Positions 1 to 64,000 of a stretch of DNA of 64,000 bases are shown here, piece after piece. The translations under genes were made by a program, and so were the position numbers. The notes beneath the pieces were generated by a model. That model saw nothing but the letters and a program-made list of their open reading frames with translations, was not told where the DNA came from and ran no database searches. Origin of the DNA: Austropuccinia psidii (taxonomy: Eukaryota; Basidiomycota; Pucciniomycetes; Pucciniales; Sphaerophragmiaceae); NCBI GenBank assembly GCA_023105745.1, contig JALGQZ010000008.1:51202618-51266617 (forward strand). Direction: 5' to 3'. Numbering within the stretch: position 1 is the first letter of the stretch; every line of letters starts with the position of its first letter.

Positions 1-1487
1 AAGGAAGAATGAGAGCAAATACAAGTGTGGCAAAGATAAAAGAAAGGGAAGCCAATGACCAAGATAATAAGAAAGCCAAAATCCAAAGAGCCAACCAAAT
101 GAATCCTCAATTAACTGCTTCAACCTTTTGGAACGAACAATGGAAATAGTAAGGGATATGACCACCAATATCCATTGACAGGTGAAGAAGGAAAGGTGCA
201 AATTACTGAATTAAGAGTATTATTATTTACTTTAATGAATTAAAATAAAATAAGCATAAAAAACATCCAATATATTAATTAACTTGTGAAAAAGTCCCCA
301 GGGAAAAAAGGTGGCCAGTATATGTGAAAAGTTGAAGACTGATCCCAGACTGTTGATCACCTGGTTGTATTGACTGTTTTGGGTTAATAAATATCTGGCC
401 ATTATGAGAATTGAACTGTATGATGAAATTCCCACAGTGGAATATGAATTGGCCCAAAAGGGCCAAGGCCATACAGGTTGTTTGAATATGGCCTGTATGG
501 ACCAATTGAGATGTCCAAGAAATACTGAAGTACTTGATGCCTTGAAAGCTGATTTAATTATTTATAAAGTATTGAAATTACCCTTTGAATAATCCTGGAA
601 AGAAAATACAACCCAACTCCTGGAGGGCCAGGTGGTTGGGGTCCTTGAATGGTCTTCTGGTAGCCAACAGGGATTGCAAGACTGAATGACTGAAAAGACT
701 TCCTTCAAAATGGGTTATGGATTTGGGAACTTTAATTGGAATTGCATAATTTGGTGCTGAAAACATTACCATTGGATTACTGAGCAAAATTGTTGCATAA
801 TGATATATTATACCATATATGCACCATGCCTGAATCCTTGGCATGGAGTACATTGGTGAAGGAGAGTCCTTCCCCTGAATGGAGGGGAAGGCTTTCTGGA
901 CTTGAGCTGGTGGCCTCTGGTGGTTTCCAGAGGTCAGGGGTTGAAAATGGCCAATTTGGGTCCTGAGGTCCTTTGGTTCATTTTTGGGAAGGTTGAGATT
1001 GGGGGCCAAAATTTGCTCAGGTGGGCCCACCTGGCCTTGAGGGTTGGTGGTTGGCCTCATTGGATTTAGGCCAAAATGATCCTTAGGTTCCCGCAGTATG
1101 CAGCATTCAGACCGTGGGCTGTGGATTACTTCCCCCAGACCATAGAGGCCATAGGTGGCCTGAATGGCCCAAAAAGCCCATTTAGGCCCTAGACCCCCCA
1201 ATCAAAGGGGTGGGGCCAAGGGGCCAGAAGCCCCTGGAAGTCCAGATGGACCCCCCAGGCCCAAAACAAAGGTATTTGCCTGGGGGTTGGTGAGATGCAG
1301 AATCGCCCAAAAAGGCCATTGGTTGCAGGATATGGCAAGTGAAAGGTGGTTTGGACCAAAGGGCATAAGTCACCAAGATGGTCCAACTGGCCATAAAACT
1401 AATTACATGACCAATTGGCCATAAAATGAGGTCAGGCTATATCTGCCAAAAACACCCATTGGGGGGTGATTATGTGTGGTTGTCACA
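1..1487 (-). repeat. 3' LTR of element 1 (family A Gypsy), cut by window edge
   Basis: The minus strand starts TGTGACA at 1487, directly after a purine-rich tract ending GGTGGGGGGTAC (1488-1499), which is how the 3' LTRs of the other family A copies start. Near the low end, the blocks at 120-225 and 250-380 match the LTRs of element 3, including the conserved 14-nt segment at 266-279 proposed below as the start of R. The copy is clearly more diverged than the other LTRs, and the LTR end lies outside the window. Open frames here look non-coding. Confidence 0.8.
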
Positions 1488-2299
1488 GTACCCCCCACCT
1501 TTAATGGTGAGCTCCTGAGCAGCAAACCAAGGTAAAAGCCTTTTGAGGCTGTTGAGAAGGATTGAATGCAGGGATTCCAGAGGTATTGCATCTTGGAAAA
1601 AAATTCATGACTGGTATGAGGTTGGCATATGACATGAGGATTATTTGGTCTTCTGACTTTTGGCTTTGGAAGTTTTGAAAAAATGAGTTGACATAAAGAT
1701 TTTGGCATTAAGATTATAATAAGGAAGCATAAAGAGAAAATAAGAAAAAGAAATAAAGAGAAATAAAATCTTGAGGGGAATTCCAATCTTGATCACGGAA
1801 GTGAACAGCTGATTTGAATAGGCCAAGTACCTGGAAAAAAATATTTGATTCCAGGTTGTCAAAGAGTGTCCAAGGTGATGTTTTTGAAAGATTTTAGACC
1901 CCTCAGGGAAGTGCACACCAGGAGAGGTACTTACTTTTGGTAGTTACCACTCCCGCCAGTGCCATAAAATATAACATTTTCTGAAGGAATGAATTTGAAA
2001 AGAAGAAACTTGGGAAGTGAAAAGAATAATTAATGGTTCATTTGCCCAAGTCAAAATGGAAATAAATTTTGGGATTGTTGTTGAAAGCCAGGCCAAAGAT
2101 CTGTGTCCAAAACTGCAGAGTGCTCACAGAGTGGCCAAGGTGATGCTTACAGTAAAAAGAGTAGAATACCTCTAAAGGTTCATACCAGGAGTGGGACTTA
2201 CTTTTGGTAATTCCTTTCCGCACCAAGCACCATAAATGATCAATTTCTTGAAGAATAGGCTCCTGGCTTGTCAGGATATAAAGAATGAAAATACTTAAT
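1488..2299 (-). other. 3' untranslated part of element 1 with two intron-like modules
   Basis: This stretch lies between the end of pol and the polypurine tract. It holds two copies of a conserved block, each with GTAAGT and an AG about 100 nt later on the minus strand: 2101-2201 (101 nt) and 1831-1934 (104 nt). The same pair occurs in the same place in elements 2, 3 and family C. No gene is seen otherwise. Confidence 0.7.
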
Positions 2300-3204
2300 A
2301 TGTTCAGGGAAATTCTTGAGGCTTTTGGTTGGTTCCCAAGTGGATCTTTCTGCTTCTTGACTGAAGCCTTTCCATTCCTACAAGTACCATACTTTTCCCC
2401 TCTTGATCTTGGAATCCGGAATTTGTGAGACCTTGGAGGAGGAGGCTCTTGATTCCGATTTGGAATTGTTGATGTATTGACTGGTTGAAGGAAGGAAATG
2501 TGGAAAACTGGGTGGATGGAAGCTTGAGGTGGTAAGCATGAGTCCTGACTTTCCTCAAGATTGGAAAAGGAACCAGCCATTTTTGAGACAGTTTTTAGGT
2601 ATTCTAGCTAATTTGATGTTCTTGGAAGAGAGCCATACCATGTCACCAGGATTGAAAACAGGTGGACTGCTCTACTTTTATCTGCATATCTCTTAAACCT
2701 GTTTATGGCAACATCAATTTCTCTCTTGACATCTTGCTTTACTGATTGGATTTTTGTTGATAGTTTTGCAGCAGGAGTATCTTGAGTGATGTGAACTGAG
2801 TCAAATTATGGATCTCTTCCATAAAAAGTTAAAAACGGTGATTGTTTTGTTGAAGAGTGATCAGAATCATTGTAGGTAAATTCAGCCAGAGGGAGCCAGG
2901 TGTTCCAATCATTTTGATAATAACTGAAATAAATCCAAAGGTACTGTTTTAGTATCTTATTTACCCTCTGTGTCTGTCCATCAGTTTCTGGAGGGTAAGA
3001 AGTTTACAGATCTCTTGAAACCTTGAGCTGCTGACAGAGCGTTTTCCAAAAGGAAGAAACAAAAATTGAACCTCTATCACTAACAATGCTCGATGGAAGT
3101 CCATGCTTTGAAAGGATATTCTTGATGAATAAATGGGCCAAATCCATTGATTTTATTGAAGACATTGTTGGAATAAAAACTGTTTTCTTTGCAAATCTGT
3201 CCAC
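2300..3204 (-). pseudogene. element 1 pol, C-terminal part (integrase core end and chromodomain remnant)
   Basis: Reading the minus strand from 3204, the product continues the integrase core, including the second catalytic aspartate in a VSDRGS context, then breaks. Further on come the MAGSFSNLEES and HPVFHIS segments that precede the chromodomain in sibling copies. The chromodomain itself is scrambled by indels. The reading frame is cut at 3204 by LTR-B copy 1 and resumes at 16542. This is the downstream half of a Ty3/Gypsy chromovirus polyprotein whose role would be integration. It is dead, as several frames are needed to follow it. Confidence 0.75.
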
Positions 3205-4633
3205 TGTAAGATTTGACTATGAAACTTATGATAATATTACTATTAATCAACAGTACTTTGTCTGTTCTTATGAAAGATAATAATAAAATATTAGGATGAC
3301 CACAAGTAAATAATTAAAGAATTATTTCTTTCATGTTTTATACACTACTAGTGATTTTAACAGTGAGCAGTAATTGTCTACAAGAATAAATCACCAGAAG
3401 ATTTTAATAATAAAACTTCTTTATTAAAGTACTAAAATTATTTTAATATATAATTATATTTTGAAAGAGTAATTGTAAATATCATTCTTGAAGAAAACTC
3501 ATTTTTTAGAGAAGAACTTTAAGAACTAAAGATAAATCACTCACTAATATTCCAAAGAGCTTATTGAAAGATAGGATAGAGAGGTTTGGCGTAGAATTGT
3601 GGATTTAAGATATCAAAATGTATTTATAACTGTATCACAACAGTATATAGTTGGATTCTATGACTTCACGTATTTCTGATTGATTCTGAAATAATTAAAA
3701 CACTTAAGAATAGCTTTAACTAATACTTACTTGTTGGTAAGAATGATATAAATGGATAATAAGATGATGATGTGGAAAAAACAGCAAGAGGAGGCCTCTT
3801 TTAAGTCAACAACAGCTCACAGAGGCGTGCCATGGAGAAAACTGAAAATCCAATGAGTGAGAAAACAATAAACCCTTCTGGATTATTTATGGCATCATCT
3901 GTTGTCATGTAAGATTATCATAATTACTTAATTAATGCTTTTTATGTGACTACCAACCCTAATATGGTTAAGAATAAAAGTAGTAACATCTGTAAATCTT
4001 CTTTTATTCCAAAATAATCATTGATTTCTCAAATTTATCAATGTTATTGGCAATTTCATCACGGGTTGTAATTACTGTGAATTTTTGAAGATTCAGTGTT
4101 TCACGTAGAATAATCAAAAATGAACTGTAAGTAAAACCTTTAATTTCACTAGTAAAAGCAGAATTCTTTTTGGTTGTACCATGGATATTAAAGTTCTCTA
4201 TTGGTCGTAAACGTTTCAGGGAGGTTCATTAAGAATTATATTCTTAATGAATTTTTGAAGTTTTTACCTCATTTCTATGTAAAATTGCAAATATCAGTTT
4301 TTTACTGGTTGCTATGAGGTAAATCAATGGGTACAAGTCAAAAAAGGGTCTTAATTACTCTTTTGGGGCTTATCCATGGAAATTCGTTAAGAATTGACAT
4401 GGTTACAGGCGTCTAAGTAGCTCTTTACCTCCTTGGCATGTCAAAATAGCAGGTTAGTTGCTATTTTCTTAAGATTTACTGTAGTTGTAACATGGTAACC
4501 AAGTTCCCAAAAGGTTTTAGTTTACCAATTAGGGATAGATCAGCCATGTATACAATCTTTGGATCTGTCCATGCCTCTGAGGCCTCAGAGGTTGGGTACC
4601 CTGGCTCTCTTTGATTTATTTTGTCCCCCTTGC
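3205..4633. mobile_element. LTR-B copy 1, left part (solo-LTR-like insertion)
   Basis: The insertion begins TGTAAG at 3205 and the complete unit ends CTCACA at 16536. The 5 bp tccac flank both ends (3200-3204 and 16537-16541), and the uninterrupted integrase sequence is seen in element 3 near 23815-23840. A second copy at 10202-12121 is collinear throughout. TG...CA ends and a 5-bp duplication fit a solo LTR. No open frame is credible. The unit is itself split by element 2 at 4634. Confidence 0.8.
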
Positions 4634-6091
4634 TGTGACAACCATGGCAATTCACCTCCTTGGATCTCCATATGGCATACCAAGCCACAGTCCTTTTATC
4701 CCCAATTGACCATATCCATCACCAGTGGCCGATATGTCAACGTCATTATCTTGGGGACAATTTATGGCCATTTGTCTTTTGGGGCCTTCATGGCCCTTCA
4801 CCTCAATCCAGAAGCCATAGCGGCAATTTAGGCCCAAATGGGTATTTCTGGTCATTTCCCTCAAAACCAGAGGAAATGGCCAAATGGCTTTTTTTGGCCA
4901 TTTGGGCTCATAATGCGCATTTGCGCATTTTGTGCGTTTTTGTGCACTTTGCGCATTTTGGCGCACTTTGACGCAAAGTGTCCAAAAGACACTTTCCTGC
5001 CCTTTGGGCCAATTTTTGGCTCAGAACCCAAATATGGCCAAAAGCCCCAAAGGACCCAGAAACACCTTTCCAAGCTCTGAAGCCATCACATCCATCTTTT
5101 TCCCCTCTGTCCTTCCATCTCAGGACCTTTGGACGTAATCTTCTTTCCAATGAACCAATATGCCATAAATGATGTTATATATCGTTTTGCATCATTTTTT
5201 AACATAAATTGAATTGTGGCAATATCAAATGGTCATTTAAAAATTCCAACATATCATCACATCATCAAGGCACCCAATCATTCAGAGGACTCATCAAGGC
5301 TCAAGAGAAAGTGTTTCAGCGTCAAAGACCAATCACACCATCAAGACGTCATTGGATAATTTCATTCACAGTATTCCTCAAAGGCAATACTGTTCAACCA
5401 TTCTCAAGGGATTCAAGAGGAAGTTCATTCATTCATTCAATTTTCAAATGTCAAAGCTCCACTCAATCCAGCTTGGCAACCATGTCCATATCAATACAGT
5501 CTGGATCCATCAAGAACTGTATTTCATTTTCAAGCATGGGAAATTCATTCAACCCAATTCAATTTCAATATTAGCCAGCTGTATCAATTCCCAAAACAAT
5601 CAATACAGCCTCAAGGATCAAGACAGATCAGTTTTCAGCCTGAAGAACTCAAGCTCCCAACTTTTCACATATACCGGCTACCCTTTCCACCCTGGGGGGT
5701 TTTTCCCCAGTTAATTAATATACTTTGATTTTATTTTATCTTTATTTATCTTATCATTTTGTTAAGTGAATACTGATATTATCAAGTCAGTCATTTAGCA
5801 CCTTTTCTCTTATTCCTTCTTTGCCTGTCAATGGATATTTGGTGGTCAAATCCTTGCTAATTCCATTGTTCATTTTGGCCAGTTGAAACAGTGATCAAGG
5901 ACTTACTTGGTTGGCTCTTTGGCCATTTGGCTTCTCTTTCCTCTCATTGCATCTCATCTTGTAGCTGCATATTTCTTAGAGGAATTAATTCTTTATTTTT
6001 ATTTCTTTATTCTTTGGAGTCTTCCAAGTGAGTTCCCTGATTGGTGAGTGCCAGGACCTTATTGTATTTCTGTCCAAGAGCCCCTGTGACA
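4634..6091 (+). repeat. 5' LTR of element 2
   Basis: This LTR starts TGTGACAACC and ends CCCCTGTGACA, and it pairs with the LTR at 14592-16050. Inside are a TGCGCA-like array (about 4908-4978), a TATA-like CATATACC (5668-5675) and, about 40 nt further, AGTTAATTAATATA (5709-5722), the inferred start of R. Confidence 0.9.
5668..5722 (+). promoter_or_regulatory. LTR promoter: TATA-like box and inferred transcription start
   Basis: CATATACC is followed 39-40 nt later by AGTTAATTAATATA. The pair is kept at nearly the same spacing in the family C LTR (38111-38165), although much of the surrounding LTR sequence differs. The second motif is complementary to the sequence just after the LTR, as expected if it is the 5' end of the RNA in a self-priming element. 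The exact start site is inferred. Confidence 0.55.
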
Positions 6092-6092
6092 T

Positions 6093-6106
6093 TATATTAA
6101 TTAACT
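6093..6106 (+). promoter_or_regulatory. self-complementary primer-binding site of element 2
   Basis: TATATTAATTAACT, starting two bases after the 5' LTR, is the exact reverse complement of 5709-5722 in the LTR. I could not recognise a match to a tRNA 3' end starting TGG. This fits self-priming as known in Tf1/sushi-group elements. Confidence 0.65.
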
Positions 6107-6836
6107 CATAATTTCTTTTCATTCTGTTCATTCTTTTTTTCCATTTTTATTCACTCATTTCATTGAAATTATGACTCTTTAATGCTTATGAACATTATGA
6201 TTCATTGTCACCTCTCAATTTTCTCTCATTCATTCTTCATTCTGTAAATTGAAAGCTGACCCCAATTTTTTTTTATTTTTCTTTTTTTAATTATCTTCAA
6301 ATTATCATTTTAATTCATTCATAATTCAGGCATCATCTTAATTTTCATTTGATTTCAAATTCTTCATCAAGTTATTCAGACACATTCTTCACATCAAGAT
6401 TCATATTTGATTCATTCTTCAAGAATTTTGATTTTTAAAGAAGAACTCACTTGCTTTTGATTTGATTGGATGATTTGACATAAATTGATATTGACCTCAA
6501 GAAAATTGATTGACCTGAAGATTTCATTGATTTTGCTGATTTTTCACATCAAGAAATTTGACATAAATTGATTTTGCCTTGAGAATTAATTTTTATTGAT
6601 TGATTTTCTGCAAGATTTTGATTTTGATTGATTTGCCATTTGATTCATTGACTTCAAGCTTTCATTTGATATTTAATTGATTGATTACCTGAAGATTTCA
6701 TTTGATTTATTGTTTTTATTGATTCTTCTCAAGATATTTATTTTGACTTTTGACTCCAAGAAGTATTTCAATTTCCTCAAGTTTTCATCTTCAAATCTTG
6801 ATTCCTTTTCATTTTATTTCATTTTATCCTGAAATC
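6107..6836 (+). other. leader of element 2, TTGAT-rich
   Basis: About 730 nt lie between PBS and gag, very rich in degenerate TTGATT and CAAGATTT repeats, especially 6460-6740. No gene is seen. The matching leaders of element 3 (27853-28629) and family C (38542-39257) have the same simple-sequence character. Confidence 0.7.
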
Positions 6837-8174
6837 ATGCCCATCCAACACTCACCTCCTGCAAGGCAGACATGATATCAGGCCAGAACTCAAGCTGTTC
6901 TCATTCCAACTCCAAGGGCTCCTCTTGATGGCACCCCAGCAGTTTCTCAACTGAGGGCCAAATTGGACAGAGGACCCATTTTGGAAGGAGAAGCACTGTC
7001 CAGGAAGGAAGGAAGAGGGCCCAGAAGATCAAGTTCATTTTCAGGAGTAGTTGGCGGATTCCCAGGAACTTCAAGGACCATTTTCAAGGGTCCAGGTGAA
7101 GATGGTGCAGAGGAGGAGGAGAATTCTGTGGAAGAGGAAGGGTCTGATGGTACTGAATGTGTCCCTGCTCTTGTGGAGGCATCCCAAGGTACTGGAGGGC
7201 CACCTCTAACCAAGTCTAATCAGCCTGTCTCTCATGAGTCTGAACCATCTTTATTGGCCATTATGCAGCAAACAACTCAGATTATGGCCAACCTTCAAGC
7301 AGCTTCATCCTCTGAAGCATCAAGACCACCAGCCTTCAAGAATCCATCTATGAGGGCACCAGAATGCTTTGATGGGACTCAACCCTTCACAGGTAGAAGC
7401 TTTATTCAGTCTTGTCAATTGATTTTTCATAATGATTGGGCAAACTTTGCTCAAGACAGAAAGAAGGTCCTTTATGCCACTTCATTTCTTATTGGCAGGG
7501 CTGCAAAATGTATGGAGCCTTATCTTTCCAATCTGACCAATCAAGATCCAAATTACCTTCTCAATTCATGAAAATTATTTGAATCTTAACTCTTCACCTT
7601 ATTTGGGGACCCAAATGAAGTCAGAAAAGCTGAAGCAGCATTGGATTCTTTAAGAATGAAAGAAGGTGGGCATGTATCTTTATACATTTCTGATTTCAGA
7701 AGTCTTGTCTCAAGAAATGGAGATTGGGGTGAAAGAGCTCTTATCCATCATTTCAGGAAGGGATTGCCATCCAGGATTTTTGATCAATTGGCCTCCCATC
7801 CTTCAAGAACTGACTCTCTTCAAGACTTAATGGATATTACCCCGGAGCTTGATACCAGGTACCATGAGAAGCAAAATGAAAAAAGTCATCATCAAGAGAA
7901 GAAGCCAGAAGCCTCAAAGTCAAGTTCTTCTCATCCTCAAAATTCTTCAAGTTCAAGTCATAAGGAGAAGAATAATTATCAGAAGAGGGACAAGCCCCAT
8001 TCTTCTTTGTTGAATAAGGACTTCAAGCTCATGAACTCTGAAAAAGAAAGAAGAATCAAGGAGGGTCTTTTTACCTATTGTGGTGGGAATCATAGTCTTG
8101 AGTCCTGTATCAAAAGGCCTAAAAACAAGCTTAGCCAACTGTCAGGCAAATTTCCCAGCCAGGGAAAAGCCTGA
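6837..8174 (+). pseudogene. element 2 gag (capsid/nucleocapsid), three in-frame stops
   Basis: The start at 6837 gives MPIQHSPPARQT, the same N-terminus as element 3, and the frame runs 446 codons to TGA at 8172-8174. It is broken by TGA 6873-6875, TGA 7569-7571 and TAA 7587-7589, with no indel. The product has an acidic, serine-rich N-terminal part, a helical capsid-like core (PECFDGTQ to LDTRYHE) and a C-terminal zinc knuckle of spacing CX2CX3HX4C, whose second cysteine context is degenerate here (YCGGN in element 3 is YCGGK). Gag would package the element RNA. The last codons overlap the frameshift site to pol. Confidence 0.85.
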
Positions 8175-8206
8175 GTGAAGATCATGTTGTGTTCAATGGT
8201 CTTCAC
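8162..8206 (+). promoter_or_regulatory. -1 ribosomal frameshift signal between gag and pol (element 2)
   Basis: The heptamer GGGAAAA (8162-8168) is in the correct phase (G GGA AAA) and is followed by a 6-nt spacer containing the gag stop. Then comes a 9-bp stem, 8175-8183 pairing with 8198-8206 (one G-U). Pol lies in the -1 frame. The signal recurs in elements 1, 3 and family C. Confidence 0.7.
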
Positions 8207-10201
8207 AGTTTTCCTTCCAGAGCACAATTGTGCATTCTGAATACTGGTGTCAAGAATTCCCTTGAATTCTTTGTCTTTTCTTCTCTTTCTGAGGTTTTTT
8301 ACAGTATTTTCATTGATTCTGGTGCTACACACTCATTTATTGCAAAGCAGCTTGTTCACAAGTACTCATTGACTACGTCAGAGCTTCCAGAGAAGATTCC
8401 TCTTATTATCTTGGACTCCTCTGAGTCTCCCTCTTTATTTGGGACTCACCATACTAAGTATATGGTTGAGCTGCCTTCCTTCCCAAGCTTTGAATGGGAC
8501 TTTTTAGTCATTGATACTCCCAAGGGAGTAGACCTCATATTGGGCTTTGACATTCTAAATCATTTTAATCCATCTATTGATTGGAGGCAAGGGCTGATCA
8601 CCTTTAATTCTCATCATAAGGACTATTATGATCCTTCAAAAGCTTTCAATAATGAGTTTTCTTCTGCCAAATCATGTGCAGATCTGGTTGGTGATTCTAG
8701 TCCATATTCCTTCCCTTAATTCCCATCAGTCATTACTATCATCTAGAGATGAAGTCTTCAAAGATATTCAAGATGTTGGAGAAGATAATTCTGTATCTTC
8801 ACTTCATCTCTTCTTTGGGAATATGGACCTTCCTCCTTCATCTTATCATGACTCCCTGGAGGAGTATTGGGATGAAGAGGAAGAGCCAGGAGAAATAGAA
8901 ACCATTACAAAGGTTGTTCCTTCTGTTTATCACCAGTACTTGGATGTATTCTCCAAGGTGAAAGAAGAGAAACTTCCTCCTCACCGCGCCTGTGATCATC
9001 ATATCAAGCTGGAGGGGTCTCTACCTCCAGTTGGGGTGATCTACTCTTTATCAAACAAAGAGTCAGATACACTCAGGGCCTACATTTCAGAGAATGTAGA
9101 GAAAGGTTTCATCTGGCCAAGCTCCTCTTAAACAGGAGCACCTGTCCTCTTTGTCAAAAAGAAAGATGGTCGCCTCCGTTTGTGTGTTGATTACCGCAAA
9201 CTCAATGCTGTTACTAGGAAGAACAATTGTCCTGTTCCTCCTATGAATCAGCTTCTTACTGTTTTCAATGGTTCTTTTATCTTCTGCAAGATTGATTTGC
9301 GTGATGCATAAAACCTGCTCAGAATCAAGGAAGGTGATGAACACTTGACATGTTTTAGAACTAAATATGGCAGCTATGAGTATTTGGTTATGCCATTTGG
9401 GCTCACCAATGCTCCTTCCTCTTTTCAAAGCCTTGTCAATGATATTTTTTATGATCTCCTTGATATTTATGTTGTGGTCTATTTGGATGACATTATGGTC
9501 TTTTCCAAATCTGAAGAAGAACATGTCACTCATGTGTCCACTGTTCTTTCCAGACTCAGAGCCAATAACCTCTTTGCTAAGGCCCCCAACTGCCTGTTTC
9601 ATGTTACTAGTGTAGAGTATTTGGGTTAAGTTGTTTCTTCTGAAGGCCTCAAGATAGACCAAGCAAACGTCCAGCAAACTCTCAATTGGCCAACTCCAAG
9701 AAACCTCAAGGCTCTTCAATCATTCCTTGGCTATGCCAATTTTTACCGCAATTTCATCAAGAATTATTGAAAGAAGATTAGTTCACTCACAAGTTTCCTC
9801 AAGAAAGATTCTCGTTTTCCCCTCAATGAGGAAGCTCTTACACAGTTTCATCAACTCAAAGAGGCAATCACCATTTCCCCAATCCTTTCTCACTTTGATC
9901 CTTCTCTACCCACCATTGTAGAGACTGATGCTTCTGATTATGCCTTGGGTGCAGTACGGAGTCAGATTTCTGACTCAGGAAAACATCACATTGCATTTGA
10001 TAGCCCCAAACTTCTCCCAGCTGAGCTCAATTATGAGATTCATTACAAGGAACTCCTTGCAATAGTCTGGGCTCTCAAGTGCTGGAGAGCTTTTCTCCTT
10101 TCACTTTCTTCCTCTTTTGTAGTTCTCACCAATCATTCATCACTTCAATATTTTATCTCATTGAAGATTCTTACTCACTGTCAAGCCCGCTGGGCTAAAT
10201 T
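8169..10201 (+). pseudogene. element 2 pol, 5' part (protease, reverse transcriptase, RNase H)
   Basis: Protease is shown by IDSGAT (DSG at 8315-8323). Reverse transcriptase shows [19 protein letters not shown] and YLDD (9480-9491), so its catalytic box is intact. RNase H begins at ETDASDYALGA (about 9921) and continues with a YEIHYKELL-type segment. A deletion near 8700 shifts the frame. Stops in the continuing frame are TAA 9129-9131, TAA 9309-9311, TAA 9627-9629 and TGA 9768-9770. The frame is then cut by LTR-B copy 2 at 10202, inside the RNase H/connection region. The polyprotein would copy the element RNA into DNA. This copy cannot. Confidence 0.88.
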
Positions 10202-12121
10202 TGTAATATGTGTCTATGAAACTGATGATAATATTACTACTAATCAACAGTACTATGACTGTTCTTATAAAATATTATAACAAAATGTTATTATAACCAC
10301 AATTAAATAATTAAAGAATTATTTCTTTCACGTGTTAAACACTACTAGTGATTTTAACAGTGAGCAAGTAATTGTCTACAAGAATCAATTACAAGAAGAT
10401 TTTAATAATAAAACTTCTTTTATTAAAATAATAAAATTATTTTAATATATAATTATCTTTTGCAAGAATAATTATAATAATAATTCTTAAAGAAAACTAA
10501 TTTTAGAGAAAAACTTTAAGAATTAAAGATAAATCACTTACTAATATTCCAAAGAACTTATTGAAAGATAAGATGGAGAGATTTGAGGTAGAATTGTGAA
10601 TTTTGAGGATTAAAATGAATTTATAAACTATTACAACAATATATAATTGGATTCTATGATTTCACGTCTTTCTGATTGATTTTGAAAGATTTAAAACACT
10701 TAAGAATAGCTATAACTAATACTTACTTGTTGGTAATAATGATTTAAATGATAATAAGATGATGATTTGGAAAAAACAGCAAGAAGAGGCCTCTTTTAAG
10801 TCAACAACAGCTCACAGAGGCATGCCATGGAGCAAACTGAAAAACAAGTGAGTGAGAAAACAATTAACCCTTTTGGATTATTGATTGCATCATCCGTTGT
10901 CACTTAAGATTATCATAATTACTTAATTGATGCTTTTACGTGAATACCAACCCCAATATGGTTAAGAATAAAAGGAGTAACATCTGTAAATCTTCTTTTA
11001 TTCCAAAATAATCATTGATTTCTCAAATTTATCAATGTTATTGCCAATTTCATCACAGGTTTTAATTACTGTAAATTTTTGAAGATTCAGTGTTTCACGT
11101 AAAATAGTCAAAAATGGACTCTAAGTAAAACTTGCAATTTACTAGTAAAACTGTAATTGTTTTTGGTTTTACCATAGATAATACAGTTCTCCATTGTCCC
11201 TGAAAGCTTCAGATTGATTCATTAAGAATTGTATTTTTAATTAATTTTTGAACTTTTTAACTTATTTCTACGTAGAATTGCAAATATCAGTGTTTCACTG
11301 GTTGCTATGAGGTAATTCAATGGATACAAGTCCAAAAATGGTTTGAATTACTCTTTTGGGGTTTATACATGGAAAATCATTAATAATTGACATGGTCACA
11401 GGAGTCTAAGTAGCTTTTTACCTCCTTGGCACGTCAAAATAGCAGGTTATTTGCTATTTTCCTAAGATTGACAGTAGTTGTGACATGGTAACCAAGTTCC
11501 CAAAGGGTTCTAGTTTACCAATTAGGCAAAGATAAGCCATGGATCCAAGTTTTGGAGCTCTCCACGCCTCTGAGGCCTCAGAAGTTGGGTACCCTGGCTC
11601 TCTTTGATGTCTTTTGTCCCCCTTGCTTATTTTTTATGTCAAAATAGAAATTTAAGCTTAAAGTGAGATATCCACTATGGGTGGACCAAAAGTCCATGTA
11701 AGAATACCATGATATTAAGTGCTCAAAACATGCATAACACTATTCTCAGTGTATATGTAACATGGGATTTCTCACTTTCCCATTATTTTGGCGTGAAATT
11801 AAGAAAAACAAAACTTTTCACGGATCTTTTATGTGGTATTGATGATGTGGTATTGAAGTATTTTCCATTTTACCACCTCAAAGAGCTAATTTGAGCTTAT
11901 TCACTCTATGGAGCTACCCTAGGTGGATTTTTGTGTAGAATGCAAATCTGGTCTTAAATCCATGGATTTACTTACTCAATGAAAAGTTATTCATCTTTTC
12001 TGAAATCAAAAATGATGAATTTTGGATATATGCATGACTTATGAGTCATGCATAATTCAAAATTTCTTTCTAAGATAATTGTGGCCTATTTGGGTATGTA
12101 AAATATACCTCAAGGCTCACA
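10202..12121. mobile_element. LTR-B copy 2, complete solo-LTR-like repeat (1920 bp)
   Basis: The repeat starts TGTAATATG and ends AAGGCTCACA, with 5-bp flanks aaatt (10197-10201) and gaatt (12122-12126), a duplication with one mismatch. The interrupted element 2 pol frame resumes directly after it. It is collinear with copy 1. Open frames are short. It contains the empty site of element 2 at about 11627-11645, which proves the insertion order within copy 1. Confidence 0.85.
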
Positions 12122-12126
12122 GAATT

Positions 12127-13789
12127 TCTCTCTGAATTCCATTTTTCAATCACCTACCGCCCTGGCCGCTTGGCCACCCTTCCAGATGCTTTATCCCGTT
12201 GGGACAACATTTACCCAGAGAGGGGGGAAGATTTCATCAGCAAGGATCCAATGAATTATCAAAAAAAAATCAAGCAAGATGAAATTCAAGCCTCAAAATT
12301 CTTTGCAGTCAAGGTGGAAGCATTTTCATATTTGATTTAATTAATTCAGAAGGCATTATGGCAAGATTCTCAATATAGAAGTATCCTTCAACATTTTGGT
12401 AAAGGTAAATCTGTCCAAGATTATTCTCTTGATTCCTCCTCCCAACTTCTCCTGTTCAAAGATTGGGTGGTGGTCCTGAATGACCCCACAATTCAATTCA
12501 GCATACTTTGAAAAAGGCATGACTCTCCTCTAGCTGGACACCCTGGCCAAGAGAAGACTCTCAAACTTGTCAAGTGGGATTTCCACTGGTCCGGCATGAC
12601 TCAATTCATCAAGGATTATGTATCATCCTGTCAACAGTGTTCAAGAAACAAAAATATTCATCACAAGAAATTTGGACTCCTCAAGCCTCTTCCAATTCCA
12701 AGTGGTCCTTGGATTTGTCTTTCAATGGATTTCATCACTCAATTTCCACTGTCCAATTCCTTTGACTCAATCCTTGTCATAGTGGACAGATTCTCAAAAA
12801 TGGAAGTTTTTATTCCAACAATGTCTTCAATCACTTCACTAGATTTGGCCCAATTATTCATCAAGAATATTTTCTCAAAGAATGGCCTTCCTTCAAGCAT
12901 TGTTATTGATAGAGGTTCTCTTTTTGTTTCTTCTTTTTGGATGAATCTTTGTCATAAGCTCAAGATTTCAAGAGATCAGTCCACTGCTTATCATACAGAA
13001 ACTGATGGACAGACAGAGAGGGTAAATCAGATACTAGAACAGTACCTTCAGATGTATTTCAGTTATCATCAAGATGATTGCAACACCTGGCTCCCTCTGG
13101 CTGAATTTGCCTGCAATAACTCTGACCACTCTTCAGCAAAACAATCACTGTTTTTCACTGTTTATGGAAGGGATCCACATTTTGACTCAGTTCAAATTAC
13201 TCAACATACTCCTGCTGGAAATTTATCAACAAAAATCCAATCAGTACAGCAAGAGGTCAAGAGAGAGCTTGAAGTTTCCATAAACAGGTTTAAGAGGTAT
13301 GCAGATAAAAGTAGAGCAAGTCCACCTGTTTTCAATCCTGGTGACATGGTATGGCTTTCCTCCAAGAACATAAAATCAACTAGACCCACCAAAAAACTGT
13401 CTGAAAGATGGTTGGGTCCTTTTCCAATCTTGAAGAAAGTCAGCACTCATGCCTTCCACCTCAAGCTCCCATCTCAATGTAAGTCCATCCACCCAGTCTT
13501 CCATATTTCACTCTTAGAACCAGTCAAAACATCAACAATCCCAAATAGGAATCAAGAACCTCCTCCTTCAATCATCATTGAAGAAGAGGAATGGGAAGTC
13601 TCTCAAATACTGGACTCAAAGCTTAAGAGAGGAAAATTATGGTATCTGGTGGAATTCAAAGATGTCAGTCAAGACCCAGAAAGATCCACTTGGGAACCAA
13701 CCAAAAACCTCAAGAATTTTCCTCAACTTGTCAAAGGTTTTCACTCATTATATCCTGAAAAGCCTGGGACCAATTCTTCAAAAGCTTGA
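12127..13789 (+). pseudogene. element 2 pol, 3' part (integrase and chromodomain)
   Basis: After TAA 12338-12340 and TGA 12509-12511 the frame is open to TGA 13787-13789. Integrase has its HHCC zinc finger (GHPGQEKT preceded by a histidine, then CQQC) and the DDE core: aspartate in LSMDFITQ, aspartate in VIDRGS, glutamate in DGQTERVN. A C-terminal chromodomain (about 13,578-13,760) reads EWEVSQILDSK, then WYLVEFK and TWEPTKNL. In chromoviruses this domain is thought to steer integration towards marked chromatin. The serine of the usual VSDRGS is isoleucine here. Confidence 0.88.
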
Positions 13790-13827
13790 TTCATTATGGT
13801 GCTTGGTGGGGAGAGGAATTACCAAAA

Positions 13828-13931
13828 GTAAGTCCCACTCCTGGTATGCACCTTTAGGGGTATTCTACTCTTTTTATTGTTTTAAGCATCTCCTTGGCCA
13901 CTCTGTGAGAACTTTGCAATTTTGGACACAG
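13828..13931 (+). other. intron-like module 1 after pol of element 2
   Basis: This 104-nt segment runs from GTAAGT to ACAG. It belongs to a conserved block beginning ATGGTGCTTGGTGGGGAG and containing CACCTTGG..CACTCTGTGAG (here CTCCTTGG). A paralogous block follows at 14064-14212. Splice function is inferred from motif and constant length only. Confidence 0.5.
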
Positions 13932-14099
13932 GTCTTTGGCATGGCTTTCAACTTCATTTCCAATCTTATGGCCATTTTCACTTGGGACAATGGGCCATTC
14001 ACTTTTCAATTCATTTCCAAGACTTCAAATTCAAATTCATTCCTTCAACATTTTTTGTTTTTATTTTTATGGCACTGGCTGGAGTGGTAACTACCAAAA

Positions 14100-14203
14100 G
14101 TAAGTTCCTCTCCTGGTGTGCACTTCCCTGAGGGGTCTACAATCTTGTCAAAACATCACCTTGGCCATTTTGTGAGCACCTGGCATCAAATTCCTTTTTC
14201 CAG
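14100..14203 (+). other. intron-like module 2 after pol of element 2
   Basis: This is a second 104-nt GTAAGT...CCAG segment, an imperfect duplicate of module 1, separated from it by 168 nt. Element 3 has the same pair at 22678-22777 and 22431-22534, element 1 at 2101-2201 and 1831-1934. Confidence 0.5.
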
Positions 14204-14577
14204 GTCCTTGGCCAATTTCAAAATCAGTTATCAACCTCCGTGATGAAGATTGGATACTCCTCAATATTCAATTCATTTTTATTTTCTCTTTTCTCTTTCT
14301 TTTATTTTAATTTTCATTATTTATATCAAATTTTATTTTCATTTTCATTTTATCATGTCGAATTTCATGTCAAGATTATCATTCTTTTCAAACATCATCA
14401 ATCTTGAAGCCAATCTCAAAAGAAGATCAAGCAAGTCCTGCCTCATATGACAAATTTTTAATATGGGTTATTATTTTATTTTCCTCTTAGAAGAACCTTT
14501 CTCCATCCCACTCTCAATCCTTTCCCATAGCCTCAAAAGGCTTCACCTTGTATTGGTTCTCAGGATCTCACCATTTC

Positions 14578-14591
14578 AAGGTGGGGGGTAC
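14578..14591 (+). promoter_or_regulatory. polypurine tract of element 2
   Basis: AAGGTGGGGGGTAC ends one base before the 3' LTR. The tract is kept in elements 1 and 3. It would prime plus-strand DNA. Confidence 0.8.
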
Positions 14592-16050
14592 TGTCAAAAC
14601 CATGGCAATTCACCTCCTTGGATCTCCATATGGCATATCAAGCCACGGTCGTTTTATGGACAATTGACCATATCCATCACCAGTGGCCAATATGGCCACG
14701 TCATCATCTTATGGACCATTTATGGCCATTTGTCTTTTGGGGCCCTCATGGCCCTTCACCTCAATCCAGGAGCCATAGCGGCAATCTCTGCCCAAATGGG
14801 TATTTCTGGTCATTTCCCTCAGAACCAGGGAAAATTGCCCAAATGGCTGTTTTAGGCCATTTGCGCATTTGCGCACTCTTGCCCATGTTTGCGCATATTT
14901 GCCCATTTTTGCACATTTTGTGCACTTTGACACAAAGTGCCCAAAAGACACTTTGCCGCCCTTTGGGCCAGTTTTTGGCTCAGGACCCAAAAGTGGCCAA
15001 ATACCCCAAAGGACCCAGAAACACCTTTCCAAGCTCTGAAGCCATCACATCCATCTTTTTCCCCTCCGTCTTTCCATCTCAAGACCTCTGGACATAATCT
15101 TCTTTCCAATGAACCAATATGCCATAAATGATGTTATATATCATTGTGTATCATTTTTCAACAGCAATTGAATGGTGGTAATATCAAATGGTCATCTCAA
15201 AATTCCAACATATCATCACATCATCAACGCACCCAATCATTCAGAGGACTCATCAAGGCTCAAGAGAAAGTGTTTCAGCATCAAAGACCAATCACGCCAT
15301 CAAGACGTCATTGGATAATTTTATTCACAGTATTCCCCCAAGGCAATACTGTTCAACCATTCTAAAAGTATTCTAGAGGGATTTCATTCATTAATTCAAT
15401 TGTCAAGTGTCAAAGCTCCACTCAATCCATCTTGGCAACCACCTCCATTTCAATACAATCTGGATCCATCAAGAACTGTATTTCATTTCCAAGCATGGGA
15501 AATTCATTCAACCCAATTCAATTTCAATATTAGCCAGCTGTATAAATTCCCAAAACAATCAATACAGCCTCAAGGATCAAGACAGATCAGTTTTCAGCCT
15601 GAAGAACTCAAGCTCCCAACTTTTCACATATACCGGCTACCCTTTCCACCCTGGGGGGTTTTTCCCCAGTTAATTAATATACTTTGATCTTATTTTATCT
15701 TTATTTATCTTATCATTTTGTTAAGTGAATACTGATATTATCAAGTCAGTCATTTAGCACCTTTTCTCTTATTCTTTCGTTGCCTGTCAATGGATATTTG
15801 GTGGTCATATCCTTACTAATTCCATTGTTCATTTTGGAAGGTTGAAACAGTGATTAAGGAATTACTTGGTTGGCTCTTTGGCCATTTGGCTTCTCTTTCC
15901 TCTCATTGCATCTCATCTTGTACCGGCATATTTCTTAGAGGAATTTATTCTTTATTTTCATTTCTTTATTCTTTGGAGTCTTCCAAGTGAGTTCCCTGAT
16001 TGCTGAGTGCCAGGCCACTCTTGTATTTCTGTCCAAGAGCCCCTGTGACA
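14592..16050 (+). repeat. 3' LTR of element 2
   Basis: It begins TGTCAAAACC and ends CCTGTGACA, followed by TSD cttgc. It is collinear with the 5' LTR but has visible substitutions and a different TGCGCA-type array (about 14,857-14,935), so the insertion is not recent. Confidence 0.9.
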
Positions 16051-16055
16051 CTTGC

Positions 16056-16536
16056 TTATTTTTCACATCAAAATAGAAAATTAAACTTAAAGTGAGATGT
16101 ACACTATGGGTGTACCAAACGTCCATGTAAGAATACCATGATATTAAGTGCTAAAAACATGCATAACACTATTCTTGGTGTATATGTAACATAGGATTTC
16201 TCACATTCCCATTATTTTGGCATGAAATTAAGAAAAACAAAAATTTTCACAGATCTTTTATGTGGTATTGAAGTATTTTCCATATTACCACCTCAAAGAG
16301 TTAATTTGAGCTTATTCACTCTATGGGGCTACCCTAGGTGATGGTTTGTGTAGAATCCAAACCTGGCTTTAAATACATGAATTTCCATACTCAATGAAAA
16401 GTTATTCATCCTTTCTGAAATCAAAAATGATGAATTTTGGATATATGATTGACTTATGAGTTATGCATAATTCAAAATCTATTTTTAAGATAATTGTGGC
16501 CTGATTGGGTATGTAAAATATACCTCAAGGCTCACA
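16056..16536. mobile_element. LTR-B copy 1, right part
   Basis: This continues the repeat interrupted at 4633. It matches 11635-12121 of copy 2 and ends CTCACA followed by target duplication tccac (16537-16541). Confidence 0.8.
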
Positions 16537-16541
16537 TCCAC

Positions 16542-19230
16542 TATGACAAGAATTGAGTCAAAAGAATTTGACAGTGGCAATTGAGTGATGAAATCCCTTA
16601 AAAGACATATCCAAGGAACATTTGCAATTGGATGAGGCTGGAGGAGTTTAAACTTCTTGTGATGAATATTTTTTTTCTTGAGAACTGTTGACAAGATGAT
16701 ACATAATCTTTGATAAATTGAGTCATGCCAGACCAGTGGAAATCCTGCTTGAAAAGCTTCATAGTCTTTTCTTGGCCAGGGTATCCAGCCAGAGGAAAAT
16801 CATGCCTCTTTTGAGGTATGCTGAGTTGAATTGTGGGGTAATCTGTGACCACCAACTGATCTTTGAATAAGAGAAGTTGGGAAGAGGAATCAAGAGAATA
16901 ATCTTGAACAGATTTATCTTTACCCAATTCTTGAAGGATACTTCTGTACTGAGAATTCTGCCACAATTTCTAATTAATTGATTCAATGAAATTTGAAAAA
17001 AATTCCACCTTGACTGAAAAAAATCTTTACGGTGGAACTTCATCTTGCTTAATAAGTTGCTAAAGGTTCATTGGATTCTTGCTGATGAAATCCTCCCCCC
17101 TCTCCGGATAAAGGTTGTTGCAACATGATAAGGCATATGGAAGAGTAGCTAGGTGGCCAGGGTGGTGAGTGATAGAAAAATGAAATTCAGAAAGGAATTC
17201 AGCCCAGCGGGCTTGATGGAAAGTAAGGACTTTTGAAGACATGAAGTATTGCAAGGAAGAGTGATTGGTGAGAACTCCAAAAGGGGAAGAGAGTGAAAGA
17301 AGAAAAGCCCTCCAGTGATTGAGAGCCCAGACTATGCCAAGGGATTCCTTGTCATGCATCTCATACTCAAGCTCTTTTGGAATATGCTTGTGGGTATCAA
17401 ATCCAATGGGATGCTTTCCTGTGTCAGAAGCCTGACTCAGTACAGCACCAAAGGCATGATTGGATTCATTGGTCTCCATGATGGTGGGTAGCAAAGGATT
17501 GGATCAGTATTGCAGGCCTCTTTGAGTTGGTACAACTAACTAAGAGCTTCCTCATTGGAAGTAAACCAGGAGCCTTTATTGAGGAAACTGATGAGTCAAC
17601 TAATTGTCTTTCAATAATTCTTGATGAAACAGTCGTAAAAATTTGCGAAGACAAGGAATCATTGGAGAGCCTTGAGGTTTCTTTGAGGTGGCAAATTGAG
17701 AATATACTGGAATTTGGCTTGTTCCATCTTCAGTCCCTCAGAACAAACAATATAACCCAAATACTCTGCACTAGAAACATTACATAGGCACTTTGAGGCC
17801 TTAGCAAAGAGGCTTTTGGCTCTGAGTCTGGAAAGAACCTTGGACACATGAGTGACATGTTCTGCCTCAGGCTTCGAAAAGACCATAATTTCATCCAAAT
17901 AAACCACAATATAAATATCAAGAAGATCATGGAAGATATCATTGACAAGATTCTGAAAAGAGGTAGGAGCATTGGTGCATCCATATGGCATAACCAAATA
18001 CTCATAACTGTCGTATTGAGTTCTAAAATCTGTCAAGTGTTCATCAATCTCCTTTATTCTGAGCATGTTATATGCACAACGCAAATCAATCTTGGAGAAG
18101 ATAGAAGAGCCATGAAAAACAGAGAGAAGCTGATTCATAGGAGGAACATTATACTTGTTCTTCCTAGTAACAGCATTTAGTTTGCAGTAATCAACACACA
18201 AAAGGAGGCCACCATCCTTCTTTTTGACAAAGAGGACAGGTGGTCCCGTTGAAGAGGAGCTTGGCAGGATGAAACCTTTCTCTACATTCTCTTAAATGTA
18301 GGGCCTGAGTGTATCTGACTCTTGCTTTGATAAAAATAGATCACCCCAACTGGAGATAGAGACCCCTCCAGCTCAATATGATGATCACAGGCATGGTTAG
18401 GAGGAAGTTTCTCTGCTTTTACCTTGGAGAATACATTCAAGTACTGGTGATAAACAGAATGAAAAACCTTGATCATGGTTTCTATTTCTTGTTCCTCTTC
18501 CTCTTCATCCCATAACTCCTCCAGGGAGTCATGATAAGATGAAGGAGGGAGGTACATATTTGCAAAGAAGAGATGAAGTGAAGATACATGATTCTCTTCT
18601 CCAAAATCTTGAATCTCTTTGAATAGTTCATCTTTAGAGTGTAGTTATGACTGATGGGAATTAAGGGAAGGAATATGGACAGAAGATGGAAATGATGGTG
18701 TTCTAGAATCACCAACCACAGCTGCACATGATTTGGAAGAAGAAAAGTCATTACTGAAAGATTTTGAAGGATCATAATAGTCTTTATGATCTGCATTAAA
18801 GGCTATCAGCACTTGCCTTCAATCAATAGATTGATTAGAATGGTTTAGAAAGTCAAATCCCAATATGAGGTCTTCTCCCTTGGGCGTATCAATGACCAAA
18901 AAGTCCCCTTTAAAGCTTTGGAATGAAGGGAGCTCAACCATATATTTGGTATGGTGAATCACAAATAAGGAAGGGGACTCAGAGGAGTCCAGAATGATAA
19001 AAGGAATCCTCTCTGGGATCTCTGACATAGTCAAAGAATACGTATGAACATACTGCTTTGCAATAAATGAGTTGGTAGCACCAGAATAAATGAGAATACT
19101 GTAAAAAACATCAGAAAGAGAAGAAAAAACAGAGAATTTAAGACAATTCTTGACACCAGTATCCAGAATGCACAATTGTCCTCTGGATGGAAAACTGTGA
19201 AGACCATTTAATACCACATTATCTTCACCC
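16542..19230 (-). pseudogene. element 1 pol (protease, RT, RNase H, start of integrase)
   Basis: From 19230 downward on the minus strand the order is a protease whose catalytic triad is altered (IYSGATNSF, so aspartate to tyrosine), a linker with TGA after NQSID, then RT with FHGSSIFSKIDL and YLDE (17890-17901) where active enzymes have YLDD. TGA at 17659-17661, a frameshift near 18290 and another before 17494 break the frame. RNase H (ETNESNHAFGAV) and integrase N-terminal remnants reach 16542. It continues at 3204. Two catalytic residues and the frame are lost, so the copy is dead. Confidence 0.85.
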
Positions 19231-20385
19231 AGGCTTTTCCCTTGCTGGGAAATTGGCCTGACAGTTTGGTAAGCTTGTTTTGAGGCCTTTTGAAAAAAGG
19301 ACTCAAGACTATTCTTCCCATGGGAAGGTACATAAACACTCCTTGATTATTCTTTGTTTTTCAGAATTCATCAGCTTGAAATCTTCATTCAACAAAAAAT
19401 AATGGGACTTGTCCCTCTTCTGAAAATTCTTCTTCTTCTTTTGATTTGAATTTGAAGAACTTTGAGGCTGAGAAGAATGTTACTTTGAGGCTTCAGGCTT
19501 CTTCTATTGATGATGACTCTTCTCTTTTTGCCTCTCATGGTACCTGGTATCAAGATCCAGGGTAATATCCATTAAGTCTTGAACAGAGTCAAATCTTGAA
19601 GCATGGGAGGCCAACTGATCCAAAATCCTGGATGGAAATCCCTTCCTTAAATGGTGGATGAGAGCCCTTTCACCCCAATCTCCAATTCTTGAAACCAAAC
19701 TTCTAGAACCAATGATGTATAAAGAAACATGTCCAACATCTTTCATTCTTAAGGTATCCAACTCTGCTTCAGCTTTTCTAACCTCATTTGGGTCTTCAAA
19801 CAAAGTAAAGAGTTGGGATCCAAATAATTGACAAGAATTGATAAGAGCTTGGGCCTTGATTGGCGAGATTGGAAAAATAAGGTTCAATCCACTTTGCAGC
19901 ACTGCCAATGAGAAATGAAGTGGCATAAAGGACTCTCTTTCTGTCTTGGGAGAAGTTTTCCAGATCATTATGAAAAAATAATTGACAAGACTGAATGAAG
20001 CTTCTAACTTTGAAAGGATGAGTCTCATCAAAGCATTCTGGTGCCTTCATAGATGAAATCTTGAAGGCTGGTGGTCTTGATGATTCAGAAGATGAATATG
20101 TTTGAATATTGGACATAGTTTGAGTCATTTGCTGCATGATGGCTAATAAAGATGGTTCAGACTGGGCTAGAGTTGGCCCTCCAGTACCTTGAGATGCCCC
20201 CACAGGAGCAGGAATACCTTCAGTACCATCATACTCTTCCTCTTTGATAGAATTCTCCTCCTCCTTTAACCATCATTAACAAGCCCTTTTAAATTTTTCT
20301 TTGAAATAATTGGAAATCCGCCAACTACTCCTGAAAAAAAAATTGATCTTCTGGGACCTCTTCCTTCCTTCCTGGATGGTGCTTC
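19231..20385 (-). pseudogene. element 1 gag, main part
   Basis: The capsid-like core (PECFDETHPFKVRSF to LDTRYHERQ) is recognisable on the minus strand but needs two frames. The zinc-knuckle region near 19,290-19,340 is degraded. The GGGAAAA heptamer and a version of the downstream stem survive at 19,187-19,236, where the gag stop TGA has become TGG. The 5' end is cut at 20385 by insertion E and resumes at 31716. Confidence 0.8.
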
Positions 20386-20589
20386 TGTGGGCCTTGGAGG
20401 TATTTTCATATACTCAAATGACCACAAATAACATAATAAGATACAAATATAAATAAAATGAATTTATTTTATTATCAAAAGAAGAATTAAAATATAAATA
20501 CAAATTTATATACAAAATTAAAAACCTAATCATAATTCAAAATGAAAATTAAATTAAATTACAAAATTATGAAAATACATTTTTACCCG
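20386..20589. mobile_element. insertion E, left part (AT-rich)
   Basis: It begins TGTGGGCC right after gcttc (20381-20385). The same 5 bp recur at 31711-31715 where the gag of element 1 resumes, so 20386-31710 is one insertion, itself split by element 3. The piece is very AT-rich with no gene. Confidence 0.6.
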
Positions 20590-22038
20590 TCTCACAGGGG
20601 CTCTTGGACAGAAATACAAGAGTGGCCTGGCACGCAGCAATCGGGGAACTCACTTGGAAGACTCCAAAAGGATAAAGAACAAAAGTAATAAGAATGAATT
20701 CCTCTAAAAGATATGCAGGTACAAGATGAGATGCAAAAGAGGAAAGGGAATCCAAATGGCCAAAAAGCCAACCAAGTAAGTCCTTAATCACTGTTTCAAC
20801 CTGCCAAAAATGAATAATGGAATTAGTAAGGATATGACCACCAAATATCCATTGACAGGCAAAGAAAGAGAAAGAGAAAAGTGCTAAATGACTGACTTAA
20901 TAATATCAGTATTTGCTTAACTAAAGTGAAGAGAAAATAAAGATAAAATAAAATCAAAGTATATTAATTAACTGGGGAAAAACCCCCCAGGGTGGAAAGG
21001 GTAGCCGGTATATGTGAAAAGTTGAGAGCTTGAGTTCTTCAGGCTGAAAACTGATATGTATTGATCCTTGAGGCTGTATTGATTGTTTTGGGAATTGATA
21101 CAGCTGGCTAATATTGAAATTGAATTGGGTTGAATGAACTTCCCATGCTTGAAAGTGAAATACAGTTCTTGATGGATCCAGACTGTATTGAAATGAATGT
21201 GGTTGCCAAGATGGATTGAGTGGAGCTTTGACACTTGACAACTTCTTTTGGCACTGCCTCTTGAATACACTTGAGAATGAATTGACAGTATTCCCTTGGA
21301 AGGAATACTTGGAGTGAGAATAACCAATGACTGCTTTATGGCGTCATTGGTCTTTGACGCTGAAACACTTGCTCTTGAGCCTTGATGATTCCTCTGAATG
21401 ATTGGGTGCCTTGATGACGTGATGAGATGTTGGAATGTTGAAAATACCATTTGATATTGCCACCATTGAATTGCTGTTGAAAAATGATGCACAATGATAT
21501 ATAACATCATTTATGGCATATTGATTGATTGGCAAGAAGATTACGTCCAAAGGTCTTGAGGTGGAAAGGCAGAGGGGAAAAGGATGGATGTGATGGCTTC
21601 AGAGCTTGGAAAGGTGTTTCTGGGCCTTTTGGGGTTTTTGGCCACTTTTGGGTTCTGAGCCAAAAACTGGCCAAAAAGGCAGGAAAGTGTCTTTTGGACA
21701 CTTTGCGTCAAAGTGCGCAAAAATGCGCAAATATGCGCAAAGTGCGCAAAAGTGCGCATTATGAGCCCAAATGGCCAAAACAGCCATTTGGGCCATTTCC
21801 CCTGGTTTTGAGGGAAATGACCAGAAATACCCATTTGGGCATAAATTGCCGCTATGGGTTCTGGATTGAGGTGAAGGGCCATGAAGGCCCCAAAACACAA
21901 ATGGCCATACATGGTCCATAAGATGATGACGTGGCCATATTGGCCACTGGTGATGGATATGGCCAATTGGCCATAAAAGAACTGTGGCTTGATATGCCAT
22001 ATGGGGATCCAAGGAAGTGAATTGCCATGGTTGTGACA
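20590..22038 (-). repeat. 3' LTR of element 3
   Basis: This LTR is 1449 bp and contains five TGCGCA units (21714-21758). It follows a purine tract (22039-22055) on the minus strand. It is closely similar to the 5' LTR, and the 27-bp length difference is accounted for by three 9-bp array units. Confidence 0.88.
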
Positions 22039-22055
22039 GTACACCCCACCTTGAA

Positions 22056-22815
22056 ATGGTGAGCTCCTGAGCACCAATACAAGGTGAAGCCTGTTGAGCC
22101 TATTGGAAAGATTTTGAGAGAGTGATTCAAGAGGACTGATTAAGGTAAAAAATTTGAAAACTGATATTAAGAATTTGACATTTGATGCAGGACTTGCTTG
22201 ATCTTCTTTTGACATTGGCTTCATCATTTGAATTGAATTTTAAAATGAATGAAAATTTTTTACGTGATAATTGACGTGATAAGAGAAAAATTAAAATGAA
22301 ACTAAGATAAAAATAAAGAATTAAAATGAAAATAACAAAAGAAAAGAAAAAAGAAAAATGAATTGAATCTTGAGGAGGTTCCAATCTTCATCACGGAGGT
22401 TGATAACTGATTTTGAAACTGGCCAAGGACCTGGAAAGAGAATTTTGATGCCAGGTGCTCACAAAGTGACCAAGGCGATGTTTTGACAAGATTGTAGACC
22501 CCTCAGGGAAGTTCACACCAGGAGAGGAACTTACTTTTGGTAATTACCACTCCCGCCAGTGCCATAAAAGTAAAACAAAATGCTGAAGGAATGAATTTGA
22601 ATTTTGAAGTCTTGAAAATGAATCAAAAGGTGAATGGCCATAAGATTGGAAATGAAGTTGAAAGCCATGCCAGAGATCTGTGTCCAAAATTGCAAAGTGC
22701 TCACAGAGTGGCCAAGGTGATGTTTACAACAAAAGAGTAGAGTACCCCTAAAGGTGCATACCAGGAGTGGGACTTACTTTTGGTAATTCCTCTCCCCACC
22801 AAGCACCATAATGAA
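22056..22815 (-). other. 3' untranslated part of element 3 with two intron-like modules
   Basis: Modules are 22678-22777 (100 nt) and 22431-22534 (104 nt), each GTAAGT to AG on the minus strand. No gene is seen. Confidence 0.65.
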
Positions 22816-25800
22816 TCAAGCTTTTGAAGAATTGGGCCCAGGCTTGTCAGGATACAATGAATGAAAATCTTTGACAATTTCAGGACAATTCTTGAGGTTT
22901 TTGGTTGGTTCCCAAGTGGATCTTTCTGGGTCTTGACTGAAACCTTTCCATTCCACCACATACCATAATTTTCCTCTCTTGAGCTTTGAGTCCAGTATTT
23001 GAGAGACTTCCCATTCCTTTTCTTCTTCAATGGTGATTGGAGGAGGAGGCTCTTGATGCCGATTTGGGATTGTTGATGTCTTGACTGGTTCCAGGGGGAT
23101 ATATGGAAGACTGGGTGGATGGATTTCCATTGAGATGGAAGCTTGAGGTGGTAGGCATGAGTACTGACTTTCTTCAAGATTGGAAAAGGACCCAGCCATC
23201 TTTCAGACAGCTTTTTGGTGGGTATGGTTGATTTGATGTTCTTGGAAGAAAGCCATACCATGTCACCGGGATTGAAACAGGTGGACTTGCTCTACTTTTA
23301 TCTGCATACCTCTTAAACCTGTTTATGGCAACTTCAAGTTCTCTCTTGACATCTTGCTGTACTGATTGGATTTTTGTTGATAAATTTCCAGCCGGATTAT
23401 CTTGAGTGATGTGAACTGAGTCAAAATGAGGATCTCTTCCATAAACAGTGAAAAACGGTGATTGTTTTGTTCAAGAGTGGTCAGAGTTATTATAGGCAAA
23501 TTCAGCCAGAGGGAGCCAGGTGTTCCAATCATCTTGATGATAGCTGACATAAATTCAAGGGTACTGTTCTAGTATCTGATTTACCCTCTTTGTCTGTCCA
23601 TCAGTTTCTGGATGATAAGCAGTTGACAAGTCTCTTGAAATCTTGAGCTGCTGACAAAGATTGGTCCAAAAGGAAGAAACAAAAAGAGAACCTCGATCAC
23701 TAACAATGCTTGAAGGAAGGCCATGCTTTGAAAAAATATTCTTGATGAATAAATGGGCCAAATCTAATGAAGTGATTGAAGCTATTGGTGGAATAAAAAC
23801 CGCCACTTTTGAGAATCTGTCCACTATGACAAGGATTGAGTCAAAGGAATTGGACAGTGGCAATTGAGTGATGAAGTCCATTGAAAGACAAATCCAAGGA
23901 CCACTTGGAATTGGAAGAGGCTTGAGGAGTCCAAACTTCTTGTGATGAATATTTTTGTTTCTTGAACACTGTTGACAGGATGATACGTAATCCTTAATAA
24001 ACTGAGTCATGCCGGACCAGTGGAAATCCCGCTTGACAAGCTTGAGAGTCTTCTCTTTGCCAGGGTGTCCAGCTAGAGGAGAGTCATGCCTCTTTTGAAG
24101 TATATTTAGTTGAATTGTGGGGTCATTTGGGACCACCACCCGATCTTTGAAAAGGAGAAGTTTGGAAGAGGAATCAAGAGAATAATCTTGGACAGATTTA
24201 CCTTTACCCAAATCTTCAAGGACACTTCTATATTGAGAATCTTGCCACACTGCCTTCTGAATTGAATCAATCAAATTTGAAAATGAATCCACCTTGACTG
24301 CAAAAAACTTTGAGGCTTGAATTTCATCTTGCTTGATTATCTTCTGATAGTTCATTGGATTCTTGCTGATGAAATCCTCCCCCCTCTCTGGGTAAACGTC
24401 GTCCCAACGTGACAAGGACTCTGGAAGGGTGGCCAAGCGGCCAGGGCCGTAAGTGATTGAGAAATGGAATTCAGATAAAAATTCAGCCCAGCGGGCTTGA
24501 CGGTGAGTGAGAATCTTGGAAGACATGAAATATTGAAGAGATGAATGATCGGTGAGAACTTCAAAAGGGGAAGAAATTGAAAGAAGAAAAGCTCTCCAGC
24601 GCTTGAGAGCCCAGACTATGCCAAGGAGTTCCTTGTCATGAATCTCATAATTGAGCTCAGCTGGGAGAAGCTTGCGGCTATCAAATGCAATGGGATGTTT
24701 TCCTGAGTCAGAGACCTGACTCAGTACAGCACCCAAGGCATAATCTGATGCATCGGTCTCTACAATAGTGGCTAGAGAAGGATTGAAATGAGAAAGGATT
24801 GGAGCAGTGGTGAATGCCTCTTTGAGTTGATGAAACTTTCTAAGAGCTTCCTCATTGAGGGGAAAACGGGAATCTTTCTTGAGGAAACTTGTGAGTGAAC
24901 TAATTTTCTTTGAATAATTCTTGATGAAACGGCGGAAGAAATTGGCAAAGCCAAGGAATGATTGAAGAGCCTTGAGGTTTCTTGGAGGTTGCCAATTGAG
25001 AATTTGCTAGACTTTTGCTTGGTCCATCTTGAGGCCTTCAGAAGAAACAACATAACCTAAATATTCCACACTAGAAACATGGAATAGGCATTTGGACACC
25101 TTAGCAAAGAGGTTATTGGCTCTGAGTCTGGAAAGAACAGTGGACACATGAGTGACATGTTCTTCCTCAGATTTGGAAAAGACCATAATCTCATCCAAAT
25201 AAACCACAACATAAACATCAAGAAGATCATAAAAAATATCATTGACGAGATTTTGAAAAGAAGCAGGAGCATTGGTAAGCCCAAATGGCATAACCAAGTA
25301 CTCATAACTATTATATTTGGTTCTAAAACAAGTCAAATGTTCATCACCTTCCTTGATTCTGAGCAGGTTATATGCACCACGCAAATCAATCTTGGAGAAG
25401 ATAGAAGAACCATTGAAAACAGTGAGAAGCTGATTCATAGGAGGAACAGGATACTTGTTCTTCCTAGTAACAGCATTGAGTTTACTGTAATCAACACACA
25501 AACGGAGGCCACCATCTTTCTTTTTGACAAAAAGAACAGGTGCTCCTGTAGAAGAGGAGCTTGGCCGGATGAAACCTTTCTCTACATTCTCTGAAATGTA
25601 GGCCCTGAGTGTATCTGACTCTTGGTTTGATAAAGAGTAGATCACCCCAACTGGAGGTAGAGACCCCTCCAGCTCAATATGATGATCACAGGCGCGGTGA
25701 GGAGGAAGTTTCTCTGCTTTCACCTTGGCAAATACATCCAAGTATTGGTGATAAACAGAAGGAACAACCTTCATCACAGTTTCTATTTCTTCTGGCTCTT

Positions 25801-26530
25801 CCTCTTCATCCCACAGCTCCTCCAGGGAGTCATGATAAGATGAAGGAGGAAGGTCCATATTCCCAAAGAAGAGATGAAGTGAAGATACATGATTCTCTTC
25901 TTCAAAATCTTGAATCTCTTTGAATAGTTCATCTTTAGAGTGTAGTTATGACTGATGGGAATTAAGGGAAGGAATATGGACAGAAGATGGAAATGATGGT
26001 GTTCTAGAATCACCAACCACAGCTGCACATGATTTGGAAGAAGAAAAGTTATTACTGAAAGATTTTGAAGGATCATAATAGTCTTTATGATCTGCATTAA
26101 AGGCTATCAGCACTTGCCTTCAATCAATAGATTGATTAGAATGGTTTAGAAAGTCAAATCCCAATATGAGGTCTTCTCCCTTGGGCGTATCAATGACCAA
26201 AAAGTCCCATTCAAAGCTTTGGAAGGAAGGGAGCTCAACCATATATTTAGTATGGTGAGTCACAAATAAAGAAGGAGACTCAGAGGAGTCTAAAATGATG
26301 AGGGGAGTCTTCTCTGGGAGTTCTGACGTAGTCAATGAATACTTGTGAACAAACTGCTTTGCAATAAATGAGTTGGTAGCGCCAGAATCAATGAGAATAC
26401 TGTAAAAAACATCAGAAAGAAAAGAAAAAACAAAAAAATTGAGAGAATTCTTGACACCAGTATTCAGAATGCACAATTGTGCTCTGGATGGAAAACTGTG
26501 AAGACCATTGAACACAACATGATCTTCACT
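22816..26530 (-). pseudogene. element 3 pol polyprotein, four stops and one frameshift
   Basis: From 26515 to about 23270 a single frame carries protease (IDSGAT near 26,390), RT, RNase H and integrase, interrupted by TGA 26120-26122, TAG 25007-25009, TGA 23555-23557 and a TGA near 23472. A lost T near 23268 then shifts the frame into the region coding MAGSFSNLEES and a good chromodomain (EWEVSQILDSK, WYVVEWKG, TWEPTKNL). RT motifs are complete except YLDE at 25190-25201, where glutamate (GAG) replaces the second catalytic aspartate. Integrase HHCC and DDE motifs are present. The copy cannot act by itself. Confidence 0.88.
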
Positions 26531-26542
26531 CAGGCTTTTCCC
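26493..26542 (-). promoter_or_regulatory. -1 frameshift signal of element 3
   Basis: GGGAAAA on the minus strand (26536-26542), a 6-nt spacer with the gag stop, and a 9-bp stem identical to that of element 2. Confidence 0.7.
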
Positions 26543-27852
26543 TGGCTGGGAAATTTGCCTGACAGTTGGGTAAGCTTGTTTTGAGGCCTTTTGAAACAGG
26601 ACTCAAGACTATGCTTCCCACCACAATAGGTACAAATACCCTCCTTGATTCTTCTTTCTTTTTCAGAGTTCAGGAGCTTGAAATCTTTATTCAATAAAGA
26701 AGAATGGGGCTTGTCCCTCTTCTGAAAATTCTTCTTCTTCTTATGACTTGATCTTGGAGAATTTTGAGGATGAGAAGAACTTGACTTTGAGGCTTCTGGC
26801 TTCTTCTCTTGATGATGACTCTTTTCATTTTGCCTCTCATGGTACCTGGTATCAAGTTTCAGGGTAACGTTCATTTAGTCTTGAAGAGAGTCAATTCTTG
26901 AAGGATGGCAGGCCAATTGATCCAAAATCCTGGATGGCAATCCCTTCCTGAAATGATGGATGAGAGCTCTTTCACCCCAATCACCAATTCTTGAGGCCAA
27001 ACTTCTGAAATCAGCAATGTATAAGGATACATGCCCACCTTCTTTCATTCTTAAATAATGCAACTCAGCTTCTGCTTTTCTGACTTCATTCGGGTCACCA
27101 AATAGAGTGAAGAGCTGAGATTCGAACAAAGGCCAAGAATTGAGAAGGTAATTTGAGTCTTTATTGGTGAGATTGGAAAGATAAGGCTCAATCCGTTTTG
27201 CAGCCCTGCCAATGAGAAATGAAGTGGCATAAAGGACCTTCTTTCTGTCTTGAGCGAAGTTTGCCGGATCATTATGAAAAATCAATTGACAAGACTGAAT
27301 AAAGCTTCTAACTTTGAAGGGCTGAGTCCCATCAAAGCATTCCTGTGCCTTCATCGATGGAGTCTTGAAGGCTGGTGGTCTTGATGCTTCAGAGGATGAA
27401 GCTGCTTGAAGATTGGCCATAATCTGAGTCATTTGCTGCATCATGGCCAATAGAGATGGTTCAGGCTGATTAGACTGGGCTAGAGTTGGTCCTCCAGTAC
27501 CTTGGGAAGTCTCCACCGGAGAAGGGACACCTTCAGTACCATCAGACTCTTCCTCTTCCACAGAATTCTCCTCCTCCTCTTCACCATCTTCACCTGGACC
27601 TTTGAGAATAGTCCTTGAAGCTCCTGGAAATCCGCCAACTACTCCTGAGAATGAACATGATCTTCTTGGCCATCTTCCTTCCTTCCTGGATGGTGCTGCT
27701 CCTTCCATGCAGGGTCCTCTATCTAATTGGGCCCTCAGTTGAGGAACTGCTGGGGTGCCATCTAGAGGAGCTTTTGGAGTTGGAGTGAGAACAGCTTGAG
27801 CTCTGGCCTGAGATCTTGTCTGTCTTGCCGGAGGTGAATGTTGAACAGGCAT
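26530..27852 (-). pseudogene. element 3 gag, one nonsense codon
   Basis: The ATG at 27852 gives MPVQHSPPARQTRSQ, and the frame runs 441 codons to TGA at 26530. The only lesion is TAA at 26875-26877, where siblings have a leucine codon (TTA in element 2). Order: basic N-terminus, acidic stretch (EEEEENSVEEEE), capsid-like core, lysine/serine-rich linker, zinc knuckle CTYCGGKHSLESC (CX2CX3HX4C, one residue shorter than the usual retroviral knuckle). It is the best preserved family A gag here and defines the start codon for the other copies. Confidence 0.88.
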
Positions 27853-28629
27853 GATTTCAGGAATAAAATTGAAGTAAATGAATTAAAAAAACAAAATTTG
27901 CTTGAAGTGAAAAGAGTAAACAATCAAATCTTGAGGAAAATTAATGAATCAAAATGAAAATCTTCAAGTGCGTCAATAGATCAAAATCAAATGAAGTCTT
28001 GAAGTCAAAATCAAATCAATGTCTTGAAGTAAGTCAATGAATCAAAGCCAAATGAGATCTTCAAGTCAATAAATCAATCAATCAAATCAATCAAAATCAA
28101 AATCTTGCAAAAATCAATCAATCAAATGAAATCTTGAAGAAAATCAATTTATGTCAAAATTCTTGATGTAAAAAAAAATCAGCAAAATCAATGAAATCTT
28201 CAGGTCAATCAATTTTCTTGAGGTCAAAATGTATTATGTCAAATCAATCAATCAATCAAAATCAAGTGAATTATTCTTTAAAACCCAAAATTCTTGAAGA
28301 ATGAATCAATTATGAATCTTGATGTGAATAAAGTGTCTGAATATCTTGATGAAAAATTTGAGAATCAAAGAAAATCAAGATGAAGCCTGAATTATGAATG
28401 AAAATGAAAATTTGATGATTTGAAAAAGATTTTGAAAAGAATAACAAAATAAAAAATGGGTCAGCTTTCAATTTTCAAAATGAAGAATGAGTGAAAGAAA
28501 ATTGAGACGTGACAATGAATCATTAAGTCCATAATCGTAAAAGAATCATAATTTTGATGAAATGAGTGAATGCAATTATAAAGAAAGAATGAACAGAATG
28601 AAAAAGAAATTATGAGTTAATTAATAAAA
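27853..28629 (-). other. leader and primer-binding site of element 3
   Basis: The leader is rich in ATCAATCA repeats. Next to the LTR, 28615-28628 read on the minus strand pairs at 13 of 14 positions with the R-start segment of its own LTR (29000-29013). No gene is seen. Confidence 0.65.
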
Positions 28630-30105
28630 TGTCACAGGGGCTCTTGGACAGAAATACAAGAGTGGCCTGGCCCTCAGCAATCAGGGATCTCACTTGGAAG
28701 ACTCCAAAAGGATAAAGAACAAAAGTAATAAGAATGAATTCCTCTAAAAGATATGCAGGTACAAGATGAGATGCAAAAGAGGAAAGGGAATCCAAATGGC
28801 CAAAGAGCCAACCAAGTAAGTCCTTAATCACTGTTTCAACCTGCCACAAATGAATAATGGAATTAGTAAGGATATGACCACCAAATATCCATTGACAGGC
28901 AAAGAAAGAGAAAGAGAAAAGTGCTAAATGACTGACTTAATAATATCAGTATTTTCTTAACTAAAGTGAAAAGAAAATAAAGATAAAATAAAATCAAAGT
29001 ATATTAATTAACTGGGGAAAAACCCCCCAGGGTGGAAAGGGTAGCCGGTATATGTGAAAAGTTGAGAGCTTGAGTTCTTCAGGCTGAAAACTGATCTGTA
29101 TTGATCCTTGAGGCTGTATTGATTGTTTTGGGAGTTGATACAGCTGGCTAATATTGAAATTGAATTGGGTTGAATGAACTTCCCATGCTTGAAAGTGAAA
29201 TACAGTTCTTGATGGATCCAGACTGTATTGAAATGAATGTGGTTGCCAAGATGGATTGAGTGGAGCTTTGACACTTGACAACTTCTTTTGGCACTGCCTC
29301 TTGAATAAACTTGAGAATGAATTGACAGTATTCCCTTGGAAGGAATACTTGGAGTGAGAATAACCAATGACTGCTTGATGGCATCATTGGTCTTTGACAC
29401 TGAAACACTTGCTCTTGAGCCTTGATGATTCCTCTGAATGATTGGGTGCCTTGATGACGTGATGAGATGTTGGAATGTTGAAAGAACCATTTGATATTGC
29501 CACCATTGAATTGCTGTTGAAAAATGATGCACAATGATATATAACATCATTTATGGCATATTGATTGATTGGCAAGAAGATTATGTCCAAAGGTCTTGAG
29601 GTGGAAAGGCAGAGGGGAAAAGGATGGATGTGATGGCTTCAGAGCTTGGAAAGGTGTTTCTGGGCCTTTTGGGGTTTTTGGCCACTTTTGGGTTCTGAGC
29701 CAAAAACTGTCCCAAAAGGCGGGAAAGTGTCTTTTGGACACTTTGCATCAAAGTGCGCAAAAATGCGCAAAAGTGCGCAAATATGCGCAAATGCGCAAAG
29801 TGCGCAAAAAGTGCGCAAATGCGCATTATGAGCCCAAATGGCCAAAACAGCCATTTGGGCCATTTCCCCTGGTTATGAGGGAAATGACCAGAAATACCCA
29901 TTTGGGCATAAATTGCCGCTATGGGTTCTGGATTGAGGTGAAGGGCCATGAAGGCCCCAAAACACAAATGGCCATAAATGGTCCATAAGATGATGACGTG
30001 GCCATATTGGCCACTGGTGATGGATATGGCCAATTGGCCATAAAAGAACTGTGGCTTGATATGCCATATGGGGATCCAAGGAAGTGAATTGCCATGGCTG
30101 TGACA
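28630..30105 (-). repeat. 5' LTR of element 3
   Basis: This LTR is 1476 bp, with TG...CA ends on the minus strand and eight TGCGCA units at 29754-29825, compared with five in the partner LTR. Confidence 0.88.
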
Positions 30106-31710
30106 ACTCAAAAAAATTAAGTAAAAATGAATTTTCAACAAAAAAACACCAAAATTAAAATATTTTGGAAAAAAATTTGAATAAAAATTATTATAACTTT
30201 TTGTACTAAAAATAAAACTATAAAAATTATTTCACCATTGGAGTCCTCATAAGAAATAAGGTGGGGTAATCTCTGGGTAAACTTTCTGTTGCTCAACTCC
30301 CAATAAGCGTAAATTGAGTTTCTAGTATCTTCTGTACATAGGTGGAACATCCTCAAAACGTTAATTTGATTCACACCACATGTGGTTTTAACCATCAATT
30401 TTGGGTTAAAATTGAGGTGTTGTGTGTAGTTTAGAAGCTATGAGGAATTGATGTATTTTCAATTGAAATGTCAAAATGTGGGCGTGTATTGCATAAGTGA
30501 ACTGTAATTAACATATGAGGTATCAATTATTACAGTTGTGTACTGTAAAAACTCACTTGAATTATATGTGTAAATGACAATTGTGTTACATGATGAGTAA
30601 TTAAAGAAAAAATAAATTGGAAAGATTAATCTTAGGGGGAAAGGTACTCTAGCTCCAAGGGGGAGCCAAACTCCTAAATTCCTTGCCGACAGGCGTGGGA
30701 TGTCAAAATTCACACAAAGGTTCCCCAATTTTGGCCTGGAATTGAGTCGCAGGGTCTGTAACTCAATTGATGATGAGGTTTTGATAGCAACCAGGGTAGT
30801 TTTAACTGTTGCCAAGAGGGTAAAGCCACCCTTAAATTAAAACAATATCAGTGAAAACAGTCTTAACTGGTTTCTATGTCTCTTACACACATTGTGATGT
30901 GTTTGGAGGGCTCTATACCAGGTATTATTATAGTAATGGCTGATTTAAGGGTCTAAAATGGCTAAACCAGCCCTTTTTTGGTCTAACCAGGGTTCAATGA
31001 TGCCATAATTGGCTTTTTTGTTGTAAGAGTGTTTTCCACGACTGACAAGAGTAAATTCTTCTTTTGGAGTAGGAAAATTTATGGATATAAAAGAATTTCT
31101 TCTTTGCCCCAATTTTCTCTTCATATTAGATTCTTTTCCTTTTATATTTAGTTTAAACACTGTTAAACCAATCAATAAAAGATTCCAACCACCTTTTTTA
31201 TATCATTTCAAGCCTTTTAACCACGTTAAAAAAACATTATAGTCATTGTTTGCAACTCTTATAATCATTTTTACCCCTTGAACCACCCCATAAGTGAATT
31301 AAAGAATCTTTCATCACTGTTAGCTTTGTCACTTTTTTTTCAAATTCACTCTGGTCACTTTTGGGCATGTTTTCTCTTTAAATATCTTTTTGAAGACCTT
31401 TTCCTTTAATTAATTGCTTGAAGCTCTTTTCTCAATAAATTCCAATTAAAATTGCTCTTGAAGAAATTTCTTTTGTAGCCTTAAATATCTATTGTAGAGT
31501 ATTTTTGGTTAAATTTTTATTGTTGGTAAAACAATAAATCTTAATGATATCATTTGTTTCTGCTTCAAAAGTTGAAAACAATAAAATTGGTTTGTTTTCT
31601 CTTAAAAATACCGTTACATACCATTTTTTAATCATTTTTTACCTTATACAAATTTTGAGGACAGGAAGAGTACTTGATTCTTAATCAAAGTTTTATACCC
31701 ACACCTTAAA
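30106..31710. mobile_element. insertion E, right part (AT-rich)
   Basis: This is the continuation of the sequence split by element 3, ending ACACCTTAAA before target copy gcttc (31711-31715). AT-rich, no convincing gene. If it is a solo LTR, its right end does not show the expected CA, so the class is unsettled. With the left part it totals about 1.8 kb, near the size of LTR-B. Confidence 0.5.
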
Positions 31711-31715
31711 GCTTC

Positions 31716-32530
31716 TCCTGCCATAATGGGTCCTTTGTCTAATTGAGCCCTCAGTTCAGGAACTGTGTGTGTTCTGTCATGAGGATCTCTTGGAGTTTGA
31801 GTAATGACAGCTTGAGCCCTGGCCTGAGATATGGTCTGTCTTGCAGGAGGTGAATGTTTAATGGGCATGATTTCAGGAATAAAATTTAAAATTATTGAAT
31901 AAAAAATCAAAGTTTGAAGATGAAAAGCGTGAGGAAAATAAACTGGGAAGTTGAAGTGAAAATCAAAATCAAACTTAATTTTTTGAAGAAAAATCAATCA
32001 ATCAAGATGAACTCTTGAGGTAAATCAATCAATCAAATGTCAAAATTAATTCTTCAAGTCAATAAATCAATATGTCAATTCAATCAAAATTAATCAATCA
32101 ATCAACTGAATTGTTGAGGCAAAATCAATTTTATGTAAAAATTCATCATGTGAAAAATCATCAAAATCAAATGAAATCTTCATTTCAATCAATCCTCTTG
32201 AGGTCAATATCAATTATGTCAAATCAATCAATCAAAAAAAATCAGATCAAGTGAGTTCTCCTTGAAAATCAAAATTTCTTGACTAATAAGTCAACATGAA
32301 TCTTGATATGAAGAATGTGTCTGAATATTTTTTTATGAGAAATTTGAAAATCAAATGAAATTGAATATTACACTTGGATTATCAAAGGGATAAGGTTTGA
32401 TGATTTTAGATAAGATTTAAAAGAGAAAAAACAAAAGTAAAATGGGTCAGCTTTCAATTTTCAGGAATGAAGACTGAATGGGAGAAAATTGAGACGTGAA
32501 GATATATCATAAAATTCATAAATTTCAGCA
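31716..32530 (-). pseudogene. element 1 gag N-terminus and leader
   Basis: The minus-strand ATG near 31867 gives a product starting MPIKHSPPARQT and reaching GEA, where insertion E cuts it. The rest follows from 20385 downward. The ATCAATCA-rich leader (31870-32515) matches that of element 3 and then stops abruptly near 32,530, where unrelated sequence starts TGTGACTC. The 5' LTR of element 1 is not in the window. Confidence 0.75.
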
Positions 32531-33955
32531 TGTGACTCAAAGCCAGAGCACAAGCATGACAGCCAAATACCATAAACCAATGGTATAGCCAAGATACCAC
32601 CAAAACATGGAGCTAAGCCAAATCATCTCAAAAGGTATCAAAAGAAATAGAAAACTCACCCTTTTCCAAATATACAAGTCCCATCATCATAGGACAAAGA
32701 ATAACAAAGTTATTCCTGCTCAAAGTTGTTGCTGAGCATAAACCTTAATTTTCACCTCTCATCTGAAATACAGAGTAGGAAGCCTAACCCCATCAGATGG
32801 GTATGCAAAATGCAGCTCTAAGCCAGGGCTATCCAATGGTACCAACCAAACTGAGCTAGCACCAGTATTACAGAAGTTATGGTCAAATTCAGGCCAAATA
32901 AGGCTTAATAAAACATTCACCTCTCCTCTAACTTCTACAGCTTGAGTGTTAGATACCTAAAGGCGAGTCTTTTTGGAAAGTGCACAATTAGGGATATCTG
33001 CTGGTATCATACATTCCTCCATATCTCCACTGGAACAAGAATTATAGGGCAAACAAGCCCAATACAGCTTTTGCCTAAAGACACACACATGTACAAAAAA
33101 CTTGTACATGGGATAACTTTGTCATATTTAATGATAGCCATACCAAATAAGGTACCATTGTGTAGAGCACATACAAAGCTACACACTGATTCAATTTTGA
33201 AGTTGATATCTCAAGAATGGACAAAGGTATAGCTGTTTAAAGGTCAAAATTCCACATTTTGCCAATACAGTGTTACCATGGGATAATATCCCATAACCAT
33301 GATTATGAGGTGTCAAACTGACAAAGAAGCTTTTTTTACTTCAATACCTCATATTTCATTCAATACAGGGGTCCCATACAGGTTCTGTACAGCATTCTAC
33401 GCGTCATACACATCAGAATCAGGCTGTGTGGTCCCAGATGAAAATTTTCACCCTGTATTGGTGAAAACAGCCCAGATGTGGTTTCAAAGCCACATTTTAG
33501 CCCAATAACAGGCTATACAAGCCTTTTTGAAACCACAATCCTGTCCTACAGAGTGAAAAATTTTCACTTCCTCTAAGTGGAAAGGTCTAGCCACCTTTTC
33601 ACCCCATTTCAGGATAAAAAGGGGGATTTTCATAGCCAGAAAAGCTTTCCTCATCCTGCTCTTCAATTCCTATGTAGTAAGCTGTCAAAAACAGTTTTAC
33701 TCTTGGAAAAGAATCAGGCTATACTATAAACTTTAGTATTGTAGTTCTTATTACAGTAATCCAACTGGTAAGACTGCACCCAGGGCTTTCAGAAGCGCTC
33801 ACCACCACTATTTCTCAATAGTAAATCCCTTTCTATTTAATTATAACCCTTATTATCTTAAAATCACCTTTATTTCAATCTTTATAGCCATGTCACAAAC
33901 ATAGTTAAAGTTGCAACTAGCCTATTTACCACTTTATCATAGTTTCATCCTGACA
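32531..33955 (+). repeat. possible LTR of an unresolved element
   Basis: The stretch starts TGTGACTC where element 1 homology stops and ends CCTGACA directly before TTTTGGGGGCCTGGC. The same G-rich motif follows another CA end at 36734, upstream of family D gag, so it may be a primer-binding region. No second copy of this LTR is present, so the call is tentative. No gene is seen. Confidence 0.35.
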
Positions 33956-36900
33956 TTTTGGGGGCCTGGCTGTGTTTAGGTTTTCACTTATTTATTGATT
34001 TCTGACAATTGTTTCTATGTTTTTTAGGCATATCGCTTCTTAAAAATATATATATTATATATTTTATATTGTTAATTGGTGTATATACCATTTTATACTC
34101 ATATTATCGGAGTACTTGTCACACGGCTAATAACCACAAGACCTTTTTTTTTGGCATGTTTTACATATAAAAACACTTCAGCCATTAATAAGTCCTGTAT
34201 TTTTGACTAAATAAGGACACCTATGACTGTAAAACCAACAGTTTAGGTGTGGTTAAGTGTATTGTTGACTCAATTACACTTATACAGAACCACTTCATAC
34301 AGATTGTACTTGAAAACAATGAGTCAATATGGGGGATACTGGTGCACAAACAGTGTAACACGGTACCAACAGGTGTAATTCTGACGTGGAACTGTTAATT
34401 CAATTACACTGTCATGATACAGGGCAGATTGTAGTAATATACAAGGCCCAGAGGCCATTCTTAGATGTGCAAACAGCATTTTAGGAAGTCTTAACTGAAA
34501 ATAAGCCCTCTTTTTCCTGTTTTGATTCAGTGGAAGAACACTGTGAGCCTGTGAGGTATGTATAACATACCCATAAGGCCACAAATAACTTTATACACAG
34601 TTAGAATTGTCTTCAACACACTTTTTAATTGAATTTAAAATAAAAAATAACAAAAAATAAGTATAACTTTTTTTTGGATAAACAAAGTTATAAATATTAT
34701 GTCATTTTTCAATTCTACACCAAAAATAACCTAGGGTACATCCATAAGGTGTTATACCCAAAAACACTTATTTCTTATGTTATTAGAAAATTTACGAATC
34801 TCACAATACTAATGTAACTTTTTTAAAAAAAAATTAAAATTGTTAAATTTAAGCTTAAATAAGCTTAAATTTAAAGTTGCATAAGTTTTATGCAAACTTA
34901 CCAAAATTTTATTGAAAATTGAGGTGTGGTGTATATTTACTGAATTGGCTAAGGATTTTCCATACAGAATGTAAATCCTGCGTGAGCTCAATTCAAAAGG
35001 GTTTAAGGCCATATTATGGCTTTAAATAAATAAAAGGGCAAAATCCGCGGAAAAAGGTGGGACAAAGGAAAAAGACCAAATAGAGCTGGGGTACCCAACT
35101 TTTTGGATCTGCAAGGATTCAATTAAGGTTGTCCACCTGTATTGGAGGATTTTCAACCTTATTTAAGCTTTAAGATCAGACTTTGATCCAACATTAAAGT
35201 TTAAACTGGTTTTATCACAAATTAGACAGGAATTTCAAGCTGCCAGAGGGTAAATCCCAATGTGCAGGCTTGGATTCAAGGTTTTAAGAACTGTCACAGC
35301 TTAAATAAGCTTAAATAAGCCTAAAACTTCAAGCTTACAAGCATTAAAACCTTATAAAAACTTAAGGTTTGGTGTGTATTGCTATTTTACGCGGAAAAAT
35401 AGCAAGAACTTCAAAAATTCATTAAAACTCCAATTCTTAATGGATTTGCTTGAAATTTTCACACAGATTACAATTCAATATTATATGTATATAAATTAAA
35501 TTTTAAGTAACTTATATAAATAAATTTCCTGGGTATTTAGCCTGGATATATACTCTTTTAATTAAAGCTCAAAGAAAATTATGATTTCTTTAAAAATTAA
35601 TTAAAAATTGAGTTTAAGAGATTTCTGCTTGAAACTCTATTTTTAAGTTGTTCATGTGATGAACCTTAATATAAATAAGTTTATTTATATTGAAAATATA
35701 TATTGAAAACTTAAAATAATTGGTTTAAATGAGGATTAAAGGTACATGGAGTTAAGAATAACCCTGTTAACTTTAAATTGGAATTAAAATTAAGTTACCT
35801 TAAGTTAAGAGCTTTATTTTGAAGCGTGGTTTTTCAGTTTTGACATGTGCACGCCCTCTATATCCATTATGAATCATGGGAGCTGCTCTGAAGACATAAA
35901 AAGAGTCTTTTCATTACTGTTTTTGTCCATCATGCATTATCAATCCAATCATATTAGAAATTTAAACAGGTAAAGTTCTATTAAATATAAAATCTTATTA
36001 TTAAAATAATTCTTAAGTTATTTTATTCTTTATTAAATTAAAATTGAAGAATTAAAATCGTAGAATTTGGATTATTGTTGTAATCACCAATAATATATTT
36101 AATTATATAAAATTAATCATCCTAAATATCTTTTAAAATCCACAAATTCCTCTTAAAAACTCTTTAATCTTAATTTATATTATAAAAAGTTGTTTTATCT
36201 TTAAGATTATTGATTTTTGGCGTGTTTTTAACTTATAATTATTATTTAATATAATAACTGTTGTTGTTTGACTTGTTGTATTATATAAATATTATAAGTA
36301 AGTTTTCTCTAAAGTTCTATATTTTTTTTATCTAGTAATAGTTCCTTTATACAGAATTTTTATTCTATAAGAATTATTTCTGCACAGTGGGTGTTTAATT
36401 CTTTAATAAATAATATTTATATTATTTATAAGTGGTTAATATTCATATTTTCCACGTCTAATTGTCTCATTAAGAGCTTTACACTTCTTATTGTTATAAC
36501 TGTCAGTGACTATAACAATAATAGAATAATTATAATTTATTATAATTATTATTTTTTTCTAATATTATATTTTTATAATAATATTTAAATTTATTTTTTT
36601 ATATAATTATTTTTAATAATTATATTTAAATTTGTGGTTGTAATATTTCATTATATTATATATTTCTACTGAGGACAGTCATAGTACTCTTGATTTTGCT
36701 ACTATTATCAAGAGTTTCATAGACAAACCTTACATTTGGGGGCCTGGCCATTATTTTAACCGATGTTTGGGAAATATATCATATTCTAGACCTTATTTTA
36801 CTGTTTTTTGACGTAAAATTGCCATATTTATCTTAATATTGGCTTTTTTGTGACTTATCCCTTATAAATAATCGTTATAATATTAATAAAGCTATTTCTT

Positions 36901-37451
36901 CTTAAGAATATTTTTTGACACAATATACTATAAAGTGACTTGGAATAAATTTCTTTTGTCTAACTAGTGGCTTTTTCACATCACAGACTTGAAATTCATT
37001 CTTTGAGTTATTCTAGTATAAAGTGAATAATAATACAATTTTGATTGATAAACTTGTTAATTGCATAATTATTATTTCTTTAAAGAAAATAAAAAGTCAA
37101 ATAAAAAAATTAAAAAATTAAAAATCTTTACTAAAAACATTTTTTCTTTTATCTCAGACATTTTTCTTTATTTTTTGACGTAATTTACCATAAATCACAT
37201 TAAAACAACTTTATTCAATAAGTTGAGTTTATAAGTTATTTTTGTTGTTTGATAAAATAACTTATATTTTTATTTTTTTCTCTAGTTTCATCAATTAGAG
37301 ACAGCTCCTCAGACTCTGAAGCCTCAGAGTCTAGTATTGAAATTCAAACCAGCCCAGCACCAAGGGGTTTAATAACCAAAGAACCCTTTAAAGATCCAGC
37401 AGGTGAATTCAATCCATTCTTAGTCTATTTTTTTCTTAAAATTGACGTGCA
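33956..37451. other. AT-rich stretch without genes, upstream of family D gag
   Basis: It holds TATA microsatellite-like sequence (about 34,040-34,085), a purine-rich GGGGGATACTGG (about 34,331-34,342) that resembles a polypurine tract plus LTR start, and the TTTGGGGGCCTGGC motif at 36735-36748. The part before 36735 probably contains the 5' LTR of family D, and 36735-37451 its leader. Boundaries could not be fixed, and no convincing gene was found. Confidence 0.4.
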
Positions 37452-37766
37452 ATGACTCCTACTAGAAGTGGAAGTAATTACTCAATCCAATCAAATGGAT
37501 CTGGACCAGGACATTCCAGTCACAAATCAAAAAGACAAGAATGTCAGCCAAGAGGAGAGGCACAAATGGAGGATGCCAGAACTTCCACCAGTTCCAAAAG
37601 GTTAGCCAGCACCTTTGAACCTCTTATTGAGAGTCCAGAAGCTGACATAACTGCTATTGCTGTTAGACCAGAATCATTTCCAATGGGCAAAAGTGGAGAT
37701 TTACCAGTCTCAGTACAAGAACTGGTTTATGGCCTCCAAACAGCAATAATGGGAACTTCTCCCAAG
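37452..37766 (+). pseudogene. family D gag, N-terminal part
   Basis: ATG at 37452 opens 105 codons, serine-rich and charged (MTPTRSGSNYS...). The frame is cut exactly between codons by family C after the target copy ccaag (37762-37766) and continues in frame at 48112. Together they give a Gag whose later part has the HMEFMKTIDMFKEDF-type core. Confidence 0.75.
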
Positions 37767-38526
37767 TGTAACAACCATCCATCAGGGGTAAGGGTATTCA
37801 TTCATACACCCACTCAAACACCTCAAATCAGCAAATCCAGTATCTGCACCAGCAGTCAGTTTCAGCAATCTTCATTCTGAAACATGCATACAGCTTGGTA
37901 CATCAATACAGCCTGTCAATACTTGTACAGGATGGATTCACCCAATACAGTTTCAGTACACCAGTATGAAACTTTATGATCACTCAAATACACCACACCT
38001 CTTGTACAGGTTCTGTACAGCTGTACAGGACCTGTATTGGCCAGACTCAATTCAATCATCAATTATTCTCATGAAAATTCTTCCTCTGGATCAGGGCTGG
38101 TGATTCTCACATATACCAGCCCCTCTTTCTCCCCCCTGGGGACTTTTCCCCAGTTAATTAATTTAGTTTATTTATCATTTCATAATTATTCTTATCCTTA
38201 TTTTGTGTATTATAATTATTTAATTTTAAGTCAGTCTTTGCATTTCTCTCTTCGCCTGTACAGTATGAGTTGGGTGGCCATATCCTTATTAACCCTTCTC
38301 TTTCCATTCTGACAGGTTGAAACAGTGGACTTGGACTTGTTTGTGGTTGGCTCTTCTATTATTTTACTCTTATCTTGTGTTGCTGCTTTTCTTATATTTA
38401 TTCTTTAGCAATTTATCTTTAACACTCTTAAGTGTATCCCCTTTTATCTTATCTTTGAGCCCTCCATAAGTGAGTCCCAGTTTACTGAGTGCCAGGCCCT
38501 CTTCACTTCGAAGAGCCCCTGTGACA
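37767..38526 (+). repeat. 5' LTR of family C
   Basis: TGTAACAACC ... CCCCTGTGACA. It contains several TGTACAG motifs, a 32-nt near-perfect palindrome (38005-38036), a TATA-like CATATACC (38110-38117) and the inferred R start AGTTAATTAATTTA (38152-38165). Confidence 0.93.
38005..38036. promoter_or_regulatory. 32-nt palindrome in family C LTR (upstream promoter)
   Basis: The two 16-nt arms are complementary except for one pair. The centre is CTGTACAGCTGTACAG. It lies about 115-145 nt upstream of the inferred start site. The 3' LTR has the same palindrome at 47585-47616. It is a candidate binding site for a dimeric factor. Confidence 0.5.
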
Positions 38527-38527
38527 T

Positions 38528-38541
38528 TAAATTAATTAACT
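38528..38541 (+). promoter_or_regulatory. self-complementary primer-binding site of family C
   Basis: TAAATTAATTAACT is the exact reverse complement of 38152-38165 in the LTR. Relative to family A, both partners changed together (ATATA/TATAT to ATTTA/TAAAT). Confidence 0.68.
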
Positions 38542-39257
38542 CATATTTGATTCTTTCTTTTCATTCATTTATATTCATTTTCTCTCATTCATCAATTATG
38601 ACCTTTTCATGATTTTATGATTTTTTATGATTTTCTATGAATTTTTTCTCTCTCATCAATTTTCATCTCATTCATTTCATTCTTATGAAAATTGATTCTT
38701 TTCCTTTCTTAATCATTGCTGACCATTTCATCACTTCATTTTATTTTTTATCAATCAAATTTTTCTGTGTTTTTATTCAGGTCTTCTTCAGGAGTAATTG
38801 ATTGGTTATTTGATTGGATTATTCATTGGGATTCATTGGTTGATTGGGTTATTGATTCAGGATTTCATTTGGATTATTGATTGACTTTTGAACTCTCAAG
38901 ATATTGATTGATCCTGAAGAATTGATTTGATTGTTGATTTTATTTGACTCATCAAGATATTGAATTGATTTCTGAAGATTTTGAACTGATTGATTGATTC
39001 CTCAAGACTTGATTTCATTTGAAGACACTTATTGATTGATTATTGACTGAATATTGACTGATTATTGATTTCCTCAAGATTATTGATATTTGATTGAATC
39101 GATTGTTGATTGATTGAATTTATTTGACTGTTGATTGAATTTGATTCCTCAAGATTTGAATTGATTCCTCAAGATTCATCAAGATTTTATTGTGATTGAT
39201 TTGGCCAAGCCTGATTATTCTTCTTAATACCATCAAGTTATTTTAATTCTTTTCATA
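38542..39257 (+). other. leader of family C
   Basis: TTGATTGATT-rich, about 700 nt, no gene. It is like the family A leaders. Confidence 0.65.
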
Positions 39258-40618
39258 ATGCCAGTCCAGCATAGCCCCCCAGCAAAGAATACTAGATCCC
39301 AGAAAATTCCAGCTGTTCTCACTCCTACAGCAAGGGCTCCTCTTGACCGCACACCATCAGCCATCAACTGAGTGCAAATTTGGACAGAGGACCACCAATG
39401 GAAGGAGCAGCACCCTCAAGAAGAGGTGGAATGAAATCTAGAAGATCAAGATCCTTTTCTGGACTTTTGGGTGGCTACCCTGGCATGTCTGAAGGTGCAA
39501 GAGCAAGATTAGGGGAAGTTGAAGATGAAGAGGGGGAAGAGTCTGTGGAAGAGGAAGATTCTGGGGAAACTGAAGTGGCAGATGCCTTGGCAAATGCTCC
39601 AGAGGTGCCTCAGGGTTCTAATCTAGCCCTTTCTAGTCAACCTCTTGTCTCTCAAACTGATCCAAGTCTCCTCAAGATGATGGAGCAGATGACTCAATTC
39701 ATGGGGCAACTCACTCAAGCAGTTGCCCCCAGGGACAATTCCAAAGCCCCTGCTCTCAAGACTCCATCCATGAAGGCACCTGATTCTTTTGATGATACTC
39801 AAGCTCATAAGTTGAGAGGATTTATCCAATCTTGTCAACTAATTTTCCATAATGATCCAGCAAACTTCTTCTCTGACAGGAAGAAGGTTTTGTACTCAAC
39901 TTCTTTTCTTACTGGTAGAGCTGGCAAATGGATTGAACCTTACCTCTCAAATATTTCCAATGAAGACCCTTCCTACCTCCTCAATAATTGGCCATTGTTT
40001 GAATCTCAATTATTCACTCTGTTTGGTGACCCCAATGAAGTCAGGAAAGCTGAACAAGAGTTGGACAATTTGAGGATGAAGGAAAGTGGTCATGTTTCCT
40101 TGTACATAGCAGATTTCAGAAGCTTAATGTCAAGAATTGGAGATTGGGGGGAAAGAGCTTATATCCATGTTTACAGAAGAGGATTGGCATCAAGATTATT
40201 GGATCAGTTGGCTTCTCACCCTGGAACTTTTGATACTCTTCAAGAACTTATGGATGTCACTCTAGAATTAGACACAAGATATCATGAGAGGCAAAAGGAA
40301 AAGGGTGGCAATCAAGAAAAGAAGCCTCCAGTCAGTGGATCCAATCAGTCTAGGCCTCCTCAAAACTCATTTCAAAAGAGGCCTCATCAGAAGAAGAATA
40401 AGAAGGGCAAGCAATTTCAATCTTCAAACGACAAACCCCATGCTGCTCTCCTCAATAAGGACAATAAATTAATTGGTTCTGAAAAGGAGAGGAGAATTCA
40501 AGCAGGGTTGTGTACTTATTGTGGTGGCAAGCACCCAATTGAAAAATGCTTCAAGAGACCTCAGAACAAGCCTGGGTCATCATCAGGAGGCTTCCCTAGC
40601 AAGCAGGGAAAAGCCTGA
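39258..40618 (+). CDS. family C gag, one frame break near the N-terminus
   Basis: ATG at 39258 gives MPVQHSPPAKNTRSQ and runs to TGA 39369-39371. From about 39,360 the -1 frame continues the family pattern (LDRGPPMEGAAPSR) as a 412-residue open frame to TGA 40616-40618. A single lost base around 39,360 explains this. The product has an acidic stretch, a capsid-like core (DSFDDTQAHKLRGF to LDTRYHERQ), a lysine-rich linker, and zinc knuckle CTYCGGKHPIEKC (CX2CX3HX4C). It would form the particle around the RNA. The break may be an assembly error, given the youth of the element. Confidence 0.85.
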
Positions 40619-40650
40619 GTGGGGATCATGATGTGTTCAATGGTTCTCAC
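40606..40650 (+). promoter_or_regulatory. -1 frameshift signal of family C
   Basis: GGGAAAA (40606-40612) in phase, spacer GCCTGA holding the gag stop, then stem 40619-40627 with 40642-40650: nine pairs, several of them G-U, where family A has A-U or G-C pairs. The pol frame is open only from 40600, so frames overlap by 19 nt around the site. Confidence 0.75.
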
Positions 40651-43600
40651 TTATTTCCTTCAAGAGCACAATTGTGCACTCTGAATACTAGTGTCAAGAA
40701 ATGTTTAAAATTTCTTATTTTCTCTTCTGTCTCTGATATTTTTTATAGTATTCTCATTGATTCTGGTGCTACAAACTCTTTTATTGCAAAGAATTTTGTT
40801 CTCAAGTACTCATTGACTCTGTCAGAGCTCCCTGAAAAGATTCCTCTTTTCATTTTGGATTCTAAGGAGTCCCCTGCCTTGTTCATCACCCATTATACCA
40901 AGTGGGTAGTTGACTTGCCTTCCTTCCCAAGCTTTGAATGGGATTTCTTTATCATAGATTCACCCAAAGGAGAAGACCTGATATTGGGCTATGATTTCCT
41001 TTACCATTTCAATCCCATCATTGATTGGAAAAATGGATTGATCACCTATGATTCTAATCATAAGGATTCTAGTGGTATTATTCCTTCTACTAGTAATGAC
41101 TTAGCCACTGCTGTCAACAGTGTTGCTCTGGCTGGTGAACTTAAGACACCTTCCATTCCTTCTTCTGTCCATATCCCTTCCATAATTCCCTCTCAGTCAT
41201 TACTTCCATCAAGAGATGAAGTCTTCAAAGAGATAAAGGATGTTGGAGAAGATGTTGCCATATCTTCACTTCATCTCTTCCAAGGGGATATGGACCTTCC
41301 TCCCTTATCTTTTCATGCATCCCTGGAGGAGCAGTGGGATGAGGAGGAAGAGCCAGAAGAAATTGAAACTGTGCTGAAGGTTGTTCCTCCTGCTTATCAC
41401 CAATATTTGGATGTATTCTCCAAGGTGAAAACAGAGAAACTTCCTCCACACTGCGCCTGTGATCACCATATCGAATTGGAGGGTCTTCTACCTCCAATTG
41501 GTGTTATCTACTCATTATCAAATCAAGAGTCAGAAACACTGCGGGCCTACATTTCAGAGAATGTAGAGAAAGGTTTCATTAGACCAAGCTCCTCTTCAAC
41601 AGGAGCACCTGTCCTTTTTGTCAAGAAAAAGGATGGAGGTCTTCGTTTGTGTGTTGACTACCGCAAACTCAATGCTGTCACTAGGAAGAACAGATACCCT
41701 GTTCCTCCTATGAACCAGCTCCTTACCGTATTCAACGGTTCCACTATCTTCTCCAAGATAGATTTGCGTGGTGCATATAACCTTCTGAGAATCAAAGAGG
41801 GGGATGAGCACTTAACTGCCTTTAGAACCAAATATGGCAGTTATGAGTATTTGGTCATGCCATTTGGTTTGACCAATGCTCCTGCTTCTTTCCAAAATCT
41901 AGTAAATGATATCTTTGCAGATTTTTTGGATGTGTTTGTTGTGGTTTATCTAGATGATATTATGGTCTTTTCCAGTTCTGAGGAGGAACATGTCAAACAT
42001 GTGGCCTCTGTCCTCCAAAGACTGAGGGACAATAATCTGTTTGCCAAAGCCTCCAAGTGTGTATTCCATGCCTCAAGTGTGGAATACTTGGGCTATGTTG
42101 TTTCAAGTGATGGCCTCAAGATGGATTCTTCAAAAGTTCAGCAAATCCTCAATTGGCCTCAGCCCAGAAACATCAAGGCTCTTCAATCCTTTCTTGGCTT
42201 TGCCAATTTTTATCGACGTTTCATTAAAAATTATTCTAAAAAAATCACTTCTCTCACTTCCCTCCTTAAAAAAGATTCTCCCTTCATCTTCAATGAGGAA
42301 GCTCTTAGTCAGTTTCAAGCACTCAAAGAAGCTTTCACCTCTGCTCCTATCTTATCTCATTTTAATCCTTCTCTACCTACTATAGTAGAGACTGATGCTT
42401 CTGATTATGCATTGGGCGCCGTACTGAGTCAGGTGAATGACTCTGGAAAGCATCCCATTGCATTTGATAGTCGCAAGCTCTTACCAGCTGAGCTCAACTA
42501 TGAGATTCATGACAAGGAACTCCTTGGCATAGTTTGGGCTCTCAAGCGCTGGAGAGCATTTCTTCTTTCTCTTTCCAATCCTTTTGAGGTCTTGACAGAC
42601 CACTCTTCCTTGCAATATTTCATGTCTTCCAAAGTTCTTACTCGTCGTCAGGCCCGTTGGGCCGAATTTCTCTCAGAATTTCATTTCACTATCACTCACC
42701 GCCCAGGCAGGCTGGCCACTTTACCAGATGCCTTGTCACGTCGGGACGACGTGTACCCAGAGAGGGGGGTGGACTTCATCAGCAAGAATCCTCAGAATTT
42801 TCATCAAGTACTTAAGCAAGATGGAATTCAAGAGTCAAGATTCTTCTCAATCAAAGTGGAAATTTTCTCAGATTTAGTTGACAAGATTCAGGAAGAAGTA
42901 TGGCAAGACAAAGACTATAAAGAAATACTCAAGCAACTAGCAAGAGGTGAATCAGTTCCAGATTATTCTCTTGAACCTCAAGCCAAGTTATTATTATTCA
43001 AAGATAGAGTGGTAATCCCAAGAAATGAAGAACTTCAACTCAATATTCTTCAAAAGCGTCATGACTCACCATTGGCTGGCCATCCTGGCCAGGAGAAGAC
43101 CCTCAAGCTCATCAAGAGGGATTTTTATTGGGCTGGCATGAATCAATTCATCAAGGACTATGTGTCCTCATGTCAGCAATGTTCAAGAAACAAGAAAATC
43201 CATCACAAGAAGTTTGGATTACTCAAGCCTCTTTCAATTCCATCTGGTCCTTGGAATTCATTATCAATGGACTTTATCACTCAATTGCCACTGTCCAACA
43301 ACTTTGATTCAATTTTAGTAGTTGTGGACAGATTCTCAAAAATGGCAATCTTCATTCCAACTTATGGCACAATCACTGCTCTGGATTTAGCTCAAATATT
43401 CATTAGCCATGTATTTTCCAAGTATGGACTCCCAGTCAGTATTGTCAGTGATAGAGGATCCTTATTTGTTTCATCATTCTGGACTCAATTGTGTCAGCAG
43501 CTCAAGATATCAAGAGATCTTTCAACTTCCTTTCACCCTGAAACAGATGGACAGACAGAGAGGGTAAATCAGATACTAGAACAGTACCTTCGGATGTATG

Positions 43601-44333
43601 TCAGCTATCATCAAGATGACTGGTACACCTGTCTCCCTCTGGCTGAATTTGCCTATAATAATGCAGAACATTCATCAACCAAGCAATCACTTTTTTCACC
43701 ATTTATGGAAGAAATCCCAGCTTTGACTCAATCCATATTTCTCAAGACTCACCGGCTGGAAAGTTATCAACAAAACTCCAATCAGTACAGCAAGTTGTCA
43801 AAGAAGAATTAGAGTCAGCAATAAGGAGATTCAAGAAGTATGCAGATAGAAATAGGGCAATTCCACCTGATTTCCAACCTGGGGACAAAGTATGGCTAGC
43901 TTCCAAGAACATCAAGACAACAAGACCCACCAAGAAATTATCAGAAAGATGGTTGGGACCCTTTGAAGTTCTTAAGAAGATTGGCAGCCATGCATATCAC
44001 CTCAAGTTGCCTCAGCAATGGAAGACAGTTCACCCTGTATTCCATGTGTCCTTATTAGAACCAGTCAAGCATTCAACTATCCCAAATCTTCATCAATTGC
44101 CGCCACCACCAGTTTTAGTGGAAGAGCAAGAAGAATGGGAAGTGGCTCAGGTTCTGGACTCAAAACTCAAAAGAGGTAATTTATGGTATCTTGTAGAGTG
44201 GAAAGGATTCAGTGAAGACCCAGAAAGAACCACTTGGGAACCAGCTTCCAACCTTACCAACTCACCAGACCTTGTCAAGGATTTCCACTCATTGTATCCA
44301 GACAAGCCTGGTCCAAATACCTCAAGAGTTTGA
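40613..44333 (+). CDS. family C pol polyprotein (PR-RT-RH-IN-chromodomain)
   Basis: Expressed by -1 shift from gag. Protease DSG is at 40759-40767. RT shows [20 protein letters not shown] and catalytic YLDD at 41947-41958. RNase H starts TDASDYALGA (about 42391) with YEIHDKELLGI. Integrase has H-X-H (RHDSPLAGH), CQQC and the DDE residues in SMDFITQLP, VSDRGS and DGQTERVN. A chromodomain (about 44121-44290) has EWEVAQVLDSK, WYLVEWKG, TWEPASNL. The frame closes early at 43812 because the T-run 43691-43696 is one base short of its relatives. The next frame then continues to TGA 44331-44333. Apart from that run everything expected of an active chromovirus is present. Confidence 0.92.
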
Positions 44334-44369
44334 TTTTATGGTGCTTGGTGGGGAGAAGAAGTTATGAAA

Positions 44370-44474
44370 GTAAGTTCCTCTCCTGGCATGCACCTTTAAG
44401 GGGGTATTCTACCCATATGTTGTTGTAAGCATCACCTTGGCCACTTTGTGAGCACTTGTCAATTCTTCGGACAG
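44370..44474 (+). other. intron-like module 1 of family C
   Basis: 105 nt from GTAAGT to ACAG, starting 37 nt after the pol stop, inside the block ATGGTGCTTGGTGGGGAG... that is shared with family A. Confidence 0.5.
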
Positions 44475-44627
44475 GTTCAGGAAGCATACAACATCAATAC
44501 CCTCCATTTGGACCTTATCAAGATATGGCCAAATATTTTCTTTCTTTCTTTATGTTTCATTTTCTTTCTTTATTATCATTTCATTTTATGCCAATCATCA
44601 TAATTCAAGACATTCATTACTTCAAGT

Positions 44628-44705
44628 CATTTACGGCAATTCATTTCAGTAGTCATTCATGGCAAATCATTTCAGAAGGCATTTATGGCAATTTATTTCA
44701 GTCTT
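44628..44705 (+). repeat. three 26-bp tandem repeats, each with TTTCAG
   Basis: Units 44628-44653, 44654-44679 and 44680-44705 share CATT-A-GGCAA--ATTTCAG. They lie between the two intron-like modules, so each unit could offer an alternative 3' splice site. That use is speculative. Confidence 0.6.
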
Positions 44706-44737
44706 ATGGTGCTTGGTGGGGAGTGGAAGCTATGAAA

Positions 44738-44840
44738 GTAAGTTCCATCTCCTGGTATGCATCCCTGAGGGTTCTACTTCTTGTAAAACATCACCTTGGC
44801 CACTCTGTGAGCATCAAAATGCTTGGTTTTCACTTTTCAG
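44738..44840 (+). other. intron-like module 2 of family C
   Basis: 103 nt from GTAAGT to TTTCAG. It is a duplicate of module 1 with the conserved CACCTTGGCCACTCTGTGAG. Confidence 0.5.
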
Positions 44841-45116
44841 ACACTTTTTTTTGGCCAGAATCAAGCAACTCACCACAAGAAGGACCAACCATCAGGATTT
44901 TTCTTTATTTCTTTCTTTACTCTCATTTTCTCTTATTATTTTTTCTTTCTTTCTTTACTTGTATAATTTTCTTTCTTTTATTTCTTTAAAGCAGAAGCAT
45001 CCCCTCCCCAAATCATGTATTGGGAGGTTCCATTATCTTTTTATTTTTTATTTTTTTTTTAGTATTTATAAGAGTGGGGATAGAAGCCAAACCAAACACA
45101 AACAAGGAAAAGGAAA

Positions 45117-46411
45117 CTAGTTATCTCTACCCAAGTCATCAAAAGTTCTCTGGAAGTCATTTATCAACTGATCCTCATACCAGGCAAATTTTGCAGCCAT
45201 CTCTTCAGAAGCAGTACCTGGAATAGTCCTGTCATTGGCATACATAATCACCTCTCTGCTATTTCTATCAACCCTCCTGAACAATCTGGCCACAGCATCT
45301 TGATTTTCACTAGCCGCGTTGGGATCTTCTCTGGTAAACCGGATAGGCCAACGTTCTCTTCTTTGGAAGACTTGGGCGGCAGGAAACGGCAAAGGGGATA
45401 ATCCATCTCTTCTTCTGCTGGAGCTGGCCACAGGTTGGAGTTGACGGGAGGTGGTTATGGGTGAGTTTCTAGGCTGTTGAACTGGTGATGGTCTTACTGC
45501 TGGAATCAAGGCAGGCCTGGTGGTATGGGAAGTAGTTGGTGAAGGAGGAGGAAGGGTTGTAGGAATAGAGGCAAGCATTGGTTGAAAGGTTCTTGGAGTA
45601 CTGGGAATGACTTGACTTTGGAATCTGGTGTTGGCAAGAGGTTGAGAGGAGGAATTGCTGGATGGATGGCCACTTGAATGGGGAATAACTTGAACTTCTT
45701 CACCATCCAACTCATCACTTCCTTCAGCATCTGGATCTGATGGGGAATCAACAATTCTTCCTAGCTTCTTCACTACTTTCACCACTCCATCAGCATTGGT
45801 CCTTGAAATTGGAATTTCTGAGCTGTAGTGGATGGGCCTACCACCAATTGGAGTGGACCCTCCAACATTAGTCCATCTGGCCACATCCCTCTGCCTGGAA
45901 CCAGTCACTACATCAAGATATCAGCACCAATTAAATCAAGATATGCAAAGCACTCACATTGAGAAAATCCAGAAGTGGCATCAGGGGTAGGCTCCTCAAG
46001 AATGGGGAATTCCTGCCCATAAGGCCCATCCTTCCTACTCCACAAGTGTCTCTTGACCCGGGACAAAGTTGATCCGGTACGGCGGCATGGCTTCTTCCCA
46101 ATAAAGCAGAAATGGCATTTTGACGATCGAGGATTGTAATGTTGAAAGCAATCCTTACCCCTGGCCAAACACTCAGTACAGGCAGGATCAAGGACTTCAA
46201 CTGCTCTGAACCCATCATATGTTTGGGAGGGGTCAAAATGGCCAGAAGACGCCATAGAAGGAGAAGACAATCGACTGAAGACGCCAGAACCATGAAGAAT
46301 AGACGGTGGCGGTGCAGAAGGGGAAGATTCAGTGAGCTCAGTCAGTTTGGAACTCATAACTGAAGAATATGCAAGCAGAAGATTCAAGACGTCAGAATCA
46401 ATCCACTCCAT
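45117..46411 (-). CDS. antisense Zn2Cys6-type protein carried by family C
   Basis: Two exons on the minus strand, 46411-45958 and 45907-45117, around a 50-nt intron (45908-45957, GTGAGT...GTAG). Lengths sum to 1245 nt, an intact 414-codon frame. The start MEWIDSDVLN at 46411 is my choice; MSSKLTE at 46357 is an alternative. The N-terminal part has C-X2-C-X6-C-X10-C-X2-C-X6-C, the spacing of fungal binuclear zinc clusters, followed by a basic stretch (RVKRHLWSRK). The middle is proline/serine-rich and the C-terminus is predicted helical and charged (QDAVARLFRRVDRN ... RTFDDLGRDN). In Zn2Cys6 proteins the cluster binds DNA. A role in regulating the element or host genes is inference. Transcription opposite to the genomic RNA explains how an intron survives retrotransposition. 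Confidence 0.75.
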
Positions 46412-46710
46412 ATCAAGAAAAAAGGAACTTGACCCAAGGAAATGGGGCCATAACTCAATTATGCCCCCCCCCTCAAAGCCTCTAAGGTGAAGGTTCATAC
46501 CCCTTTGGGGCTGAACTCATCACCCAGGGCCTCCCTTGCAACTTTGGGGAGGCCAGGATCTTGATGGTCCTGGACCCCATCAATGGGTCCAGGCCATGTA
46601 GGGTAAAAAATGGGTCAGGGCCATTTCTGGACCCCTTGGTCACCCTGGGTCCCCAGCAAATTTGGGCCCAGGGGCTCCATTTTGGTCCTGGGTGCCTCCA
46701 ATAGCCCCCA

Positions 46711-46758
46711 CGGACCGCGGACCGCGGCGTACGGTCCACGGCCCACGGACCGCGGACT
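46711..46758. repeat. GC-rich palindromic cluster (CCGCGG) in family C
   Basis: About 48 bp of repeated CGGACCGCGGAC-type units with three CCGCGG sites and GGACCG/CGGTCC inverted arms, in an otherwise AT-rich element. It lies 300 bp upstream of the antisense gene start, so it may be part of that gene's promoter. Confidence 0.55.
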
Positions 46759-46765
46759 GTAGGAT

Positions 46766-47333
46766 CCCAGAGACTCAAAAGGGCCAAAAAGGGCCAAAAA
46801 TCAATATATCAAGGTTTTTCACCAGAGCACCCAAAAAGGCCTAAAAGGCCATAAAAAGCAAATTTCATCAAGATCACTCAGGATGGAGGCCACAGCCCAA
46901 AACCCGCTTGGAGGGCTGTCTGAGGCCAATTCCTTGGATGATGGGGACAAGACCCCTTGGAGGAAAGTTTCACTCATTCATTGGATTAAGTCTGGGCCAA
47001 TGAGTACAAGTCATATACTCATTGAGCCCCAATTTCTGAGCACAAGTGCTCAATGGCCTTTATTCTGGGATATATCCCAAGGCCACATCCCAAGGCATGG
47101 CTGATTGAATCAAAAGAAAAAGAATGGCATATTCTGGAAGGAATACTCACTCAAGCTTGGAAAAAAGGGGGAATCAATTGAATTTGGCAGGGAAGAAGGA
47201 ATGAAGGATTTTCAGGATAATGGTCAAGAGGAAAGAAAATTAAAAGAAGAAATTTTTTGAAAAAACTGTGGGGATATTGAGATGCCACTCAACAGTGGCA
47301 GGGTATTATGGTGTTCAGGAGCCCACCAGTTTC
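46766..47333 (+). other. non-coding 3' part of family C
   Basis: The stretch between the GC cluster and the polypurine tract. No gene seen; the short open frames show no recognisable domain. Confidence 0.5.
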
Positions 47334-47346
47334 AAGAGGGGGATAC
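47334..47346 (+). promoter_or_regulatory. polypurine tract of family C
   Basis: AAGAGGGGGATAC directly before the 3' LTR. Confidence 0.8.
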
Positions 47347-48106
47347 TGTAACAACCATCCATCAGGGGTAAGGGTATTCATTCATACACCCACTCAAACA
47401 CCTCAAATCAGCAAATCCAATATCTGCATCAGCAGTCAGTTTCAGCAATCTTCATTCTGAAACATGCATACAGCTTGGTACATCAATACAGCCTGTCAAT
47501 ACTTGTACAGGATGGATTCACCCAATACAGTTTCAGTACACCAGTATGAAACTGTATGATCACTCAAATACACCACACCTCTTGTACAGGTTCTGTACAG
47601 CTGTACAGGACCTGTATTGGCCAGACTCAATTCAATCATCAATTATTCTCATGAAAATTCTTCCTCTGGATCAGGGCTGGTGATTCTCACATATACCAGC
47701 CCCTCTTTCTCCCCCCTGGGGACTTTTCCCCAGTTAATTAATTTAGTTTATTTATCATTTCATAATTATTCTTATCCTTATTTTGGGTATTATAATTATT
47801 TAATTTTAAGTCAGTCTTTGCATTTCTCTCTTCGCCTGTACAGTATGAGTTGGGTGGCCATATCCTTATTAACCCTTCTCTTTCCATTCTGACAGGTTGA
47901 AACAGTGGACTTGGACTTGTTTGTGGTTGGCTCTTCTATTCTTTTACTCTTATCTTGTGTTGCTGCTTTTCTTATATTTATTCTTTAGCAATTTATCTTT
48001 AACACTCTTAAGTGTATCCCCTTTTATCTTATCTTTGAGCCCTCCATAAGTGAGTCCCAGTTTACTGAGTGCCAGGCCCTCTTCACTTCGAAGAGCCCCT
48101 GTGACA
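47347..48106 (+). repeat. 3' LTR of family C
   Basis: 760 bp, five substitutions against the 5' LTR, followed by target copy ccaag. Has the same palindrome and promoter motifs. Confidence 0.93.
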
Positions 48107-48111
48107 CCAAG

Positions 48112-49880
48112 TCTTTGGATAGGCACCATGAACTCTTATCTTCAAGTAAAGAAGCTCATGGGGCCAGAAAAGACAGAACATTTTCTGAAGGGTTGGACAC
48201 CAATGTCTTGCAAAGGACAAGTCCAACAGATAAAAGCTTGGTTGAAAAACCAAAGCATGTTATCAGAGAATCAGAAGAAGAAGTTGGCCCAAGGAAAGGA
48301 AAACAGCCCAGTGGAAGCTCCCCATGCATCCACCAGCTAAAATCCGCCTCAACAAGTGCCAAACAAGCCCAAGCAAGCCCCAAAGACCAATCAGAAGGGA
48401 AAGGTAAAGCCCAAATGGAACAAGCCTTACCCGCAGAATTACAGAATCCCAAAGAAAGAAAAGACAGCCATGGAGAATGTGTTCAATATGGCAAGAACTC
48501 TCATGGAATTCAAAAACAAGGAGGAGGAAGGATTGAGCCAAACTTTCCCAAAGAAATAGATCTTGTTAAGCTTTCAACTCAATTTGAATCTTGTAATAAA
48601 GAAATTATGACAAAGCTTAAAACATTTGAGTATATCCAACATAAGCTGGGTAATGAGATATTACAAGTAAAAGACCAACAAAAAACAGATATTGGCCTTG
48701 AAAATTTTAATAAAGACAATATTGTGTCTTTGATGCAAATTTGTGCAAGAATTGAGTCTAAAGCTACTTTTCTCAATCAACCAGATGACAATTCAATTTC
48801 TTTTATAACTGGACATCTAAGAGAATTGAAATTACAAGTTCAAAACTTGGAAAATTCAACTGGTCACAATGCAGCTCTTTTTCAAGAGCAATTGAAAAAA
48901 AAGTGATAAAGCAAGACTTGAATTGAAAGAAGACATTCAATCAAGTATTAATAATATATCACTGAAAAATGAATTTCCAAGGCAATCCACACCAATTCTT
49001 GACAGAAATGTGTTTAATGATTTACATCATACCATTTCAAGTAATGAGGTGGAAACTGCTTGCAATTTCAAAGACATTCCAAAATTAGAGGAATGTCCAA
49101 CCTTCAATGGTGAAGGAGAATATAATCATATGGAATTTATGAAAACAATTGATATGTTCAAAGAAGACTTTAACATACCAGATGAATACATAAGTGCCAG
49201 ATTACACTCATCATCTGCCAGATCAGCAAAGAAATGGTACTACAAAATGAGACAAGACCATGGTAAACATTCTTGGCCTTGGTGGAAAGAACAAATTATT
49301 TCCAAATGGGCTAATGATTCCTGGAGATTTAAAATTGAAAATTCTTTTGAAGAAGCCATTTTTAATATTGAGAGGGACAGGCCCATGTCTTGGTTTCTTA
49401 AACAGAAGGACATATTAACTGCCCTTCATCCTGATATGTCTGAAACAATGGTACATAAAAGGATATTAATAAAGTGTGGTGGTGACCTTGAGCATGCTAT
49501 AAGAAGCAGATGTATTGAGCCCTTCTCTACCAAAGATTATATCAATGCTATGGAGGACATCACTACTAGAACAAAAATTGGAAGAAATTGGTCCAAATCC
49601 GCAATATATAACAATACTAATGGGAAACAAATTTCAAAGCCAAATAAACCACAAGACAGACTTCCTTTGAAATTTCACAAATGTGGAAGTACATCTCATT
49701 TAGCAAACACTTGCCCAAAAAAGACAAGAATCAATGAGATAAATGTTGAAAAAGTGGAAGACACAAAAGAACCAACTGATGTATCTTTACATGAAAGTGA
49801 TTCTGAGCCTTCAGAAGAAGAAGAAGTACCAGAGGAGCTTAGTATCAAAAAATTAATGTTTCTTTTGAAGCCACTGAGGT
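48112..49880 (+). pseudogene. family D gag, remainder
   Basis: It continues 37766 in frame to TGA at 48904-48906, which arises from an A8 run (48895-48902). The next frame carries on (LKEDIQSSINN) with the core HMEFMKTIDMFKEDF, a tryptophan-rich segment (KHSWPWWKEQ) and a knuckle FHKCGSTSHLANTC in which the first cysteine of CX2CX4HX4C is phenylalanine. Another shift near 49,850 separates it from the protease frame. Gag of a Ty3/Gypsy element unrelated in sequence to families A and C. Confidence 0.8.
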
Positions 49881-51447
49881 ACACACTCATTTACCACTGT
49901 ATAGTGATGAATGTATGGATCTCATACATGTGCAAGATGCTAAAATGCAGAAAACCAAACCTGCCAGAGGTAAAGGTTATACAGCTGGTTCATCTTGTAT
50001 GACTAATATTGTGATAAACAACACAGAAGCCAAGATACACCTTGACTCAGGTTCTTTTTTCACTTGTGTTGGAAAGGATTATCTTGACAAGGTTTATACC
50101 AATTGGCAAGACAAATTAATGCCAATTGAAGGTATAACATTCAGAAGTGCTAGCCAAAATATGCACCCCTTGGGTATATTTGAGGCAGCAATCATATTTC
50201 CTCATCCTGCAGGAATTATAAGATTGAAAGTTGAAATTGTTGTCATGAATAATTGTTCTTCACAACATTTTATACTTGGGAATGATTATTTCAATATTTA
50301 TGGTATTGATATTAATAATCTTAAAGACAGGTATTTCACTATAGGGGAAAATAAAAGACAAAAATTTTCTTTTCCTCTAGAAAAAAAAATTACTGTCATT
50401 GAACAAGTGAAAAATGTTAATAAGGAAAAATTTGTGTCAAGTCAATTGATTGAAGCACAAATTAGTCCTGAATTAACACTAGAAATGAAGGAGGAGCTGA
50501 TTGAAATTTTATTTCAATACAGAGAAGCCTTTGCTTCAGACAATGAAATACTTGGGGCTATAAAAGGCAATGAAGTGGACATTATGCTTAATGTGGAAAG
50601 GCCTTATCCGCCACTATCAAGAAGACCAGCTTACCCAGCTAGCCCTAGGTCTAGAGAAGCATTAGAAAATCATATTAACAAACTAATGAAACTGGGAGTT
50701 CTTAGAAAGGTTGGACACAATGAGGAGGTAGAAGTCACAACTCCAGTAATCATTACTTGGCATAATGATAAGTCAAGGATGGTTGGTGATTTTGGAGCAT
50801 TGAATACCTATACTATTCCAGACAGGTATCCAATCCCTAGAATTCATGAGACTTTGACTCAATTATCCAAAGCAAGATTCATTACTTCCATGGATGCTCT
50901 GAAAGGCTTTCATCAGAATGTTTTGACGCCTCATGCTGGAAAGGTTATTGAGAATAATTTCTCATTGTGGGATTTATGAGTATTTTAGAATTCCTTTTGG
51001 TATTAAAAATGCACCCTCTCATTATCAGAGAATGATGAATACCATCTTCCCACATGAATTGTCAGAAGGATGGTTAATCATTTATATTGATGACATTATC
51101 ATTTGTTCAGAAACCTCGCAATTACATTTAGAGAGACTTTCATTAGTACTTAAGAAAATTCTTCAAGTGAACATGAAAATATCTCTTAAAAATGTAATTT
51201 TGGGTTTCATGAGTTCAAAGCTCTAGGACATGTAGTCTCAGGACTGAGCCTTGGTGTTGACAAAAACAAAGTGGCTGCAGCTTTACTGAAGCAAATGCCC
51301 GAGAAAAAAATGATGTCTTTTTTAGGGTTTGCCAGTTATTACAGGCAACACCTTAAAGATTTTGCAATCCATGCCAGATCATTATACAGAATTTGTGATC
51401 AAAAAACTGTTTTTGAAATGACACAGGAGAGGATTCAAGCACATGAT
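49881..51447 (+). pseudogene. family D pol, truncated in RNase H region
   Basis: Protease LDSGSF (DSG at 50044-50052), RT with VGDFGALNTYTIPDRYP, a frame break near 50,940, FGIKNAPSHYQ and YIDD (51083-51094), another break near 51,190, then [17 protein letters not shown]. Homology stops at about 51,447, where GC-rich sequence begins, so RNase H, integrase and 3' LTR are missing. At least three frameshifts lie within pol. The element is inactive. Confidence 0.82.
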
Positions 51448-51787
51448 ACACCAGGGCAAATCTCGCGTCAATCGTCGGCGATTGACTTCACGTCGCACCG
51501 CCGTCAGTATAAAATCTTGCTTCAGTCACGTTAGTGTCACTTTATAGTCACTGGATTTAGTGGGTCACTTCACGTCAGCATCAAGACAACGTCAATCGTC
51601 ACATGTGTCACATGAGAATGTCACTCAAAGCCCAAACCCATTTCAACACTATGCGCAACGTTCGTGTAATTTCACCTCATTGGCTTCCGCCTCCCCGACG
51701 CTTAGCATGCTTACGCACCCGCACCGCCCTCCATCCGGATGAGACTCCGACACTGCCCGCCCCTCTCCGTCCTCACCACTCCTTACG
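51448..51787. other. GC-rich junction sequence, no gene
   Basis: Abrupt rise in GC with repeated CGTCA/TCACGTC words (51,460-51,620), then pyrimidine-rich sequence. No gene recognised. Confidence 0.5.
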
Positions 51788-52386
51788 CTTTCACACCCCC
51801 GCCCCTACCATCCTTACGCTTGTGTAGTACCCTCCCGACATGCCTCCGACAACGCTTACCATCCATACGCTCATGTAGTGCCCTCCCTACATGCCTCCGA
51901 CACCACTTATGACCCTTACGCTCATGTAGTGCCCTCCCGACATGCCTCCGACACCACTTATGACCCTTACGCTTGTGTAGTGCCCTCCCGACATGCCTGC
52001 GACACAGCTTACCATCCTTACGCTTGTGTAGTGCCCTCCCGACATGCCTCCGACAACGCTTACAATCCTTACGCTCATGTAGTGCCCTCCCGACACTGCT
52101 TACCATCCTTACGCTCATGTAGTGCCCTCCCGACACTGCTTACCATCCTTACGCTCATCTAGTGCCCTCCCGACATGCCTCCGACAACAGTTACCCTCCC
52201 TCCCGACATTCTCCCAACACTGCTTACCATCCTTACGCTCATCTAGTGCCCTCCCGACATGCCTCCGACAACAGTTACCCTCCCTCCCGACATTCTCCCG
52301 ACACTGCTTACCATCCTTACGCTCATCTAGTGCCCTCCCGACATGCCTCCAACAACGCTTACCCTCCTCACGCTTCCGTATTACAT
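51788..52386. repeat. minisatellite 1 (51-bp units with 40- and 84-bp variants)
   Basis: The core word CCTTACGCT recurs, followed by CATGTAGTGCCCTCCCGACA. Regular 51-bp spacing from about 51,864 to 52,065, then two 40-bp units and 84-bp compound units. The long open frames in both directions exist because 51 is divisible by three. I do not regard them as genes. Confidence 0.85.
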
Positions 52387-52397
52387 CCATAGTGTAC

Positions 52398-52421
52398 AGT
52401 ACGGTGGCTTGTTGGCGTACA
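52398..52421. repeat. degenerate 24-nt palindrome
   Basis: Left arm GTACGGTGGC is exact, while the right arm is altered but ends CGTACA. 18 of 24 positions fit the consensus of the palindromes at 55278 and 57208. Confidence 0.45.
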
Positions 52422-52920
52422 CGATGAACGCAATTGCCGAAATATGCTGAGTGGCCTTCTCTGCCAACAGGACCTAAGGGGATATTGGTCAGTATATTCA
52501 CCATGTTGTGGTTAGGGTTTAAATCATGAGACTCACAAATTAAAACCTAATAAGTGGACTATTTAAGACAAGAATTGTGTCTCCTGTTTCCCCAACAAAA
52601 CCATTTTATTTCATATCAATCAAAGGAACACTTTGCTTAGTCCTTACCTCATGAGCGTTGAATAGTTCAAAAGTTGACTTTAGTAGGTTTCTCACTAGTC
52701 AACTTTATTCAATGTCTCACAGGGAAGTGATTTCATTTGCATGATATGAAATAATTTGCAAAACATCGCCTCCTTCAGTTTCCCGACAAATCGCATTTTG
52801 CAAATGCGATTATTTTACTTGCACCTTTTTTCTTGAATTTGGATCTTTTTATTCAAAAATTTTCAAACAAGTTATCAATCACCTCGTCACCATCTATTTG
52901 CTTAATAAACTACCTCCGCT
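52422..52920 (+). other. upstream region of the 52921 gene
   Basis: About 500 bp without a gene. A 23-nt palindrome at 52789-52811 has perfect 10-bp arms (AATCGCATTT / AAATGCGATT) around TGC, about 110 bp before the start codon, and is a candidate operator. Similar words (ATTTGCAAAA) lie at 52,754-52,763. Confidence 0.45.
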
Positions 52921-55159
52921 ATGGCCCGAACCCCGGGAAATTCAACTGAATTCAATGAACGACCAACTTCAGCCCCAGAGAGTGGAAGTGAAATCTCTGA
53001 TATCGCCAGTAGTCGTGAATTAGGCATTGAAGTAGAGAGCCAGTCACATGAAGATAATCAAGATCCACCAGTTCTTCCGGAATGTGAGTATGCATCCATC
53101 TTGAATATTTCAAATCTCTCAAAACCTGATATTGTGTCATAGCCTTTATTTCAGGGCAGCCTCCAAGCTCTCAGAAACCGAATTTTAAAAGTTATGAGAA
53201 GGAAAAGACTGTTGAACCTTGTGCACCGACAGAAGATGATGGGCAAGATGATGTAATTTTCAGTGGGGAGGTTGAAATTATATCCAAGGAACAATTTGTC
53301 TCCAACATTGCTCAAACAATCCCAAGGCTCGAAAAAATCCAAAATGATAGTAAAATTCCTGATTATGTGCTTCAAAAGATTGCTGAAGCCATGAGCCTGC
53401 TCAAAATGGATTTGAACCGTAAGTCCATTACTAATTCAAAAACAAAATTGATATCAATAGCTGCTTACAATATATGGGCAGGTGTGGAGGTGGGAGAATT
53501 TCTACCTGAAGGATCTCGAGTCATCATTGGATTTCCAGGCAAAGGATTGGGAAAAAGACCAAATATACATGCGACCAAAAAAACAAACAAAAAACTCCGT
53601 ACCTTTGAAGCCGCAAACGATTCTCGCGATCAAGGTCATGAAATTATCAATGTTGAAGGGGACCATATTGATAATCAACCTCCGCATACTGAACCCCCCC
53701 CCAATACTCAATGAAACAATCCATCATGAAGCTCCACATACTGAAAGCCCCCCGATACCCAATGAAACAATGCATGATGCAACCCCTCCCGCCTCTCCTT
53801 GGAATATTCAAGCCTTTCAAGAAAGGGAAACAATTAAACATAATACAATGGGACGAGATATGACTGATATAATTCCCGACGCTGAGCCCGAAGTGTCATC
53901 CGCTGCGAATTTTCAAGGAATATTTTTATCCCGCATGGAAGAGTTTGCAGGTATTTTGAATTATCATTCCAATATTACTCAACAATCATGGAAAAGGGGG
54001 ATTGATAATATCAATAGGATTTACAAAAATAGATGGGACAATTTACCAACAAAGGATGCTCATACATTCCTTCCTGTTGATATTAAGGTGATCAGTAACC
54101 AAGAGCTTAAAATGTTGGCCTGGCTGGAGGACCTTGAGATGGCAGGTGAGTTTCATCTTTGTGCATGATACATGATTATTGGCTGTTGACTGGTGATATA
54201 AATTGCAATATACAGGGTTAGATTTTTTTAAGCCAACAGAAACAGAAGCGTTTTTTGATCACAACATTTGGAATCTCAAATTGATGAAGGAATCAGCTAA
54301 ACCTCCAGATAATCTCCCAAAGTCTGAACACTCCTTCTTCAAAATGGTTCAGAGCCTTCTTTACCCCGCGAATCCAGTTAAACATTTTTGGGCAAATGTT
54401 ATGTTTGAATCCATTAGTTTAGTCTCATACGATGTGATTGCACCCAAACCATATGTTGCACCAACATCAAATTCGACCGATCCTCTTGGACTTGAACGGG
54501 GAGCAGTTGAATACCTTGCCTCCTGCTTGAGTAAATCGAAGCAACGTGCAACCCAACTCAGCATTGAAGGTGGCGGGGCTGAAAATGAGATATCCACAAA
54601 GCCGCACAAGAACCTGGAGGATCTAATGGATACAGTTATCCATTTGATGATTGTGTACAACGTGGTACGTGCACATACAAAGGTCAAAATTAATGGCATC
54701 AAAGGCAAACTCACAAACTCAAAGAAAAATGAGGCCATCAAAGATCTTTTGACGTGTCACAAGAATCTAGGAATAAATCGAATTTGCTATGGTATATTAG
54801 CGGCATTCTGTGCGGCGGGGGTTCATGGTTTGATGGTATGCTCAGATGACTGGAGAACAAGCTCAGTTAAAGGGGCTTTATCACTAATTGACATTTCCGC
54901 AAAACTTTCAGAGGGTAAAAATCTAGTGGAGCCAGTGTGGCTACGTACTAATAAGTATATATGTGATTTACTGAATAAAAGTTTCTTCTCATCAGAGTCT
55001 TTTAACCCCGCTGTACCTCTTAGATTTGAATTTGCACGATGCTTAGTATTAGACTTTGGTGATGCCTGGGTGGCGAAACGCGTGCTTGGTTCAAATGATG
55101 AGGTCACCTTGACGGTACCCAGGTCAGCTAAACTCACAACCAGGATTGACCCGTTTTAG
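52921..55159 (+). CDS. unknown protein, three exons, one homopolymer frame break
   Basis: Exons 52921-53083, 53155-54145 and 54216-55159. Introns 53084-53154 (71 nt, GTGAGT...TTTCAG) and 54146-54215 (70 nt, GTGAGT...ACAG). The exon sum is divisible by three only if one C is removed from the C9 run 53694-53702, which gives about 698 residues. The N-terminal third is acidic and disordered-looking, the centre has a proline-rich duplicated motif (TEPPP / TESPPIPNET), and the C-terminal half is globular and helical (GLDFFKPTETEAFF ... VLDFGDAWVAKRVLG). No family recognised: no membrane segment, signal peptide, zinc finger or recombinase motif. Its neighbour is a TET-like gene in the same orientation. 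Confidence 0.72.
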
Positions 55160-55277
55160 ATTAGCTTTGTACTAGATAGATTGTAATTGAATTTTGCAAA
55201 GTTATTTATGAATTTAATAATCATGACTTCCTATCCTCCTACTGCCCGGATGCCACAGTCTGAGTACCAATAGTAAT

Positions 55278-55301
55278 TGTACGGCGGCATGCCTCCGTAC
55301 A
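55278..55301. repeat. 24-nt palindrome between the two cassette genes
   Basis: TGTACGGCGGC AT GCCTCCGTACA, one arm mismatch. It sits 119 bp after the stop of the upstream gene. Confidence 0.6.
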
Positions 55302-55736
55302 TCATTGCAAAGACTCCGACAAGACGCAAGCTGAGTCAGACGATGTGCCCGCGAGTAGCACACGCGGGTGCATTGCGGGAAGTCGCGTTTATCACTTCCC
55401 ACCAGCCCATAATAGGCCAAATGTTCCTGTGTCTTTCAAGAGGACTAGGATAGCTAGGGATCCGCAGGAGGATGCATATTGCATTTGCGTGTGCTTGCAA
55501 TATTCCAAATGGTTGGATTGGAAAGTGATTGCATGGGAACATCAATGTGTAAAATTGAATAATGCACTATCCACTGCAATTTTCAGGTTCAGGTATTTGA
55601 GATCGTGAATTTGCCAAGGTCAGGCGTGAGCTTTCTTTTTAGCCGCAATTAAAAAAGATTCATCCACCGCAATCCAATTTAGGTGATATTAATAAATCAG
55701 TAATCATTCGGTTTCATTTCATTTTCTGCTGAAAGC

Positions 55737-57015
55737 ATGCCATTCACGAAAAAAGGAAAAGAGTGTAAAAGGGAACTCGCGAGAAAGCGTCGGGATGAGG
55801 AAGGAAAGTGTGAGTTACTCGCTTAATCTCAGTGTATATATATAGATATATATATATGCTTCCACATTTATGTGGCACCCTCATTGGGCCCCACTGAAGA
55901 ACATGGGCTTTAGTCGGTTCAGATTGTGCCAATGTCATGTGGGCTCCAACAGGGAAGTCAAAGGATGTGTGCCAAAGAAAGCTCCTTGGCAGTATCTGAT
56001 ATCTTGTGTGCTTCAACACGTAGTGATCCCTCAACCACTCGGGAATAGTAGCAGATCCCAAAAGACAAATGAGCGCAAAACAACCCGAATGAATAGGTTG
56101 TTTTCCTCCTCTCGCCCAACAGCACAAATATCAATGCCAGTATCAGCAAATATCACCCCAAGTGAAATTCGGAGGCTTGTGGATGTCAATCAGATCAAAC
56201 GCATTCACTTTGGGCGTGTGGCAATTTTCTCTTCAACCGGATTACTCATTTCCCTTGTCAAATTCCGACCATTCACAACAATGAGTGAAGTCGAGGTCAA
56301 TCAATGGGATGAATTATCACAATTCCTATTTCGCAAAAAGAGATTCACCGACCCAATTGCAACCAATGGAGCATTACTGGAGGGATTTATTTTCGCAATT
56401 GGGTGGTGCAAATGCAGCACCAAGAATGAACAATTTGGTTTGTATGGAAGTGTTGGGAAAATTGAAAACGCAAAAGATGAATGGCAGAACCGAGGTCCCA
56501 ATCTTAGCTCGGTGGGTTGCATTCTAGGTCAATCCTTACGATATGTTGGGGATAATTTATTTGAGAGGATTCAAAATTGCTACAATTCATTGGGGGTTCC
56601 GTCTTTTGATCAAGTCAACTATGAAGGCAATATTCCGGCAAATCAGGGTGCATTCGAGTTCGCTTCCGCACTCACTTTCACCATGAATGGATTCAAAAAC
56701 GCACCTCATGTTGATAAGGATGCATCACTGTATGCTTCGGGATGGTGGTTTCAAGCTGATAAGCGGACCGGCCAAATTCAAAGAGATGCGTCAAAGCGGT
56801 GTACAGGTGGAAAATTGATTTTCCCAAATGAGCATTTTTGGATTGATCTATCCGCATGTCATGGGCTCATTCAGGTAGTGTGGGCCAGTAGTACATTTGC
56901 TCATTATACTGATCCAGCAAAGGACAACGAAAGCACGACACTAGTGGGTATGTCCGCACAATGCTCAAGCAGGTTAGCAAAAACAATGCGGCAAAAAAAG
57001 CCATGGCTATTATGA
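55737..57015 (+). CDS. TET/JBP-like 2OG-Fe(II) dioxygenase
   Basis: Probable exon 1 at 55737-55808 (MPFTKKGKECKRELARKRRD, nuclear-localisation-like) before GTGAGT. The acceptor is uncertain (55899 keeps frame), and MNRLFSS at 56089 is an alternative start. The catalytic part shows the iron ligands HVD (56707-56715) and a distal histidine in FAHYT (about 56902), the CTGGKLIFP strand between them, and an arginine about 23 residues on (SSRL) suited to bind 2-oxoglutarate. This is the double-stranded beta-helix signature of TET-like enzymes, which oxidise 5-methylcytosine or thymine; fungal members are expanded in basidiomycetes alongside transposons. The frame ends at 57015 because of an A7 run (56993-56999). 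One base fewer would extend it to the TGA near 57,080. Substrate is inferred. Confidence 0.78.
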
Positions 57016-57207
57016 GATTGCCGAGAGAGCGGGCTATCAAATCAGGGATGGTAATACAATCTCATGCCGATTCAAAGAATGAGAAGATTTGCATGTGTGT
57101 TGGGTAAGTAATGGTGGGGTAAGGCAGAGGACAATATACACAAGGATTGGATGGATTCTAGTGCGGGAGATGGGGTGTCTGACATGAAAAAGGGGTGAAG
57201 TGGATTA

Positions 57208-57231
57208 TGTACGGTGGCATGCCATCGTACA
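57208..57231. repeat. 24-nt palindrome after the TET-like gene
   Basis: TGTACGGTGGC AT GCCATCGTACA, a near-perfect inverted repeat with one G-T mismatch. Confidence 0.65.
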
Positions 57232-57244
57232 TCTGTCCTGGTTT

Positions 57245-57835
57245 GTTGCTATTGTCCAGGATGCCAATGCTTCACACGCGAATCCTCATGCTTGTGCAGG
57301 TTCTGACAATGCTAAAAGTTCCTTACGCCTATGCGGGGTGCCAATGCTACACACACCTATCCTTGGGCCTGTGCAGGCTCCCGAAAATTTACACGCCAAT
57401 CCTTATGCCTTTACAGGCTTTCGACAATTCACACACCAATTGTTACGCTTGTGAAGCTTCCCCACAATGCTGAAATTTTCTTGGCCTGTGCAGGATCCCA
57501 AGAATTCACACGCCAATTCTTACGCCTGTGCAGGCTCCCAACAATTCACACGCCAATCCTTATGCTTGTGAAGGGTCCCAAAAGTGCTAAAATTCCTTAT
57601 GGCTGTACAGGCTTCCGACAATTCACACGCCAATCCTTACGCATGGGAGGGTTGCCAACAATGCTGACAAATTCTTACGCCTGTGCAGGCTCCCAACAAT
57701 TCACACGCCAATCCTTATGCCTGTGCAGGCTCCCAACAATTCACATGCCAATCCTTATGCCTGTGCACCCTCCCGAAAAGTCACACGCCAATCCTTACGC
57801 TTGTGAAGGTTCCAGACAATTTAAACAATTCAATA
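57245..57835. repeat. minisatellite 2 (about 40-bp units)
   Basis: Units built on CACACGCCAATCCTTACGC, then TTGTGCAGGCTCCCGACAA, repeated more than ten times with drift. The unit shares ATCCTTACGC(T/C)TGTG and CTCCCGACA with minisatellite 1 on the other side of the two-gene block. Open frames through it are not taken as genes. Confidence 0.82.
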
Positions 57836-58244
57836 CATGAGTAAGATTAATAGCGTGTGACCATAGGAAAGGCCATGTTTCACAGATCTGGACTGGATTG
57901 CTCACATACGGGAACCTCCCGCTTTTTTACAGTTAAGAATTGGTATGGCTCTAAACCATTGAAGAAGAAAATATAGGAGAGGATAACAGCAACTATTGGC
58001 GCATTTTGAGAAAAAGAGGTTCACAAAAACAAATACTCACTCAAACTCTTGGTGGGGCACTTACAAAAATAATTCTCACACAATCAGGGTTTTTCTCTAA
58101 GGAGGAAATAAGTAATTTTTACGTGAACAAAGAATGTAATAGAATTTGAACATAATAATAATTGATTACAAATGATAATTTATTTAAAAGAAAGTATTAC
58201 AAATGATAAAAAGTGGAAATAATGGGATTATTTTTTTTAAATTT
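57836..58244. other. intergenic, nothing recognised
   Basis: AT-rich 400 bp between minisatellite 2 and the convergent minus-strand gene. No gene or repeat seen. Confidence 0.5.
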
Positions 58245-59622
58245 TTATTTTTCGAAGAATTTGGAGACTAACCCGGTTATGTCCTCCTTTGGATAAGCCT
58301 CCAGTGCCTGGGCAAGGAGGCAGTTTAGTTCGTCCCGGAATTCCCGGTGCATCTCATTTCGATGAGTTGCATCCACGAAAGGAATCATGTGGAGCAAGCG
58401 ACGATGCTCCAACAAGATTCGGTTGATCGAATCGTGGACGATGGCTCGAAGAATCATTGGGGTCGGTTGCAGGTCGGTGAACTCCTGGCGAGCGTCATCG
58501 TGGGAATGAGAGGAGTTTGGCACCGGGGGGAGGAGGCGTTGGGGTTCTTGGGGGCACTGGAAGGGATCTCTGGGGAGGGAACCGGGGTTGGAGTGGAGGG
58601 GGGGGGGAATGGAAGGGGAAGGTGGGCGAGTCGGGTAAGAAGAAGGGGGATGGGGAATTGGGGATCCCACGGGCGTATCATCGATGATGATTATCGAGCG
58701 AGGAGTGGCGGGACGATCTGGAGACGGTCGAAGAAAAAATGAGGAAAAGTGGATGTGGATCGAAGAGAAAGGAGGGGTGACTTACCATAAGCTTCCTCCG
58801 TGGATTGTGTAGGAGCCACCTCAGGTTCTGGCTCACGAGTCGTATCGTCCTCAGGTTGTTGGGACGTTGGACTTGGGCCAGGAATAGGTGGCTCTTCGGT
58901 TCGGGAGGGTTCTAAAAAGGAGGAAGAGTCAGTTCACTCGACTCGAAAGTGAAAGTGAAAATGAAATGAAACTTTGGCTGCTTACCGCGGAATAATTCCT
59001 CAGACCATCGGGTGCCACTCGGGCCTGGAGTGGGTTGCCGGGGGGTTTGCTCGCGAGGCAAACTAGGAACGGGAGAGTCTTGTCAGGGGGGATTCGGGGG
59101 GTTTTGTTCTATTAGAAATGGAAAAAAGTCAGTATTATTGCATGAAGAGAAATGAGATAAGGAGGAGAAAGAAAACTTACTTTGGCGTTTGAATCCCATC
59201 GGTGACAAGACATGGTGACAATCAGCCCAAGCTCAAATGTCCTCTCGCCATCGCCATCCTTCATCGGCCGGATAATCACTTCGCTCCGGTCGAGGAGTGA
59301 AGTGACCATTGGATGGTGGCCTAGGAGGGGGAGTGGACAAATCGATACTGGAGGGGACAGGGCTAATCGTCTGGAATCGTTCCCGTTGGCCTGTTTGGGG
59401 GCCCGGCCTCCATTCACGCTCGGAAATGGTTTCATCATCGTCGACCACAAAGGAGTCCTCACAAGGGTGTCTTGGGCGAGAACTCCTCTGGCCTCGTGGT
59501 CGGAAGGGGCGGACAACGAACGAACATTTCTTGTGTGCTTGTCGGCAAGCATCACAAGCGTCGTTCGTCGTTGAGGAACGAATGCAGGGGATACCCTGCT
59601 TGGTGCATAAAGTGCACGACAT
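58245..59622 (-). CDS. Zn2Cys6-type protein, four coding exons, two in-frame TGA
   Basis: Coding exons 59622-59181, 59108-58986, 58911-58786 and 58717-58245; introns of 72, 74 and 68 nt (GTAAG...AG). The sum, 1164 nt, keeps one frame of 388 codons. An upstream intron (59623-59692) ends with branch site TACTAAC and TTTTAG directly before the ATG. Residues 3-33 have C-X2-C-X6-C-X9-C-X2-C-X6-C, the fungal binuclear zinc cluster spacing. Then come an arginine-rich stretch, an acidic and proline-rich middle, and a helical C-terminus (MILRAIVHDSINRILLEHRR ... LVSKFFEK). TGA at 59233-59235 and at 59083-59085 interrupt it, so this copy may be a recent pseudogene. Its layout parallels the antisense protein in family C. 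Function unknown beyond probable nucleic-acid binding. Confidence 0.68.
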
Positions 59623-60045
59623 CTAAAACAAAAAAATTGGGGTTAGTAACTGAATAGAAAGTAAGCAATCAAGAAAGAAAAGGATGACGTACGATGAATT
59701 ATATAAATTCAAAACGGAATCAAATTAAAAACGCTCTAGTCGGAAGTTTTTAAAAGTCTGGAAGGAAGTCGTGAAGAAAGAAAAATATTAATATCGGTAC
59801 ATAATGTTGACAAAAGTTAAAAAAAGAGGTAACTCACGAGGTGGATAGAAGGGAGGTTCTGAATGGATCAGAAGAATAAACAAACAGGCAAAAGGAAGGG
59901 AAGTGGGTTTAGTGGAGTGCGAAAGACAAAAATAGAAAGGCAGGAAGACGAAGGGGAATATGCACAAGAAGGACAAACGCGGGTGAGGTTGAACGAAGTG
60001 GAGTGGGTGAGAAAGAAAGTGAAGTGCGTGTTGTGTGAAGATGGT

Positions 60046-60053
60046 CTTTTATA
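60046..60053 (-). promoter_or_regulatory. TATA box of the 58245-59622 gene
   Basis: TATAAAAG on the minus strand, about 420 bp upstream of the ATG exon, leaving room for a 5' exon and the 59623-59692 intron. Followed downstream by pyrimidine-rich sequence. Confidence 0.5.
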
Positions 60054-60079
60054 CCATGGTGAAGCTGAGACGATCTCAG

Positions 60080-60159
60080 CAGTTGCAGCACCCGCAAAAG
60101 TCTCAGCTTCAAGGCGTGTGGGCAAAATTGAAGCTGAGTCTCAGCGAATGCTGCAACTG
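60080..60159. ncRNA. 80-nt foldback with two perfect 11-bp stems
   Basis: Outer stem 60080-60090 with 60149-60159, inner stem 60102-60112 with 60128-60138, separated by a near-symmetric internal loop (11 and 10 nt), apical loop of 15 nt. It lies just upstream of the TATA box. Could be a structured RNA or a DNA cruciform site; no expression evidence. Confidence 0.4.
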
Positions 60160-60203
60160 AGAAGTGAAATGCTTGTGTGAGGCAGAAGAACAATGGGGGT
60201 CTG

Positions 60204-60908
60204 GCTGAGTATTGCAATTTATTGAATTGTCAAGCTGAGTCAAATCCCCTTTGTTTCCTTAAATTGCCACCTGATCACCCAGGAGGGTGGTCGTGAGGCC
60301 CTTATTGATTGTGCATTGTGGGTGCAATGCACAAGTGACCGCGGCAAGATCACCGGCCTTATGGCCTGGTGATAGTCTTTGAACAAAGGGGGGGCTGTAA
60401 GACAAGTGAATACAGCATAAGCTTGCCTCGACCCATTGCTCAGGTTTGCTTTCGGGTCATAATTTAAATGCTCAGTGGCTGAACATTTTAATTGCACAGT
60501 AATTGAACAATTGATATAACAATATCAAATGCACCGCTGAGTATTGCAGTTTATTAAATTGTCAAGCTGAGTCAAATCCCCTTTCTTTCCTTAAATAGCC
60601 ACCCAATCACCCAGGAGGGTGGTCGTGAGGCCCATGTTGAATGTGCATTGTGGGTGGAATGCACAAGTGACCCATGCAGAAATGCACCCGGTGCATTTGG
60701 TCACAAGTGACTGCGGCAATATTACCAGCCGTATGGCCTGGTAATAGTATGTGAACAAAGGGGGGGGCTGTAACACAAGTGAATACAGCGTGAGCTTGCC
60801 TCGACCCATTGCTCAGGTTTGCTTTCGGGTCATAATTGAAATGCTCAGTGGCTGAACATTTTAATGGCACAGTGATTGAACTATTGATATAAAAATATCA
60901 CGTGCACC
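60204..60908. repeat. tandem duplication, two units
   Basis: Unit 1 60204-60535 (332 bp) and unit 2 60536-60908 (373 bp) are closely similar; the extra length of unit 2 is an insertion near 60,665-60,706. Each contains a purine tract CAAAGGGGGGG followed by CTGTAA (60384-60400 and 60756-60773) and several CTGAG/CTCAG words. Confidence 0.75.
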
Positions 60909-62085
60909 ATGCTGAGCCATTGCTCAGTCGTTTTTGTATACCCACAATCTGAGCATTTGGCACAGCATCGGGTGACATTTCAGCCAGCTGCAGCATTTCA
61001 CACGCTTTGGTGAAGTGCTCCAAACTGAGCCTTCCAATGAACTATTGCAAAAATAGTTCATTCCATGGCTTTACTGAGCACTTTCACACAGTGCTTTTGA
61101 CCATGATATGCTCAGCTTGCGTGTGCAAATCGGGTGAAACGCAATGCTGAGCATGTGGCACATGAGCTACGTATATGCAAACGATCGGAAGGTGCATGCA
61201 CATTCGCTATATGCATTCAGGCTCAAGTAGTATAACACCTTCCTGATCTGTACAGCCAACACTGTAGTACGCAGTACACCTGTGTAAATGTATGCTGCGG
61301 GGCAGAGCAAAAGCTGTTCAGCAATGTAACATGAAAATCACGTCAAGCCATTGAGTCATATATCTCAACTGCATCCCTTTGGTGCACCTTTTTGCAGAGC
61401 TCTGCCTAACAATGGCATAGACGCGGGTGTAATCCGAGTTAATGAAAGTGGGTCATAATGGGATGACTCATTATTTGGGTAATACACAAACAGTGGATTC
61501 ACTCCGGTGCCATTGTCGGGGCCAACAATGACTGGCCCTGCTTGTTCATTGCGCGTGCTCATTGTCGGGCAGCCACACGCTTTCATACGCACCCCCCAAC
61601 GGGTCATACACAGGCAACTCTCACACGCCTGGAAGACATTTTACTGCCAGTGTTCAGACGGGCTAGTTTCTTGGTCGGGTGGTCAGCTTGACTGAAGACG
61701 CTCACCTGCTTGCGCATGGAAACCTGAGGCCAATCAGTGTGGATTTGCTTCAGCCTCATCCACATCAGAATAATCCCAGCCTATGATTGCTGAGGCTGGT
61801 TATGTTTGCGTGGGTATCTCCCACCACGGGTAATTTTCTTCACGTTCTCACAGGCCCCGCGCAAGTTGTGGCACCTGGCTTGCAGCCAGAAATTCCCTTG
61901 GGTGGGTGGCCTCTTTCTCCGGAGTTTTGTACACGCATGAGGCAAAGACCGTGATCCCAATCTCTGGGGAATAGTAGCCTCCTCAAACGCAATAGGGGTG
62001 AATGTAGATGTGGATCATGCCACACTTCCCCCCTGAAGCCTAGTTGGAATCAGTCATCAAAAACCTTCACGCAAAACCAAAGTCA
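60909..62085. other. intergenic region rich in GCTGAGCA words
   Basis: 60,900-61,160 contains many CTGAGC/GCTCAG words in both orientations. 61,160-62,085 is moderately GC-rich with no gene recognised; the short open frames show no domain. Confidence 0.45.
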
Positions 62086-62109
62086 TGTTTGGTGGCACGC
62101 CACCGAACA
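62086..62109. repeat. 24-nt palindrome
   Basis: TGTTTGGTGGC AC GCCACCGAACA, arms complementary with one G-T mismatch. Same length and core as those around the TET-like gene, with T for A at position 4. Confidence 0.6.
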
Positions 62110-62225
62110 TATCCCACCCGCCCACACACAAACATCCCCACAGTGAGATTGCCCTCTGAAACGGCCAACATTGCCCAGTAGGTCCCTGTGCTACAACTAA
62201 CCTGGGGAAGATATATATGCATCCA

Positions 62226-62249
62226 TGTTCGCTGTCACACCAGCGAACA
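62226..62249. repeat. 24-nt palindrome, variant
   Basis: TGTTCGCTG then TCACAC then CAGCGAACA, perfect 9-bp arms. It lies 117 bp from the previous one and about 370 bp before the SNF2 gene. Confidence 0.55.
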
Positions 62250-62616
62250 TGACTGCATGCCTCTGATATGCCCTCCACAATAAGTTGCTACAACCCACCC
62301 AATTTCGGATATGCTAATGTCAACCTTGTTCCACCAAGGGTTTTGTACCTTGCTGCAGATCCAGCAGTCATATTGGTGCACCCACATTTTAGCCACCTTG
62401 CCTTGATATATGCCCCAAATTGGATATGAAAATTATGAGCCCAAGAGGCCCACCCCCATCAAGTCCATGCACGTAACCACAGGCCATCCCCCCTTGACCC
62501 CATTGCTGCCTCTCATATAAGCTCCCCACCTGCGCTTATCCGTCTTCATTCCGTTTAGCAAACCCTTCCCGATCATATAATTTCCGACTATCCCCAAATA
62601 ATTTAAAATAGCCATC

Positions 62617-64000
62617 ATGTCAACCCCTTCACAACCACTTTGCATTGGGATGATTAATATTTGTATTCCAATAAATAGTGATATAGCCTTAAATCCTGAG
62701 AATTCCCACTTAGCTTCTTGGATTATCATATGGCACAATCAACAAAACATATTTGTTTATCTCCCCAATCACCAGCGTGCTATTGGCTCTCTACCTGGAA
62801 CCCTTTCCAAAACCTTGATACCATTCCTTGGGGCACCAAAAACGTTCATGCACTGTGGTCCTGGTGGGGCATGGATTGAAAATTGCCAATCCAATCCTTC
62901 TCAAATATTATTCGTTGAGGGAGTATTTATGACTGATGCAAATGATCCCTCCTCATCTCAGAAACCCAATCTAGCATTGATGTTCTTCACATGGTATCCA
63001 AACATTTTATTCATAATGGAAAGCTTTCGAACACAAGATTTCAAGCTTAAAATGCCCAAAGAATATGACTGTAATACTCATAGTCAATGTCAACTCTTCA
63101 CTCCGACATTTCCCGCTTCAAGATTGACGCCAGTTTCATATCCTGCTGTTTCATCATTGGTTTCCAAGCAGAAACTGATACAATTACCCAGTGGATCAGA
63201 CCTCCCCATGCCATTATTCAAACCCCCCTACTCCCTCATCAAAAGACCGGACTAGCTTTTCTCTGGGATCGAGAAATCCCCAATGGCCAATCAGCCCGTA
63301 ACCTTTGGGCCACCTCACCCCCAGGATCCACTTTCAATGCCAGGCACATCATTACAAACAAGGTCATTAGCACATTTGAATCCCTTTCGACCAATACCCC
63401 TCTTGGAGGACTGCTCGCGGATGATATGGGATTAGGTAAAACCATTCAGGCCATTGCTCTAATTGGTACCTCCAAGGAGCGGATGATTGCAAACCCCCAT
63501 CGCTCCACGCCCACCATGATCATCTGCCCCCCTCGCTTAATTACCAACTGGCAATCAGAAATATCCAAGCATGCTCAGGCTGGAGCGCTGCATTCCAAAA
63601 TCTACCATGGTCCCACTCGTCACTCATTATCCAAAGACGACATCTTAAAATATGATATCATCATCACTTCTTACAATACTGTCACCCAAGAATTTAAGCA
63701 AACCAATACCTCTACATCATTCATTTTTCAAATCAATTGGCATCGTGTAATTTTGGATGAAGCACAGTGAGTGTCTGATCTTAAATGATTCAAATTACCT
63801 TTTATATCCAATAACCCTTGCCCCATCTTATAGCTATATTCGCTCTCAATACACTGCCACTCACCGTGCCATCAATAGCCTCCTTTCATCCCGCCGAATA
63901 TGTTTAACAGGCACACCATTTATGACCTTTTGGGCATAATATCATTCATCACTCAACCCCAGAGCGCCGATCAAGATAACTGGTCACCATTCATCCTGAG
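62617..64000 (+). CDS. SNF2-family ATPase (Rad5/Rad16-like), 5' part, frame-broken
   Basis: ATG 62617 opens a 212-residue frame with an unrecognised N-terminal domain (ALNPENSHLASWII ... FRTQDFKLKMPKEYD). Around 63,240 the coding frame changes and continues as PHQKTGLAFLWDRE, LADDMGLGKTIQAIALI (Walker A), MIICPPRLITNWQSEI, DIIITSY and VILDEA. A 67-nt intron (63767-63833, GTGAGT...ATAG) splits the last box, and splicing yields DEAH followed by YIRSQ, then LTGTP. Just after LTGTP (about 63,911) the frame shifts again. These are motifs I, Ia, II and III of SNF2 helicase-like DNA translocases that remodel chromatin or act in repair. The second ATPase lobe lies outside the window. The two frame breaks suggest a pseudogene copy or sequence errors. 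Confidence 0.8.

Follow-up and report, generated by a model that had tools for sequence, protein, structure and literature searches.

A recently active chromovirus carrying an antisense gene

The window, that is, the whole 64-kb stretch of DNA analyzed here (G000:C8:51202618-51266617), comes from a 1.015-Gb genome assembly of the myrtle rust fungus Austropuccinia psidii comprising 84 contigs. The genome of this species exceeds 1 Gb and consists mostly of transposable elements, among which Gypsy elements predominate, according to excerpts of PMC8063080. The window contains a Ty3/gypsy chromovirus of 10,340 bp at positions 37767-48106, the features of which are collected in Table 1. The element displays the protease, reverse transcriptase, RNase H, and integrase order and the chromodomain by which Ty3/gypsy chromoviruses are recognized: pol matches the Pfam families RVP_2, RVT_1, RT_RNaseH, Integrase_H2C2, and rve, and the following frame matches Chromo (E = 7.2e-12). 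The pol frame of the window copy is broken at approximately 43.70-43.81 kb, and the presence of the SH3 and chromo domains in the frame after the break assigns the element to the chromoviruses. When 4 copies with full-length pol were aligned, 3 were 1-2 bases longer than the window copy and the fourth was shorter. The chromovirus carrying the antisense gene is recently active. The minus-strand gene that the initial annotation had placed between pol and the polypurine tract was recovered with the same coordinates, intron, and frame.

Elsewhere in the window, an open reading frame at 55870-57015 (+) strongly matches Tet-like 2OG-Fe(II) oxygenases (PF20515, E = 1.2e-42), and a SNF2-related ATPase domain (PF00176, E = 5.1e-32) lies at the window edge (63084-63770, +). 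A second, decayed multi-exon gene at 59622-58245 (-) encodes an N-terminal CX2CX6CX9CX2CX6C cluster, a middle part rich in proline, and a charged segment at the C terminus. It has 196 relatives at E <= 0.001, of which the 120 listed are all from A. psidii MF-1; some relatives are labelled Zn(2)-C6 fungal-type by UniProt.

Table 1. Features of the chromovirus and its antisense gene (positions in the window).
Feature	Position	Strand	Remarks
Target-site duplication CCAAG	37762..37766 (left), 48107-48111 (right)		
5' LTR, 760 bp, TG...CA	37767..38526	+	5 differences from 3' LTR
gag	39380..40618	+	Pfam: Ty3_capsid PF19259, Retrotrans_gag PF03732
pol: protease, RT, RNase H, integrase	40633..43812	+	Pfam; frame break close to the end in the window copy
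pol C-terminal segment, next frame	43815..44330	+	SH3_Tf2-1 and Chromo; chromovirus
Antisense gene, exon 2	45117..45907	-	Stop codon 45119-45117
Predicted spliceosomal intron, 50 nt, GTGAGT...TAG	45908..45957	-	GT..AG in 58/59 copies
Antisense gene, exon 1	45958..46411	-	First ATG at 46411 unconserved; likely start Met19 at 46357
Cys6 cluster CX2CX6CX10CX2CX6C, residues 78-109	46085..46180	-	By spacing
CpG-rich CGG/CCG array	46701..46762	+	11 CpG in 62 bp, upstream of antisense gene
Polypurine-tract-like AAGAGGGGGATAC	47334..47346	+	Precedes 3' LTR; by eye
3' LTR, 760 bp	47347..48106	+	5 differences from 5' LTR

Structure of the antisense gene

A first look at the genome yielded 3,324 candidate matches to the gene, 40 of which were scored. 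Conservation was assessed in 59 gene copies, namely the window copy, 26 of the 39 other places found with the gene as query, 18 found with pol only, and 14 of the 39 other places found with a diverged copy as query; L009 was left out as a duplicate of L002. The 18 pol-only copies derive from 26 that were fetched, the remaining 14 of the 40 pol places adjoining members of the gene list. Of these copies, 18 belong to sublineage X and 40 to sublineage Y; L057 is intermediate and was set aside when the two were compared.

Excision of 45957-45908 (GTGAGT...ATGTAG) on the minus strand leaves 414 open codons, reproducing the 50-nt intron and single frame described initially; 14 alternative GT-AG pairs that were tried would likewise open the frame. 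The intron contains a branch-like CTGAT, the A of which lies 13 nt upstream of the intron end and which is kept in 58 of the 59 copies, and the same exon junction, judged by an approximate pattern, is present in 60 of 120 automated A. psidii MF-1 gene models. By established retrotransposon biology, an intron that exists only on the minus strand escapes splicing from the plus-strand genomic RNA and thus survives reverse transcription.

The open reading of 414 codons holds, but its first ATG is not the likely start. Met occupies codon 1 in 40 of the 59 copies; throughout the 18 X copies, and in L057, this codon reads Val. Codon 19, in contrast, is Met in every copy, and 69 of the 120 MF-1 gene models start at Met19. 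Since Met19 is universal and codon 1 is variable, we propose that translation starts at 46357, so that the predicted protein probably comprises 396 aa. The exon 2 product is rich in Ser and Pro in its middle, and a stretch at its C terminus is modelled as a helix with low confidence. Among relatives of 228-724 aa, the best 120 of 618 are all from A. psidii MF-1.

Purifying selection on the encoded protein

Private exon changes in the first 27 copies (24 synonymous, 61 nonsynonymous, and 3 stops) lie near the neutral share of 23.5% synonymous, suggesting that copies decay neutrally once inserted. Across all 59 copies, private changes amount to 56 synonymous and 126 nonsynonymous (stops counted as nonsynonymous), whereas changes common to at least 3 copies number 30 and 17, respectively (p = 7.3e-5); without CpG transitions, the ratios are 27:9 for shared and 41:119 for private changes (p = 7.9e-8). 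Changes common to exactly two copies (5:19) are not enriched in synonymous ones. The near-fixed differences between sublineages X and Y (present at >=80% on each side, counted from codon 19) comprise 24 synonymous and 6 nonsynonymous changes, 0.11 of the private ratio (p = 6e-7; the Fisher tests used throughout assume independent changes). Set beside the neutral private changes, this excess indicates that selection acted during element replication. The signal is strong in exon 2 (p = 1.4e-5), with exon 1 alone giving p = 0.30 for all changes and p = 0.022 without CpG transitions. Five copies compared across the element gave shared synonymous to nonsynonymous counts of 2:0 for gag, 5:2 for pol, and none for the antisense gene, too few to serve as a yardstick.

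Neutral decay of the antisense frame, which the initial annotation named together with missing antisense transcripts as contrary to its claim, is ruled out by the synonymous excess among the shared changes and between X and Y; the survey of the frame across the 59 copies thus reveals purifying selection at the codon level. In a six-frame control, the signal resides in the claimed spliced frame and four other frames lack such an excess, so that neither a frame of the sense strand nor one read without splicing can be the selected one; the minus-strand frame with the same wobble position displays a weaker echo (odds ratio 2.0, p = 0.048; 3.4, p = 0.0026 without CpG transitions). Taken together, the substitution patterns indicate that the amino-acid sequence of the antisense protein is conserved by purifying selection in the replicating lineages. 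Copies that are intact, i.e., free of stops, frameshifts, and in-frame deletions and with the splice sites, the codon 19 Met, and six Cys present, account for 22 of the 27 copies selected by the gene and for 9 of the 18 selected by pol.

These patterns also bear on whether the antisense RNA is the active agent, by pairing with genomic RNA into a duplex, by silencing, or by titration, the protein being secondary. Excerpts of PMC7264820 report a proposal that antisense transcripts of LTR elements work via dsRNA, and antisense long noncoding RNAs of transposable elements are described in a powdery mildew (PMC10648671, in part); selection that is amino-acid-specific and confined to one frame argues against such a role, which we consider improbable.

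Deletion derivatives lacking the gene

With a 1.8-kb pol segment as query, the 40 best matches were scored for the gene, which accompanies 32 of them (18 fetched in full and 14, including the window, scored by the nearness of a gene-list member within 8 kb), is partial in 2, and is missing from 6. The pol segment of the gene-minus elements is 99% like that of the window element. Three of them, L046, L052, and L056, have a common junction (45160|46351 in window positions) that keeps both gene ends, which rules out gain of the gene by some young copies as an explanation for these three; judging from the junction, gene loss is the derived state there. For L055, with its junction at 45148|46431, a gain is weakly rejected by a short, diverged 3' remnant. 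In L047 (45116|46412, with a 16-base overlap) and L050 (45109|47091), we infer loss as the direction. Because L050 and L055 have the same left flank, three, perhaps four, deletions are counted. The gene is thus dispensable in cis.

The absence of the gene from 6 of 40 pol-selected copies, and the cellular look of its intron and of its cysteine pattern, which is of fungal type, could also be reconciled with a captured host gene riding as a passenger of no use to the element. The 24:6 ratio between lineages, against neutral private changes, makes this highly improbable, and in a search among proteins of 455-1449 aa the 4 matches are all A. psidii models, none being a homologue from outside this species and one representing a fusion with an integrase domain.

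A more distant family, A, has a pol 72-80% identical over the main stretches and 1.46-kb LTRs. A tblastn search of the gene across the window gave no second match and no trace in the family A elements, upholding, within the window, the earlier statement that family A is devoid of the antisense segment.

A cysteine cluster with Zn2Cys6-like spacing

The N-terminal cysteine cluster with Zn2Cys6 spacing that had been noted initially is present: all six Cys of the protein fall within a single CX2CX6CX10CX2CX6C cluster, which agrees with the Zn2C6 definition CX2CX6CX5-16CX2CX6-8C (PMC2447501, in excerpt). Shuffling the protein 200,000 times never reproduced such spacing, and the six frames of the 64-kb window contain one further stop-free match to it. 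Cys78, Cys81, Cys102, and Cys109 are invariant among the 45 copies compared, whereas 44 of them keep Cys88 and 42 keep Cys99. Changes from Cys to Phe in the region of codons 88, 95, and 99 were observed in 5 of the 59 copies (L043, L021, L049, L053, and L068), Phe is the most frequent substitute for those Cys in the 120 MF-1 gene models, and a CpG stop recurs at codon 95 (L043, L051, and L057).

An HMM search of the cluster, a check named beforehand, did not bring up Pfam Zn_clus (PF00172) with the window protein at E <= 1 or with 37 relatives at E <= 10, with the same outcome when P0002, P0015, and P0027 were rescanned. The window protein matches no Pfam family at E <= 1, TRP28 (PF04195) being likewise absent, searches of PDB sequences returned nothing usable, and two AlphaFold models (pLDDT 37 and 46) were uninformative. 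As in the Zn2Cys6 transcription factors of fungi (PF00172), the cluster has the CX2CX6CX10CX2CX6C spacing and basic residues beside it; the protein differs from them in matching no Pfam profile, and in having no further transcription factor domain that we found, and the second half seems, by eye, to be the more basic one. Hence, of the initial designation as a Zn2Cys6 transcription regulator, the spacing stands whereas the domain match does not, and that identity is only plausible.

We think it quite unlikely that the cysteines form no zinc cluster and are a chance resemblance or serve a different use. The lack of a Pfam match, the low-confidence models, and Cys99Phe in 3 of 45 copies point that way; the confinement of all six Cys to the cluster and the shuffling result point the other way, as does the second repeat gene family of the window (59622-58245), which has similar spacing and a Zn_clus match below the curated cut-off (E = 0.0084) in its second half. 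A profile comparison of the two families aligned exactly the six Cys, at a nonsignificant E = 0.11.

A CGG array and the possible role of the protein

Approximately 0.3 kb upstream of the gene lies a CGG/CCG array of variable length with a CpG observed/expected ratio of 1.30, versus 0.13 elsewhere in the element, and with 11 of the element's 67 CpG. It was scored in three sets of copies: all 8 gene-list loci, the window included, contain it (4-12 triplets per best 80-bp stretch), as do all 14 X copies checked (2-14 triplets, the weakest being L069 with 3 in 700 bp) and 5 of the 6 gene-minus copies (4-16 triplets), L050 having lost it with its larger deletion. Family A elements reach 3-4 triplets per 80 bp. 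A second dense CGG/CCG cluster at 51681-51800 (10 per 120 bp) adjoins 51-bp tandem repeats and an RT-like stretch of another retroelement. CGG triplets are preferred by Zn2Cys6 proteins (PMC12719309, in excerpt), and from this we infer that the array is a candidate target of the antisense protein, although it may have some different role.

The region from the gene to the 3' LTR (46412-47346), in which the array lies, diverges by 6.5% among six copies picked by gene similarity, compared with 0.9% for gag (five of the six), 0.5% for the gene exons, and approximately 2% for the LTRs, a contrast pointing to rapid change or to an exchange of modules. A scan of 46380-47400 for bacterial-type promoters and terminators, a model ill-suited to a fungus, found no excess over chance.

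As a candidate role, to which we assign a probability of roughly 0.45, the antisense protein may be a trans-acting nuclear regulator that binds nucleic acid. An antisense promoter in 46412-47346 or in the 3' LTR would drive the putative regulator, which would contact DNA via its zinc-cluster-like Cys6 domain and the basic stretch behind it, perhaps at the CGG array that precedes the gene, and would tune antisense and/or genomic transcription of the element family. Acting in trans, it would allow gene-deleted derivatives with the array and LTRs to still multiply. The lack of a Zn_clus match, the pLDDT of 37 and 46, and the fact that gene-minus copies multiply too all count against a regulator. 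It is somewhat unlikely that the protein is instead a structural or RNA-handling accessory of the particle, such as a zinc-knuckle-like chaperone or a packaging or export factor. Selection on the protein is silent about the cell compartment, and a Cys6 cluster without a Zn_clus match, in a chain modelled with low confidence over its whole length like disordered proteins, would suit an accessory; the fit to the Zn2C6 definition (PMC2447501, in excerpt) and the CGG array adjoining the gene speak for a regulator, as does the mostly nuclear, regulatory nature of the HTLV antisense proteins (PMC10186651, in excerpt).

A narrower version of the regulator reading, decidedly tentative and on balance unlikely, is that a diffusible Zn2Cys6-like regulator reads the array beside its own gene, the single CpG-rich place in an element poor in CpG, and that recurrent deletion derivatives dropping the gene but keeping the array parasitise this two-part circuit. 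If so, the split into autonomous and non-autonomous elements would rest on a transcription factor and not on gag-pol. Binding of the protein to the array, should it occur, would make the role of retrotransposon antisense genes directly testable, in a family that offers 3,324 first-look candidates, codon-level selection, natural gene-minus derivatives, and a candidate target.

Relation to known antisense genes

Antisense genes have been known in plant LTR retrotransposons since the 1990s (PMC7264820, in part). Those of plant Ty3/gypsy elements, including gene23 of maize Grande, rice RIRE2, and Retand with TRP28, have the same antisense location between pol and the 3' LTR, and that of Retand is kept in nearly all recent clusters, with a nuclear or DNA-binding role proposed (excerpts of PMC7264820 and PMC11963269). 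The plant genes differ in belonging to the non-chromovirus Retand lineage and in encoding other proteins; the word "intron" is absent from the main text of both papers. The spliced antisense genes HBZ/APH of HTLV-1 to -4 likewise belong to LTR retroelements and encode regulators of transcription, a likeness in manner of working only; their products are bZIP or other unrelated proteins, and in HTLV-1 the promoter is known to lie in the 3' LTR (PMC10186651, in excerpt). The open-access literature yielded no antisense retrotransposon gene from a rust or with a Zn2Cys6 product, which leaves its absence from print unproven, and two papers on the A. psidii genome (PMC8063080 and PMC12774611) and one on rust transposable elements (PMC12210899) do not use the word "antisense" in their main text.

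The Boty-like elements of Botrytis cinerea reside in an ascomycete, as opposed to a rust here, and are likened to the present element by description. Their antisense gene, brtn, reportedly goes back to Zhao et al. 2011. According to excerpts of the papers citing it (PMC7264820, PMC8365987, and PMC4227169, the last for the domains), these too are fungal gag-pol-chromo elements with an extra antisense gene. The kind of gene described here is thus already known from plant Ty3/gypsy elements and has been reported from Boty; what is added is evidence of selection at the codon level and a testable mechanism.
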